Source: Aquabacterium olei (GTDB taxonomy: Bacteria > Pseudomonadota > Gammaproteobacteria > Burkholderiales > Burkholderiaceae_C). From it: DNA of 64,000 nt. The stretch is from contig NZ_CP029210.1 in the NCBI RefSeq assembly GCF_003100395.1, forward strand, positions 496,001 to 560,000, written 5' to 3'. Shown in pieces: positions 1 through 64,000 of this stretch. A program made the position numbers and the translations under genes. Below the pieces are notes generated by a model. The model was not told the DNA's origin and ran no database searches. It saw only the letters and a program-made list of their open reading frames with translations. Position 1 is the stretch's first letter, and every line of letters begins with the position of its first letter.

Positions 1-565
1 GCTGCACCTGGCCGGCCGTGCCCACGCCGATGGTGTCGGCGATGCCGATGTGGTCGCAGCCGATGCCGAGCAGGCGGTCGACCACGTCGTCCACGTCATC
101 GACCGGGACCTCGCCCTGGTAGGGGCAGCCCAGCGCACACGACACCGCCGCACGCACCCGCATGCCATGGGCATGGGCGGCGGCCACCACGGGCTGGAAG
201 CGCGCGATGGATTCGGTGATGCTGCAGTTGATGTTGCGCTGGCTGAAGGCCTCGCTGGCGGCGGCAAACACCACGACTTCATCGGCGCCGGCGGCCAGCG
301 CGCCTTCGAAGCCCTTCATGTTGGGCGTGAGCACGCTGTAGCGCACCCCGGGCTGGCGCTGGATGCCGGCCATGACCTCGGTGGCATCGGCCATCTGCGG
401 CACCCACTTGGGGCTGACGAAGCTGGTGGCTTCGATCTGGCGCAGTCCGGCGGCCTGCAGGCGATGAACCAGTTCGGTCTTGGTGACGGCAGAAACCGGG
501 GCGGCCTCGTTCTGCAGGCCATCTCGCGGGCCGACATCGACGAGGGTGACGTGGGTGGGCAGCAT
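1..565 (-). CDS. mvaB: Hydroxymethylglutaryl-CoA lyase, C-terminal part outside the window
   Basis: HMG-CoA lyase cleaves HMG-CoA to acetoacetate and acetyl-CoA, the last step of leucine breakdown. Reading the minus strand from the ATG at 565, the protein starts MLPTHVTLVDVGPRDGLQNE; the VGPRDGLQNE segment is the family hallmark holding an active-site Arg-Asp pair. It continues through IEATSFVSPKWVPQMAD and CALGCPYQGEVPVDDV, both typical of the TIM-barrel lyase. About 188 codons are visible; the rest runs off the left edge with no stop. The stop of mccA ends two bases before this ATG, so the two are probably translationally coupled at the 3' end of the operon. The order after mccA matches the leucine/isovalerate (liu) clusters known in proteobacteria. 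Confidence 0.95.
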   Translation of the reverse strand, partial: MLPTHVTLVDVGPRDGLQNEAAPVSAVTKTELVHRLQAAGLRQIEATSFVSPKWVPQMADATEVMAGIQRQPGVRYSVLTPNMKGFEGALAAGADEVVVFAAASEAFSQRNINCSITESIARFQPVVAAAHAHGMRVRAAVSCALGCPYQGEVPVDDVDDVVDRLLGIGCDHIGIADTIGVGTAGQVQ

Positions 566-567
566 GT

Positions 568-2721
<2,154 letters not shown>

Positions 2722-2740
2722 GGCGAGCCTTTCTCCTGGC

Positions 2741-3640
2741 TCAGTCGTTGAGCTCGTCAGCGCCGTCGTCGCGCAGCGAGCGGCGGTGCAGGCGGTCGGC
2801 TTCCAGCCAGTTCGGCGGTCGGCGCTGCAGAAACGCCTGGACCCCCTCGCGACCTTCGGCGCTGGCGCGGGCGTCGGCAATGCGGCGGGCAGTCAGGTCG
2901 CGCAGCGGGGCGTCGATGGGGCGGCCTGCCACCTCGTCGACGAGGCGCTTGCAGGCTCGCACTGCCTGCGGGCTGTTGCGCGCGATGGCCTGGGCCAGCC
3001 GGTTCACGCTGGCCTCCAGCGCGTTCAGGTCGGGTTGAGTCTCATGGATCAGTCCGTGAGCTTGTGCCGTGTGGGCCTCGAAGGTCTCCGCCGTCATGAA
3101 CCAGCGCCGTGCGGTGCGCTCGCCCACCGCCCGGACGACATACGGGCTGATGGTGGCCGGGATCAGGCCGAGGGCCGCTTCCGACAGCCGGAATGTGGCC
3201 GACGTCACGCCCACGGCGATGTCGGCGCACGCCACCAGACCCACGCCCCCGCCGTAACAAGCGCCTTGCACGCTGGCGATGACCGGCACCGGGCAGCTGG
3301 CCACCGCGTGGAACATCGCGGCCAGTGCCTCGGCGTCGGCATGGTTGGCCGCCCAGTCCTGCTCGGCCGCGGTGCGCATGTGGCGCAGGTCCGCGCCCGC
3401 ACAGAAACTCGGCCCGTCGGCTTCGAGGATCACCACGCGCACGTGTGGTGCGCCGGCAAGCTCGCGAAAGGCGTTGGTGAGGGCCGTGATCAGTGCCGGG
3501 TCGAGCGCGTTGTGTGGGGCAGGGCGCTGCAGGCGGACCCGTGCCACGCCGGGCTCGGTCGGATCCGGCCAGGTCAGCGACAGTGGCGCGGGGGGCGCCT
3601 GGGCGGCGTCCGGGGTGGGGCGGTCTGGTCGGCTGTTCAC
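2741..3640 (-). CDS. Enoyl-CoA hydratase/isomerase, probable methylglutaconyl-CoA hydratase
   Basis: A crotonase-fold enzyme, by context the hydratase that converts 3-methylglutaconyl-CoA to HMG-CoA, between the carboxylase and HMG-CoA lyase steps. Visible crotonase signatures are SFCAGADLRHM (oxyanion loop), ACYGGGVGLVACADIAV, and the LSEAALGLIPATISPYV helix. The glutamate in LSEAALGL aligns with a catalytic acid. Length 299 residues is slightly long because of a Pro-rich N-terminus of about 35 residues. I take the GTG at 3640, preceded by a short AGG; another GTG at 3652 overlaps the mccB stop. It lies between mccB and mccA, as in liu operons, which places it there as LiuC. Substrate assignment is by context. 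Confidence 0.88.
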   Translation of the reverse strand: MNSRPDRPTPDAAQAPPAPLSLTWPDPTEPGVARVRLQRPAPHNALDPALITALTNAFRELAGAPHVRVVILEADGPSFCAGADLRHMRTAAEQDWAANHADAEALAAMFHAVASCPVPVIASVQGACYGGGVGLVACADIAVGVTSATFRLSEAALGLIPATISPYVVRAVGERTARRWFMTAETFEAHTAQAHGLIHETQPDLNALEASVNRLAQAIARNSPQAVRACKRLVDEVAGRPIDAPLRDLTARRIADARASAEGREGVQAFLQRRPPNWLEADRLHRRSLRDDGADELND

Positions 3641-3648
3641 GACGTGCC

Positions 3649-5271
3649 TCACATGCGGAACACGCCGAACCGGGTTTCCGGAATCGGCGCGTTGAGGCTG
3701 GCGCTCAGGCCCAGGGCCAGAACGCGCCGGGTGTCGGTCGGGCGGATGATGCCGTCGTCCCACAGTCGGGCGGCGGCGTGGTAAGGGTGGCCCTGGGTTT
3801 CGTACTGCGCACGGATGGGGACCTTGAACGCGGCCTCCTCGTCTTCTGACCAGTTCATGCCTTGAGCCTGAAGCGCATCGCGGCGCACCGTGGCCAGCAC
3901 GCTGGCGGCCTGCTCGCCGCCCATCACGCTGATGCGGGCGTTGGGCCACATCCACAGAAAGCGCGGGTTGTAGGCGCGGCCGCACATGCCGTAGTTGCCC
4001 GCGCCGAACGAGCCGCCGATCACCACCGTGAACTTCGGCACCTCGGCACAGGCCACGGCCGTGACCAGCTTGGCACCAGCCCGGGCAATGCCCTGGTGCT
4101 CGTACTGGCGGCCCACCATGAAGCCGGTGATGTTCTGCAGAAAGACCAGCGGAATGCGGCGCTGGCAGCACACTTCGATGAAGTGCGCGCCCTTCTGTGC
4201 GCTTTCGGCAAACAGGATGCCCTGGTTGGCCAGGATGCCGACCGGCATGCCTTCGATGTGTGCAAAGCCCGTGACCAGGGTGCTGCCGTAGCGGGCCTTG
4301 AACTCGTCGAATTCGGAGTCGTCCACCAGCCGGGCGATCAGCTCGCGCACCTCGAAGGCCTGGCGGGCCGTTTGCCCCTGTTCGTCCAGCGGGATCAGGC
4401 CCATCAGCTCGGTGGGGTCGTGTCGCGGGGGGCGAGGCGGCCGCAAGACCAGGTCCGGCTGTTTGCGATGGTTGAGTCGCGCCACGCACTGGCGTGCCAG
4501 CAACAGGGCGTGGCGGTCGTCGTCAGCCAGGTGGTCGGCCACGCCGGACAGCCGTGTGTGCACATCGCCGCCGCCCAGTTCTTCGGCGGTCACGACCTCG
4601 CCGGTGGCGGCACGCACCAGAGGCGGCCCGCCCAGGAAGATGGTGCCCTGCTCGCGCACGATGATGGTCTCGTCACACATGGCAGGTACATAGGCACCAC
4701 CTGCGGTGCACGACCCCATCACCACGGCGATCTGCGGGATGCCGGCTGCGCTCATGCGGGCCTGGTTGTAGAAGATGCGGCCGAAGTGGTCGCGGTCGGG
4801 GAAGACCTCGTCCTGGTGGGGCAGGTGCGCGCCGCCCGAGTCGACCAGATACACGCACGGCAAGCGGTTGGCTTCGGCGATCTCCTGCGCGCGCAGGTGT
4901 TTCTTCACCGTCAGCGGAAAGTACGTGCCGCCCTTCACCGTGGCGTCGTTGGCCACCACCATGCATTCCACGCCATGGATGCGACCGATGCCGGCCACCA
5001 CCCCGGCGCCAGGCGCCGCGCCGTCGTACACGCCCAGCGCGGCCAGAGGGGCGACCTCAAGAAACGGCGCGTTGCCATCAAGCAGTTGCCCAATGCGGTC
5101 GCGCGGCAGCAGCTTGCCGCGTGCCAGGTGCCTGGCGCGGGCCTCGGCACCGCCGCCTTGCGCCACGCGCGCCAGGTGAGCGTCCAGGTCATCCACCAGC
5201 GCCTGCATGGCCCGGGCGTTGACCTTGAAACCTTCCGATCGCGGATTGAGCTGCGTGTCGAGCACAGGCAT
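3649..5271 (-). CDS. mccB: 3-methylcrotonyl-CoA carboxylase, carboxyltransferase beta subunit
   Basis: Transfers the carboxyl group from biotin on MccA to 3-methylcrotonyl-CoA. The 540-residue protein is close to the usual 535. It begins [19 protein letters not shown] and carries the acyl-CoA carboxyltransferase signatures [40 protein letters not shown] and [20 protein letters not shown]. The [15 protein letters not shown] stretch is characteristic of the methylcrotonyl/geranyl branch. The ATG at 5271 follows an AAAGGGA-type ribosome site. It is separated from the upstream thiolase by 75 bp, the largest gap in the operon, which may hold an internal promoter. Downstream, its stop nearly touches the hydratase start. 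Confidence 0.95.
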
Positions 5272-5346
5272 GGCACGGTCCCTTTGCAGACCATCATGCC
5301 GAGGTGCGCGGGTTGTGGGCTCCTGTCTTTCCCTGATGCGCCGGGC

Positions 5347-6531
5347 TCAGTCCAGCCGCTCGATCGCCATGGCCGTGGCTTCACCGCCGCCGATGCACAG
5401 CGAGGCCACGCCGCGTCGCTGGTCCCGCTGCCGCAAGGCATGCAGCAGCGTCACCAGGATGCGGGCCCCCGTCGCGCCGATCGGATGGCCGAGCGCACAG
5501 GCACTGCCTCGCACATTGAGGTGTTCTTCCGGGATGCCGAAGGCGCGCTGTACCAGCAGCGGCACCACGGCAAAGGCCTCGTTGACCTCGAACAGATCGA
5601 CGTCGCTGACCTGCCAGTCTGCGCGTTGCAGCACCTTGCGAATGGCGTGCACTGGCGCTTCCGCAAAACGGCCGGGTTCGCCCGCCACGGTGGCGTGGGC
5701 CACGATGCGCGCCATCATGGGCCAGCCCTCGGCCGCAGCACGGCTGGCGGTCGACAGCACCAGTGCCGCGGCGCCATCCGAGATCGAAGCCGAGCTGGCC
5801 GCCGTGATCACGCCGTCCGGCGCAAACGCCGGGCGCAGGCGTGGCACCTTCTCGGGCTGGCAGGTGGCGGGGGTTTCGTCCTCCTGCAAGGCCAGGTCGG
5901 TGGTCGAGCTGCCGGGCAACAACACGGGCACGATCTCGTCGGCGAACAGGCCGCGTTGCACGGCATCGCGGGCGAGCCGCACCGAGCGCAAGGCCACCGC
6001 ATCGAGGTCGTCACGGGTGAGGCCGGCTTCGCGCGCCATGCGTTCGGCGTGCACCCCCATCAACTGGCCGTCGTAGGCGTCTTCCAGGCCATCGCGCAGC
6101 ATGTGGTCGAGCGTGGCCCCATGCCCGAGGCGCTGGCCCCGGCGCGCCGCGGGCAACAGGTGCGGCGCACGGCTCATCGACTCCATGCCGCCCGCCACGT
6201 ACAGCGTGCCGTTGCCTGCACACAGGGCGTCGTGGGCCAGCATCACGGCCTTCATGCCCGAGCCGCACATCTTGGTCAGCGTGGTGGCCGGCACCGAGGC
6301 GGGCAGTCCCGCACCCAGCAGCGCCTGCCGTGCCGGCGCCTGCCCGAGGCCCGCCATCAGGCAGCAACCCATCAGCACCTCGTCGACGGCCTCGGCCGGC
6401 GCCCGACTGTCGTCCAGCGCCGCGCGGATGGCCGAGGCACCGAGTTGCGGTGCCGACACCTCGGCCAGGCGCCCCATCAGCGCGCCGATCGGGGTGCGCC
6501 GTGCGGCGAGGATCACGATGTCGTCCTGCAT
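5347..6531 (-). CDS. Acetyl-CoA C-acetyltransferase (thiolase)
   Basis: A type II biosynthetic/degradative thiolase of 394 residues. The nucleophilic cysteine lies in TLTKMCGSGMKAVMLAHDAL, the C-terminal active-site histidine in GHPIGATGARIL, and the second catalytic cysteine in CIGGGEATAMAIERLD. These three motifs together define an active thiolase. ATG at 6531 follows AGGAGG. It is the second gene of the catabolic operon, 13 bp after the SDR. In this setting it could cleave 2-methylacetoacetyl-CoA (isoleucine) or acetoacetyl-CoA arising from HMG-CoA lyase product; the sequence alone does not separate these. Confidence 0.92.
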   Translation of the reverse strand: MQDDIVILAARRTPIGALMGRLAEVSAPQLGASAIRAALDDSRAPAEAVDEVLMGCCLMAGLGQAPARQALLGAGLPASVPATTLTKMCGSGMKAVMLAHDALCAGNGTLYVAGGMESMSRAPHLLPAARRGQRLGHGATLDHMLRDGLEDAYDGQLMGVHAERMAREAGLTRDDLDAVALRSVRLARDAVQRGLFADEIVPVLLPGSSTTDLALQEDETPATCQPEKVPRLRPAFAPDGVITAASSASISDGAAALVLSTASRAAAEGWPMMARIVAHATVAGEPGRFAEAPVHAIRKVLQRADWQVSDVDLFEVNEAFAVVPLLVQRAFGIPEEHLNVRGSACALGHPIGATGARILVTLLHALRQRDQRRGVASLCIGGGEATAMAIERLD

Positions 6532-6544
6532 GCCAGCCTCCTAG

Positions 6545-7333
6545 TCAACGCGGGCCCATGCGCAGCGCGCCATCCAGCCGGATGACCTCGCCATTGAGGT
6601 AGTCGTTCTCGACGATGTGGCGCACCAGCGCGGCGTACTCGTCGGGCAGGCCCAGGCGCGCGGGGTGGGGCACGGTGGCCTCCAGGCTGACGCGGGCTTC
6701 GTCGGGCAAGCCGCGGAGCATGGGGGTGTCGAACACGCCCGGTGCCACGGTCATCACGCGGATGTGGTCACGCGCCAGGTCGCGGGCCGCGGGCAGGGTC
6801 ATCGCGGCCACGCCCCCTTTCGATGCGGCATAGGCAACCTGTCCGACCTGCCCGTCGAATGCCGCAATCGACGCGGTGAAGACGACGAGCCCCCGGCTGT
6901 CGGAGCCGGCCTGTGCCGGACGCGGTGGGGCGTTCAGCATTGCGGGCACTGCCAGCCGCATCATGTTGAAGCTGCCCAGCAGATTGACCTGCAGCATGCG
7001 CTGAAAGGTCTCCAGGCGATGCGGGCCATCGCGGCCATGCACCCGCTCGGCGCACGCCAGACCGGCCGCGCTGACCAGCACGTCCAGCCGGCCGAAGCGA
7101 TCTTGGACCGCGTCCACGGCGGCCGACCCGGACACTGCATCGGCGACGTCCGTGGCCTGCCAGTGCCAGCGTTCGCACACCGGATCCAGCGCCTTCAGAG
7201 GATGAGACGCAGGCGGCTCGGCCTTGTCAGCCAGCACTACCCGGGCGCCGGCCTGCCACGCCATGCGGGCCGCGGCCGCGCCCAGGCCCGAGCTGCCACC
7301 CGTGATGAGCACCACGCTGTCCTGAAGCTGCAT
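6545..7333 (-). CDS. Short-chain dehydrogenase, 3-hydroxyacyl-CoA dehydrogenase type II-like
   Basis: An SDR of 262 residues. The NAD-binding glycine motif is TGGSSGLGAAAA near the N-terminus, the NNAG equivalent reads VSAAGLA, and the catalytic Ser and YxxxK appear in ASIAAFDG and YAASKGG. The overall pattern (MQLQDSVVLITGGSSGLG start, VAPGVFDTPMLRGLP, GLPDEYAALVRHIVEN, NGEVIRLDGALRMGPR end) is that of 3-hydroxy-2-methylbutyryl-CoA dehydrogenases (HSD17B10-like). I chose the ATG at 7333, preceded by a G-rich ribosome site; the frame is open upstream to a GTG at 7402 but that part is not SDR-like. It is the first gene of the operon, so the promoter should lie in 7334-7457. With the thiolase it suggests the operon also serves isoleucine intermediates. 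Confidence 0.88.
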   Translation of the reverse strand: MQLQDSVVLITGGSSGLGAAAARMAWQAGARVVLADKAEPPASHPLKALDPVCERWHWQATDVADAVSGSAAVDAVQDRFGRLDVLVSAAGLACAERVHGRDGPHRLETFQRMLQVNLLGSFNMMRLAVPAMLNAPPRPAQAGSDSRGLVVFTASIAAFDGQVGQVAYAASKGGVAAMTLPAARDLARDHIRVMTVAPGVFDTPMLRGLPDEARVSLEATVPHPARLGLPDEYAALVRHIVENDYLNGEVIRLDGALRMGPR

Positions 7334-7457
7334 GCAGACCCCCAAGGCATCGACCATCGATGCCTTGTTGTAGCACCGCGCCCCGGCCACCGCCATCGGC
7401 ACCCGCCCGACCCTGAGGGCATCGCAGGCAGGGCCCCGCGGGGATCTCCGCCGGGGT

Positions 7458-7850
7458 TCAGGCCAGCGCGCTCAGCCAGCCGCCCGGGTGTTTGGTGATC
7501 GCGACCGACACCATCCAGCCGAGCACAAGCAGCGCCGCCACCCAGGCGCCAGCCCGCACCGCTTGCGGACGCCCGGGACGCAGTGCCACCATGCCCAGGC
7601 CGATGTAGCCCAGCAAGCCGAGCAGCTTGGCGCCCAGCCAGGGCGTCTGCACCGGGTCCAGCCGCAGCATCACCGCGAGCGTGATGCCCGTGGCGAGCAG
7701 TGCCGTGTCCACGATGTGGGGAAGGATGCGCGCCGGCTTCTGGCGCACCCAGGCCGCGCCCATCAGCATGCCCGCACCGCGGGCGATGAAGCCGGTGGCC
7801 GACAGCGCCACGGCGGCGTGGTGAAGGGTCTTGATCGTCAGGTAGTCCAT
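7458..7850 (-). CDS. SirB-family inner membrane protein
   Basis: A 130-residue protein with four predicted membrane helices (roughly 10-30, 45-62, 72-88, 102-120). The start MDYLTIKTLHHAAVALS and the motif PHIVDTALLATGITLAVML, ending KHPGGWL, match the SirB2 family, originally named as an invasion-gene up-regulator but of unknown biochemical role. The N-terminal KxxHH may be a ligand. It is monocistronic on the minus strand and divergent from the maltoporin gene. Composition is like its neighbours. Confidence 0.85.
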   Translation of the reverse strand: MDYLTIKTLHHAAVALSATGFIARGAGMLMGAAWVRQKPARILPHIVDTALLATGITLAVMLRLDPVQTPWLGAKLLGLLGYIGLGMVALRPGRPQAVRAGAWVAALLVLGWMVSVAITKHPGGWLSALA

Positions 7851-7913
7851 GTGGCCCGATTGTGAGCGTTGCGCCCGGGTGACGCCGACCTAGGGTTCTT
7901 CCGGACGTTTATT

Positions 7914-7934
7914 AATCTTTAATTAATTAAGATT
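7914..7934. promoter_or_regulatory. AT-rich inverted repeat between sirB and the maltoporin gene
   Basis: AATCTT, nine A/T bases, then AAGATT form a perfect inverted repeat in a short A/T-only patch within otherwise GC-rich DNA. It lies about 135 bp before the maltoporin ATG and 64 bp before the sirB ATG. It could be an operator or part of an upstream promoter element; no T-rich tail follows, so a terminator is less likely. Just upstream is CTAGGGT, also seen before sucC. Confidence 0.4.
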
Positions 7935-8070
7935 TTGTTAAGAAGACCGCAGCGGGTGTGGAGATGCCCGCGTCAAGCCTCCCTGGCTCTGGCAGACGGT
8001 CCTCTTCATTGTCCTGACGTATCACCACCAACCGGGTCGTCCAACAGACCGACCTGCCGAGGAGCACACC

Positions 8071-9282
8071 ATGAACAAAGGCATTCGCCTGACCCTCGTC
8101 GCCGCCGCAACCGCCCTGGCCGGGCAGGCCATGGCATTCGAATTCAACGGTTACCTGCGCGCCGGCCCTGTCCTGTCGGGCGCCGAGTCCTCGGGCACCA
8201 CGCAGACCTATGGCAAGTACAGCCTGGGCGGCGCCGGTCAGATGTACCGTCTCGGCAACGAAGGCGACTTCTATGGCGAGTTCCTGCTGTCACACGAGCA
8301 GAAGGTGGGCAACCAGACCGTGAAGCTGGGCTGGATGCCGGCGCTGTTCTCGGCCAAGCCGAACCCGACCTCGGAGAACAACTACGAGACCAAGCAGGCC
8401 TTCATCGAGGTGGCCGGCATGGACTTTGCGCCCAACGTCAAGTTCTGGGGCGGCAAGCGCTACCAGCGCGCCGACGTGCACATCGTCGACACGTTCTACA
8501 TCAACTACGGCAACGACGTGGGCGCGGGTGCCTATGACATCGCCGTGGGCGGCGCCAAGCTGGGCGTGCACGCCTATTCGAGCGACGAGTTCACCACCAA
8601 GAACGGCACCAAGGCCACCGCCGCCCGCGTGACGGCCGACCTCTACGACATCAAGACCAGCGCCGACGGCAAGCTGCGCGCGGTGGTGTCGCTGGTCAAT
8701 GGCGATTACATCAACGGCAGCAGCGGCTTCTCGTTGTCGGTCAAGCACGATCAGGCCAACTTCGGCATGAAGGGGCTCACGAACACCGTGTGGCTGCAGG
8801 CCGCGAACGGCCACGCCGCGCTGACCGGTGGCTTCTCCGCCACCAAGAACAAGGGCCTGCGTGCCGTTGATTCGATCCAATGGCAGTCCGGCCCGTGGGG
8901 CGGCCAGGCCCAGGCGGTGTGGGAACGCGCCAAGAGCTACGCCGACCTGAGCAATGCCGAAACCGAAGTGACCCGCACCTCGCTGGGCGGCCGCGTGTCC
9001 TACGCCGTCACGCAGAACTTCAAGCTGCTGACCGAAATCGGCGTGACCTCGGCCAAGCAGGATGGTGTGGCCGGCACGGGCCGCCTGAACAAGATCACGT
9101 TTGCACCCACGCTGGCGCTCAACGGTGATTTCTGGTCGCGCCCGGAACTGCGCTTCTACGCCACCCACATCACCTGGAACGACGCGGCCTACAGCATTGC
9201 CGGCTCGACCCCGGCCGGCCTGACCGACAAGTCCAAGAACTCCGCCACCCTGGTTGGCGTGCAAGCCGAACTGTGGTTCTGA
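8071..9282 (+). CDS. lamB: Maltoporin-like outer membrane sugar porin (LamB family)
   Basis: An outer membrane beta-barrel of 403 residues that should pass maltose/maltodextrins or related oligosaccharides. The signal peptide MNKGIRLTLVAAATALAGQA is followed by MAFEFNGYLRAGP, the LamB mature-start pattern. FWGGKRYQRADVHIVDTFY aligns with a conserved LamB barrel/constriction segment, and the protein ends with the aromatic residue of the last strand (LVGVQAELWF), required for BAM recognition. GAGGAG precedes the ATG. No sugar transporter or glucosidase gene is next to it in the window, so the substrate is inferred only from the family. A hairpin terminator follows. Confidence 0.88.
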   Translation: MNKGIRLTLVAAATALAGQAMAFEFNGYLRAGPVLSGAESSGTTQTYGKYSLGGAGQMYRLGNEGDFYGEFLLSHEQKVGNQTVKLGWMPALFSAKPNPTSENNYETKQAFIEVAGMDFAPNVKFWGGKRYQRADVHIVDTFYINYGNDVGAGAYDIAVGGAKLGVHAYSSDEFTTKNGTKATAARVTADLYDIKTSADGKLRAVVSLVNGDYINGSSGFSLSVKHDQANFGMKGLTNTVWLQAANGHAALTGGFSATKNKGLRAVDSIQWQSGPWGGQAQAVWERAKSYADLSNAETEVTRTSLGGRVSYAVTQNFKLLTEIGVTSAKQDGVAGTGRLNKITFAPTLALNGDFWSRPELRFYATHITWNDAAYSIAGSTPAGLTDKSKNSATLVGVQAELWF

Positions 9283-9328
9283 GCCTGAACCGGGGCCCTG
9301 CCGTGATGGGTGGATGGGGCCCCGGCCT

Positions 9329-9368
9329 GCCCCCGTGCACGCTGCAGGCGCGCGCGGGGGCTTTTTTT
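9329..9368 (+). terminator. Rho-independent terminator after the maltoporin gene
   Basis: GCCCCCGTGC pairs with GCGCGGGGGC (one mismatch) across a loop, followed by seven T residues at 9362-9368. Confidence 0.85.
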
Positions 9369-9471
9369 ATGGAGGGCCCGCGGCTTGCTGCATCACGCCG
9401 CATAACATGTCGGGGCGCTGCGCGCACAACCCCTGTTTTCCATGTCCCCGCCTTCACAAGAGACCCGGCAC

Positions 9472-12285
9472 ATGCATCCGACCGACCACGAATCCGCCCC
9501 TTCCCAAGACCCTCACCACCCCCTGAGGGAAGACATCCGCCTGCTGGGCCGCGTCCTGGGTGACACCGTGCGCGAGCAGCACGGCGAAGCCACCTACGAG
9601 CTCGTCGACCAGATCCGCCGCCACTCGGTGCGCTTTCGCCGCGCCGACGACCAGGCCGCGCGCCAGGCGCTCGAAGCCACGCTCGACAGCCTCTCGCGCG
9701 AGCAGATGCTGCAGGTCATCCGCTCGTTCAGCTACTTTTCGTTGCTGGCCAACATCGCGGAAGACCAGCACCAGATCCGCACCCAGCGGCAGGCGGCCCT
9801 GACTGGCCACGCCGCCACCGAGGGCACGCTCGAACACGCGCTGGGCCGCTTTGCCGCCAAGGGGCTCGACGCCCAGCAGGTGCTCGACCTCATCGGCCAC
9901 GCGCAGATTGCGCCAGTGCTGACGGCCCACCCCACCGAAGTCCGCCGCCACAGCATCCTGCACGAGCAGATGCAGCTCGCGCGCCTGCTGCGCGAGCGCG
10001 ACCTCACCCCACAGACGCCCGAAGAGCGCGCCGAATCCGAAGAAGAACTGCGCCGCATCGTGCTGACGCTGTGGCAGACCCGCCTGCTGCGCCCGACCAA
10101 GCTGTCGGTGCTGGACGAAGTCGCCAACAGCCTGGAAACCCACGAGCGCACCTTCTTGCGCGAAGTGCCGCGCCTGTACAGCCACCTCGAAGACCGCCTG
10201 CGCGCCGACCTCAAGCAGGCCCGCGCGCCGCAGGCCGACGAGCTCGAACTGCCCAACTTCCTGCATGTGGCCAGCTGGATTGGCGGTGACCGCGACGGCA
10301 ACCCCTTCGTCACCGCGCAGGTGCTCGACTCGGCCCTGCGCATGCAGGCCGAGTGCGTGCTGCGCCACTACCTGGCCGAGCTCAACAACCTCGGGCTCGA
10401 GCTGTCGATCTCGGCGCTGCTGGCCAACCCGTCCGAGGCGCTGCTGAACCTGGCCGCCCGCTCGCCCGACCAGTCCCAGCACCGTCAGGACGAGCCGTAC
10501 CGCCGCGCCATCAGCGGCCTGTACGCCCGCCTGGCCGCCACCTACCAGCAGCTGGTCGGCCGCAAGCCGGCGCGTCCGGCCCTGGGCGAAGCGCCGGCCT
10601 ACGAGACCGCCGCCGAACTGCTCGCCGACCTCAACGTCATCCACCGCTCGCTCAAGGCCAACGGCTCCGTGTCGCTGACCCGCGGGCGCCTGCGCCAGCT
10701 GCGCCGCGCCGTGCAGGTCTTCGGCTTCAGCCTCGCCCCGCTCGACCTGCGCCAGAACGCCGACGTGCACGAGCAGGTCATTGCCGACCTGCTCGAAGCC
10801 GCCGAGCCGGGCTCGCAGTACCTTGCGCTGCCGGAAGAGCAGCGCGTGGCGCGCCTGCTCGACGAGCTGCAGACCGCCCGCCCGCTGTACTCGCCCCACA
10901 TCGACTACAGCGAGCTGAGCCGGGGCGAAATCGCCATCTTCCAGCAGGCCCAGCTGGCGCACCAGCGCTACGGCAGCCAGTCGATCGCGCAGTGCATCAT
11001 CAGCAAGACCGCCAGCGTGTCCGACCTGCTGGAAGTGGCCGTGCTGCTCAAGGAGTGCGGCCTGCTCAAGCCCGCCCGCGGCGCCGATGCGCCCACGCTC
11101 GCCGTCAACATCGTCCCGCTGTTCGAGACCATCGGCGACCTGCGCGCCGCCCCGGCCATCATGGACGCGCTGCTGTCGCAGCCCCTGTACCGCGCGCTGC
11201 TCCAGAGCCGTGGCGACGTGCAGGAAGTCATGCTCGGCTACTCCGATTCGAACAAGGACGGCGGTTTCCTCACCTCCGGCTGGGAGCTCTACAAGGCCGA
11301 GATCGGCCTGGTCGAGGTCTTTGCGCGCCACGGTGTGCGCCTGCGCCTCTTCCATGGCCGCGGGGGCTCCGTCGGCCGCGGCGGCGGCCCCAGCTACCAG
11401 GCCATCCTCGCGCAGCCGCCGGGCGCCGTGCAGGGCCAGGTCCGCCTGACCGAACAGGGCGAGGTGATTGCCGCCAAGTACGGCCAGCCCGAAACCGGCC
11501 GCCGCAACCTCGAAGTGCTCGTGGCCGCCACGCTGACTGCCAGCCTGCTGCCGCCCAACAAGGACGTCCCGCCCGAGTACCTCGACGTGATGGAGGAACT
11601 CTCGGCCACCGCGTTCGCGGCCTACCGCCACCTCGTCTACGAGACCCCGGGCTTCGAGCAGTTCTTCTGGGAATCGACCGTCATCGCCGAGATCGCCCAC
11701 CTCAACATCGGCAGCCGCCCGGCTTCGCGCAAGAAGTCGACCTCGATCGACGACCTCCGCGCCATCCCCTGGGTGTTCAGCTGGGCCCAGTGCCGCATCA
11801 TGCTGCCCGGCTGGTACGGCTTCGGCAGCGCGGTCGAGGCCTATGTGCAGAAGCACGGTGAAGCCGGCCAGCAGCGCCTGCAGGCCATGCACGCCAACTG
11901 GCCCTACCTGTCGAGCCTGCTGTCCAACATGGACATGGTGCTGGCCAAGTCCGACCTGGCCATTGCCTCACGCTACGCCGGGCTGGTCAGCGACAAGGCC
12001 TTGAGCGAAGCCATCTTCGGCCGCATCCAGGCCGAGCACGACCGCACGGTGCGTCACCTGCTGGCGGTCACCGGGCAGACCGCGCTGCTGGAGCGCCACC
12101 CGGAACTGCAGCGCCACATTGCCGACCGCCACCCCTACCTCGATCCGCTGAACCACCTGCAGGTGACGCTGCTGCAGAGCTTCCGCGAGCGCCAGCAGCG
12201 CAACGAGGAGCCGGACGAGCGCGTGCAGCGCGGCATCCACCTCACCATCAACGGCCTGGCCCAGGGGCTGCGCAACAGCGGCTGA
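9472..12285 (+). CDS. ppc: Phosphoenolpyruvate carboxylase
   Basis: Carboxylates PEP to oxaloacetate, the main anaplerotic reaction feeding the TCA cycle. The protein (937 residues from this start) has the catalytic histidine in [12 protein letters not shown], the [13 protein letters not shown] motif, the glycine loop [14 protein letters not shown] and the tail [17 protein letters not shown]. Two starts are possible: the ATG at 9472, with AAGAG upstream, and an in-frame ATG at 9442 that has no visible ribosome site and would add 10 residues; I prefer 9472. It is transcribed alone or with recQ, 79 bp downstream. Regulatory sites for aspartate/acetyl-CoA are to be expected from the family but were not traced. 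Confidence 0.97.
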
Positions 12286-12364
12286 ACGGGTTTCCCCCTC
12301 CGCCGCAGGAGGGCGCCCTTCGCGGGGTGCCAGCCGGGCGGGCGCAGGGCCCACAATACGGCCC

Positions 12365-14260
12365 GTGCCCGCCCACCCCTTTTCCTTGACCGACGACACC
12401 TCTGCCGCCCCGGCCCGTGCCGGCAGCGCGCTCCCGCTGGACATCCTCCACGAGGTGTTCGGCTACAGCGCCTTCCGCGGCCAGCAGGCGGCGATCGTCG
12501 AACACGTCACCGAAGGGCGGGATGCCCTGGTGCTGATGCCCACCGGCGGTGGCAAGAGCCTGTGCTACCAGGTGCCTGCCATTGCCCGGCACCGCCAGGG
12601 GCGGGGGGTCACGGTGGTGGTGTCGCCGCTGATCGCGCTGATGCACGACCAGGTCGGCGCGCTCGAAGAGGTCGGTGTGCACGCCGCCTTCCTCAACAGC
12701 ACCCTCAGTCTGGAAGACACCCAGCGGATCGAGCGCGAGATGATGTCGGGCCGGCTGGTGATGCTCTACGCGGCCCCGGAGCGCGTCACCAACCTGCGCT
12801 TCCAGGCCCAGCTGGCCAGCCTGCACGAACGCGGCCTGCTCAGCCTGTTTGCCATTGACGAAGCTCACTGTGTGAGCCAGTGGGGCCACGATTTCCGCGA
12901 AGACTACCTGCAGCTTTCAGTGCTGCACGAGCGCTTCCCCGATGTGCCGCGCCTCGCGCTGACCGCCACGGCCGACGACCAGACCCGCGCCGACATGATC
13001 GAGCGCCTGCAGTTGCAGGACGCCCGCGTCTTCATCAGCAGCTTCGACCGGCCCAACATCCGCTACACGCTGGTCGAGAAGGACAACCCGCGCCAGCAAC
13101 TGCTGCGCTTCATCCGCGACGAACACCCGGGTGATGCCGGCATCGTGTACTGCCAGAGCCGTCGCAAGGTCGAGGAAACCGCCACCTGGTTGTCGGACCA
13201 GGGTGTGCCGGCCTTGCCCTATCACGCTGGCCTGGACGCGGGCGTGCGCCAACGCCACCAGGACCGCTTCCTGCGCGAAGAAGGCCTGGTCATGGTCGCC
13301 ACCGTGGCGTTCGGCATGGGCATCGACAAGCCCGACGTGCGTTTCGTGGCCCACCTGGACCTGCCCAAGAACATCGAAGGCTATTACCAGGAGACGGGCC
13401 GGGCTGGACGAGACGGCGGCGAGGCCGATGCCTGGCTGACCTATGGCCTGGCCGACGTGGTCAACCAGCGCCGCATGATCGACGAAAGCCCGGCCACCGA
13501 CGAGTTCAAGCGCATCCAGCGCGGCAAGCTCGACGCGCTGCTGGCGCTGGCCGAGGCCCACGACTGCCGCCGCGTGCGCCTGCTGAGCTACTTCGGCGAA
13601 GACAGCGCGCCCTGCGGCAACTGCGACAACTGCCTGCGCCCCCCGGCCACCTGGGACGGCACCGAGGCCGCGCGCAAGATGCTCAGCTGCATCTACCGCT
13701 TCTGGCAGCACGGCCAGCAGCGCTTCGGCGCCGGCCACCTGATCGACGTCCTGCGCGGCAAGCAGACCGACAAGGTGCGCCAGTATGGCCACGAGTCGCT
13801 GAGCACCTATGGCGTGGGCGCCGATCTCAGCGAAAACCAGTGGCGCGCCGTGTTGCGCCAGCTGGTGGCGCTGGGCCACGTGGTGGCCGAAGGCGAGTTC
13901 AACACGCTGGCCCTGACCGCATCGGCCCGGGCTGTGCTCAAGGGTGACGTGCAACTGACGTTGCGCGAGGCCGCCGATGCGCCGCGCCGCAGCAAGACCA
14001 CCCGGGTCGGCGGCAAGCCCGCGGCCGCCGCCGACCTGAGCGGCGACGCCCTGGAGCGCTTCAACGCGCTCAAGGCCTGGCGGGGCGGCGTGGCCAGAGA
14101 GCACAACCTGCCGGCCTACATCGTCTTCAACGACGCGACGCTGGCCGACATGGCGCGTGTGGCCCCGCAGACGCTGGGCGAGCTGGCCACCATCAGCGGT
14201 GTGGGCGCCAAGAAGCTGGAAGCGTACGGCGACCAGATCCTGATTGTCCTGAATTCCTAA
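12365..14260 (+). CDS. recQ: ATP-dependent DNA helicase RecQ
   Basis: A 3'-5' SF2 helicase of the RecF recombination pathway. The 631-residue protein has Walker A MPTGGGKS (Lys64), the DEAH box [13 protein letters not shown] (about 165-168), helicase motifs [18 protein letters not shown] and ETGRAGRDG, four zinc-binding cysteines (CRRV and CGNCDNC), a winged-helix region, and a C-terminal HRDC domain ([22 protein letters not shown]). The start is a GTG at 12365 with no clear ribosome site. A TTG seven codons later is an alternative. Length and domain order are typical of proteobacterial RecQ. Confidence 0.95.
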
Positions 14261-14416
14261 GTAAAACGACTGTTTTGTATCGCGGGGGCAACGAAAAACT
14301 ACGGATCACTCCCCCTTAAGGCTAGGACGCGTCGAATTCATACGCCTGTCACTCGCCAGCGCACGCCTTTGGTGTGCAGAATCAATCGTCGGTTTCAGCG
14401 CGCGCCCCACCATGGT

Positions 14417-14432
14417 GCTTGGCGCACCAAGC
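14417..14432 (+). promoter_or_regulatory. Overlapping leader hairpins before porin 1
   Basis: GCTTGG-cgca-CCAAGC is a perfect hairpin about 35 nt before the porin ATG. It overlaps an alternative hairpin GGTGC-ttggc-GCACC, so the two cannot form together. This could be a leader regulatory structure or a binding site for a small RNA or protein. The rest of 14261-14466 shows AAAAC-gact-GTTTT just after the recQ stop and a ribosome site AAGGAG at the ATG. Confidence 0.35.
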
Positions 14433-14466
14433 GCTGGCTGATGTCCGTTAAGCTAAGGAGAATCAA

Positions 14467-15492
14467 ATGTTCGTCAAGAAGAATCTGATCGCTGTTGCTG
14501 CTCTGGCTGCTCTGGCTGTGTCTGCCCACGCTCAGTCGAGCGTGACCCTGTACGGTAACGTGGACGTCGCCGGCGTCTACAGCAAGACCAAGGTGGCAGG
14601 CTCGAGCGAGTCCACGACCGCCATCGAATCCTCTGGCCTGACCGAAAGCTTCTTCGGCCTGAAGGGCCAGGAAGACCTGGGCGGCGGCCTGAAGGCCGTG
14701 TTCAAGCTGGAGAGCTTCATCGACGTCGACACCGGTTCGGCTGGCACGTCGAACTTCTGGGGCAAGAACGCCTACGTCGGCGTCGCCGGTGACTTCGGTA
14801 CCGTGGCCCTGGGTAACCAGGAAAGCCTGTTCAAGACCGTTGGCAACGCCTACAACCCGTTCGGCGTGTCGCCGGCGCTGTCGACGACGGTCAACCTGTT
14901 CACCGGCCTGACGGGTCTGGGTGGCAGCTGGCAGAACACCGTGGGCTACGTCTCGCCCAACCTCAGCGGCCTGACCGTGTCGGCTCAGCACAGCGCCAAG
15001 GAAGGCGGCCGCGGTGATGCCGCCAACTACAACGGTGGTGCCACCGCCGTGGCCGCTAACTATGGCGCTGGCCCGCTGGCTGTGTCGGCTGTCTACGGCG
15101 ACGTGCGCAGCACCACCGCCGTCGCTTCGGAAGAGCGTCAGCGCGCGTTCCTGCTGGGCGGTTCGTACGACTTCGGCGTCGTGAAGGCCTTCGCACAATA
15201 CGGTCAGGACAAGTTCGATTCCAAGGTGGACGGCGATTTCAAGGCCAAGTTCTTCCAGCTGGGCGCTGTGGTGCCGGTCTCGCAAGCTGGCTCGGTGCAC
15301 GCTTCGTACGGCCAGACCAAGGTGGAAGACGTAAAGGCTCGTCAGTTCTCGCTGGCCTACAACCACTCGCTGAGCAAGCGCACGGGCGTGTACGCCGGCC
15401 TCACCTACATCAAGGATGAAGGTCTGCTGAACGACGACGTCGATTCCGTCAAGGCCACGGTGGTCGCCGTCGGCCTGCGCCACGCCTTCTGA
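14467..15492 (+). CDS. General (trimeric) porin 1
   Basis: A 16-strand outer membrane porin of the Burkholderiales Porin_4 (OmpC/Omp32-like) type, 341 residues. Signal peptide MFVKKNLIAVAALAALAVSAHA is cleaved before QSSVTLYGNVDVAG. LTESFFGLKGQEDLGGGLKA is the conserved second hairpin, and NPFGVSPALS belongs to the constriction loop L3. It ends VVAVGLRHAF with the terminal Phe needed for assembly. AAGGAG precedes the ATG. It is the first of three tandem porin genes, each separately terminated, and is more T/A-tolerant in codon choice, as expected for a highly expressed protein. Selectivity cannot be read from sequence by eye. Confidence 0.95.
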   Translation: MFVKKNLIAVAALAALAVSAHAQSSVTLYGNVDVAGVYSKTKVAGSSESTTAIESSGLTESFFGLKGQEDLGGGLKAVFKLESFIDVDTGSAGTSNFWGKNAYVGVAGDFGTVALGNQESLFKTVGNAYNPFGVSPALSTTVNLFTGLTGLGGSWQNTVGYVSPNLSGLTVSAQHSAKEGGRGDAANYNGGATAVAANYGAGPLAVSAVYGDVRSTTAVASEERQRAFLLGGSYDFGVVKAFAQYGQDKFDSKVDGDFKAKFFQLGAVVPVSQAGSVHASYGQTKVEDVKARQFSLAYNHSLSKRTGVYAGLTYIKDEGLLNDDVDSVKATVVAVGLRHAF

Positions 15493-15528
15493 TCGACGCC
15501 AGCCTCGGCTGGACTCGCCCAAACCTGA

Positions 15529-15555
15529 AAGCGCCCCTGCGGGGGCGCTTTTTTT
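15529..15555 (+). terminator. Rho-independent terminator after porin 1
   Basis: AAGCGCCCC-TGC-GGGGGCGCTT forms a GC-rich hairpin followed by a run of seven T residues. Confidence 0.9.
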
Positions 15556-15668
15556 GTGCGCACCGCGGATGTCTGTCCGGTTTCCTTCATCGAGAAGTCA
15601 TTTTGTCGTGTCCTGGCAACGCAAAGGAGGCTTTGTGCGCTCGCTTTGGCCCAGTTCTTGCTTTTTGC

Positions 15669-15697
15669 TTGGCAGTGAAAAAGTTCACTCCCACAAT
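15669..15697 (+). promoter_or_regulatory. Candidate sigma-70 promoter of porin 2
   Basis: TTGGCA (15669-15674), a 17-bp spacer, then CACAAT (15692-15697). The spacer contains the inverted repeat AGTGAA-aaag-TTCACT at 15674-15689, so a regulator could bind between the -35 and -10 boxes. Confidence 0.5.
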
Positions 15698-15714
15698 GAC
15701 TTTCAAGGGTTCTT

Positions 15715-15732
15715 CGGTTGACTTGTCAACCG
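15715..15732 (+). promoter_or_regulatory. Perfect palindrome in the porin 2 leader
   Basis: CGGTTGACTTGTCAACCG has 8-bp arms around two central bases. It lies some 44 bp before the porin 2 ATG and just after the predicted transcription start, a typical repressor operator position. It could equally form an RNA hairpin. No regulator gene adjoins it. Confidence 0.45.
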
Positions 15733-15775
15733 GTGTAACCCGGCCCCATCCCCTTCCCACAGTTAGGAGAAATTG

Positions 15776-16876
15776 ATGTTTGCAAAGAAGACCCTGGTGG
15801 CCCTGGCCGCCCTGGCTGCTGCCGCCGGCGCTGCCCAAGCTCAGTCCAGCCTGAAGGTGTATGGCCTGGTCGACATGGGCCTGGGTTCGTTTGAAGGCGC
15901 CCACGAAAAGGGTGAGTCGACCCGCACGACCGAAGTCCGCAGCGGCGCGATGACGACTTCCTTCATCGGCTTTGCCGGCGTCGAAGACCTGGGTGGCGGT
16001 CTGAAGGCCGAGTTCACGCTGGAAAGCTTCATCGCTGTCGACACCGGCCAGACGCTGAACAACAACGCTGGCAACTTCTGGGGCCGTGCCTCGAACATCG
16101 CCCTGAGCGGCGGCTTCGGCAAGGTGGCGCTGGGCCAGTACGACAACCCGCTGTTCACCTCGGGCTACACCTACAACCCCTTCGGTTCGTCGATGAGCTT
16201 CTCCCCGACGATGCGTCATTTCAACTATCTCGGTACGAGCCTTCAGACGAACATCCCGAGTGCAGGCGTCGGCTTCGACACCGGCTGGGTGAACTCGATC
16301 ACCTATGAATCACCGAACTTCTCGGGCCTGAGCTTCGTCGGCCAAGTGGCCCTGAAGGAAGGCAAGGGCGCACAGCTGAAGAACAGCTACACCGCCGCTG
16401 CCACCTACGCTGCCGGCCCGTTTGCCGCCACCTTGACTTATGTGAAGGGTGGCATCAGCAACGCCGCTGGTACGGTCATCGCCAACGGTGGCGCATACAC
16501 CTCGGACGAAAAGCTCTGGAACCTGGGTGCTTCGTACGATCTGGGTGTGGCGAAGCTGTTTGGTCAGTACACCTCGATCAAGGAAGACGCGAGCACGGCC
16601 GGTGCTGTCGGAGCCCGTCCAAACAACAAGGACAAGATTTATCAGCTTGGCGTGTCGGTGCCCGTGACCGACAAGGCGGCTGTCCTGGCCTCGTTCGGCC
16701 AACTGAAGAACAAGGACACCGACGCCGGCGTCACCACCAAGAACGAAGTCTTCTCCCTGGGCTACGACTACACCCTGTCAAAGCGCACCGACGTGTACGG
16801 CGTGTTCTCGAACGTGCGTCAGACCGCACTCCAGTCGGGCCAGTCGCTCGCCGTTGGCATCCGCCACAACTTCTGA
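15776..16876 (+). CDS. General porin 2
   Basis: A second Porin_4 family protein, 366 residues. Signal peptide MFAKKTLVALAALAAAAGAA ends QAQSS, with cleavage expected after QA. MTTSFIGFAGVEDLGGGLKA is the conserved porin segment, shared nearly word for word with porin 3 but not with porin 1 (LTESFFGLKG). NPFGSSMSFSP is the L3 loop and SLAVGIRHNF the C-terminal strand with terminal Phe. AGGAGA precedes the ATG at 15776; a TTG at 15773 is in frame but less likely. It looks like a paralogue of porin 3, probably from local duplication, with its own promoter and terminator. Confidence 0.95.
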   Translation: MFAKKTLVALAALAAAAGAAQAQSSLKVYGLVDMGLGSFEGAHEKGESTRTTEVRSGAMTTSFIGFAGVEDLGGGLKAEFTLESFIAVDTGQTLNNNAGNFWGRASNIALSGGFGKVALGQYDNPLFTSGYTYNPFGSSMSFSPTMRHFNYLGTSLQTNIPSAGVGFDTGWVNSITYESPNFSGLSFVGQVALKEGKGAQLKNSYTAAATYAAGPFAATLTYVKGGISNAAGTVIANGGAYTSDEKLWNLGASYDLGVAKLFGQYTSIKEDASTAGAVGARPNNKDKIYQLGVSVPVTDKAAVLASFGQLKNKDTDAGVTTKNEVFSLGYDYTLSKRTDVYGVFSNVRQTALQSGQSLAVGIRHNF

Positions 16877-16914
16877 TCCGGCGCAGCTCGCCTGAGCTGA
16901 CCTGATCCCCCACA

Positions 16915-16944
16915 CAAGGCGCCCTCCGGGGCGCCTTGTTCGTT
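16915..16944 (+). terminator. Rho-independent terminator after porin 2
   Basis: CAAGGCGCCC-TCCG-GGGCGCCTTG is a perfect 10-bp stem with a 4-nt loop, followed by TTCGTTTT. Confidence 0.85.
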
Positions 16945-16970
16945 TTCGGTGCGGCATGGTTCCTGCAAAT

Positions 16971-16998
16971 CTGTATACAGTTCACCAAGACGGTGAAC
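16971..16998 (+). promoter_or_regulatory. Two adjacent palindromes upstream of porin 3
   Basis: CTGTATACAG (16971-16980) is a perfect 10-bp palindrome and directly abuts GTTCACC-aagac-GGTGAAC (16980-16998). Both lie 32-60 bp before the porin 3 ATG and are good candidates for operators. The GTGAA/TTCAC half-sites also occur, in the opposite order, in the porin 2 promoter. Confidence 0.45.
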
Positions 16999-17029
16999 GG
17001 CATCCACCCCGATACGGAGTCACCAGTCC

Positions 17030-18085
17030 ATGTCCCTTCAGAAGTACATCGCCCCCCTCGCCCTGATGGCGCTGGGCACCGCCGCCTCGGCGCAGTCCTC
17101 AGTGAATGTCTACGGCGTCATCGACCTCGCGGTCGGCTCGTTCGAGCCCAGCGCGAAGACCGACGTCCGCGCCACCAAGGTGGATGGCAACCAGATGACC
17201 ACGAGCTTCATCGGATTCAAGGGCGTTGAAGACCTCGGCGGCGGGCTCAAGGCCGGCTTCGTGCTCGAGAGCTTTCTGCGCCCCGACACCGGGGCGTCCG
17301 GGCGCTTCGGCTCGTCCGACCCGTTCTGGTCGCGCGCAGCCAACCTCTATGTGCAGGGCGGCTTCGGCACGGTCACGGTGGGCCGGCAGATCGACCTGCT
17401 GTACCTGAACGTCATCTCCTACAACCCGTTCGGTGGGGCCTTCGGCCTCTCCCCCGCGGTGCGGCTCACCTTCGATGGCTCATGGGGCAACGACAAGGGC
17501 GATTCGGGCTGGAGCAACGCCGTCAGCTACAGCACGCCCAACCTTTCGGGCTTCAGCGCAACCGTCTCGGCCCAGGCGGGCGAGACCACCGACAAGAGCC
17601 AGCGCAGCAGCTACGCGGTGCTGGCCCGCTATGCGTCGGGGCCATTCTCGGTGGGCGGGGCCTGGCAGACCGTGCGCTCTGCGCAGGCACCCAAGGCGGC
17701 TTTTGCGGAAGGCCAGACGCAGACCTTCGGCATGGCCGGCGCCTCGTATGACGCGGGGTTTGCGAAGTTCTTCGCGCAGTATGGCCAGATCGAGAACAGC
17801 GGCTTCAGCAACGGCGCGCGCATCGCCACGACGCTGTGGCAACTGGGCGCCAGCGTGCCGGTGACGACCGCAGGCAAGGTGCTGGCGTCGTATGGACAGA
17901 GCAAGGAAAAGCCGGTCGAGGGGGGCACCACGCCCCGCACCACGCACGGGATCTTCACGCTGGCCTACAACCACAACCTGTCGAAGCGCACGGACACCTA
18001 TGTGGCCTACATGCTCGACAACGAGAAGCTGGCGGGCTTCAACAAGGGCCACAGCTACGTGGTCGGTCTGCGCCACGCCTTCTGA
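17030..18085 (+). CDS. General porin 3
   Basis: Third tandem Porin_4 family gene, 351 residues. Signal peptide MSLQKYIAPLALMALGTAAS is followed by AQSSVNVYGVIDLAVGSFEP. MTTSFIGFKGVEDLGGGLKA is the segment shared with porin 2. NPFGGAFGLSPAVR is in the L3 loop region, and SYVVGLRHAF is the last strand with terminal Phe. Relative to porin 1 and 2 its codon use is the ordinary GC-rich type of the neighbourhood, hinting at lower expression. A weak ribosome site precedes the ATG. A GC-rich hairpin separates it from the convergent metW. Confidence 0.95.
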   Translation: MSLQKYIAPLALMALGTAASAQSSVNVYGVIDLAVGSFEPSAKTDVRATKVDGNQMTTSFIGFKGVEDLGGGLKAGFVLESFLRPDTGASGRFGSSDPFWSRAANLYVQGGFGTVTVGRQIDLLYLNVISYNPFGGAFGLSPAVRLTFDGSWGNDKGDSGWSNAVSYSTPNLSGFSATVSAQAGETTDKSQRSSYAVLARYASGPFSVGGAWQTVRSAQAPKAAFAEGQTQTFGMAGASYDAGFAKFFAQYGQIENSGFSNGARIATTLWQLGASVPVTTAGKVLASYGQSKEKPVEGGTTPRTTHGIFTLAYNHNLSKRTDTYVAYMLDNEKLAGFNKGHSYVVGLRHAF

Positions 18086-18092
18086 TTCGCAT

Positions 18093-18114
18093 GCCCCGGC
18101 ACCGCTGCCGGGGC
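18093..18114. terminator. Bidirectional hairpin between porin 3 and metW
   Basis: GCCCCGGCA-CCGC-TGCCGGGGC is a perfect 9-bp stem between convergent genes. No T-run follows on either strand, so termination efficiency is uncertain. Confidence 0.55.
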
Positions 18115-18123
18115 GCGGTCGGC

Positions 18124-18708
18124 TCAGCCCCGCTCGAACTTGAAGACGGCGGTGCTGGCCAGCAGGTTGGGCCAGGTGCTCACGGTCCTGCCGGCCTGCA
18201 GCCCGAAGGACTCGAGGATGCGCAGCCCGTTCTTGCGGGCCAGCACCTCGAAGTCGGCAAAGGTCGAGACGCGGATGTTGGGCGTGTCGTACCACTGGTA
18301 GGGCAGGGCGCGCGTCACCGGCATGCGGCCGCGCAGCACGCTCAGGCGGTGCGGCCAGTGCGCGAAGTTCGGGAAGCTGACCAGCCCGATGCGGCCCACG
18401 CGCGCGGTCTCGCGCAGCATGGCTTCGGTGTTGCGCAGGTGCTGGAGGGTGTCGAGCTGCAGCACCACGTCGAAGCTGTTGTCCTCAAACAGGCTCAGTC
18501 CTTCTTCCAGGTTGCGCTGGATGACGTTGACGCCACGGCGCACGCATTCCAGCACCTTGGCGTCGTCGATCTCGATGCCGTAGCCGGTGCACTGGCGGGT
18601 GTCGCGCAGGTGGGCCAGCAGGGCGCCGTTGCCGCAGCCCAGGTCAAGCACGCGCGAGCCGGGCGGCACCAGCTCGGCAATCACGTGATGGAGGTCGCGT
18701 TCGATCAT
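18124..18708 (-). CDS. metW: Methionine biosynthesis protein MetW
   Basis: A 194-residue class I methyltransferase-fold protein that works with MetX in homoserine acylation. The SAM-binding motif I is VLDLGCGNGALLAHL, followed by GYGIEIDD and FDVVLQLDTLQHL; NFAHWPHRLSVLRGRMPVT and LPYQWYDTPNIR are MetW-specific. GGAGG precedes the ATG at 18708, and the metX stop is 14 bp upstream, so the two are co-transcribed. The pair metX-metW is conserved across proteobacteria; MetW has been reported to be required for activity of the associated MetX, but its own catalytic activity is not established. Confidence 0.95.
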   Translation of the reverse strand: MIERDLHHVIAELVPPGSRVLDLGCGNGALLAHLRDTRQCTGYGIEIDDAKVLECVRRGVNVIQRNLEEGLSLFEDNSFDVVLQLDTLQHLRNTEAMLRETARVGRIGLVSFPNFAHWPHRLSVLRGRMPVTRALPYQWYDTPNIRVSTFADFEVLARKNGLRILESFGLQAGRTVSTWPNLLASTAVFKFERG

Positions 18709-18722
18709 CGTCGTGCCTCCTC

Positions 18723-19934
18723 TCAGACGGCCATGCGCACGGGCTGCCCCTGTGCGCTGTTCAGCGGTGTGCTCTGGCGCTCGAGCTCCAGCGCGATGCG
18801 CTCGAAGTAGGCGCGCACCACGCCGTGGTAGCGCGGGTCGTCCAGCAGGAAGGCATCGTGGCCGTGCGGTGCGTCGATCTCCGCGTAGCTCACATCGTGG
18901 CGGTTGTCGACCAGGGCCTTGACGATCTCGCGCGAGCGGGCCGGCGAGAAGCGCCAGTCGGTGGTGAAGCTCACCACGAGGAACTTGGCCAGCGCCTTCG
19001 CCATCGTGGCGCTCAGGTCGCCACCGTGATGCCGTGCCGGGTCAAAGTAATCCAGCGCACGGGTGATCAGCAGGTAGGTGTTGGCGTCGAAGTAGTCGCT
19101 GAACTTGTCGCCCTGGTAGCGCAAATAGCTTTCGACCTGGAACTCGATGTCCTGCGTGCTGTAGCGCGGCGCGTCACCCAGTTCGCGGCCCACCAGCTCC
19201 CGGCCAAACTTCGACTCCATCACGTCGTCCGACAGGTAGGTGATGTGGCCGATCATGCGGGCCACGCGCAGGCCGCGGCGGGGCACCACACCGTGCTCGT
19301 AGAAGTGACCGTGGTGGAAGTCGGGGTCGGTCACGATGGCCCGGCGCGCCACCTCGTTGAAGGCGATGTTCTGCGCCGACAGGTTCGGCGCGGTGGCCAC
19401 CGCCACACAGTGCGCCACCCGCTCGGGGTGCTGCAGCGTCCAGCTCAGCGCCTGCATGCCGCCCAGGCTGCCACCCAGCACGGCGGCCAGCTTGTCGATG
19501 CCCAGCCGGTCGAGCACGCGGGCCTGGGCGTTCACCCAATCCTCCACCGTCACCACGGGGAAGTCGGCGCCGTAGAGCTTGCCAGTGTCCGGGTTGGTGT
19601 GCATCGGGCCGGTCGAGCCAAAGCACGAGCCGGGGTTGTTGATGCCGATGACGAAGAACTTGTCGGTGTCCAGCGGCTTGCCAGGCCCGATCAGGTTGTC
19701 CCACCAGCCTTCGCTCTTGGGGATGGGACGACCCTGTTCGTCGGCGTGGACGCCAGCGACGTGGTGCGAGGCATTGAGCGCATGGCACACCAGCACCGCG
19801 TTGCTGCGGTCGGCGTTGAGGCGCCCATAGGTCTCGTAGACCAGGGTGTAGTCGCGCAGCACGGCACCGCTTTGCAGCGGCAGCGGCGTGCCGAAGTGCA
19901 TGGAAGCAGGGGTGACGACCCCGAGGGAGGACAT
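18723..19934 (-). CDS. metX: Homoserine O-acyltransferase MetX, probably succinyl-transferring
   Basis: Acylates homoserine at the first committed step of methionine synthesis. The 403-residue alpha/beta hydrolase-fold protein has its nucleophile Ser156 in [12 protein letters not shown], the acid in the TTDWRFSP region, and the catalytic His in [26 protein letters not shown] and [15 protein letters not shown] are the expected MetX motifs. MetX proteins paired with MetW in proteobacteria are mostly annotated as succinyltransferases; I infer that here, but acetyl-CoA use is not excluded. It is transcribed on the minus strand behind a SAM-II riboswitch and intrinsic terminator, so expression should fall when SAM is plentiful. 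Confidence 0.95.
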
Positions 19935-19957
19935 AACGCTACGACGGTGATGACAAC

Positions 19958-19991
19958 AAAAAACCGGCCTCGCATTAAAGCAGGGGCCGGT
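19958..19991 (-). terminator. Leader terminator between the SAM-II aptamer and metX
   Basis: On the minus strand ACCGGCC pairs with GGCCGGT across a 15-nt loop and is followed at once by six U residues (19963 to 19958). It lies 10 nt after the aptamer and 23 nt before the metX ATG. With no gene upstream on this strand, its role must be attenuation of the metXW transcript. Confidence 0.85.
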
Positions 19992-20001
19992 CTGAGCAGC
20001 G

Positions 20002-20053
20002 CCCTCTTTAGCGGCATTTCTTGAGCGCCCGCAATCCGGACAAATCGGCGCTA
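20002..20053 (-). ncRNA. SAM-II riboswitch (SAM_alpha/metA motif) controlling metXW
   Basis: Read on the minus strand, AGCGCC (20052-20047) pairs with GGCGCU 17 nt later to form P1. The loop contains the conserved GAUUU, CCG and AUUGC, and the 3' segment has AAAUG, GCUAAA and AGGG that build the H-type pseudoknot around SAM. From P1 to AGGG the element is 51 nt, exactly the length and block order I recall for the crystallised Sargasso Sea metX SAM-II aptamer. The arms differ in sequence from that reference but remain complementary. The downstream U-tailed hairpin indicates transcriptional control, with SAM binding expected to favour termination. Confidence 0.93.
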
Positions 20054-20212
20054 TGGGTGAAAGTCTAACCCATTCGCGAGAGCCCGTTGTGAAGGAGAGC
20101 TGGGGGCGAGCGACCGCGAAAAGGGTTGGATATTCCGGTCACACATCACAGACGGCCTTGGCCGACCCCGGTATGTTTGTCTCACCGCATTCCGGGTGGA
20201 AAGGAGGTCCGC

Positions 20213-21874
20213 ATGCCCCGTTGGCTGATCCGGCTCAATGAGCACGTACCCATCCGCTACGCCGCGCTGTGCCTGGCCGTGCTGGTTGCCGTGTGGGGCG
20301 TGTGGGCCTGGCTGGCGCACGGTTCCGCCCCGGCACTCGGGGTCGCGCTCGTCGGGGCCGCACTCACGGCGGTGGGCCTCAACGACCTGCGCCAGCCTTC
20401 GCGCGCGGTGCTGCGCAACTACCCCGTCATCGGCCATCTGCGCTACCTGCTCGAGTTCATCCGGCCCGAGATCCGCCAGTATTTCATCGAGGGGGATGGC
20501 GAAGCCGCGCCGTTCTCGCGCCAGCAGCGCTCGCTGGTCTACCAGCGCGCCAAGGGTGAGCCGGACAAGCGACCCTTCGGCACGCAGATGGACGTGGGGC
20601 AGGCGGGCTACGAGTGGATCAACCATTCGCTGGTGCCCACCACCCTCGCCAGCCACGACTTTCGCGTGGTGATCGGCGCGGGCGGCAGTTCGTGCACGCA
20701 GCCCTACAGCGCGAGCATCTTCAACATCTCGGCCATGAGTTTCGGGGCATTGAGCGCCAATGCCGTGCTGGCGCTCAATGCCGGCGCCAGGCTCGGCCGC
20801 TTCGCCCACGACACCGGCGAAGGCTCCATCAGCCGCTACCACCGCGAGCCCGGCGGCGACCTGATCTGGGAGATCGGTTCCGGCTACTTCGGCTGCCGTA
20901 CGGCCGACGGTCAGTTCGATGCCGACGCCTTTGCGCGCAATGCGCGCACGCCGCAGGTCAGGATGATCGAACTCAAGCTCAGCCAGGGCGCCAAGCCCGG
21001 CCACGGCGGGGTGCTGCCCGGCCCGAAGGTGACGCCCGAGATCGCCGAGGCGCGCGGCGTGATGGTGGGGCAGGACTGTGTTTCACCCGCGCGCCACAGC
21101 GCGTTTTCGACGCCGGTGGAGTTGGTGCGCTTCATCGAGCGGCTTCGGCAGCTGGCGGGCGGCAAGCCGGTGGGCATCAAGCTGTGCATTGGCCACCCGT
21201 GGGAGTGGTTCGCACTGGCCAAGGCCATGCACGAGACGGGGCTGTGGCCCGATTTCATCGTGGTCGATGGCGCGGAGGGGGGCACGGGCGCCGCCCCGCT
21301 CGAGTTCACCGACCACGTCGGCGCGCCGCTGCAGGAAGGGCTGCTTCTGGTCCACAACACGCTGGTGGGCCTGAACCAGCGTCACCGCGTCAAGATCGGC
21401 TGTGCGGGCAAGGTCATCAGCGCCTTCGACATCGCGCGCATGATGGCGCTCGGCGCCGACTGGTGCAACTCGGCGCGCGGCTTCATGTTTGCGCTGGGCT
21501 GCATCCAGGCCCAGAGCTGCCACACGGGGCATTGCCCCACGGGCGTCACCAGCCAGGATCCGTCCCGGCAGCGCGCACTGGCGGTGCCGGACAAGACGCA
21601 GCGGGTGTTGCGCTACCACCAGAACACGCTGCGCGCATTGAAGGAACTGGTGCAGGCTGCGGGGCTCACCCACCCCAACGAGATTTCGGCCGACCACATC
21701 GTGCGCCGGCTGTCGGGCTTCGAGGTGAGGCGGCTGTCGAACCTGCTGGTCTATCTGGCGCCGGGCGAGATTCTGGCTGCGGAGCGGGGCGAGCGCCCAT
21801 GGCGGCACGCCGCATTCGAGCAGTACTGGCACCGGGCCAGCCCGCACGCGTTCTCGCCAACGACGGACGCGTGA
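20213..21874 (+). CDS. Membrane-anchored FMN-binding glutamate synthase family protein
   Basis: A 553-residue protein with one or two N-terminal membrane helices (about residues 15-55) followed by a glutamate-synthase central/FMN TIM-barrel domain. Visible barrel motifs are FNISAMSFGALSANAVLALN, HDTGEGSISRYHR, KLSQGAKPGHGG, VDGAEGGTGAAPLEFTDHVG and ALGADWCNSARGFMFALGC, the last with Cys residues that in GltS ligate an iron-sulphur cluster (CIQAQSCHTGHCPTGV). It lacks the glutaminase and GXGXG domains of true glutamate synthase. AAAGGAGG sits before the ATG at 20213, which decides the start. It is divergent from metX. Reaction unknown; ammonia-dependent or unrelated oxidoreductase activity is possible. 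Confidence 0.85.
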   Translation: MPRWLIRLNEHVPIRYAALCLAVLVAVWGVWAWLAHGSAPALGVALVGAALTAVGLNDLRQPSRAVLRNYPVIGHLRYLLEFIRPEIRQYFIEGDGEAAPFSRQQRSLVYQRAKGEPDKRPFGTQMDVGQAGYEWINHSLVPTTLASHDFRVVIGAGGSSCTQPYSASIFNISAMSFGALSANAVLALNAGARLGRFAHDTGEGSISRYHREPGGDLIWEIGSGYFGCRTADGQFDADAFARNARTPQVRMIELKLSQGAKPGHGGVLPGPKVTPEIAEARGVMVGQDCVSPARHSAFSTPVELVRFIERLRQLAGGKPVGIKLCIGHPWEWFALAKAMHETGLWPDFIVVDGAEGGTGAAPLEFTDHVGAPLQEGLLLVHNTLVGLNQRHRVKIGCAGKVISAFDIARMMALGADWCNSARGFMFALGCIQAQSCHTGHCPTGVTSQDPSRQRALAVPDKTQRVLRYHQNTLRALKELVQAAGLTHPNEISADHIVRRLSGFEVRRLSNLLVYLAPGEILAAERGERPWRHAAFEQYWHRASPHAFSPTTDA

Positions 21875-21893
21875 GCGGCGCGGGGCAGGGCGG

Positions 21894-22514
21894 TCAGGCC
21901 TGGGGCGGCGCCGTGTCGATGAAGGCGGGGCGCTGCGAGAGCTTGTCGTACAGCTTGCCGAGGTTGGGGTGGTCGGCGCGCCATTCGATCTCGGGGAAGC
22001 GGAAATCGAGGTAGCCCAGCGCACAGCCAACGGCGATGTCGGCCAGGCTGTGGTGGTTGCCTGCACACCAGGGCCGCTCGCCCAGGCCCTGGCTCATGGC
22101 GCGCACGCTCTGGCGCACCTTCAGCAGCTGCCGGTCGATCCATGCGGCGCTGCGCTGGGCGTCGGTGCGGCCGTTCCAGGTCTGCTCCATGCGCGCCAGC
22201 ACGGCGGCGTCCAGCAGGCCGTCGGCCAGCGCTTCCCATGTGCGCACCTCGACGCGCTCGCGGCCGCTCAAGGGGATCAGCTTGCCGACCGGCGACAGTG
22301 TGTCCACGTATTCGACGATCACGCGCGAGTCGAAGATGGCTTCGCCGCCTTCCATCACGAGGCACGGAACCTTGCCCAGCGGGTTGGCGTCCGCGATGGT
22401 GGTGTCCGGTGCCCACACGTCTTCCAGCACGAACTTGTAGTCGAGCTTCTTCTCGGCCAGCACGATGCGCACCTTGCGGACGAAGGGGCTGGTCAGGGAT
22501 CCGATCAGTTTCAT
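21894..22514 (-). CDS. Glutathione S-transferase family protein
   Basis: A 206-residue soluble GST. The thioredoxin-fold N-terminal half begins MKLIGSLTSPFVRKVRI, where Ser in SPFVRK is the likely glutathione-activating residue. NPLGKVPCLVMEGGEAIFDS holds the cis-Pro and the glutathione gamma-glutamyl-binding Asp-Ser. The helical C-terminal half has the N-capping motif HHSLADIAVGCAL. It resembles the YibF/Nu-like bacterial group. It converges on the FMN protein with 19 bp between stops. Substrate unknown. Confidence 0.9.
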   Translation of the reverse strand: MKLIGSLTSPFVRKVRIVLAEKKLDYKFVLEDVWAPDTTIADANPLGKVPCLVMEGGEAIFDSRVIVEYVDTLSPVGKLIPLSGRERVEVRTWEALADGLLDAAVLARMEQTWNGRTDAQRSAAWIDRQLLKVRQSVRAMSQGLGERPWCAGNHHSLADIAVGCALGYLDFRFPEIEWRADHPNLGKLYDKLSQRPAFIDTAPPQA

Positions 22515-22677
22515 TCTGTGTCGTCGTGTGTGTTTGATCTGATTCTAGCGAAGCGGACACGGCGGCCACAGGAGTAGGTTCTTTGGAGGGAGGGCACCCG
22601 ATGTGGGGGTGTCCAGCCCCCGCAACGCGGTTCTGCCGGTTACATTTTGTGCTTCATCGAACCCCGCCTTCCGTCCC

Positions 22678-25451
<2,774 letters not shown>

Positions 25452-25469
25452 CCTGAGGCAGGCGTCGAC

Positions 25470-26309
25470 ATGATCTTCACCGAACAGCTGCTGCGCGTGC
25501 AGCAACAGCACCAGTCGCTGCTGTGCGTGGGCCTGGACCCGGAGCCGTCGAAGTTTCCCGGTGCATGGAAGGGCCAGCCCGACCGCATCTACGACTTCTG
25601 CGCGGCCATCGTGGACGCCACCAAGGACCTGGTCTGCGCCTTCAAGCCGCAGATCGCGTACTTTGCGGCCCACCGCGCCGAAGACCAGCTCGAGCGCCTG
25701 ATGGCCCACATGCGCCGCGTGGCGCCGAGCGTGCCCGTCATCCTCGATGCCAAGCGCGGTGACATCGGCTCGACCGCCGAGCAGTACGCGCACGAGGCTT
25801 TCTCGCGCTACCAGGCCGACGCCGTGACGCTGTCGCCCTTCATGGGCTTCGACACGATGGAGCCCTTCCTGAAGCACCCGGGCAAGGGCGTGATCCTGCT
25901 GTGCCGCACCTCCAACCCGGGCGGCTCGGACCTGCAGAACCTGCGTCTGGCCGACATCGAAGGCCAGCCCCGCGTGTACGAGCACATTGCGAAGCAGGCG
26001 CAGGGCCCGTGGAACACCAACGGCCAGATCGGCCTGGTGGTGGGCGCCACCTTCCCGGAAGAGATTGCTCGCGTGCGTGAACTGGCGCCGACCGTGCCGC
26101 TGCTGATTCCCGGCGTGGGTGCGCAGGGCGGTGATGCGGCGGCCACCGTCAAGGCCGGCCTGAAGACCGATGCGAGCGGCGCCGTCACCGGCACCATCAT
26201 CGTCAACAGCTCGCGCGCGGTGCTGTACGCCAGCAGCGGCGACGACTTTGCCAGCGCCGCCCGGCGTGTGGCGATGCAGACGCGCGACACGCTGAACGCC
26301 GCGCGCTGA
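25470..26309 (+). CDS. pyrF: Orotidine 5'-phosphate decarboxylase, type 2
   Basis: Decarboxylates OMP to UMP, the last step of de novo pyrimidine synthesis. The 279-residue protein has [13 protein letters not shown] at the start and the catalytic Asp-Lys-Asp cluster in [16 protein letters not shown]. Its length and the [12 protein letters not shown] motif place it in the long type 2 subfamily found in Burkholderiales and actinobacteria rather than the E. coli type. The ATG at 25470 follows a GAGGCAG-type site. It lies directly after purB on the same strand. Confidence 0.96.
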
Positions 26310-26411
26310 AGCCATCCGGACACCGGCGGGGGCTTGCTGGCCCGGCGGGTGCGGATGGGTGCATGATCGGGTCTTCTTCGTGTGAAGACCCCTTTGCATC
26401 CTGTTCGCACC

Positions 26412-27296
26412 ATGCACCTGTGTACCTTTGAACAAGATGGCCAGGCCCGTGTCGGCCTGGTCCGCGGCAGCGACCTCATCGACCTGAGCGCGGCCGTGGG
26501 CGATGCCTTGTCGACCCACCAGCCGATGATCGACCTGATCACCCGCTGGGCCGACCTGAAGGACCGCGTGGCCGCGCTGGCCGACGCCCCTGCCGATGCC
26601 GCCGTTGATGCGGTGCACCTGCTGGCGCCCGTGCCGCGGCCCGGCAAAGCCCTGGCCATCGGGCTGAACTACCTCGAGCACGTCCAGGAAAACATCATCG
26701 GCGAGAGCCGCACGGTGCCGGCGCACCAGGTGTGGTTTCCCAAGCTGCCGTCGGCCGTCAACGGCCCGTTCGATCCCATCGTGCTGCCCCGCGTCTCGCA
26801 GATGACGGACTACGAAGGCGAGCTGGTGGCGATCATCGGGCAGCGCTGCCGGCATGTGCCGCGCGAACGCGCGCACGAGGTGGTGTTCGGCTACTGCGTG
26901 GGCAACGACGTGTCCGTGCGCGACTACCAGAAGCGCACCACGCAGTGGACGCTGGGCAAGTCCTTCGACACGCACGCGCCCTTCGGGCCGTGGATCACGA
27001 CCGCCGACGAGGTGGGCGACCCGCATCAGCTGGCGCTGAGTTGCTGGGTCAATGGCGAGCGCCGCCAGCACAGCCACACCAGCCTGATGATCCACGACAT
27101 CTGGGCGCAGATCGCGCAACTTACCGAGGTGATGACGCTGGAGCCCGGCGATGTGATTTTCACGGGCACCTGCAGCGGCGTGGGCGCAGCCTTCGATCCG
27201 CCGAAGTTCCTGAAGGACGGGGACACCGTGCGGGTCGAGATCGAGCGCCTGGGGGCCATCGTGGCCCGCTGCGTGGCCGAAGCCCCGGCTGACTGA
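26412..27296 (+). CDS. Fumarylacetoacetate hydrolase (FAH) family protein
   Basis: A 294-residue metal-dependent C-C hydrolase/isomerase/decarboxylase fold. The metal ligands lie in TDYEGELVAIIG (two Glu) and VGNDVSVRDYQKR (Asp), and the C-terminal signature is GDVIFTGTCSGVGAAFDPP followed by LKDGDTVRVEIERLG. N-terminal FEQDGQARVGLVRGSDLIDL is the small accessory domain. Family members act on fumarylpyruvate, 2-hydroxyhepta-dienedioate, oxaloacetate or acylpyruvates; context here (pyrF before, TetR convergent after) does not pick one. I prefer the ATG at 26412 to a GTG at 26382. Confidence 0.9.
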   Translation: MHLCTFEQDGQARVGLVRGSDLIDLSAAVGDALSTHQPMIDLITRWADLKDRVAALADAPADAAVDAVHLLAPVPRPGKALAIGLNYLEHVQENIIGESRTVPAHQVWFPKLPSAVNGPFDPIVLPRVSQMTDYEGELVAIIGQRCRHVPRERAHEVVFGYCVGNDVSVRDYQKRTTQWTLGKSFDTHAPFGPWITTADEVGDPHQLALSCWVNGERRQHSHTSLMIHDIWAQIAQLTEVMTLEPGDVIFTGTCSGVGAAFDPPKFLKDGDTVRVEIERLGAIVARCVAEAPAD

Positions 27297-27308
27297 CCGG
27301 GGCCGCGC

Positions 27309-28004
27309 TCAGCGCAGGCCGTGCGCCGAGCGTGCGTGCGGCTCGAGCGCGTCGAGCACGGCCTTCACGAAGGCTTCCACCTCGGGGGCCAGGTCGAGCA
27401 GGCGGTCGCCACGGCCTTGTTCGATCGCTTCCAGGATCAGTTCGTTGACGCCACCGACCACCGCCATGGCGAGGTTGTGCGACAGCGGCAGGCGCCCCGG
27501 CTCGTGCTGGCGCGAGAGCTCGACCTGACGGATCAGGAAGTTCACGAAGCGCTGCAGGATCGCGCGGCGCACGGCCAGGCCCGGGGTACCCAGGTTGAGC
27601 AGTTCCACGCACAGCGTGCGGATCAGCGCGGGCTGCTTCTGGATGTTGCCGAGGTAGGCCTCGATCACCCAGTTGAGCTGCGCCATCCAGTCCTTGTCCG
27701 GGTCGAATCCTTCGGACATCACGGCCAGCGTGCGCTCGCTCAGCAACTCGCACAAGGCCAGGAGGCACTCGTCCTTGCTGGCGAACTGTTCGTAGAAGGT
27801 CCGCTTCGACACCCGTGCTTCGGCCACGACGTCGGCGATCGTGATCTCGCCGTAGGGCTTGTGGACGAGGGTGGTGCCCATGGCCGTCATCAGGCGGCTG
27901 CGATGGTCGGGCGTGGGGGGCGTCGCCGTCGTGGTGCCGAGGGACTCGGGATCGGCCGAGGTGGGCATCGACATCAGCGGGGCATGAAAAAGGGTCTGAG
28001 ACAT
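27309..28004 (-). CDS. TetR/AcrR-family transcriptional regulator
   Basis: A 231-residue repressor-type protein. The N-terminal helix-turn-helix reads GEITIADVVAEARVSKRTFYEQFASKDECL at about residues 51-80 (hallmark VSKRTFYEQFASKDE), preceded by a 38-residue Thr/Pro-rich extension that may mean the true start is downstream, for example at residue 39 (MTAMGTT). The rest is the helical ligand-binding and dimer domain. It is divergent from the exported hydrolase gene (132 bp between starts) and convergent with the FAH gene, so the hydrolase is its likeliest local target. I found no clear palindrome in that intergenic region. Confidence 0.9.
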   Translation of the reverse strand: MSQTLFHAPLMSMPTSADPESLGTTTATPPTPDHRSRLMTAMGTTLVHKPYGEITIADVVAEARVSKRTFYEQFASKDECLLALCELLSERTLAVMSEGFDPDKDWMAQLNWVIEAYLGNIQKQPALIRTLCVELLNLGTPGLAVRRAILQRFVNFLIRQVELSRQHEPGRLPLSHNLAMAVVGGVNELILEAIEQGRGDRLLDLAPEVEAFVKAVLDALEPHARSAHGLR

Positions 28005-28136
28005 GGCGTGGCAGGAGATGAGCCCACCCAGCAGGATCGACTGTCAGGGCTGGGGCGAAACAGCGAAAGCACGCACGGAGCCCTGGGTACGATCTGGCAC
28101 CGTTGTCCCGCTGTCTGTTCAAAGACGCTTTTTATC

Positions 28137-29120
28137 ATGCGCATGGCCCTTTTTCCCAGGTCTCTCTCCGCCTTTGCATGCATGGCGGCCGCCTTCCTGA
28201 TTCCCGGTGCAGCCCGCGCCGCGGCACCTGGGGCCGTCGTCGAGTCGCTCAGCCTGCGCTGTGGCACGACCACGTGCGACGCCGAGATCCAGCGCCCGGC
28301 AGGGGTGTCGCGCCCGCCGGTGATCATCATGGCGCACGGCTTCGGTGCCCTGCGCGACTGGGGTCTCAGCCCGTTTGCCGATCGGTTCGTGCAGGCCGGC
28401 TTTGCCGTCGTCCGCTTCGACTACCGGGGCTTCGGGCGCAGCGGCGGGCAGCCGCGTCGGGTGGTTGACGGGCCGGCCCACGTCGACGACTGGGTGTCCG
28501 TGATCGACGCCGTGGCGGCCCGCCAGGACGTGGATGGCGCGCGCCTGGGAATCTGGGGCTCGTCCTACAGCGGCGGCCAGGTGCTGGTGGCGGCATCGCG
28601 CCGGCCGCAGGTCGTCAAGGCGGTCAGCTCGCAGGTTCCGTTCGTGCACGGCCTGTCCAGCGCCTTGCGCTATCCGCTCAGACACCAGCCCGCGGCGATG
28701 TGGATGGCGATCCGCGATGCGCTGCGTGGCGACGGAGAGGCGCCGGTCTACATGCCGATCATTTCGGCAGACGGGGGCACGGCGGCCCTGATCTGCGATG
28801 AGTGCGTCGCGGGCTACAGCAGGCTGGTGCCCAAGGGACAGGAGGGCGAGAACAAGGTGGCCGCGCGCTTCCTCTTCAGCCTGCCCTTCTTCTATCCGAT
28901 CGACAGTGCGCCCCAGGTGCAGGCGCCCACGCTCGTGATCGCCGCAGCACAAGACGGGCTCATTCCCGTGCAGAAGGTGCGTGACACAGCCAAGGCCCTG
29001 CCGCGCGGTGAATACGTCGAACTGGCCGGCGCGCACCATTTTTCGCCGTACAGCGGGCCGGTCTTCGAGCAGGTCGTGGCACGCCAGACCGCGTTCTTCC
29101 GCCAGCATCTGGCGCGCTGA
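28137..29120 (+). CDS. Exported alpha/beta hydrolase
   Basis: A 327-residue hydrolase with a signal peptide (MRMALFPRSLSAFACMAAAF, cleavage near ARA-AAP). The oxyanion HG is in IIMAHGFGALRDWG, the nucleophile Ser in WGSSYSGGQVLVA, the acid in AAAQDGLIPVQK and the catalytic His in LAGAHHFSPYSG. DYRGFGRSGGQPRR suits the X-Pro dipeptidyl/peptidase-like and acyl hydrolase group that includes YcjY. Four cysteines (LRCGTTTC, ICDEC) suggest disulphides consistent with periplasmic location. Likely regulated by the divergent TetR protein. Substrate unknown. Confidence 0.85.
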   Translation: MRMALFPRSLSAFACMAAAFLIPGAARAAAPGAVVESLSLRCGTTTCDAEIQRPAGVSRPPVIIMAHGFGALRDWGLSPFADRFVQAGFAVVRFDYRGFGRSGGQPRRVVDGPAHVDDWVSVIDAVAARQDVDGARLGIWGSSYSGGQVLVAASRRPQVVKAVSSQVPFVHGLSSALRYPLRHQPAAMWMAIRDALRGDGEAPVYMPIISADGGTAALICDECVAGYSRLVPKGQEGENKVAARFLFSLPFFYPIDSAPQVQAPTLVIAAAQDGLIPVQKVRDTAKALPRGEYVELAGAHHFSPYSGPVFEQVVARQTAFFRQHLAR

Positions 29121-29287
29121 ACGTCGCGGGGGGCATACCCCTGTCCGGCGCTCGGGTGAGTTCGACGCTGGCACGGTCGGGCACGCGCGACGTATGATGA
29201 CCGGTTGCCCTTTCGGTGGCCGGGCTCGTGTCTTTTGAAGGCGCGACGCGGCCGCAGGCGGGCCTTCTTCTTGCTGCTGACTGCCCG

Positions 29288-32251
<2,964 letters not shown>

Positions 32252-32264
32252 CCCGGATCGAGGG

Positions 32265-32296
32265 GCGGGCTTGCGAAAGCGCAGGTGAAAGCCCGC
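32265..32296. other. Hairpin after uvrA
   Basis: GCGGGCTT pairs perfectly with AAGCCCGC across a 16-nt loop, 14 bp after the uvrA stop. No T-run follows on the plus strand. A second imperfect hairpin (GGCGAC-g-ACCA with TGGTCGCC) lies at 32330-32353, just before the next gene. Confidence 0.4.
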
Positions 32297-32386
32297 AGAC
32301 AAGTTCGTGTCCGGTTTCCTAGGATGCGGGGCGACGACCAGTTCAGTGGTCGCCGTTCTTCACGCAAGTCATTCAGAGAGGAAACC

Positions 32387-33856
32387 ATGCTTGTCTTTCA
32401 CAAGGTCACGCGCCCCACGGCGCTCGCCCTGGCCGTCATGCTCGGCGTGTCGGCCGCGCACGCCGAGGTGCGGCGGCTCAGTCAGTCCGGGTTTGCCGAA
32501 ACCGTGATCCGGGCGCCCTCCGAGGACGGGACGACCTGGGTCACGGTCGGCGAGCGCCGCGTCGCATGGGACGGCGGGCTCGAGCAGAACATGGGGCTAC
32601 TGGCTCGGGTGCTGACGCCCAACACGGACAGCGACACCAGCGTCGGAACCGCGGTGAGTCCGTCCGAGGTCCGGATGTCGCTCGGGCACGGGTCCCGCCG
32701 CATCGTGAGTTCATCCGAATCGGTGGTGGCGCGTCTGGACGCGCGGCTGGCGTTCGAGCTGACCGAGGCCCGCACCGCCGTGCCACGTGTCGACGGGTTG
32801 GTGACGTCCTCGGTCTTTCCCAACGGCGACGAGCCGCTGGTGTCCCTGGATCTGTATCGCGTGACGGACGCGGGCGCCTCGCCCATCGCCCTGCGGAGTG
32901 GGCAGGCCACCGTGCTGTCCGCCGGGCGGTATGAGATCCGCGGCACCTCGTCCCTGCAGGTCAGTGCGTCCCTGCTCCGTCGATCCGGCAGCGGCTCGAT
33001 GGGCAGTGTGCTCGGGCTGACGCTGTCCGAGGTGGCGACCACGCTGCGTGGGCCCGATCCGGTGGCCGACATCGGCGGCAAGCCCGGCCCCTTCGCCGTG
33101 ACGTCCATGGTCATCCCTCAGCCCGCGGGTTACCGCGCCGGCACCGTGTATGCACCGACCGGCACCACCGAAGGGCCGTTTGCCGTGGCGGTGTTCGTGC
33201 CGGGCCCACTCGGAGGGCAGAAGCAGCACGCGTGGTTGGCCCAGCACCTCGCGTCCCACGGCTTTGTCAGCGTCGTCATCGACACGCAATCGCTGTTCGA
33301 CAACAGCCAGGCGCGCAACCTGCAAGCGGCGAATGCCATGCAGCAGGTCATCGCCTGGTCGGCCCAGGCAGGCACGCCGCTGGCCGGCCGCATCGATCCG
33401 GCACGGCAGATCGTGCTCGGGCAGGGTGCGGGCCAGCCGCTGCCCTTCATCGCAGCGGGCAGCGCGGTTCAGGCCGCCGTGGCGCTTGCGCCGCAGGTCG
33501 CCTCGAAGGACCGCGTGCCCGGGCCGGTCAAGGCGCCCACGCTGGTGGTGGGGTGCCAGGCCGACATCGTGCAACCGGTGGCCACCCACGCCCGCCCGCT
33601 GTACATCGATTGGCTGCGCACCGACCTCGAGCCACGCAACCCCAAGGCGTTCCTGATGGTCACCGGGGGGGCGACCGGATCGTGCACCACGCACCTGGCC
33701 ACGACCGAGCAGAAGGCGCTGGTGGGCCACGCCGTCACCGCGTGGCTCAAGCGCATGGTCGACCTCGATGCGCGATACACCCGGCATCTCTGCGGCGACT
33801 GGGGCCTCCAGGGCCGCCCCGGGGTGGTCGAGTTCTACCCGGCCTGCGAACGCTGA
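32387..33856 (+). CDS. Exported PETase/cutinase-like pseudoenzyme with a large N-terminal domain
   Basis: A 489-residue exported protein. Residues 1-26 form a signal peptide ending AHA. Residues 27-220 are a beta-rich domain I cannot assign. Residues 221-489 resemble Ideonella PETase from RGPDP and GPFAV, through GYRAGTVYAPT, LASHGFVSVVIDTQSLFD and APTLVVGCQAD, to LKRMVDLDARYTRHLC. Both PETase disulphide pairs appear kept (Cys390-Cys433 and Cys469-Cys487), as is the acid Asp393. But the nucleophile motif GWSMG reads GQGAG (Gly347), the catalytic His position aligns with Gly431, and the substrate-binding Tyr and Trp are changed too. It therefore looks non-hydrolytic, perhaps polymer-binding. 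GAGAGGA precedes the ATG. Confidence 0.8.
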   Translation: MLVFHKVTRPTALALAVMLGVSAAHAEVRRLSQSGFAETVIRAPSEDGTTWVTVGERRVAWDGGLEQNMGLLARVLTPNTDSDTSVGTAVSPSEVRMSLGHGSRRIVSSSESVVARLDARLAFELTEARTAVPRVDGLVTSSVFPNGDEPLVSLDLYRVTDAGASPIALRSGQATVLSAGRYEIRGTSSLQVSASLLRRSGSGSMGSVLGLTLSEVATTLRGPDPVADIGGKPGPFAVTSMVIPQPAGYRAGTVYAPTGTTEGPFAVAVFVPGPLGGQKQHAWLAQHLASHGFVSVVIDTQSLFDNSQARNLQAANAMQQVIAWSAQAGTPLAGRIDPARQIVLGQGAGQPLPFIAAGSAVQAAVALAPQVASKDRVPGPVKAPTLVVGCQADIVQPVATHARPLYIDWLRTDLEPRNPKAFLMVTGGATGSCTTHLATTEQKALVGHAVTAWLKRMVDLDARYTRHLCGDWGLQGRPGVVEFYPACER

Positions 33857-33862
33857 GCCGGT

Positions 33863-36676
<2,814 letters not shown>

Positions 36677-36722
36677 AGCCGGCCATTTTACGAGGCGGGG
36701 ACGCGTTCCGCGGCCGCCAAGC

Positions 36723-36753
36723 AAAGAGGCCTTGACGGGTAGGTCAAGGCCTC
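36723..36753 (-). terminator. Hairpin between the DUF465 gene and metH
   Basis: GAGGCCTTGAC-N6-GTCAAGGCCTC is a perfect 11-bp stem. On the minus strand it is followed by TTTGC, a weak U-tract. It would end the DUF465 transcript or act in the metH leader, about 47 nt before the metH ATG. Confidence 0.6.
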
Positions 36754-36827
36754 CGGGCACTGTCGACCGCACCCGGTGAGGTGCGGCGCAGCGGGGGGTG
36801 TCCTGTGGACGGGCTGACCGGGTCGGG

Positions 36828-37058
36828 TCAGGCCTTCAACAGGGCGTAAAGCTCATCCTTCAGTGTCACGCGCTGCTGCTTCTTCTGTTCCAGTTCCGCC
36901 GACGAACCGTGTTCGATGCCGCTTTCCAGACGCACGATGGCCTTGTCCAGGTCTTCGTACTCCCGCTCCAGACGGGCGAAGTGGGTGTTGGTGGTCTTCA
37001 GCGCATGGATGCGTTCGCGGAGTTCGGGGAAATCCTTGATCAACGGGTGATGGTCCAT
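36828..37058 (-). CDS. YdcH/DUF465-family small coiled-coil protein
   Basis: A 76-residue, all-helical charged protein beginning [20 protein letters not shown] and ending [11 protein letters not shown], the pattern of the DUF465 (YdcH) family, which is abundant in proteobacteria and of unknown role. A heptad-like distribution suggests an antiparallel coiled coil. AAAGGAG precedes the ATG at 37058; the frame is open upstream but the extension has no family match. Divergent from recA, 225 bp apart. Confidence 0.88.
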
Positions 37059-37204
37059 CTGGGCTCCTTTGTGTTGTGGTCGAGGGGGGTATCTGACTGA
37101 CTTCATCGTGCCGCCGGGCGTCGGGGCCGGCCTTGTGGCAGATCAATTCGTCTGTCTTCGCTTCGCCCCGCCCGTCAGAGGGGGCAAATAAAACCCCTGA
37201 ACCA

Positions 37205-37220
37205 CTGTACAGGCATCCAG
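37205..37220 (+). promoter_or_regulatory. LexA (SOS) box of recA
   Basis: CTGTACAGGCATCCAG fits CTG-N10-CAG and differs from CTGT-N8-ACAG at one base. It ends 7 bp before the -10 element, as in E. coli recA, so LexA would block RNA polymerase. Confidence 0.8.
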
Positions 37221-37224
37221 CTTT

Positions 37225-37233
37225 TGCCATAAT
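37225..37233 (+). promoter_or_regulatory. Extended -10 element of the recA promoter
   Basis: TGC immediately before CATAAT forms an extended -10 box. No good -35 is visible because that position is occupied by the LexA box. The recA ATG lies 50 bp downstream. Confidence 0.55.
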
Positions 37234-37283
37234 GGCGGCCAGTTCAAGCGCAACCATGCGCCGCATCCATCCGGAGACCATTC

Positions 37284-38348
37284 ATGGAAACGACCGCCAA
37301 GTCCGCCCTCAACGCAGAAAAGGCCAAGGCTCTGCAAGCCGCCCTGGCACAGATTGAAAAGCAGTTCGGCAAGGGCTCGATCATGCGCCTTGGCGAGGGC
37401 GAGGTCGTGGAGGACATCCAGGTGGTCTCGACCGGTTCGCTGGGCCTCGACGTGGCCCTGGGCGTCGGCGGTCTGCCCCGCGGCCGCGTGATCGAGATCT
37501 ACGGCCCGGAATCCTCCGGCAAGACGACCCTGACCCTGCAGGTGGTCGCGGAAATGCAGAAGCAGGGCGGCGTCTGCGCCTTCATCGACGCGGAACACGC
37601 GCTCGATGCGCAGTACGCCCAGAAGCTCGGCGTCAACCTGCAGGATCTGCTGATCTCCCAGCCCGACACCGGGGAACAGGCCCTCGAGATTGTTGACGCG
37701 CTGGTGCGTTCGGGCTCGGTCGACCTGATCGTCATCGACTCGGTGGCGGCGCTCACCCCGAAAGCCGAACTGGAAGGCGAAATGGGCGACGCGCTGCCCG
37801 GCCTGCAGGCCCGGTTGATGAGCCAGGCGCTGCGCAAGCTGACCGCCACCATCAAGAAGACCAACTGCACGGTCATCTTCATCAACCAGATCCGCATGAA
37901 GATTGGCGTGATGTTCGGCTCGCCCGAAACGACCACCGGCGGCAATGCGCTGAAGTTCTACGCGTCCGTGCGCTTGGACATCCGCCGCATCGGCTCGATC
38001 AAGAAGGGCGACGAGATCATCGGCAACGAAACCAAGGTCAAGGTCGTCAAGAACAAGGTGTCGCCCCCATTCAAGACGGCCGAGTTCGACATCCTCTACG
38101 GCGAAGGCATCAGCCGTGAAGGCGAGATCATCGACATGGGCGTCACCGCCAAGATCGTTGACAAGTCGGGCGCCTGGTATGCCTACAGCGGCGACAAGAT
38201 CGGCCAGGGCAAGGACAACGCCCGGGAGTTCCTGCGCGAGAACCCGGACATTGCCCGCGAGATCGAAAACAAGATTCGTGACTCGCTCGGCATCGCCCTG
38301 CTGCCGCCGGTGGCTGCAGCGCCCGCTGTTGCGGACGACGAAGTCTGA
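37284..38348 (+). CDS. recA: Recombinase RecA
   Basis: Strand-exchange ATPase and LexA coprotease. The 354-residue protein has Walker [14 protein letters not shown], Walker [11 protein letters not shown], the L1/L2 DNA-binding loops ([20 protein letters not shown] and [20 protein letters not shown]), and the C-terminal alpha/beta domain. The short acidic tail ends VADDEV. ATG at 37284 fits the family start ([20 protein letters not shown]) and follows a GGAGA site. Controlled by the LexA box upstream; recX follows after 23 bp, probably in the same transcript. Confidence 0.98.
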
Positions 38349-38371
38349 CGCTGCGTCGACTTCCCACTGAC

Positions 38372-38878
38372 ATGACCGGCTCGGATCACGATGCGGCTGA
38401 TCCGCCGAAGCGTCGGCGTGCGCCGACGCTGTCGCTCAAAGGGCGCGCGCTGAAGTACCTCGCTGCCCGAGAGCACTCGAGGGTGGAGCTGAGGCGCAAG
38501 CTCGGGCCTCATGCCGAGTCGGCGGAAGAAGTCGAGCGCATTCTTGACGAGCTGGAGTCAGCCCGCTTGCTGTCGGCCCAGCGTTTCGCCGAGTCCATGG
38601 TGCACCGGCGCGGCGCCCGCTACGGGGCCGCTCGCGTGCAGGCCGAACTGGCTCAGCATCAGCTGCCCGCCGAAGTCGCGCGGGAGGCTGTCCAGGCCCT
38701 GCGAGAGACCGAGTTCGAGCGGGCATTTGCGCTGTGGTCCCGCCGATTTGGGGAACCACCGGTGGATGCCACCGAACGAGCCCGGCAGTCCCGGTTTCTC
38801 ATGGCCCGAGGCTTTTCGGGTGATGTGATCCGGCGTGTTCTCCGCGGCGAAACACCCGAGCCGCTGCCAGAAGGCTGA
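38372..38878 (+). CDS. recX: Regulatory protein RecX
   Basis: Binds and inhibits RecA filaments. The 168-residue protein shows three-helix repeats typical of the family: LKGRALKYLAAREHSRVELR, VERILDELESARLLSAQRFAESMVHRR, YGAARVQAELAQHQLP and ARQSRFLMARGFSGDVIRRVLRG. Its charged N-terminus is low in similarity. The location 23 bp after recA supports the call. Confidence 0.93.
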   Translation: MTGSDHDAADPPKRRRAPTLSLKGRALKYLAAREHSRVELRRKLGPHAESAEEVERILDELESARLLSAQRFAESMVHRRGARYGAARVQAELAQHQLPAEVAREAVQALRETEFERAFALWSRRFGEPPVDATERARQSRFLMARGFSGDVIRRVLRGETPEPLPEG

Positions 38879-38948
38879 CCCGCCCGGTGTGGCGGGCCCC
38901 GTCGCGTTCGCCGCGCTTCGCGAGTCAACAGCGGCAAAAAGCGGGCAT

Positions 38949-38964
38949 CCCTAGGGTAAACCCC
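38949..38964. promoter_or_regulatory. CTAGGGTAAACCC motif before sucC
   Basis: CCTAGGG and GGGT-aa-ACCC overlap in one short patch about 195 bp before the sucC ATG. A related CTAGGGT lies at 7890-7896 upstream of the maltoporin gene. The motif may be a regulator site; the remaining part of 38879-39154 shows no gene. Confidence 0.3.
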
Positions 38965-39154
38965 TCGCAAAAAGACCGGCCGCTTGGCGGGCTGTACCGG
39001 GGGGAGACAGCGACTCGACAGGTGCGCGGTGCTATCCTTGCACGCTGCAACGCAACAAGCCCATCCCTTGAAAGCGTCGCGCCCCGTCCGCCTGATCGGC
39101 GGCGTGCGGCATTGTCAATCCGACAAGAACGCAACACCAGACTGCGAGACACCC

Positions 39155-40315
<1,161 letters not shown>

Positions 40316-40338
40316 GCCCCGCACCCAGAGGATTCGTC

Positions 40339-41232
40339 ATGAGCATTTACATCAACAAAGACACCAAGGTCATCACCCAGGGCATCACGGGCAAGACCGG
40401 TCAGTTCCACACCCTGGGCTGCCAGGCCTATGCCAACGGCAAGAACGCGTTCGTGGCCGGCGTGAACCCCAAGAAGGCTGGAGAGAAGTTCTCGGACATC
40501 CCCATCTACGCCTCCGTCAAGGAAGCCGCCTCGCAAACCGGCGCCACCGTGTCGGTGATCTATGTGCCGCCCGCCGGTGCCGCTGACGCCATCTGGGAAG
40601 CCGTCGAGGCCGACCTGGATCTGGTCATCGCCATCACGGAGGGCATCCCCGTGCGCGACATGCTGATGGTGCGCAACAAGATGAAGGCCAAGGAAGCCGC
40701 TGGCGGCAAGAAGACGCTGCTGCTGGGCCCGAACTGCCCCGGCCTGATCACGCCCGACGAGATCAAGATCGGCATCATGCCCGGTCACATCCACCGCAAG
40801 GGCCGCATCGGCGTGGTCTCGCGCTCGGGCACCCTGACGTACGAAGCCGTGGCGCAGCTGACCGAACTGGGTCTGGGCCAGTCGAGCGCCGTCGGCATCG
40901 GCGGCGACCCGATCAACGGTCTGAAGCACATCGACGTGATGAAGGCCTTCAACGACGACCCTGAAACCGACGCCGTCATCATGATCGGTGAGATCGGTGG
41001 CCCGGACGAAGCCGAAGCCGCCCAATGGTGCAAGGACAACATGAAGAAGCCGATCGTCGGCTTCATCGCTGGTGTCACCGCCCCTCCGGGCAAGCGCATG
41101 GGCCACGCCGGCGCCCTGATTTCGGGCGGCGCCGACACCGCCGATGCCAAGCTCGCCATCATGGAAGAGTGCGGCTTCAAGGTCACGCGCAATCCGTCCG
41201 AGATGGGCAAGATCCTCAAGAGCCTGATCTGA
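40339..41232 (+). CDS. sucD: Succinyl-CoA synthetase alpha subunit
   Basis: The CoA-binding and phospho-histidine subunit of succinyl-CoA synthetase. The 297-residue protein begins [20 protein letters not shown], has the CoA-binding Rossmann region ([19 protein letters not shown]), the [11 protein letters not shown] motif, and the phosphorylated active-site His in [14 protein letters not shown]. An AGAGGATT-type site precedes the ATG. It ends with a terminator before terC. Confidence 0.98.
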
Positions 41233-41283
41233 CGCTGGCCTGCCGGGGCCACGCCCGCCGTGCCCCGGCCCGTTCACTGACCA

Positions 41284-41313
41284 CAGCCCCTTTCGCAGGG
41301 GCTGTTCTGTTTG
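41284..41313 (+). terminator. Terminator after sucCD
   Basis: CAGCCCCT-TTCGC-AGGGGCTG, an 8-bp stem, is followed by TTCTGTTTGAGTTTT. It sits only 8 bp before the terC ATG, so terC would depend on read-through or on a promoter close by. Confidence 0.75.
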
Positions 41314-41320
41314 AGTTTTC

Positions 41321-42016
41321 ATGGACGCTTTCCTGACCCCTGAATTCTGGCTGGCCGTCGGTCAGATCGTGATGATCGACATCCTGCTCGGTGGCGACAA
41401 CGCCGTCGTCATCGCGCTGGCCTGTCGCAACCTGCCTCCCGCCCTGCGCACGCGCGGCGTCATCTGGGGCACGGCCGGCGCCATCGTGCTGCGCGTCGTG
41501 CTCATCTTCTTCGCCATGTCGCTGCTCAAGCTGCCTTACCTCAAGCTGGTGGGGGCGGGGCTGCTGCTGTGGATCGGCATCAAGCTGCTCGTGCCCGAGG
41601 ACGACGCGCACGAGGTCAGCGGCAGCGACCGTCTGCTGGGCGCCATCAAGACCATCATCGTGGCCGACTTCGTCATGAGCGTCGACAACGTCATCGGCAT
41701 TGCGGGTGCGGCGCAAGGCTCGGGCCATGCTGGCCACGAGATGCCACTGGTGATCTTCGGTCTGCTCGTCAGCATCCCGATCATCGTCTGGGGCAGCACC
41801 GTGGTGCTCAAGCTGATGGACCGCTTCCCGCTGATCATCACCGCGGGTGGCATGTTGCTGGGCTGGATTGCCGGGACGCTGGCGGTCGGTGACCCCGCTA
41901 TGGTCGATCACCTCACACCGGGTCGCGGTACCCACCATGTGGCGGGGGTGGCTGGCGCGCTGTTCGTCCTGGTCGTGGGTACCATGCTGGCGAAGCGCGC
42001 GCCCGCGCAAAGCTGA
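41321..42016 (+). CDS. TerC-family membrane protein, possible metal-ion exporter
   Basis: A 231-residue protein with about seven membrane helices. The family motifs are IDILLGGDNAVVIALACRN in the first part and IVADFVMSVDNVIGIAGAA in the second, whose paired Asp-Asn residues lie in the membrane and are thought to handle a cation. Members such as Alx and YjbE/MeeF have been linked to manganese export. No yybP-ykoY manganese riboswitch fits in the 88 bp upstream. It is followed 5 bp later by the kinase gene, so the two may be co-transcribed. Confidence 0.9.
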   Translation: MDAFLTPEFWLAVGQIVMIDILLGGDNAVVIALACRNLPPALRTRGVIWGTAGAIVLRVVLIFFAMSLLKLPYLKLVGAGLLLWIGIKLLVPEDDAHEVSGSDRLLGAIKTIIVADFVMSVDNVIGIAGAAQGSGHAGHEMPLVIFGLLVSIPIIVWGSTVVLKLMDRFPLIITAGGMLLGWIAGTLAVGDPAMVDHLTPGRGTHHVAGVAGALFVLVVGTMLAKRAPAQS

Positions 42017-42021
42017 ACCCC

Positions 42022-43554
42022 ATGGACCTCTTCCTGTCGCTGCTTGTCATTGCTGTTCTGTTGATCCTGGCGTGCGGCCTCGCGCTGTGGTTGGTCCGGC
42101 AGCAGAGGGCGGTGCGCCAGCCGTGGCCGGCGACGGGCAGCAGCGGCAACGCCAGCCGCACACCGGTGACGGGGGAACACGCCCGCACGGCGCCCATGCC
42201 GCTGCATCAGCAAGAGTCGGACTCCGGCCCGGAAACGGTGCTGTCTTACCTTGATGTGCCGCCCCGGAATGCGGTGGCCACGACCGCGCCGGTCTGGCGC
42301 CCGAGTGCGCCGCCCAACGACCCAGGACCCGAGACCCAGCCGCACGCGCTGGCCGAGCTGGAGTCGGCCGACTGGTTGCGCATCCGGCCAGGCGGCCGCC
42401 AGCGGATCGAGCGGGCGCTCCAGGCGCTGGGCGACGGCCCGGTCGACCGCGCCTGGGACACCTTGCGCGGCTTCTTTCCCGAGGCGGCCCACCGTCAGGC
42501 GGCCCTTGAAACCCTGGATCGCATTGCGATGGCGTTCGAGCGCGAAGGGCGGTACGACGCCGCGCGCGATGTCTACGAACACATGGCCGACATCGACGCC
42601 GAGTGGCGCCAGGTGAAGCTGCGCCTGATGCGCGCCCGTGGACTGGCCCAGGCGGCGACGATGAACACCTGGGGCACCGTGCCTGCGCGGCCGTTGCCGG
42701 ATGTGGCGCGCAAGCAGCTCGGCAAGTTCCTGGTGGAGCGCCAGATTGGCAAGGGTGCGATGGGCGCCGTCTTTCTTGGCTATGACCCGGCGACCGATCG
42801 CCATGTTGCGCTCAAGACGATGTCGCTCGCACAGGAGTTTCAGGGCGATGAGCTGGCCGATGCGCGCGCGCGCTTCCTGCGTGAGGCCGAGATGGCGGGT
42901 CGCCTGCAGCACCCCGATATCGTGAGCATCATCGATGCGGGTGAGCAGGACGGCGTGGCGTTCATCGCGATGGAGCTGATCGAGGGCGTCGACCTCAGCC
43001 AGCACACGCAAGGAACCCGCCTGTTGCCCCTGGCGCAATTGCTTCCCATTGTGGCGCGGGTGGCCGAGGCGCTGGCCTACGCGCACAGCCGCGGCGTCAC
43101 GCACCGTGACATCAAGCCCGCCAACATCATGATCGACCTGCGCGCAGGCAGCGTGAAGGTCATGGACTTCGGTGTGGCCCGGGTGGCCGACGCGGCCCGC
43201 ACACGGACAGGCGTCGTGCTGGGCACCCCGACCTTCATGTCGCCCGAACAGCTTGCGGGGCAGACCATCGACGGCCGCAGCGACCTGTACTCGCTGGGGG
43301 TGACGCTGTTCCAGTTGCTCACCGGGCAGTTGCCGTACCGCAATGACTCGATGGCCGTGCTGATGCGGGCCATTGCACACGAGACGGCCCCGAATGTCTG
43401 CTCGCTGCGTCCCGAGCTGCCCGCGGCGCTGGGCGACATCGTGGCGCTCGCGCTGGAGAAGCATCCGACAACCCGCTACGCCACCGGTCACGAGATGGCC
43501 ACCGACCTGCTCGCCGTCGCGCGGGCGCTGCAGCCTCTTGATATTGCCCTTTGA
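42022..43554 (+). CDS. Membrane-tethered Hanks-type serine/threonine protein kinase
   Basis: A 510-residue eukaryotic-like kinase. One N-terminal membrane helix (about 4-26) is followed by a Pro-rich linker, a helical TPR-like stretch (about 140-210), then the kinase domain from about 233 on. The nucleotide loop is IGKGAMGAVFLG, the ATP-anchoring Lys265 is in HVALKTM, the catalytic loop is HRDIKPANIM (361-370), the Mg loop DFGVAR (382-387), and the activation segment ends GTPTFMSPEQLAGQ. All catalytic residues are intact. Unlike PknB types the membrane helix is N-terminal with no extracellular sensor. It is followed by a PP2C phosphatase and an FHA protein, its probable opposing enzyme and reader. 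Confidence 0.94.
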   Translation: MDLFLSLLVIAVLLILACGLALWLVRQQRAVRQPWPATGSSGNASRTPVTGEHARTAPMPLHQQESDSGPETVLSYLDVPPRNAVATTAPVWRPSAPPNDPGPETQPHALAELESADWLRIRPGGRQRIERALQALGDGPVDRAWDTLRGFFPEAAHRQAALETLDRIAMAFEREGRYDAARDVYEHMADIDAEWRQVKLRLMRARGLAQAATMNTWGTVPARPLPDVARKQLGKFLVERQIGKGAMGAVFLGYDPATDRHVALKTMSLAQEFQGDELADARARFLREAEMAGRLQHPDIVSIIDAGEQDGVAFIAMELIEGVDLSQHTQGTRLLPLAQLLPIVARVAEALAYAHSRGVTHRDIKPANIMIDLRAGSVKVMDFGVARVADAARTRTGVVLGTPTFMSPEQLAGQTIDGRSDLYSLGVTLFQLLTGQLPYRNDSMAVLMRAIAHETAPNVCSLRPELPAALGDIVALALEKHPTTRYATGHEMATDLLAVARALQPLDIAL

Positions 43555-43646
43555 CACCCCCTCGTGGGGGAATGGGGGGTGAGTGCCCGGCTGTTTGGCC
43601 GACCCGAGGCAGGTCCCGAAGACGAAAACGAGGTGACAATCCCGCC

Positions 43647-44447
43647 ATGGACTTCGAGTTCTACAGTCAGACCGATACCGGCCGGGTGCGAACGAACAAT
43701 GAGGATTCGGTCGCCCTGGACGAGCGATGTGCCGTGGCGGTGCTGGCCGACGGCATGGGCGGCTATGCCGCCGGTGAGGTGGCCAGCGGCATGGCGTGCG
43801 ACTTCATCAAGGCCGAGTTGGGCCGCTGGTTGACCGAGGCGGCCGACAGTGCCAGCGATGCCGACGTGCGCCGCGCCATGGACATCTGCGTCGACAACGC
43901 CAACCGGGCCATCTTTTCTGCAGCTTCCTCGAACCCGACTTATGCGGGCATGGGCACGACGCTCGTGCTGGGTGTGTTCCGCTCCGGTCGCATGCTGCTG
44001 GGCCACATTGGTGATTCGCGTGCCTACCGTTGGCGGGGCGGCGTGTTGCAGCAGGTGACGAAAGACCATTCGTTACTGCAGGAACAAATTGACGCTGGCA
44101 TCCTCACACCCGAGCAGGCCCAGTTCGCCTCCAACAAGAACCTGGTGACCCGGGCGGTTGGTGTTGAGGACATGGTCCTGCTCGAAACCCACCAGCACGA
44201 CCTCGAGTCGGGCGATGTCATCCTTCTGTGCTCTGATGGCTTGTCGGACATGCTCCCTGACGCGCGCATCGCCGAGGTGATGGCTGCGCACGACTCGCTG
44301 CCGGACATGGGGGCGGCCCTGGTGGCTGCCGCCAACGAAGCGGGTGGCCGGGATAATATTGCCGTGGTACTGGTTCGTGCGCAGGGAGCGGCCGAACCAC
44401 CCGCCCGCTCCTGGTGGCCCTTCCGTCGCCTGGGTGGCGCTGGCTGA
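43647..44447 (+). CDS. PP2C-family serine/threonine protein phosphatase
   Basis: A 266-residue metal-dependent phosphatase (Stp1/PstP-like). The metal-binding acidic motifs are NNEDSVALD, VLADGMGGYAAGE, LGHIGDSRAYRW, LLCSDGLSDML and GGRDNIAVVLV, all intact. The C-terminal tail SWWPFRRLGGAG may be membrane-proximal but has no true helix. ATG at 43647 gives the standard MDFEFYSQTDTGRVRTNNED start. It lies between the kinase and the FHA gene and should dephosphorylate the kinase or its targets. Confidence 0.95.
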   Translation: MDFEFYSQTDTGRVRTNNEDSVALDERCAVAVLADGMGGYAAGEVASGMACDFIKAELGRWLTEAADSASDADVRRAMDICVDNANRAIFSAASSNPTYAGMGTTLVLGVFRSGRMLLGHIGDSRAYRWRGGVLQQVTKDHSLLQEQIDAGILTPEQAQFASNKNLVTRAVGVEDMVLLETHQHDLESGDVILLCSDGLSDMLPDARIAEVMAAHDSLPDMGAALVAAANEAGGRDNIAVVLVRAQGAAEPPARSWWPFRRLGGAG

Positions 44448-44478
44448 ACACCGAGAAGATCAACCCGAGAGGTTACGA

Positions 44479-45213
44479 ATGGGAAAGCTGGTTGTCTCGC
44501 TTGACGGGGTCGTCATCAAAGAAGTCCAGATCACAAAGGACAAGACCTCGCTCGGGCGTCGCCCATACAACGACATCGTCATCGACAACCTCGCGGTGAG
44601 TGGCGAGCATGCCGTGCTGCAGATGGTAGCCAGCGACGTGTTCATCGAGGACCTCAACAGCACCAACGGCACCTACATCAACGGGAAGGCCGTCAAGAAG
44701 CAGCTGCTGCAGCACAACGACACGGTCGAGATCGGCAAATACAAGATCAAGTACCTGGCGGAAGAGGGCCAGGACTACGAAAAGACCATGATCATGCGCC
44801 CCGGCACGCCACCCGCGGCGGTGGGCGGGCACACGGGTCCCGGCGGCCTGGGCAGCGTGCCGGTGGGCGCCCCTCCGGCTGCGCCTGCACCCGGTTTTGC
44901 CCACAGCATGCCGGGTGGGTTGGGCACCGGGTTTGGCGGCCTGGGGGCGCAGTCACCGGCGTCAATCAAGGTGCTCAACGGGGCAGCCGCTGGCCGCGAG
45001 GTCGCGCTGACCAAGGTGGTCACCACGGTCGGCAAGCCCGGCGTGCAGGTTGCATCGATCACCAAGCGTCCCGGCGGCTATGTGTTTGCGCACGTGGAGG
45101 GGGCCGCGCGGCCCCTGGTCAATGGCCAGGCGGTGGCCGCCGATCCCGTCCACCTCAAGAGCGGTGACCTGATCGAGCTGGCTGGCACGCAGATGCAGTT
45201 CGTCCAGGCCTGA
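44479..45213 (+). CDS. FHA-domain phosphothreonine-binding protein
   Basis: A 244-residue reader protein. The N-terminal FHA domain (about residues 1-95) has GRRPYNDIVIDNLAVSGEHA, with the phosphopeptide-contacting Arg, Ser and His, and NSTNGTYINGKAV. A Gly/Pro-rich linker (about 110-155) connects to a degenerate second FHA-like unit (IKVLNGAAAGREVALTKVV, LVNGQAVAADPVHLKSGD). The ATG at 44479 follows GAGAGG. Placed after the kinase and phosphatase, it probably binds Thr-phosphorylated partners. The linker codes for repeated GGLG-type units. Confidence 0.93.
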   Translation: MGKLVVSLDGVVIKEVQITKDKTSLGRRPYNDIVIDNLAVSGEHAVLQMVASDVFIEDLNSTNGTYINGKAVKKQLLQHNDTVEIGKYKIKYLAEEGQDYEKTMIMRPGTPPAAVGGHTGPGGLGSVPVGAPPAAPAPGFAHSMPGGLGTGFGGLGAQSPASIKVLNGAAAGREVALTKVVTTVGKPGVQVASITKRPGGYVFAHVEGAARPLVNGQAVAADPVHLKSGDLIELAGTQMQFVQA

Positions 45214-45244
45214 CCGGCCTGTCACGCACGCCGGAGGCCACGTC

Positions 45245-46069
45245 ATGATCCGGGTTCTGGGGTGCCATGGTTCGATTGCCGCGCGGTGCCACACGACCGC
45301 GTTCCTGCTTGACGACGACATCCTGATCGATGCGGGGAGTGGTGTCGGAGAGCTGCGGCTGGATGAACTCGCCCGGGTCGACCACATCCTGCTGACGCAC
45401 AGCCACCTTGACCACGTCCTCTCCATTCCGCTTCTTGCCGATACGGTGATCAAGCTGCGACAGGGCGCGGGTGGCTTGAACGACCTGCGTCCAATCCACG
45501 TGCATGCGTTGCCTGAAACGCTCGACGCGCTGCGTCAGCACGTCTTCAACGGCGTCATCTGGCCCGACTTCACCCGCCTGCCGAGCGCGGCCCGGCCCAT
45601 TCTGGTGCTGCATGAGTTGACTGTGGGGGCCGAGCTGCTGTTCCCGGCGCGCGGTGGGCTCCCGGACCGACGGGTTCATGTGCTGCCCGCGGCGCACACG
45701 GTGCCCGCGGTGGGCTACGCGGTGGAAACGCCTCAAGGATGGTGGGTCTTCACGGGCGACACGGGGCCGAATCCGGCGCTGTGGCAGGCGCTGCAAGGCC
45801 ATCGCATTGCCCAGTTGGTGATCGAGACGGCGTTCGGCAACGAAGAAGCCCACCTGGCTCAGATCAGCGGTCACTTGTCGCCGCAGAGCCTGGCGCAGGA
45901 GCTAGTGCAGCTGGATGGCGAGGTGAGTGTGTACATCACCCACCCGAAGCCCGGCGAGGTGCCGGCGGTGCTGTCACAGATCCGGGCGCTGGACAGTCGG
46001 CATCTTATCGAGCCGCTGCGGGAAGGCCAGCGGTTTCATCTCACGCGCGGCACCGAAGGTGGCGCCTGA
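45245..46069 (+). CDS. Metallo-beta-lactamase-fold enzyme, class II cyclic-nucleotide phosphodiesterase-like
   Basis: A 274-residue hydrolase. The zinc motif HSHLDHVLSIPLLAD matches the class II 3',5'-cyclic-nucleotide phosphodiesterase pattern (HxHLDH followed by small and hydrophobic residues). Further ligands are in PAAHTVPAVGYAVE, FTGDTGPNPALW and YITHPKPGE. This class includes Vibrio CpdP and yeast Pde1, which degrade cAMP. Located directly after the FHA gene and before pilA, it may add a cyclic-nucleotide arm to the phospho-signalling cassette. An RNase Z-like or other MBL activity is not excluded. Confidence 0.8.
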   Translation: MIRVLGCHGSIAARCHTTAFLLDDDILIDAGSGVGELRLDELARVDHILLTHSHLDHVLSIPLLADTVIKLRQGAGGLNDLRPIHVHALPETLDALRQHVFNGVIWPDFTRLPSAARPILVLHELTVGAELLFPARGGLPDRRVHVLPAAHTVPAVGYAVETPQGWWVFTGDTGPNPALWQALQGHRIAQLVIETAFGNEEAHLAQISGHLSPQSLAQELVQLDGEVSVYITHPKPGEVPAVLSQIRALDSRHLIEPLREGQRFHLTRGTEGGA

Positions 46070-46079
46070 GCGAGCCGGC

Positions 46080-46170
46080 TGACAAAAATTGTCAGGTGCG
46101 ATGAAGGTGACGAAGTTTGCTCATCCTTTGGGTGAGGGGGTGCTCGCCAATGTGCCGAACTTTGTCACCT
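46080..46170 (+). promoter_or_regulatory. TGACA/TGTCA repeat cluster upstream of pilA, possible PilR sites
   Basis: TGACAA-aaa-TTGTCA (46080-46094) is followed by AGGTGACGAAGT (46105-46116), which is complementary with one mismatch to ACTTTGTCACCT (46159-46170). These TGTC-bearing elements lie 50-140 bp before the sigma-54 promoter, the usual place for enhancer-binding proteins such as PilR, whose Pseudomonas sites contain TGTC. Confidence 0.5.
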
Positions 46171-46219
46171 TTGGCTTTTGAGGTGTGGTGTAAGTCACGG
46201 TTTTTTCATCGGTTCATGC

Positions 46220-46235
46220 TGGCACAGACCCTGCC
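46220..46235 (+). promoter_or_regulatory. Sigma-54 promoter of pilA
   Basis: TGGCACAGACCCTGC matches the -24 (TGGCAC) and -12 (TTGC, here CTGC) elements with correct spacing. The pilA ATG is about 80 bp downstream. Pilin genes are classically sigma-54/PilSR dependent. Confidence 0.85.
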
Positions 46236-46312
46236 TAATGAACGACGTGGTCAAGGCGAGGTGCCTGACCGAAGTTGATTCAACAAGTGGGCGCAAGCCT
46301 CTAGGAGTGAAC

Positions 46313-46765
46313 ATGAAGCGCGTTCAACAAGGTTTTACCCTGATCGAACTGATGATCGTTGTGGCGATCATCGGTATTCTGGCGGCTGTGGCGCTGCCGG
46401 CGTATCAGGACTACACCATCCGGGCCCGTGTGACTGAGGGTCTGTCTCTAGCATCGTCCGCTAAAACCACGGTGTCCGAGAATGCCGCAGCGGGTACCAG
46501 CCCGCTGAACCTTGGTTGGACCTCCCCCAACTCGACGGCCAACGTCTCCAGCGTTAGCGTTGCAGGTTCTACTGGGGTGATCACCATTACCTACACGTCC
46601 ACTGCTGGGGGTTCTGCATCGTCCGCAAACTCACTCACACTGACGCCTACGTCTGGCGGCTCGCCGCTGACCGCCGGTGCAACTGCAACGGGCAGCATCA
46701 ATTGGGCATGCAGCGGCACGCTGGAGAACAAGTACCGTCCTGCTTCTTGCCGCAGCGGCACATGA
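46313..46765 (+). CDS. pilA: Type IV major pilin PilA
   Basis: A 150-residue type IVa pilin. The leader MKRVQQG is cleaved by PilD before [20 protein letters not shown], with Glu5 of the mature protein present. The conserved helix continues [14 protein letters not shown]. The C-terminal half is strikingly rich in Ser, Thr, Gly and Ala (for example [20 protein letters not shown]). Two cysteines (WACSG and PASCRSGT) make the usual C-terminal disulphide loop. ATG at 46313 follows TAGGAG. It is preceded by a sigma-54 promoter and followed by three GT-C-like membrane proteins of low GC, so the Ser/Thr-rich region or the tail is a likely glycosylation target. Confidence 0.95.
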
Positions 46766-48624
46766 TCGGGATTGCAACTGAAGAAAGGGCGCGTGAGCGC
46801 CCTTTTTTACTGTCTGGCTATGTAGGGTTGTGGGTGGGGCTGCTGGCGGTCGCTCTGCTCCTCGCTTATAGCGACGTCGTGGCTAATGGCTACGTATGGG
46901 ACGACTGGGAAATCGTTGCCCGTGCACTCGGAGGTCACGGGCGAAGTGGCTTAGAGACGATCCTTGGGCCAGTTCTTCCTGGCGCCCCCTATTTCCGCCC
47001 TCTGGTCATCGGGACATTTGTTGCCGAGATGCAGTGGGGGGGCTCAAACTCAGCCCGCACGCATACGATCAGCATTGCCATACATTTGGCGAATACCTTG
47101 CTAATCTTTTCCGTGATGTTGGTGCTTGCTCGGCGAATTCGGGGTTCGCTGAACGTAAAAACGGTCACGTGGTTGGGGTGCGGTACATTGCTTTATGCCT
47201 TGCACCCCGCTTTAATTGAAGCCGTTGCTTGGGCGTCCGCAAGATTTGACCTCTTGGCGACGAATATTGCGCTGGTTTATGTTTTGGCTGGGCTGTTACT
47301 GCGTGGGGCCGCTAGATTACCAATTTTATTTGTTCTCTTCCTTGCAGCAATGTTTAGCAAGGAAGCCGTGATCGGGTTGCCGATTTTTTTTGCATTATTG
47401 TCCGATGCACTAGAGAGGAATGCTCGACCTGCTGGCTTTGCTGTAATCCGGCTAAGAGGGCTGGTTGAGGGGGTGGTAATTTGTTTGCTGGGTGCCGGGA
47501 TCTATTTCTACGCGAAAAGCTATTTCATCGATCAGGCGATTTTTACCGACACATTCGTTGCGAATGAGTGGGGCGGTTGGAGGCGTTTTGCCTTGATAGG
47601 TGAAACCTTGCTGACCTACGCTTCGCTTGTATTCGCACCGTTCACCTCAATTGGACCGTACCACCCCATTCCCTGGGATTATGCGAATGGCTATCGTCCG
47701 CTGTTTGTCTCCACCGGGGTGGCCTGCTTCGCTGGTCTCATGGTGGTGCAAGGATTACGAGGGCGTTGGTGGCTTCTGATTGCAATAATGTGCGTCATTG
47801 CGCCTGTGATAAATGTCTTGCCTTTGAGTGTGGCCGGCAGTATTGCTCAGGATCGGTATCTGACATTGCCGCTCGCAATGATCGCTATATCGAGCGTTGT
47901 TTTGGTTTTGAAAACACCCTCTCTTCTGCGTCTAGAAACCCCAGCCTCTATTGCAGTGACACTCTTGGCCTTTGCTGTCTTTTGGATGAATGTGAAGGTC
48001 ACAGTTCCCCTCTGGAAAAGCGACCTTACTCTATGGGCATGGGCTGCAGAAAAGCACGGGTCGTTGCCTTACGTTCGAAAGAATCACGTGTCGTCGCTCA
48101 TCGCGTATGGAATGATTGACCAGGCGGAGGCGGTGCTCGCGCAAGACGTTACAGTAGGAGTTGCGGTGCGCGAGGTAAAGATGCAGGAAGCCATGTTGCG
48201 CGCCCAGTTGCACTTAAAGAAGGGCGAATGGGCGAAGGTGATTGAAACTCTCGAGCCGGTTGAAACCCACACGGAAAAATTCTGGGAAGTCGTGCGCAAA
48301 ACCGGGGGCGATCCTGCCCAGATGTGGTTGCCATCGGACAGTCCCGTCGCTAACTCAGATGAAATAAGGATATTTTTGCTTCGCTCGGAAGCCTTGCTGG
48401 CGATTGGGCGATATAAAGACGCCTTGGGTGAGGCTGAGAAAGCGGTGTTCGTCAATAGACGCAACGCAATGGCGAGAGTCATGCGTGCGTTTGCATATTA
48501 CGGTCAGGGTAAGCGTGAAGTGGCAGAAAAGGAATACCAAGTTGCCATCGCCGGAATGATGCCAGAACAGCGACAGGTCGCTGATCGTGCGAGATCCGAT
48601 TTACTCGCGCGATTGCGTGATTAA
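46762..48624 (+). CDS. Polytopic GT-C-like glycosyltransferase with C-terminal TPR region
   Basis: A 620-residue membrane protein with ten or more helices and a cytoplasmic or periplasmic helical-repeat tail (about 440-620, with [16 protein letters not shown] and [16 protein letters not shown] as TPR-like units). The first loop has [10 protein letters not shown], the acidic pair typical of GT-C enzymes, and the TM-plus-TPR design is that of TMTC-like O-mannosyltransferase relatives. The ATG at 46762 overlaps the pilA stop by four bases (ATGA); a terminator hairpin lies inside the first 16 codons. Base composition is clearly lower in GC than the flanking genes. A role in pilin glycosylation is inferred from position; donor sugar unknown. 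Confidence 0.7.
46784..46808 (+). terminator. pilA terminator nested in the start of the next gene
   Basis: AAAGGGCGC-GTGA-GCGCCCTTT is a perfect 9-bp stem and 4-nt loop followed by TTT. It begins 19 bp after the pilA stop and encodes part of the N-terminus (EERARERPF) of the downstream membrane protein. Confidence 0.85.
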
Positions 48625-49890
48625 GGTGGGCGACTTGGGGCTCGGATTCGTTATGAAAAAAGCAGCCCATAGTCCTGCTAACGCGTAAAAGTAAATCGAT
48701 GCTTCGATCAGTTGTTGTGTTGTATCATTTAAGTCTGCGGCGAGGGTCAACGCTTGAGGGATTAGGCACACCGCCAAAAAGAAAAATAATAGTGCTGATT
48801 GAAAAAAGCGACGTTCTTGTTTGATCATGCTCGGTATGCAGAAAGCAAGCAGTGGGAAGTAATAAATCCAGCCCAACGGTGCTAGAAGTAGCATGGTGGG
48901 CAGAGTCTGGGTCAGTGCTCGGTCTTGCAGCTGGCAGTTGGATAACGCTTGCGTGTGCTTACGATTGACAATAAATAAAGCGGCGGTAAGCGCCATGCTT
49001 ATCACTACGTACAGGAGCACGCCGAGTTGCGGCGCGTCGATCAACGGCCTATTCTCTGAGCCTCCAAAGATGCGACAGACCCAGCCGAATAGGGAGGCGT
49101 TCCAGTTGCTTGCGCTCCATGTGATGCTGTTGACGGCTTGGGTGAAGTCAATGAACGTACTGAGACCGAGCCAAATCCCAGTTGATGCACCAATGATCAC
49201 GATGGCCAGGGTGGTGCACGCAGCCGTTTCGTAATCTTTACGAGCAAGCAGGGGCACGAAGAAGAGGCCGAAAAAGGGTTTTAAACAAATCAGGGCGCCA
49301 AGGATGAAGCCAGCAAGTCGTTTACTACCTTTTGTAGCGCCGTGAAACATGGCTGCTGTGAGCAACATCAGAATTGGAGTGACTTGCCCGAGTGACAGGC
49401 TGACGTGTACGGGGTGAGTTAAGACTAGCGCCGTGAATATCCATGTCGTAACTTGCTTGCCGCAGAAGTTTGTTGGTAGCTGTTCGGCGATGATCCAAGA
49501 GGTGACAAAGATGCAAATGAGAGAAATGCAGAACCAAGTCCACCATGATGTCTCATAACCGAGACGCGCTATCAAAAAAGCGGCGGGGGCGAATGCTGGA
49601 CTGTTTAAGTTTGGATGAAGTCCGAGTCGTGCCTGAGTGAAGCACTCGAGTGGCCCTGAAGGGTCGCACACGGTTTCGGATGCCTTATCGTATTGCCAAT
49701 ACATGGTTGTTCCGCTTTGGAGGCGAAGACCCGATATGTAAAATTTATAAAAGTCGGTGCTGGCCGGATGGGCGACCATCTCGCTCGCTAGCATGAAGTG
49801 CTTGGCGAGGCTAAATGGGAGAACAACCATGCAGATTATGCTTATCAAGCATGCGATTTTTGCGCAACGGGGGCTGAAAGTCTTCTGCAT
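48601..49890 (-). CDS. GT87/DUF2029-like polytopic membrane glycosyltransferase
   Basis: About 429 residues, with roughly ten membrane helices. The first periplasmic loop has HPASTDFYKFYISGLRLQSG, the Asp-Phe-x-x-(F/Y)Y pattern of GT87 (DUF2029) mannosyl/arabinosyl-type transferases that use polyprenyl-phosphate sugars. ALVLTHPVHVSLSLGQVTPI and GLFFVPLLARKDYE are also family-like. The ATG at 49890 is chosen because the first helix follows it; the frame is open further but reads as basic, unstructured sequence. It overlaps the preceding convergent gene by 24 bp at the 3' ends. Low GC and many rare A/T-ending codons suggest transfer. Function inferred from fold and neighbourhood. Confidence 0.7.
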   Translation of the reverse strand: MQKTFSPRCAKIACLISIICMVVLPFSLAKHFMLASEMVAHPASTDFYKFYISGLRLQSGTTMYWQYDKASETVCDPSGPLECFTQARLGLHPNLNSPAFAPAAFLIARLGYETSWWTWFCISLICIFVTSWIIAEQLPTNFCGKQVTTWIFTALVLTHPVHVSLSLGQVTPILMLLTAAMFHGATKGSKRLAGFILGALICLKPFFGLFFVPLLARKDYETAACTTLAIVIIGASTGIWLGLSTFIDFTQAVNSITWSASNWNASLFGWVCRIFGGSENRPLIDAPQLGVLLYVVISMALTAALFIVNRKHTQALSNCQLQDRALTQTLPTMLLLAPLGWIYYFPLLAFCIPSMIKQERRFFQSALLFFFLAVCLIPQALTLAADLNDTTQQLIEASIYFYALAGLWAAFFITNPSPKSPTLITQSRE

Positions 49891-49908
49891 CAAAAGAGGC
49901 CTAAATGT

Positions 49909-51549
49909 ATGTTGGAAGTAGGTGACACATTTGCAAAGAGGGTGAGTTTCGGCCTCTTCTTTGTGATTTTTCTGTATGTTTTTTTTCAGTACGCATGGCT
50001 GACGGAGGACGCCTTCATCAATTTTAGAGTGCTGGAGAATATGCGGGGAGGGCAAGGGTTTGTCTGGAATCCTGGGGAGAGAGTCCAGGTTTTTACGTCT
50101 GCGCTGTGGTTATTTCTGAATTATTTTGCATACGAGATTTCGGGGCAGATATTCCAGGCTGCCATTTTTCTGTCCTTGTTGCTGGTTTCGGCCGTCATGA
50201 TCGTATTCTATGTTCTGGCGGAGCGGAGGACCGGCCTTTTTCTGTTGTCTGTGTCGCCCTTCCTGCTCTCACGTAGTCTGCGTGATTACATGACGTCGGG
50301 GTTGGAGACGCCGTTGGTTATGTTGGCGATAACTTTTTTTGTCTTGGCGCTTGTCAAGGCAAAGATTCATCGCGGACTTTGGTTGGGCCTGGCCACCTCT
50401 ATGTGCTTGTTAACGAGGCACGATATTTTTGTGGTTGTCTTGCCATTTTTGATCTTTGAGATCGTTGGCGCCTGGGGTCGCCCACATGGTTGGCGACACT
50501 TTGCTGTAGGCTTCGCGGCTGGGTTGGTGCCCTTCTTGCTGTGGACAGGTTTCTCTCTTGTCTATTTTGGTTTGCCTGTCCCAAATACCGCGAGAGCAAA
50601 GGTGGTCGGTGGCGATACTGTTGCCCAGTCCTTGATGTACTTGGAGTACATGCGGCATTTTGATCCGTTGGCGTATTTTGCGCTCGCAGGGAGTTTGTTG
50701 TTGCAATTCTCTGTTCGATCAAAATATAGGTTCGCATATCTGGTGTCCATCTTTTTTTTCCTGGTGTACATCGCGTCTGTCGGTGCGGATTACATGATCG
50801 GAAGATTCTTCGTGGGCCCGCTGGTGTTGTCGCTTGCATTATCTGTGCATGCTGTGCGGGATAGATCGGGGGATAAAGACGTCTCAACGTTGCTCTCGTC
50901 AGCGCGATCTGGCTTGATCATTGTCGGCATGCTGTTGTTGTTGGGTTTTCGGGTCAATAACGAATCTCGGTATTGGGATGCTCGCCCGGTGTTTGTGTCG
51001 GGTATTGTCGATGAGCGACATGTCTATTATGGGCAGACCGACCTTGAAACCATTGCTCAGTCTGGTGTGTTGGGCCATTTCAAAGATAATGCTAGGCACA
51101 TGCGCGATCCTGGTGGTATATATATGGCATGCAACATTGGCATGGCTGTGTACTATGCCGACCGCGCCGTGCGGGTCATCGATCCATTGGCACTTTCGGA
51201 TTTTTTCTTAGCAGGTCTGCGGCCGTTGCCAAGTGCGCGAATCGGTCATTTCGAGAGGCCCGTGCCAATTGAATATATTAAATCGTTGCAGCAAGAACGA
51301 AATGCTTTTACGGACGCACGTGTTGCCGCATATTTCAATGACACTCTTCTCATCACTCGTAGTCACGAGCTATTCAGTGCGGAGCGCTTTCGGGCCATCT
51401 ACAGAGTGCTGACAGGCGCTCACTCTGAGGCACTGCGTCTAGCGTCGGTTTCCCCCGCACTTGTTGGGGGTTTCGTAGAGGTGCCAGCAACAGAGAAGAC
51501 CTCTGTTGCCTGTGCTGGGGCCGGTACAAGAGTGATCCGTTTCAAGTAG
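49909..51549 (+). CDS. AftB/TfpW-like GT-C membrane glycosyltransferase
   Basis: A 546-residue protein with about ten membrane helices and a soluble C-terminal domain of around 170 residues. Just after the first helix comes [20 protein letters not shown] then [16 protein letters not shown], the acidic pair and loop found in AftB-type arabinofuranosyltransferases and, as I recall them, in Pseudomonas TfpW pilin glycosyltransferases. [20 protein letters not shown] is also characteristic. The start is uncertain (49909 preferred; 49798 possible but overlapping the divergent gene). Very low GC for this genome. Being part of the block between pilA and tkt, it is the best candidate for attaching sugar to the pilin. 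Confidence 0.7.
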
Positions 51550-51620
51550 CGGTGCAGGGGAGGCGAGGCGGCAAGACGGTAGAATCATCGCCTCTTGATA
51601 TTCCGTCGCTCGTGCCCACC

Positions 51621-53669
51621 ATGCCCAACGCCACCAAGAACTCCACCGCCATGGCCAACGCGATCCGCGTGCTGGCCATGGATGCCGTCCAGCAAGCCAA
51701 CTCCGGCCACCCCGGGGCGCCGATGGGCATGGCCGACATGGCCGTGGCACTGTGGAGCCGGCACCTGCGCCACAGCCCGACGAACCCGCAATGGCTGGAC
51801 CGTGACCGCTTCGTGCTGTCGAACGGCCACGCCTCGATGCTGATCTACGCGCTGCTGCACCTGAGCGGCTACGACCTGTCGGTCGATGACCTCAAGGCTT
51901 TCCGCCAGATGCACAGCAAGACGCCGGGCCACCCGGAAGTCGGCATCACCCCGGGCGTCGAAACGACCACCGGCCCGCTGGGTCAGGGCATCACCAACGC
52001 CGTGGGCTTTGCGCTGGCCGAGAAGCTGCTGGCCGCCGAGTTCAACCGCGAAGGCCACCGCATCGTCGACCACCACACCTACGCTTTCCTGGGTGATGGC
52101 TGCCTGATGGAAGGCATCAGCCACGAGGCCGTGGCCCTGGCCGGCGCCTGGAAGCTCAACAAGCTGATCGCCCTGTACGACGACAACGGCATCTCGATCG
52201 ACGGTCAGGTCACGCCCTGGTTCATCGACAACACGCCCAAGCGTTTCGAGGCCTGTGGCTGGAACGTGGTCGGCCCCGTCGACGGCCATGACATCGACGC
52301 CGTCGACGCCGCCATCGAGCGCGCCAAGCTGAGCGGCGACAAGCCTACGCTGATCGTCTGCAAGACCCACATCGGCAAGGGCTCGCCCAACCGCGCCAAC
52401 ACGGCCAAGGCCCACGGCGAGCCGCTGGGCGGCGACGAGATCAAGCTGACCCGCGAGGCACTGAGCTGGGTGCACGAGCCCTTCATGCTGCCGGAAGAGG
52501 TGTACGCCGACTGGAACGCCAAGGCCGATGGTGAGTTGCTGGTCAACGACTGGAATGCCCGCTTCGATGCCTACAAGGCCGCTTTCCCCGAGCTGGCTGC
52601 CGAGTACGTGCGCCGCATGGCCGGCGAGCTGCCTGCCAACTTCTCGGAGATCGCTGTGCAAGCCGTGGCCGCAGCCCACGACAAGGCCGAGACCGTGGCC
52701 AGTCGCAAGGCCAGCCAGCAGGCGCTGGAGCACTTCACGGCTGCGCTGCCCGAGCTGCTGGGCGGGTCGGCCGACCTGACCGGCTCGAACCTGACCAACA
52801 CCAAGAGTACGCCGCCCGTGCGCTTCGAGGACGACGGCTCGGTGGCCGTCACGGAGCTGGGCAAGCCCGGCCGCCACATCAACTACGGTGTGCGCGAGTT
52901 CGGCATGGCCGCCATCATGAACGGCGTGGCGCTGCACGGCGGCTTCATCCCCTACGGCGGCACTTTCCTGACCTTCAGCGACTACAGCCGCAACGCCATC
53001 CGCATGGCCGCGCTGATGAAGCAGCGCGTGATCCACGTGTTCACGCACGATTCGATCGGCCTGGGTGAAGACGGCCCGACCCACCAGTCGGTGGAGCACG
53101 CCGCCAGCCTGCGTCTGATCCCGGGTCTGGACGTCTGGCGTCCGGCCGACACGACGGAAACCGCCGTGGCCTGGTCGATCGCGCTGGCCAACAAGAACCG
53201 CCCGACTGCGCTGCTGCTGTCGCGCCAGAACCTGCCGTACGCGCCGAAGGTCGACGCCGACGTCATCACCCAGGGCGCTTACATCCTGGCCGAGCCGTCG
53301 GAAGTGGGCCTGAAGAAGAAGCCGGTGGCCGTGATCATCGCCACGGGTTCGGAAGTGCAGCTGGCCCTGCATGCGCAGGCCGAGCTGGCCAAGCAGAAGA
53401 TCCCGGTGCGCGTGGTGTCGATGCCGTCGACCACGGTGTTTGACCGCCAGGACGTGGCCTACAAGAAGGCCGTGCTGCCGAACAAGCTCCCCCGCATTGC
53501 GGTGGAAGCGGGCGTGACCGACTTCTGGTGGAAGTATGGTGTGGATGCTGTCGTCGGCATCGACACCTACGGCGAATCGGCGCCGGCCGGCGTGCTGTTC
53601 AAGCACTTCGGCTTCACCACCGAGAACGTCGTCGCCACGGTTCGCAAGGTCCTGTCGATCAAGAAGTAA
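51621..53669 (+). CDS. tkt: Transketolase
   Basis: Thiamine-diphosphate enzyme of the pentose phosphate and, in autotrophs, Calvin pathways. The 682-residue protein has [20 protein letters not shown], the TPP/Mg motif [13 protein letters not shown], the [19 protein letters not shown] pyrimidine-domain segment, and [20 protein letters not shown] with catalytic histidines. The ATG at 51621 is preferred; another ATG ten codons on ([12 protein letters not shown]) is possible. It marks the return to high GC after the pilin island. gap follows after 99 bp in the same orientation. Confidence 0.97.
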
Positions 53670-53756
53670 ACGCGCGCAGCCTGGGATGGGGCTGCCCCGG
53701 CGGCCCCGTGCCGCGTCGGGCGCCTGCCCCCATCACCCAGTTCATTCACTCTCTGA

Positions 53757-54770
<1,014 letters not shown>

Positions 54771-54792
54771 GCAATCGCTCACCCATGTGTCC

Positions 54793-54816
54793 AAAGGCCC
54801 CGAAAGGGGCCTTTTT
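54793..54816 (+). terminator. Terminator after gap
   Basis: AAAGGCCCC-GAAA-GGGGCCTTT is a 9-bp stem capped by a GNRA tetraloop, followed by further T residues. Confidence 0.9.
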
Positions 54817-54959
54817 CATAGGTCATCTGTCTCGATGTGTGCCCATGTGTTTCCCATGCCGGCCCCACGGCGCCACGCACGGGGCCCTGCGACATAATCG
54901 CGGCTTTTCGAGCTTGGGGGCCCGATGTGAGCAGGCTGTTGCGGTGGAAGTCGCTGGGG

Positions 54960-56831
54960 ATGTCACGCGTTCGTGATGTGGCGCGTGCCCTGTTTGTGGG
55001 GGCCCTGGCAGGGGCGGGCGCCACCGCGTGGGGGGCCGCAGCCGGGACGCCGGCGGATGCGGCGGGGGCTGCGGGGCTGGTGGTGAAGTTGCGGGAATCG
55101 GGCGGGGCGGCCTCGGTGGTCCGGTTGGCGGCCACGCAGCGCACCTCCGAGCCCGACCGCCTTCAAGCCGCCCGGCTGAGGGCCGTGGCGCAACGGCGGC
55201 AGGTGTCGCTGTTGGAGCGCAAGGCCACGGCGTTTGGCGCCCATGTGGTCAACCCCCGGCGTCTGATGACGCGCGCCGAGGCCGAGCGCGAGGCAGCGCG
55301 CTGGCGCGCGGACCCGGATGTTGAATGGGTCATCGTCAACGAGCGTGTGACGGCGGCCGCCCTGCCGACGCCGCACACGGCGCCCGTGCTGGCCTCTCCG
55401 TTGACCGACACGTTTGCGCCGCAGCAGTGGTGGCTGGCGCGGCCCACGAGTGGCCTGGAAGGGGTGGCCAATGTCCGGGGTGCCTGGGATCAGCTTGCGG
55501 GGCGGGCGCTGTACCCGGTCGTGGTTGCCGTGCTGGACTCCGGCCGGCGTGACATCCCGGGCCTCACGGGCCGTTGGTTCGCGGGCTACGACTTCGTCAG
55601 CGAGGCGGCGTACGCCAAGGACGGCGATGGCCTCGATGCGGACCCGAGAGACGAGGGCGACCAGTTGACGTCCCTGGAGATCGCGCGTGATCCGCCGCTG
55701 TATCCCGCGGAGGTCTGCGGCGCGCACGGGAGCACGTGGCACGGCCCCACCATCGCGGGCATGCTGGGCGCCATGCCGAGGGCGCTGGACAGTGGAAACA
55801 CCCTTGGCGTGGTGGGCATGCTGCCCCAGCTGGGGCAGGGGCGGGCGGGGGGGCCGCTGGTGCTGCCGGTGCGGGTAAGCGGCAGTTGCGGGGCCTCGGT
55901 CATGGACGTGATCGAGGGGCTGCTGTGGGCGGCCGGCGTACGCTATCAGGGCGAGCCGCTGGTGAATCCGGCGCCGGCACGGGTCATCAACCTGAGCTTC
56001 GGTGGGGCGGGCAGTTGTACCGGCGCCAACAGCGACCGCGATGCTGCCTGGCTGTACCGGCAGGCCATCGCCGCCGTGCGCAGCAAGGGCGCGCTGATCG
56101 TGGCCTCGGCGGGCAATGGCGATTTCGTGACCGGTGCGGGGGCGGCCAGCCGGCCTGCCAATTGTGCCGGCGTGCTGGCCGTGACGGGCCTGAGCAAGCG
56201 CGGCCTGAAGGCCCACTATGCCAACCAGACGACCAGCGGGCTGGCCGTGGCCTCGGGAGAGCGCACGGGGATCAACGACGACTACCTCCTGCTGCCCGGT
56301 TACTCCGGTGAAGGCAGCAGCGCCACGCCTGGGGCGGTTTATGCCGCGGGCACCAGCTTTGCCGCGCCCATGGCGGCCGGGGTGGCGGCCATGATGCTGG
56401 CATTGGATCCATCGATCACCGTCGATGAACTGCAAGCAGTGCTGACCGACCCCGGGCCGACCGGTGGACTGCGGCCCCACGTGGCGACGGGCAGCGTGCC
56501 CGGGTTCTCAGCCGTGTGTTCGGCCGGTCAGCCGCAGCAGAACTGCTATTGCGACACGACGACCTGCGGCAGCGGCGTGCTGGATGCCGAGAAAGCCGTG
56601 CTTTGGGCGGCAGGTCGGGTGGACGCCGTGGGGGCCCGAGAGGCGCCCGAAACCACGGTCACTGCGAGCTGGTTCGTGCCGCCGCGTCTGCAGACCCCGC
56701 CGCCGCGCACGGGCGGCTCAGGCGGTGGTGCGATGACGGCGGGGTGGTCGCTCGCTTGGGCTGCCTTGCTGGCACTGGCCGCGAGCACCGGGCGGCGATC
56801 TCAGCGGCAGGCGGCGAAGCCGCGGTTCTGA
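54960..56831 (+). CDS. Exported S8 (subtilisin-family) serine peptidase with a GlyGly-CTERM-like tail
   Basis: A 623-residue protease. A signal peptide (MSRVRDVARALFVGALAGAG) is followed by an inhibitor-like propeptide with RLMTRAEAEREAARWRADPD and VEWVIVNERV. The catalytic triad is Asp in VVVAVLDSGRRD, His in GSTWHGPTIAGML, and Ser in YAAGTSFAAPMAAGVAAMM; the oxyanion Asn is in IVASAGNGDF. The C-terminus reads Gly-rich (TGGSGGGAM), one membrane helix, then GRRSQRQ. This is the GlyGly-CTERM layout processed by rhombosortase. ATG at 54960 is preferred; a GTG at 54927 is in frame. Its stop overlaps the convergent SPOR gene by 31 bp. Confidence 0.88.
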   Translation: MSRVRDVARALFVGALAGAGATAWGAAAGTPADAAGAAGLVVKLRESGGAASVVRLAATQRTSEPDRLQAARLRAVAQRRQVSLLERKATAFGAHVVNPRRLMTRAEAEREAARWRADPDVEWVIVNERVTAAALPTPHTAPVLASPLTDTFAPQQWWLARPTSGLEGVANVRGAWDQLAGRALYPVVVAVLDSGRRDIPGLTGRWFAGYDFVSEAAYAKDGDGLDADPRDEGDQLTSLEIARDPPLYPAEVCGAHGSTWHGPTIAGMLGAMPRALDSGNTLGVVGMLPQLGQGRAGGPLVLPVRVSGSCGASVMDVIEGLLWAAGVRYQGEPLVNPAPARVINLSFGGAGSCTGANSDRDAAWLYRQAIAAVRSKGALIVASAGNGDFVTGAGAASRPANCAGVLAVTGLSKRGLKAHYANQTTSGLAVASGERTGINDDYLLLPGYSGEGSSATPGAVYAAGTSFAAPMAAGVAAMMLALDPSITVDELQAVLTDPGPTGGLRPHVATGSVPGFSAVCSAGQPQQNCYCDTTTCGSGVLDAEKAVLWAAGRVDAVGAREAPETTVTASWFVPPRLQTPPPRTGGSGGGAMTAGWSLAWAALLALAASTGRRSQRQAAKPRF

Positions 56832-57511
56832 GGCAGGGTGAGCGCGGCCAGCGCCTGCTGGTCGGCGCCCGAGGCGCGTGGCACGCGCACCACGAGCAGC
56901 TCGCCAGCGGGTCGCAGCGTCACGGTGCGGGCCGTGCGGATGCCGCGCAGCCGGATGCGCTCCAGCGCGGCTTCTGCGTCCGCCTGCGTGGTGTAGCGGC
57001 CCAGCGAGAGACCCGGTGCCAGGCTGGCGGGGGCGCGAACGGGCTCGAACGTGATGCCACGAATGCGCCGCAACTCGTCCTGCTTGCGCCCGAGCGCGTC
57101 ATTGTCTGCGTACGGACCCATGTAGACCATCCACAGCCCTTGCACCGTGACGGTGTCGATCTGCCGCGCGGCGGTGGGCAGCACCGGCCGCAGCAGCGCT
57201 TCGAGTTGGGTGCGCTGGGTGGCGGGGAAGGGGCCGGCCTCCAGACAGCGGGTGCTCTCGGCCTCGCTGGCCGACGCCACAGCGGCCGACGCCGGCTCGC
57301 TGGCTGGCGAAACCGCGGGCGCGCTCCGGGGCGTCTCCGCGGGTTCGGGCGTCACCACGATCAGCTGGCTGGCTGCCTTTTGCTGCGTCAGACGCTGGGG
57401 CTCGCGCTGCCCATCGGGCCGGATGCCGACAACCTCATTCAGCCAGCCCTGCGTCCACGCGAAGAAGGCGGCGTTGACAAGCAGCAGGATCAGCACCAGG
57501 GAGCGCAGCAT
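56801..57511 (-). CDS. Membrane-anchored SPOR-like protein
   Basis: A 236-residue protein with an N-terminal membrane helix (MLRSLVLILLLVNAAFFAWT), a Pro/Ala/Ser-rich linker (about 50-88), and a C-terminal region with two SPOR-like halves: LWMVYMGPYADNDALGRKQD and LSLGRYTTQADAEAALERIR. SPOR domains bind denuded septal peptidoglycan; here the repeat is divergent, so peptidoglycan binding is inferred. It is last in the minus-strand SET-birA-SPOR operon, 12 bp after birA. Confidence 0.75.
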   Translation of the reverse strand: MLRSLVLILLLVNAAFFAWTQGWLNEVVGIRPDGQREPQRLTQQKAASQLIVVTPEPAETPRSAPAVSPASEPASAAVASASEAESTRCLEAGPFPATQRTQLEALLRPVLPTAARQIDTVTVQGLWMVYMGPYADNDALGRKQDELRRIRGITFEPVRAPASLAPGLSLGRYTTQADAEAALERIRLRGIRTARTVTLRPAGELLVVRVPRASGADQQALAALTLPQNRGFAACR

Positions 57512-57523
57512 GGGGTGGAGGTG

Positions 57524-58420
57524 TCAGGAGGCGTGAGGGCGGACTGTGACGTCGCCGCTGGACCACGCGCGAAGTCCGGCGTCAGTATGCACGAGCAAGG
57601 CCCCGTGCCCATCCACGCCGGTGGCGATGCCGGAGGCGTGCGGTGCGTCGGCGAGCGGATCGGCGCCGGTGCGTGTCCACAAGGCCACAGGCTGGCCGGC
57701 CAGCACGTCACGCTCGGCATAGGCGGCCTGCAGTGATGCAAAGCCATGCCGAACGAAGGCCCGCACGCCTTGCAGCAGCGCGGGGGCCACGGCCGTCCAG
57801 GCCTCACCCGCGGTCGGTCGTGCGGAGGCGGGCAGGCCCTCGGCCACGCAGGCGGTGCCGGGCAGCACGGCAGCCCGCACATTCAGGCCCACGCCGATCA
57901 CGAGCCAACGGTACCCGTGTGGCAGATGGGCCCCGCTGCGCGCTTCGATCAGGATGCCCCCGAGCTTGCGGCCTTCCAGCCACAGGTCGTTCGGCCACTT
58001 GAGGCCCAGCGGCTGCGGTGCACCGAGGCCCGTGGATCGCTCGCGTTCCGCACGCAGTGCGTCGAGCGCTTCGGCCACCGCCAGACCGACGGCAAGCGAC
58101 AGGGCGCTGCCGCCGCCCGGAATCGCGTCCAGCGCCACGGGGAGCCCGAGCGAGAAAGCCAGGCTGTCACCCGCGCGGGCGGCCCACTGCCGGCCCTGTC
58201 GGCCCCGCCCGGCGGTCTGGCTGGCCGCAGTCAGCAGAACGGGGCCGGGCTCCGCCTCGTCGGCGCGGGCCATGAGGGTGGTGTTGGTGGACGCCAGCTC
58301 GGGCTGCACCTCGACCGACAGGCCGGGCCAATCGGCCTGGCACGCCATCCAGATCCGTTCGGCGGCCGCATTCAGGTCCGCCACGGCGGCGTCCAGCCCA
58401 GCCTGATCGGTTTCGGTCAT
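57524..58420 (-). CDS. birA: Biotin--[acetyl-CoA-carboxylase] ligase, monofunctional
   Basis: Activates biotin to biotinyl-AMP and attaches it to carboxylase lysines, including the site EAMKMEH in MccA elsewhere in this window. The 298-residue protein has the adenylate-binding loop TAGRGRQGRQW, KWPNDLWLEGRKLGGILIE and a C-terminal SH3-like cap (GIATGVDGHGALLV). The N-terminal winged helix of E. coli BirA is absent, so it should not repress a biotin operon. It starts three bases after the SET gene stop and is clearly in the same operon. Confidence 0.93.
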   Translation of the reverse strand: MTETDQAGLDAAVADLNAAAERIWMACQADWPGLSVEVQPELASTNTTLMARADEAEPGPVLLTAASQTAGRGRQGRQWAARAGDSLAFSLGLPVALDAIPGGGSALSLAVGLAVAEALDALRAERERSTGLGAPQPLGLKWPNDLWLEGRKLGGILIEARSGAHLPHGYRWLVIGVGLNVRAAVLPGTACVAEGLPASARPTAGEAWTAVAPALLQGVRAFVRHGFASLQAAYAERDVLAGQPVALWTRTGADPLADAPHASGIATGVDGHGALLVHTDAGLRAWSSGDVTVRPHAS

Positions 58421-58423
58421 GCG

Positions 58424-58942
58424 TCAGCGGCGGCGCTTGGGCGCCAGCATCGTGCCCCGGCACGCGGGGCTGCCGCACCAGCAGGCGTACTCCTTCTTCA
58501 GCTTGGCCGTCATGCGGGCATCGATGATCAGGCCGTAGTCGAAGAAGAGCTCTTCACCGGGTTCGATGTCGCGCAAGGCGTTCAGGAAGACCCGGTTGCC
58601 GACCTGCTCTGCTTCGAGGTTGGGCGCACACGAATGGTTGATCCACTTGGCCGAGTTGCCCTGGTACTTGCCGTCGATGACATGGCCGTCGTCAAGGTGG
58701 AAGTAGAAGGTGTGATTGGGCTGCTCGGGATCATGGGGATGGCGATCGAGGGCCTCTTCCCAAGTGATGATCTCGCCCTTGTACTCGAGGACCCGCTCGC
58801 CTGCCCTGAGGGGCCGCACCGCGAACACCCCCTTGCCGTGGACGCCGGAGTCCCGGACCTGGGTGCGACGGCTGGCCGTGGCCCGTGCGCTGCTGGGGGC
58901 CGTGCGGGCGGCAGGGTGGGGCTTGGTGGCGGCTTGCGTCAT
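58424..58942 (-). CDS. SET-domain protein lysine methyltransferase-like protein
   Basis: A 172-residue protein: a 26-residue basic, Ala/Thr-rich tail, then a full SET domain and post-SET motif. Visible are SGVHGKGVFAVRPLRAGERV (SET-N), YKGEIITWEEAL, the pseudoknot pair WINHSCAPNLEAE and LFFDYGL, with the catalytic-tunnel Tyr, and the zinc-binding post-SET CWCGSPACRGT. All hallmark residues for SAM-dependent lysine methylation are there. Bacterial homologues are known in several lineages, targets mostly unknown; ribosomal or nucleoid proteins are candidates. It is first in the operon with birA and divergent from topB. Confidence 0.9.
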   Translation of the reverse strand: MTQAATKPHPAARTAPSSARATASRRTQVRDSGVHGKGVFAVRPLRAGERVLEYKGEIITWEEALDRHPHDPEQPNHTFYFHLDDGHVIDGKYQGNSAKWINHSCAPNLEAEQVGNRVFLNALRDIEPGEELFFDYGLIIDARMTAKLKKEYACWCGSPACRGTMLAPKRRR

Positions 58943-58971
58943 CGGCCTTTTTGGTTACATTGAATTGGTGG

Positions 58972-59020
58972 GCGCGCGCGTGCGTGTGTGCACGTGTACG
59001 TACGTGTGCACGTGCGCGCG
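58972..59020. repeat. 49-bp perfect alternating purine-pyrimidine tract
   Basis: Every base from 58972 to 59020 alternates purine and pyrimidine, made of CG, TG/CA and a few TA steps. It lies in the 144-bp gap between the divergent SET and topB starts. Such tracts are the classic Z-DNA-forming sequences under negative supercoiling. The centre includes the imperfect inverted repeat GTGCACGTGTACG/CGTACGTGTGCAC. Confidence 0.9.
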
Positions 59021-59086
59021 AGGCCCGATTGTAAGAACGGAACCCTGCCTCCAACGTCGAGGCTGAGTGAAGATATAAACACGCCC

Positions 59087-61729
59087 ATGAGCAAAGCCCT
59101 GGTCATTGCAGAGAAGCCGTCGGTCGCCCAAGACATCGTCCGGGCGCTCACGCCGGTGGACGGCAAGTTCGAGAAGCACGACGAATACTTCGAGTCCGAG
59201 CACTATGTCGTCAGCTCGGCCGTGGGTCACCTGGTCGAGATCAAGGCGCCGGAAGAATTCGACGTCAAGCGCGGCAAGTGGAGCTTCGCCAACCTGCCGG
59301 TCATCCCGCCGCATTTCGATCTGAACCCGATCGACAAGAGCAAGGGGCGCCTGAACGCCCTGGTCAAGCTCATCAAGCGCAAGGACGTCACCACGTTGAT
59401 CAACGCCTGTGACGCGGGGCGCGAGGGTGAGCTGATCTTCCGCCTGATCGTGCAGTACGCGCAGGACAGCACGGCCACCACCAAGGCCAAGGGCCTGGGC
59501 AAGGACGTCAAGCGCCTGTGGCTGCAGAGCATGACGCCGGCCGCCATCCGCGACGGCTTCGAGGCCCTGCGCACCGACGAGCAGATGACCCCGCTGGCCA
59601 GCGCCGCGCGTTGCCGCTCGGAGGCCGACTGGCTGGTGGGCATCAACGGCACGCGGGCGATGACGGCGTTCAACTCGCGCGATGGCGGCTTCTTCCTGAC
59701 CACCGTGGGCCGCGTGCAGACGCCGACGCTGTCCATCGTGGTCGAGCGCGAAGAGAAGATCCGCAAGCACGTCTACCGCGATTACTGGGAAATCAAGGGC
59801 ACGTTCGACGCGGCCGCCGGCACTTACGACGGCAAGTGGTTCAACCCGGACTTCAAGAAGGACAAGGCGGCAGCCGAGGGTTCGGCCGAGGCCGAGTTCC
59901 GCGCCGACCGCGTCTGGAGCGCCGCCGAGGCGCAGGCCATTGCCGATGCCGTGCGCGGCCAGACCGGCACGGTGACGGAAGAGGCCAAGCCAAGCAGCCA
60001 GTCGAGCCCGTTGCTGTACGACTTGACCACGCTGCAGCGCGAGGCCAACTCGCGTTTCGGCTTCAGCGCCAAGACCACGCTGGGCCTGGCGCAGGCGCTG
60101 TATGAAAAGCACAAGGTGCTGACCTACCCGCGTACCGATTCGCGCGCGCTGCCGGAAGACTATGTGAGCGTGGTCCAGCAGACGATGGGCATGATCGCCG
60201 ACGAGGACCTGCCCGGCCCGCTGCGCGAGCTGGCCCAGCACGCCCGCAAGGCGGTCAACGACGGCTACATCAAGCCCAACAAGCGCGTGTTCGACAACGC
60301 CAAGGTGTCGGACCACTTCGCCATCATCCCGACGATGCAGGCGCCACGCAGCCTGACCGAGGCCGAAGCCAAGCTGTACGACATGGTCGTCAAGCGTTTC
60401 ATCGCGGTGTTCTACCCGGCGGCCGAGTTCATGGTCACCACCCGCATCACCAAGATTCCGGCGGCCGGCAAGACCCACCACTTCCAGACCAACGGCAAGG
60501 TGCTGGTCAAGCCGGGCTGGCTGGCCGTGTACGGCAAGGAGGCCGCGGAAGAGGGCGACGACACCACGCTGGTGGCCGTGCAGCCGGGCGAGGCCGTGCG
60601 CAATGAAGATGTCGTCGTCAACGCGCTGAAGACCAAGCCGCCCGCCCGCTATTCGGAAGCGACGCTGCTGAGCGCCATGGAAGGCGCCGGCAAGCTGATC
60701 GACGACGAGGAGCTGAAGGCCGCGATGCAGGAAAAGGGCCTGGGCACGCCGGCCACGCGCGCCGCCATCATCGAAGGCCTGCTGACCGAGAAGTACATGA
60801 TCCGCGAGGGCCGGGAGCTGATCCCTACCGCGAAGGCCTTCCAGCTGATGACGCTGCTGCGCGGCCTGGGTGTGGAAGACCTGACCAAGCCCGAGCTGAC
60901 CGGCAACTGGGAGCACAAGCTCTCGGAGATGGAGCGCGGGCGCCTGAGCCGCGAGGCCTTCATGGCCGAGATCGCGAGCATGACCCAGCGCGTGGTGCAG
61001 AAGGCCAAGGAATACGACCGCGACACCATCCCGGGCGACTACGCCACCCTGAGCACGCCGTGCCCGAACTGCGGTGGCGTCGTGAAGGAGAACTACCGCC
61101 GCTTCACCTGCACCGGCAAGGGCGGCGGCGATGCCGAAGGCCAGACCGGCTGCGGCTTCAGCATGACCAAGATCCCTGCGGGCCGCAGTTTCGAGCTGCA
61201 CGAGGTGGAGCAGCTGCTGCGCGAGCACAAGCTGGGCCCGCTGGAAGGCTTCCGCTCGAAGGCGGGCTGGCCCTTCACCGCCGAGCTCAAGCTGGTCAAG
61301 GACGCCGAGCTCAACAACTGGAAGATGGAGTTCGACTTCGGCGAAGACGCCAAGAAGGAAGAAGAGGGCGGCGAGGCCGTGGACTTCAGCAACGCCACCA
61401 CGCTGGGGGCCTGCCCCAAGTGCGGCGGCAGCGTCTACGAGCACGGCACCAACTACGTGTGTGAAAACACCCTGGGTGCAGCCAAGGGCAAGTGCGACTT
61501 CAAGAGCGGCAAGGTCATCCTGCAGCAACCCATCACGCCGGAGCAGTTCGGCAAGCTGCTGGAAACCGGCAAGACCGACCTGCTGGAAAACTTCGTGTCC
61601 AACAAGACGCGGCGCAAGTTCAAGGCCTTCCTGAGCTGGGATGCCAAGGCCGGCAAGGTGGGCTTCGAGTTCGAGCCGCGTGCGCCCCGCGTGGCGGCCA
61701 AGAAGGCCCCGGCCCGCAAGGCCGCCTGA
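59087..61729 (+). CDS. topB: DNA topoisomerase III
   Basis: A type IA topoisomerase of 880 residues. The Toprim domain has VIAEKPSVAQDIVRAL and NACDAGREGELIFRL with its acidic metal ligands. The active-site Tyr347 lies in KHKVLTYPRTDSRALPEDY. The C-terminal part has zinc-ribbon-like modules (CPNCGGVVKENYRRFTC, CPKCGGSVYEHGTNYVCEN) and a basic Lys/Ala tail (RVAAKKAPARKAA), which makes it longer than E. coli TopB. The ATG at 59087 is the family start; the GTG-led frame further up translates the alternating tract and is not real. Substrates would be single-stranded crossings and recombination intermediates. Confidence 0.96.
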   Translation: MSKALVIAEKPSVAQDIVRALTPVDGKFEKHDEYFESEHYVVSSAVGHLVEIKAPEEFDVKRGKWSFANLPVIPPHFDLNPIDKSKGRLNALVKLIKRKDVTTLINACDAGREGELIFRLIVQYAQDSTATTKAKGLGKDVKRLWLQSMTPAAIRDGFEALRTDEQMTPLASAARCRSEADWLVGINGTRAMTAFNSRDGGFFLTTVGRVQTPTLSIVVEREEKIRKHVYRDYWEIKGTFDAAAGTYDGKWFNPDFKKDKAAAEGSAEAEFRADRVWSAAEAQAIADAVRGQTGTVTEEAKPSSQSSPLLYDLTTLQREANSRFGFSAKTTLGLAQALYEKHKVLTYPRTDSRALPEDYVSVVQQTMGMIADEDLPGPLRELAQHARKAVNDGYIKPNKRVFDNAKVSDHFAIIPTMQAPRSLTEAEAKLYDMVVKRFIAVFYPAAEFMVTTRITKIPAAGKTHHFQTNGKVLVKPGWLAVYGKEAAEEGDDTTLVAVQPGEAVRNEDVVVNALKTKPPARYSEATLLSAMEGAGKLIDDEELKAAMQEKGLGTPATRAAIIEGLLTEKYMIREGRELIPTAKAFQLMTLLRGLGVEDLTKPELTGNWEHKLSEMERGRLSREAFMAEIASMTQRVVQKAKEYDRDTIPGDYATLSTPCPNCGGVVKENYRRFTCTGKGGGDAEGQTGCGFSMTKIPAGRSFELHEVEQLLREHKLGPLEGFRSKAGWPFTAELKLVKDAELNNWKMEFDFGEDAKKEEEGGEAVDFSNATTLGACPKCGGSVYEHGTNYVCENTLGAAKGKCDFKSGKVILQQPITPEQFGKLLETGKTDLLENFVSNKTRRKFKAFLSWDAKAGKVGFEFEPRAPRVAAKKAPARKAA

Positions 61730-61835
61730 GTCGCGCGCACCACACATCGCGCCGTGCCTGGGGCGCGGTGCGACGTGTGGCAAGCCCTTCAGCAGGGCGC
61801 TGTGCTAGCGTTGAATGATTCAACGGAGAGCACCG

Positions 61836-63230
61836 ATGCGCATGACTTTCTACGGGGCGAACGCCACCGTCACCGGTTCCAAGACGCTGGTTGAAGTGGG
61901 CGGCCTGAGGCTGCTGGTGGACTGCGGCCTGTTCCAGGGTTTCAAGACACTGCGGGAACGCAACTGGGCCGGCTTCCCGTTCGACCCGGCCAGCCTGGAC
62001 GCCGTGCTGCTGACGCACGCGCACATCGACCACAGCGGCATGCTGCCCGCGCTGTACCGCGATGGCTTCAAGGGCCCGGTGTGGACGACGGCTGCCACGG
62101 CGGACCTGGCCGAGATCCTCATGCAAGACACGGCCCACCTGCAGGAAGAAGAAGCCCGCTACCGCAATCGCCATGCGGCGACCAAGCACACGCCCGCCAA
62201 GCCGCTCTACACCGTGCGCGATGCGAAGAAGGCGATCCAGCACCTGCGTCGGGTCGATGCCCATGCGGTGGTGGCGCTCGACGGCGGCGTGAAGGTGCGC
62301 TTCACGCCCGCGGGGCACATTCTGGGCGCCAGCAGCATCGCCATCGAGCACAAGGGCAAGTCGGTGCTGTTCTCGGGCGACCTGGGGCGCGACGACGACC
62401 TGGTGATGCTGCCGCCGGCCAACGGCCAGATGGCCGACTGGGTGGTGGTCGAGTCGACCTATGGCGATCGCCTGCATGCCGACGTCGATGCGATCGAGGT
62501 GCTCGGCGATGTGATCCGACGGACGGCAGCGCGCGGCGGCACGGTGGTCATCCCGGCGTTTGCCGTGGGGCGCACACAGAGCCTGCTGTATTCGCTCTAC
62601 CGCCTGCGCGAGGCTGGGGCGATCCCGAAGTTGCCGGTCGTGCTCGACAGCCCGATGGCCATCTCGGCCACCGAGCTTTACCGCCGCCACATGGACCAGC
62701 ACCGCCTGACGCCGGAAGAGTGCGAAGGCATCCAGGCGATGACGCGCTTCGTGCGCGACGTGGCCGAGTCCCAGGCGCTGATGCGACAGCGCTATCCCAT
62801 GGTGATCATTGCCGGCAGCGGCATGCTGACGGGCGGTCGGGCGCTTCACCACATCTCGCACTTCGGGCCTCAGGCGCGCAATGCGATCGTGCTGAGCGGC
62901 TTCCAGGCGGGTGGCACCCGGGGGGCTTCGCTGGTGGCGGGCGCCACCTCGCTCAAGATCTTCGGTGAGTACGTGCCCATCCGTGCCGAGGTCACGCAGA
63001 TCGAAGGGCTGTCGGCCCATGCCGACCAGCGCGGCCTGCTGAAGTGGCTGAAGCACCTGGGCAAGGAACCGAAGCACGTGTACGTGGTGCATGGTGAACC
63101 CACGGCGGCCGACACGCTGCGCCTGCGCATTGAGGAAGAATTGGGCCTGGCCGCGAGCGTGCCGGACTACCGCGACACGGCCGAGCTGGTGCGCGTGCGG
63201 GCGGCAAAAGCCCCAGCGGCCCGGTCCTGA
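61836..63230 (+). CDS. Beta-CASP metallo-beta-lactamase-fold RNA hydrolase
   Basis: A 464-residue protein similar to the archaeal/eukaryotic CPSF73-like and bacterial YsgH-type group. The zinc motif LTHAHIDHSGMLPALY (HxHxDH), the GDLGRDDDLV ligand region, ESTYGDR, and the beta-CASP motifs PAFAVGRTQSLLYSLYRL and MVIIAGSGMLTGGRALHH are present, as is the C-terminal His in EGLSAHADQRGLLKWL. Predicted endo- or exoribonuclease; no bacterial role is firmly established for this group in Burkholderiales. GGAGAG before the ATG at 61836 decides the start over an ATG at 61815. Confidence 0.9.
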   Translation: MRMTFYGANATVTGSKTLVEVGGLRLLVDCGLFQGFKTLRERNWAGFPFDPASLDAVLLTHAHIDHSGMLPALYRDGFKGPVWTTAATADLAEILMQDTAHLQEEEARYRNRHAATKHTPAKPLYTVRDAKKAIQHLRRVDAHAVVALDGGVKVRFTPAGHILGASSIAIEHKGKSVLFSGDLGRDDDLVMLPPANGQMADWVVVESTYGDRLHADVDAIEVLGDVIRRTAARGGTVVIPAFAVGRTQSLLYSLYRLREAGAIPKLPVVLDSPMAISATELYRRHMDQHRLTPEECEGIQAMTRFVRDVAESQALMRQRYPMVIIAGSGMLTGGRALHHISHFGPQARNAIVLSGFQAGGTRGASLVAGATSLKIFGEYVPIRAEVTQIEGLSAHADQRGLLKWLKHLGKEPKHVYVVHGEPTAADTLRLRIEEELGLAASVPDYRDTAELVRVRAAKAPAARS

Positions 63231-63275
63231 CGCCGAGGGTGTAAGGTTCGCGGCGTCCCTGTCGTGGAGCCAGCC

Positions 63276-64000
63276 ATGTCCTTCATCCGCACCCGTCACC
63301 ACCGCCTGCACCCTGACAGCGGCTTCGTGCTGCCCGAGCACGAGGTCACGCCGCAGGCCATCTACGCCGATCGGCGCCGGGTGCTGCAGGGCCTGGCCGG
63401 TGTGGCGGGCGTCGCAGTGGGCGGTGCCGTACTGGCGCAGGCCCCCGCACCGAGTGTGAAACGGCCCGGCAAGCTGGCGGCCCTGCCGGCCACCCGCAGC
63501 GCCGTGCCGGGTGCGCTGGTGATGGACAAGCCCACCTCGTACGAGGACATCACCAGCTACAACAACTTCTACGAGTTCGGTACCGACAAGGGCGACCCGG
63601 CCGAACACGCACACACGCTCAAGCCCCGGCCGTGGTCGGTGCTGGTGGACGGCGAGGTCGGCAAGCCCCAGCGGCTGACGCTGGAGGACCTGATGCGTGC
63701 GGCCCCGATGGAAGAGCGCATCTACCGGCTGCGCTGCGTGGAGGGCTGGTCCATGGTGATCCCATGGATCGGGTTTTCGCTGTCGGCACTGGCCGGGCGC
63801 GTCGAGCCCACCAGCCGCGCCAAGTACGTGTCGTTCTACACCCTGGCCGATGCGAAGCAGATGCCCGGCGTGCAGTCGCGCGTGCTCGACTGGCCCTATG
63901 TGGAAAGCCTGCGCATCGACGAGGCCATGCACCCCCTCACGCTGCTGGCTTTCGGCCTGTACGGCGAGGTGCTGCCCAACCAGAATGGCGCGCCCGTGCG
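63276..64000 (+). CDS. msrP: Protein-methionine-sulfoxide reductase catalytic subunit MsrP, 3' end missing
   Basis: Periplasmic molybdopterin enzyme that repairs oxidised methionines, working with the membrane haem protein MsrQ. About 241 codons are visible before the window ends. The Tat signal is [20 protein letters not shown] at about residues 32-51, preceded by a 31-residue cytoplasmic tail typical of Yed[16 protein letters not shown] and the Mo-binding cysteine in [18 protein letters not shown] are hallmark. The gene continues off the right edge; msrQ is expected next. Confidence 0.95.

Follow-up and report, generated by a model that had tools for sequence, protein, structure and literature searches.

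What can a protein with a PETase fold be kept for, once the catalytic serine and histidine are gone? The question is raised by an open reading frame in the window, the whole stretch of 64,000 nucleotides from Aquabacterium olei analysed here. The frame occupies 32387–33856 on the forward strand (ATG at 32387, stop at 33856) and encodes 489 amino acids. Residues 1–26 (32387–32464), ending AHA/E, read as a probable signal peptide, and the protein is probably exported. They are followed on the same strand by a beta-rich N-terminal domain (residues 27–215, 32465–33031) and a PETase-fold (PF12740) domain without the catalytic Ser and His (residues 216–489, 33032–33853). The gene is flanked on the left by uvrA (29216–32251, forward strand) and on the right by the convergent metH (33863–36772, reverse strand). 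Scans of 32200–33900 for promoters and terminators found none. Intact homologous ORFs are present in two further genomes of the genus, G007 and G360, both uncultured Aquabacterium MAGs. Here, the uvrA–metH gap (loci L002 and L032, respectively) contains a 480-residue counterpart, called allele B below. The two allele B proteins share 97% identity, and each is 37–38% identical to the window protein. They contain the same N-terminal domain and the same shortening at the nucleophile elbow, and likewise have no catalytic Ser or His.

The original prediction of PETase homology in the C-terminal part holds far beyond chance. The Pfam profile PF12740 matches residues 220–470 with 157.8 bits (E = 4.6e-46), above its gathering cut-off of 28 bits, and the top match among PDB sequences is 6ky5_A (E = 2e-42). 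The allele B protein reaches 190.4 bits with PF12740. Against the NCBIfam equivalog NF051441, bis(hydroxyethyl) terephthalate hydrolase, the window protein scores 128.2 bits, below the threshold of 520 bits. By its sequence, it is a member of the PF12740 homology family, and it fails the defining test of a PETase enzyme. It has the PETase alpha/beta-hydrolase fold. The confidence of its structure model drops near residues 351–360, 371–380, and 431–440, and the geometry is therefore uncertain.

Residues were mapped to the numbering of IsPETase by alignment. Asp206 corresponds to Asp393 (33563–33565, forward strand), the sole triad residue retained, which is Asp also in allele B. Ser160 corresponds to Gly347, and His237 to Gly431 (33677–33679, forward strand). 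The altered nucleophile elbow is LGQGAGQP (residues 344–351, 33416–33439, forward strand); Ser-keeping relatives in the genus mostly have GHSMGGG or GWSMGGG. In place of GxSxG, the window protein has GQGAG (residues 345–349), and the set of dead proteins reads GQGAG, GHGAG, or GHGTG. Relative to IsPETase, two residues are missing between the elbow and the strand that follows. Judging from the sequence, the elbow serine may have been deleted, with Ser-Met gone, rather than substituted. Aligners disagree on the gap, which is put either at Ser-Met or further on; in either placement, no Ser is present. The catalytic His is expected two residues ahead of the second Cys of the extra disulphide, where the window protein has Gly431 and allele B has no His. 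The MAFFT alignment A3 sets H436 of the window protein on the His column. H436 was rejected as the catalytic His, as C433 sets the register and that loop of allele B contains no His. A loose His test scored P0001 as His-bearing because H436 falls inside the span of the test. When the alleles are aligned with each other, the elbow and the His loop contain no Ser or His common to both.

All cysteines of the two disulphides are retained: C203, C239, C273, and C289 of IsPETase correspond to C390, C433, C469, and C487. The four positions are present in both alleles, read as sequence positions and not as bonds. In the account of Joo et al. 2018 (PMC5785972), Tyr87, Trp159, Met161, Trp185, and Ile208 form the oxyanion hole and the ligand contacts, Trp159 belonging to subsite II, and the triad is kept in all 69 enzymes of the set. 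These five residues correspond to Pro274, Gln346, Ala348, Gln370, and Val395 of the window protein. The subsite I positions (Tyr87, Met161, Trp185, and Ile208) are altered in both alleles, to P/L, A/T, Q/A, and V/F, respectively, and the Trp159 position is Q/H. The His of allele B is not by itself a loss because type I enzymes carry His at this place (Joo et al. 2018, PMC5785972). Asp393, His401, and several further polar residues are identical in both alleles. The active site is as originally predicted: the elbow GWSMG has become a GQGAG without Ser, Gly431 stands in place of the catalytic His in the register set by C433, the oxyanion Tyr and the substrate Trp are replaced, and all four cysteines, including Cys390 and Cys433, are at IsPETase-equivalent positions.

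The N-terminal domain had been described as beta-rich and unassigned, and this description stands as far as it was tested. The domains of both alleles have no match in Pfam at E ≤ 10, and a profile of the two has none among PDB sequences at E ≤ 1. The models consist chiefly of strands, and the confidence is low in both, so that fold matches are leads only, including the weak likeness of the second half to a PPC-type (bacterial pre-peptidase C-terminal) beta-sandwich. The domain of the window protein alone, searched against 299 family genomes whose list does not contain G007 and G360, has matches in 10 genomes at E ≤ 0.01, the best besides its own being 3.4e-4. A three-row profile of the domain yields two matches in 299 genomes, the one other than its own at 6.3e-4 over 64 positions. 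In the 42 genus genomes it yields four, three of them in the known genomes (E of 1e-84 or lower) and the fourth in G018 (0.0018 over 91 positions). These weak matches were considered as further copies and are treated as chance. Save for the match in G018, the domain is confined to the three genomes with the dead protein among the 42. Between the alleles, the identity is 44/178 (25%) in the N-terminal domain versus 122/265 (46%) in the PETase domain.

Homologues with the same elbow shortening and N-terminal domain were found in two genus genomes, both with allele B. When the 42 genus genomes are searched with the allele B protein, 54 places in 28 genomes match at E ≤ 1e-20. The elbow Ser is kept in 51 of the 54 distinct PETase-like ORFs, and the exceptions are the window protein and its two counterparts. 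Of the 51 Ser-keeping ORFs, 50 also keep the His, and the remaining one is cut at a contig end. At least one Ser-keeping match is present in 26 of the 28 matching genomes; G007 and G360 have no match at this threshold other than the dead protein. Among 399 family genomes (partly the same genomes), 24 places are found in 12 genomes, and Ser is kept in 23, the exception being the window's own. These places were read as 25 ORFs, the extra one being a truncated fragment of an adjacent gene that keeps the Ser too. Among 399 order genomes, only the window's own genome has a match at E ≤ 1e-30. At most six candidates per genome were scored in the family and order draws. In protein searches, which each scored roughly 8000 candidates with the most shared words, the natural dead members among the matches listed are only the window protein (P0002) and allele B (P0004). 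One of these searches covers the best 120 of 195 matches, without the window's allele. In the 122 rows formed by these 120 with P0001 and P0003, the elbow Ser is missing in P0001, P0003, P0004, and P0024, the last of which is named as an engineered PET hydrolase and has Cys. Further dead alleles may exist beyond the two. Among the papers listed in an open-licence library, no natural PETase or related hydrolase lacking its catalytic residues was met. The dead proteins group as one clade (100/99) in a tree of 70 PETase domains, with long branches (1.18 for the window protein) and an unsure outside attachment.

The genes of G007 and G360 differ by 45.5 synonymous and 14.5 non-synonymous changes. 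The resulting dN/dS of 0.110 (0.147 in the N-terminal domain and 0.096 in the PETase domain) indicates that allele B is under purifying selection; this value concerns allele B alone, as the window's allele is without a close relative here, and conservation is seen across two alleles in three genomes. Between the alleles, dN/dS is 0.62–0.66; at a dS of 1.09–1.16, saturation prevents a firm interpretation, and the value leaves room for a phase of weak constraint.

The data support retention of the protein for a role outside serine-esterase catalysis. We consider it rather probable that it is an exported pseudoenzyme, in which the PETase scaffold is kept as a folded, non-hydrolytic binding protein. 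A PETase-type alpha/beta-hydrolase domain would have lost its serine-esterase site once, in the ancestor of both alleles. The domain, with the cysteines of both disulphides, would then have been retained as a binding scaffold, with the beta-rich N-terminal domain attached. The protein would be exported and folded in the cell, and could act in the periplasm or extracellularly through non-covalent binding of a partner, such as a small ligand, a glycan, or another protein. The Gly-rich remodelled elbow LGxG(A/T)GQP, common to both alleles, would form part of the new surface. The choice of partner is a guess. Against this explanation, the loss of an active site does not by itself demonstrate binding, the inter-allele dN/dS near saturation of dS also fits long weak constraint, and the near-identical genome G357 manages without the gene.

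The dS between the alleles is around four to five times that of the flanking uvrA and metH in the same genome pairs (0.22–0.29), which rules out fast evolution in place. In G357, which is 98.4–98.7% identical to G007 in the flanks, uvrA and metH are only ~50 bases apart and the gene is absent; this empty site lies on one 8.75-kb contig of a genome 86% complete, elsewhere in which no match to the pseudo-PETase is found. The locus was therefore swapped by recombination: its alleles are far older than the flanks, and the site stands empty in a near-identical relative. uvrA and metH are adjacent also in G031 and G006. A uvrA-type match is present in 41 of the 42 genus genomes, and among 30 junction loci, the gene is seen in three, metH follows directly in three, and neither is within the available ≤1.5 kb in 24.

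Between the window's genome (G000) and G007, dS is 0.28 in uvrA and 0.24 in metH. G360 is nearer to G000 than to G007 in five compared genes (e.g., dS 0.27 vs. 0.59 in tetR and 0.28 vs. 0.63 in recA), and nearer to G007 than to G000 in uvrA (0.18 vs. 0.29) and metH (0.16 vs. 0.22). In one gene at 25.5 kb, G360 is also nearer to G007 (0.05) than to G000 (0.12). As the nearest genome of G360 differs between genes, segments have been exchanged, one of them around the pseudo-PETase gene. The initial 41 kb of the window were divided into 82 tiles of 500 bases, of which 80 match G360 (median 93.6%) and 80 match G007 (88.4%). The two tiles without a match are the same for both genomes and lie within the pseudo-PETase gene. 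Relative to G360, divergence is next greatest at 14–15.7 kb, in a porin gene; relative to G007, about 20 further tiles likewise have short matches or fall below 80% identity.

Other differences were observed in the window. The stop of uvrA is displaced (32231–32251), which gives a short altered C-terminal tail, SCNRMS after LAPLL; G007 ends with LAPLL and G357 with LAPLLR. Between the TetR-type gene and uvrA, a generic alpha/beta hydrolase (28191–29120; Abhydrolase_1, Peptidase_S15, and others) shares 60–77% identity with the corresponding genes of G007, G357, and G360, and its two neighbours are 86–99% identical. Three consecutive porin genes (Porin_4) are at 14467–18085; the first is without a counterpart at its place in G360 and is the only other large collinearity gap relative to that genome over 41 kb. 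The region 46431–51614 has a G+C content of 0.51–0.55, versus 0.62–0.72 elsewhere in the window, does not align over more than 300 bases with G007, which is mostly collinear otherwise, and is perhaps an inserted element.

It can be speculated from this history that the protein is a surface or secreted recognition factor, either a self/non-self marker or a decoy facing phages or competitors, whose locus is diversified by allele swapping. Two ancient alleles and an empty site at one junction, the local exchange in the flanking genes, the confinement of the two unmatched tiles to this gene, the porin gene as the sole other strongly divergent stretch relative to G360, and the faster divergence of the N-terminal domain are all consistent with it. 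We find it doubtful, as it concerns one locus in four genomes, the G007 comparison with its many divergent tiles is less telling, and the neighbourhood of the gene shows no recognisable partner, receptor, or immunity gene. Allele exchange is also common for many kinds of gene. A further reading, in which the dead PETase is an exported recognition protein of Aquabacterium-type bacteria, its fold recruited for binding as in neuroligins, and uvrA–metH is a swap site trading two ancient alleles or none, is a tentative and rather doubtful conjecture. If it is true, phages, neighbours, or surfaces would be the other side of a diversifying interaction in which the protein takes part.

It appears unlikely that the former PETase cleft serves to bind or sense a polyester or a polymer like it. 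The fold and the four disulphide cysteines are retained, Ser-keeping PETase-like proteins are common among members of the genus (26 of 42 genomes), and G007 and G360 have the dead protein as their sole match; however, the five oxyanion and ligand-contact positions are all altered, and no polymer-utilisation gene was identified beside the gene, the named neighbours being uvrA, metH, the TetR-type gene, and the generic hydrolase. The original prediction had proposed a fold kept for a role other than hydrolysis, such as binding a polymer. The first part agrees with the loss of Ser and His and with the selection on allele B, and the second is unsupported because the residues of the cleft are changed.

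An enzyme of altered chemistry, with a different nucleophile or with a metal near Asp393, is distinctly unlikely. Asp393, His401, and other polar residues shared by both alleles would be its candidates, and one of Asp393, His401, and His436 (the last in the window's allele only) may serve catalysis in an unusual way. However, His401 falls on a near-invariant His when 72 mainly Ser-keeping proteins are aligned, and lies outside the triad, the alleles share no Ser or His at the elbow or the His loop, and the low model confidence leaves the geometry uncertain. A decaying pseudogene with a still intact frame would fit the inter-allele dN/dS, the long branches, and the absence from G357, but it is most improbable given three intact ORFs and the four cysteines and most of the elbow kept between such distant alleles, and it is contradicted for allele B by its low dN/dS.

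The closest known system is the PETase or polyester hydrolase family PF12740, including IsPETase and the PETase of Rhizobacter gummiphilus (7dzt). Unlike these enzymes, the window protein is without the catalytic Ser and His, the oxyanion Tyr, and the substrate Trp, and it has the shorter elbow segment and an added N-terminal domain. Type II PETases (Joo et al. 2018) have the extra disulphide C203–C239 beside C273–C289, and a conserved subsite I; the Cys positions are present in both alleles, and the subsite I residues are changed in both. P0013, P0014, and P0016 (429–464 aa) also contain an extra N-terminal region before the PF12740 domain, of roughly 160–200 residues including the signal peptide and different-looking by eye. 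Unlike the window protein, they retain both Ser and His, and the tree places them outside the dead clade.

PETase-family proteins are mined from public sequences by similarity as plastic degraders, and one such set includes an Aquabacterium enzyme (PMC10547765). The protein described here illustrates that similarity alone misleads, as a very high PETase profile score and the cysteines of both disulphides coexist with the impossibility of the PETase mechanism. With Ser-keeping relatives in the same genus, it offers a natural system for the role of the PETase fold after the loss of hydrolysis, and uvrA–metH could serve as a small swap locus for studying selection on an exported protein. In its mode, the pseudo-PETase could resemble neuroligins, in which an exported alpha/beta-hydrolase domain without the catalytic serine serves protein–protein contact and adhesion (PMC12931606). 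Neuroligins are eukaryotic membrane proteins related to acetylcholinesterase, and the likeness would be one of mode only, not of membership.
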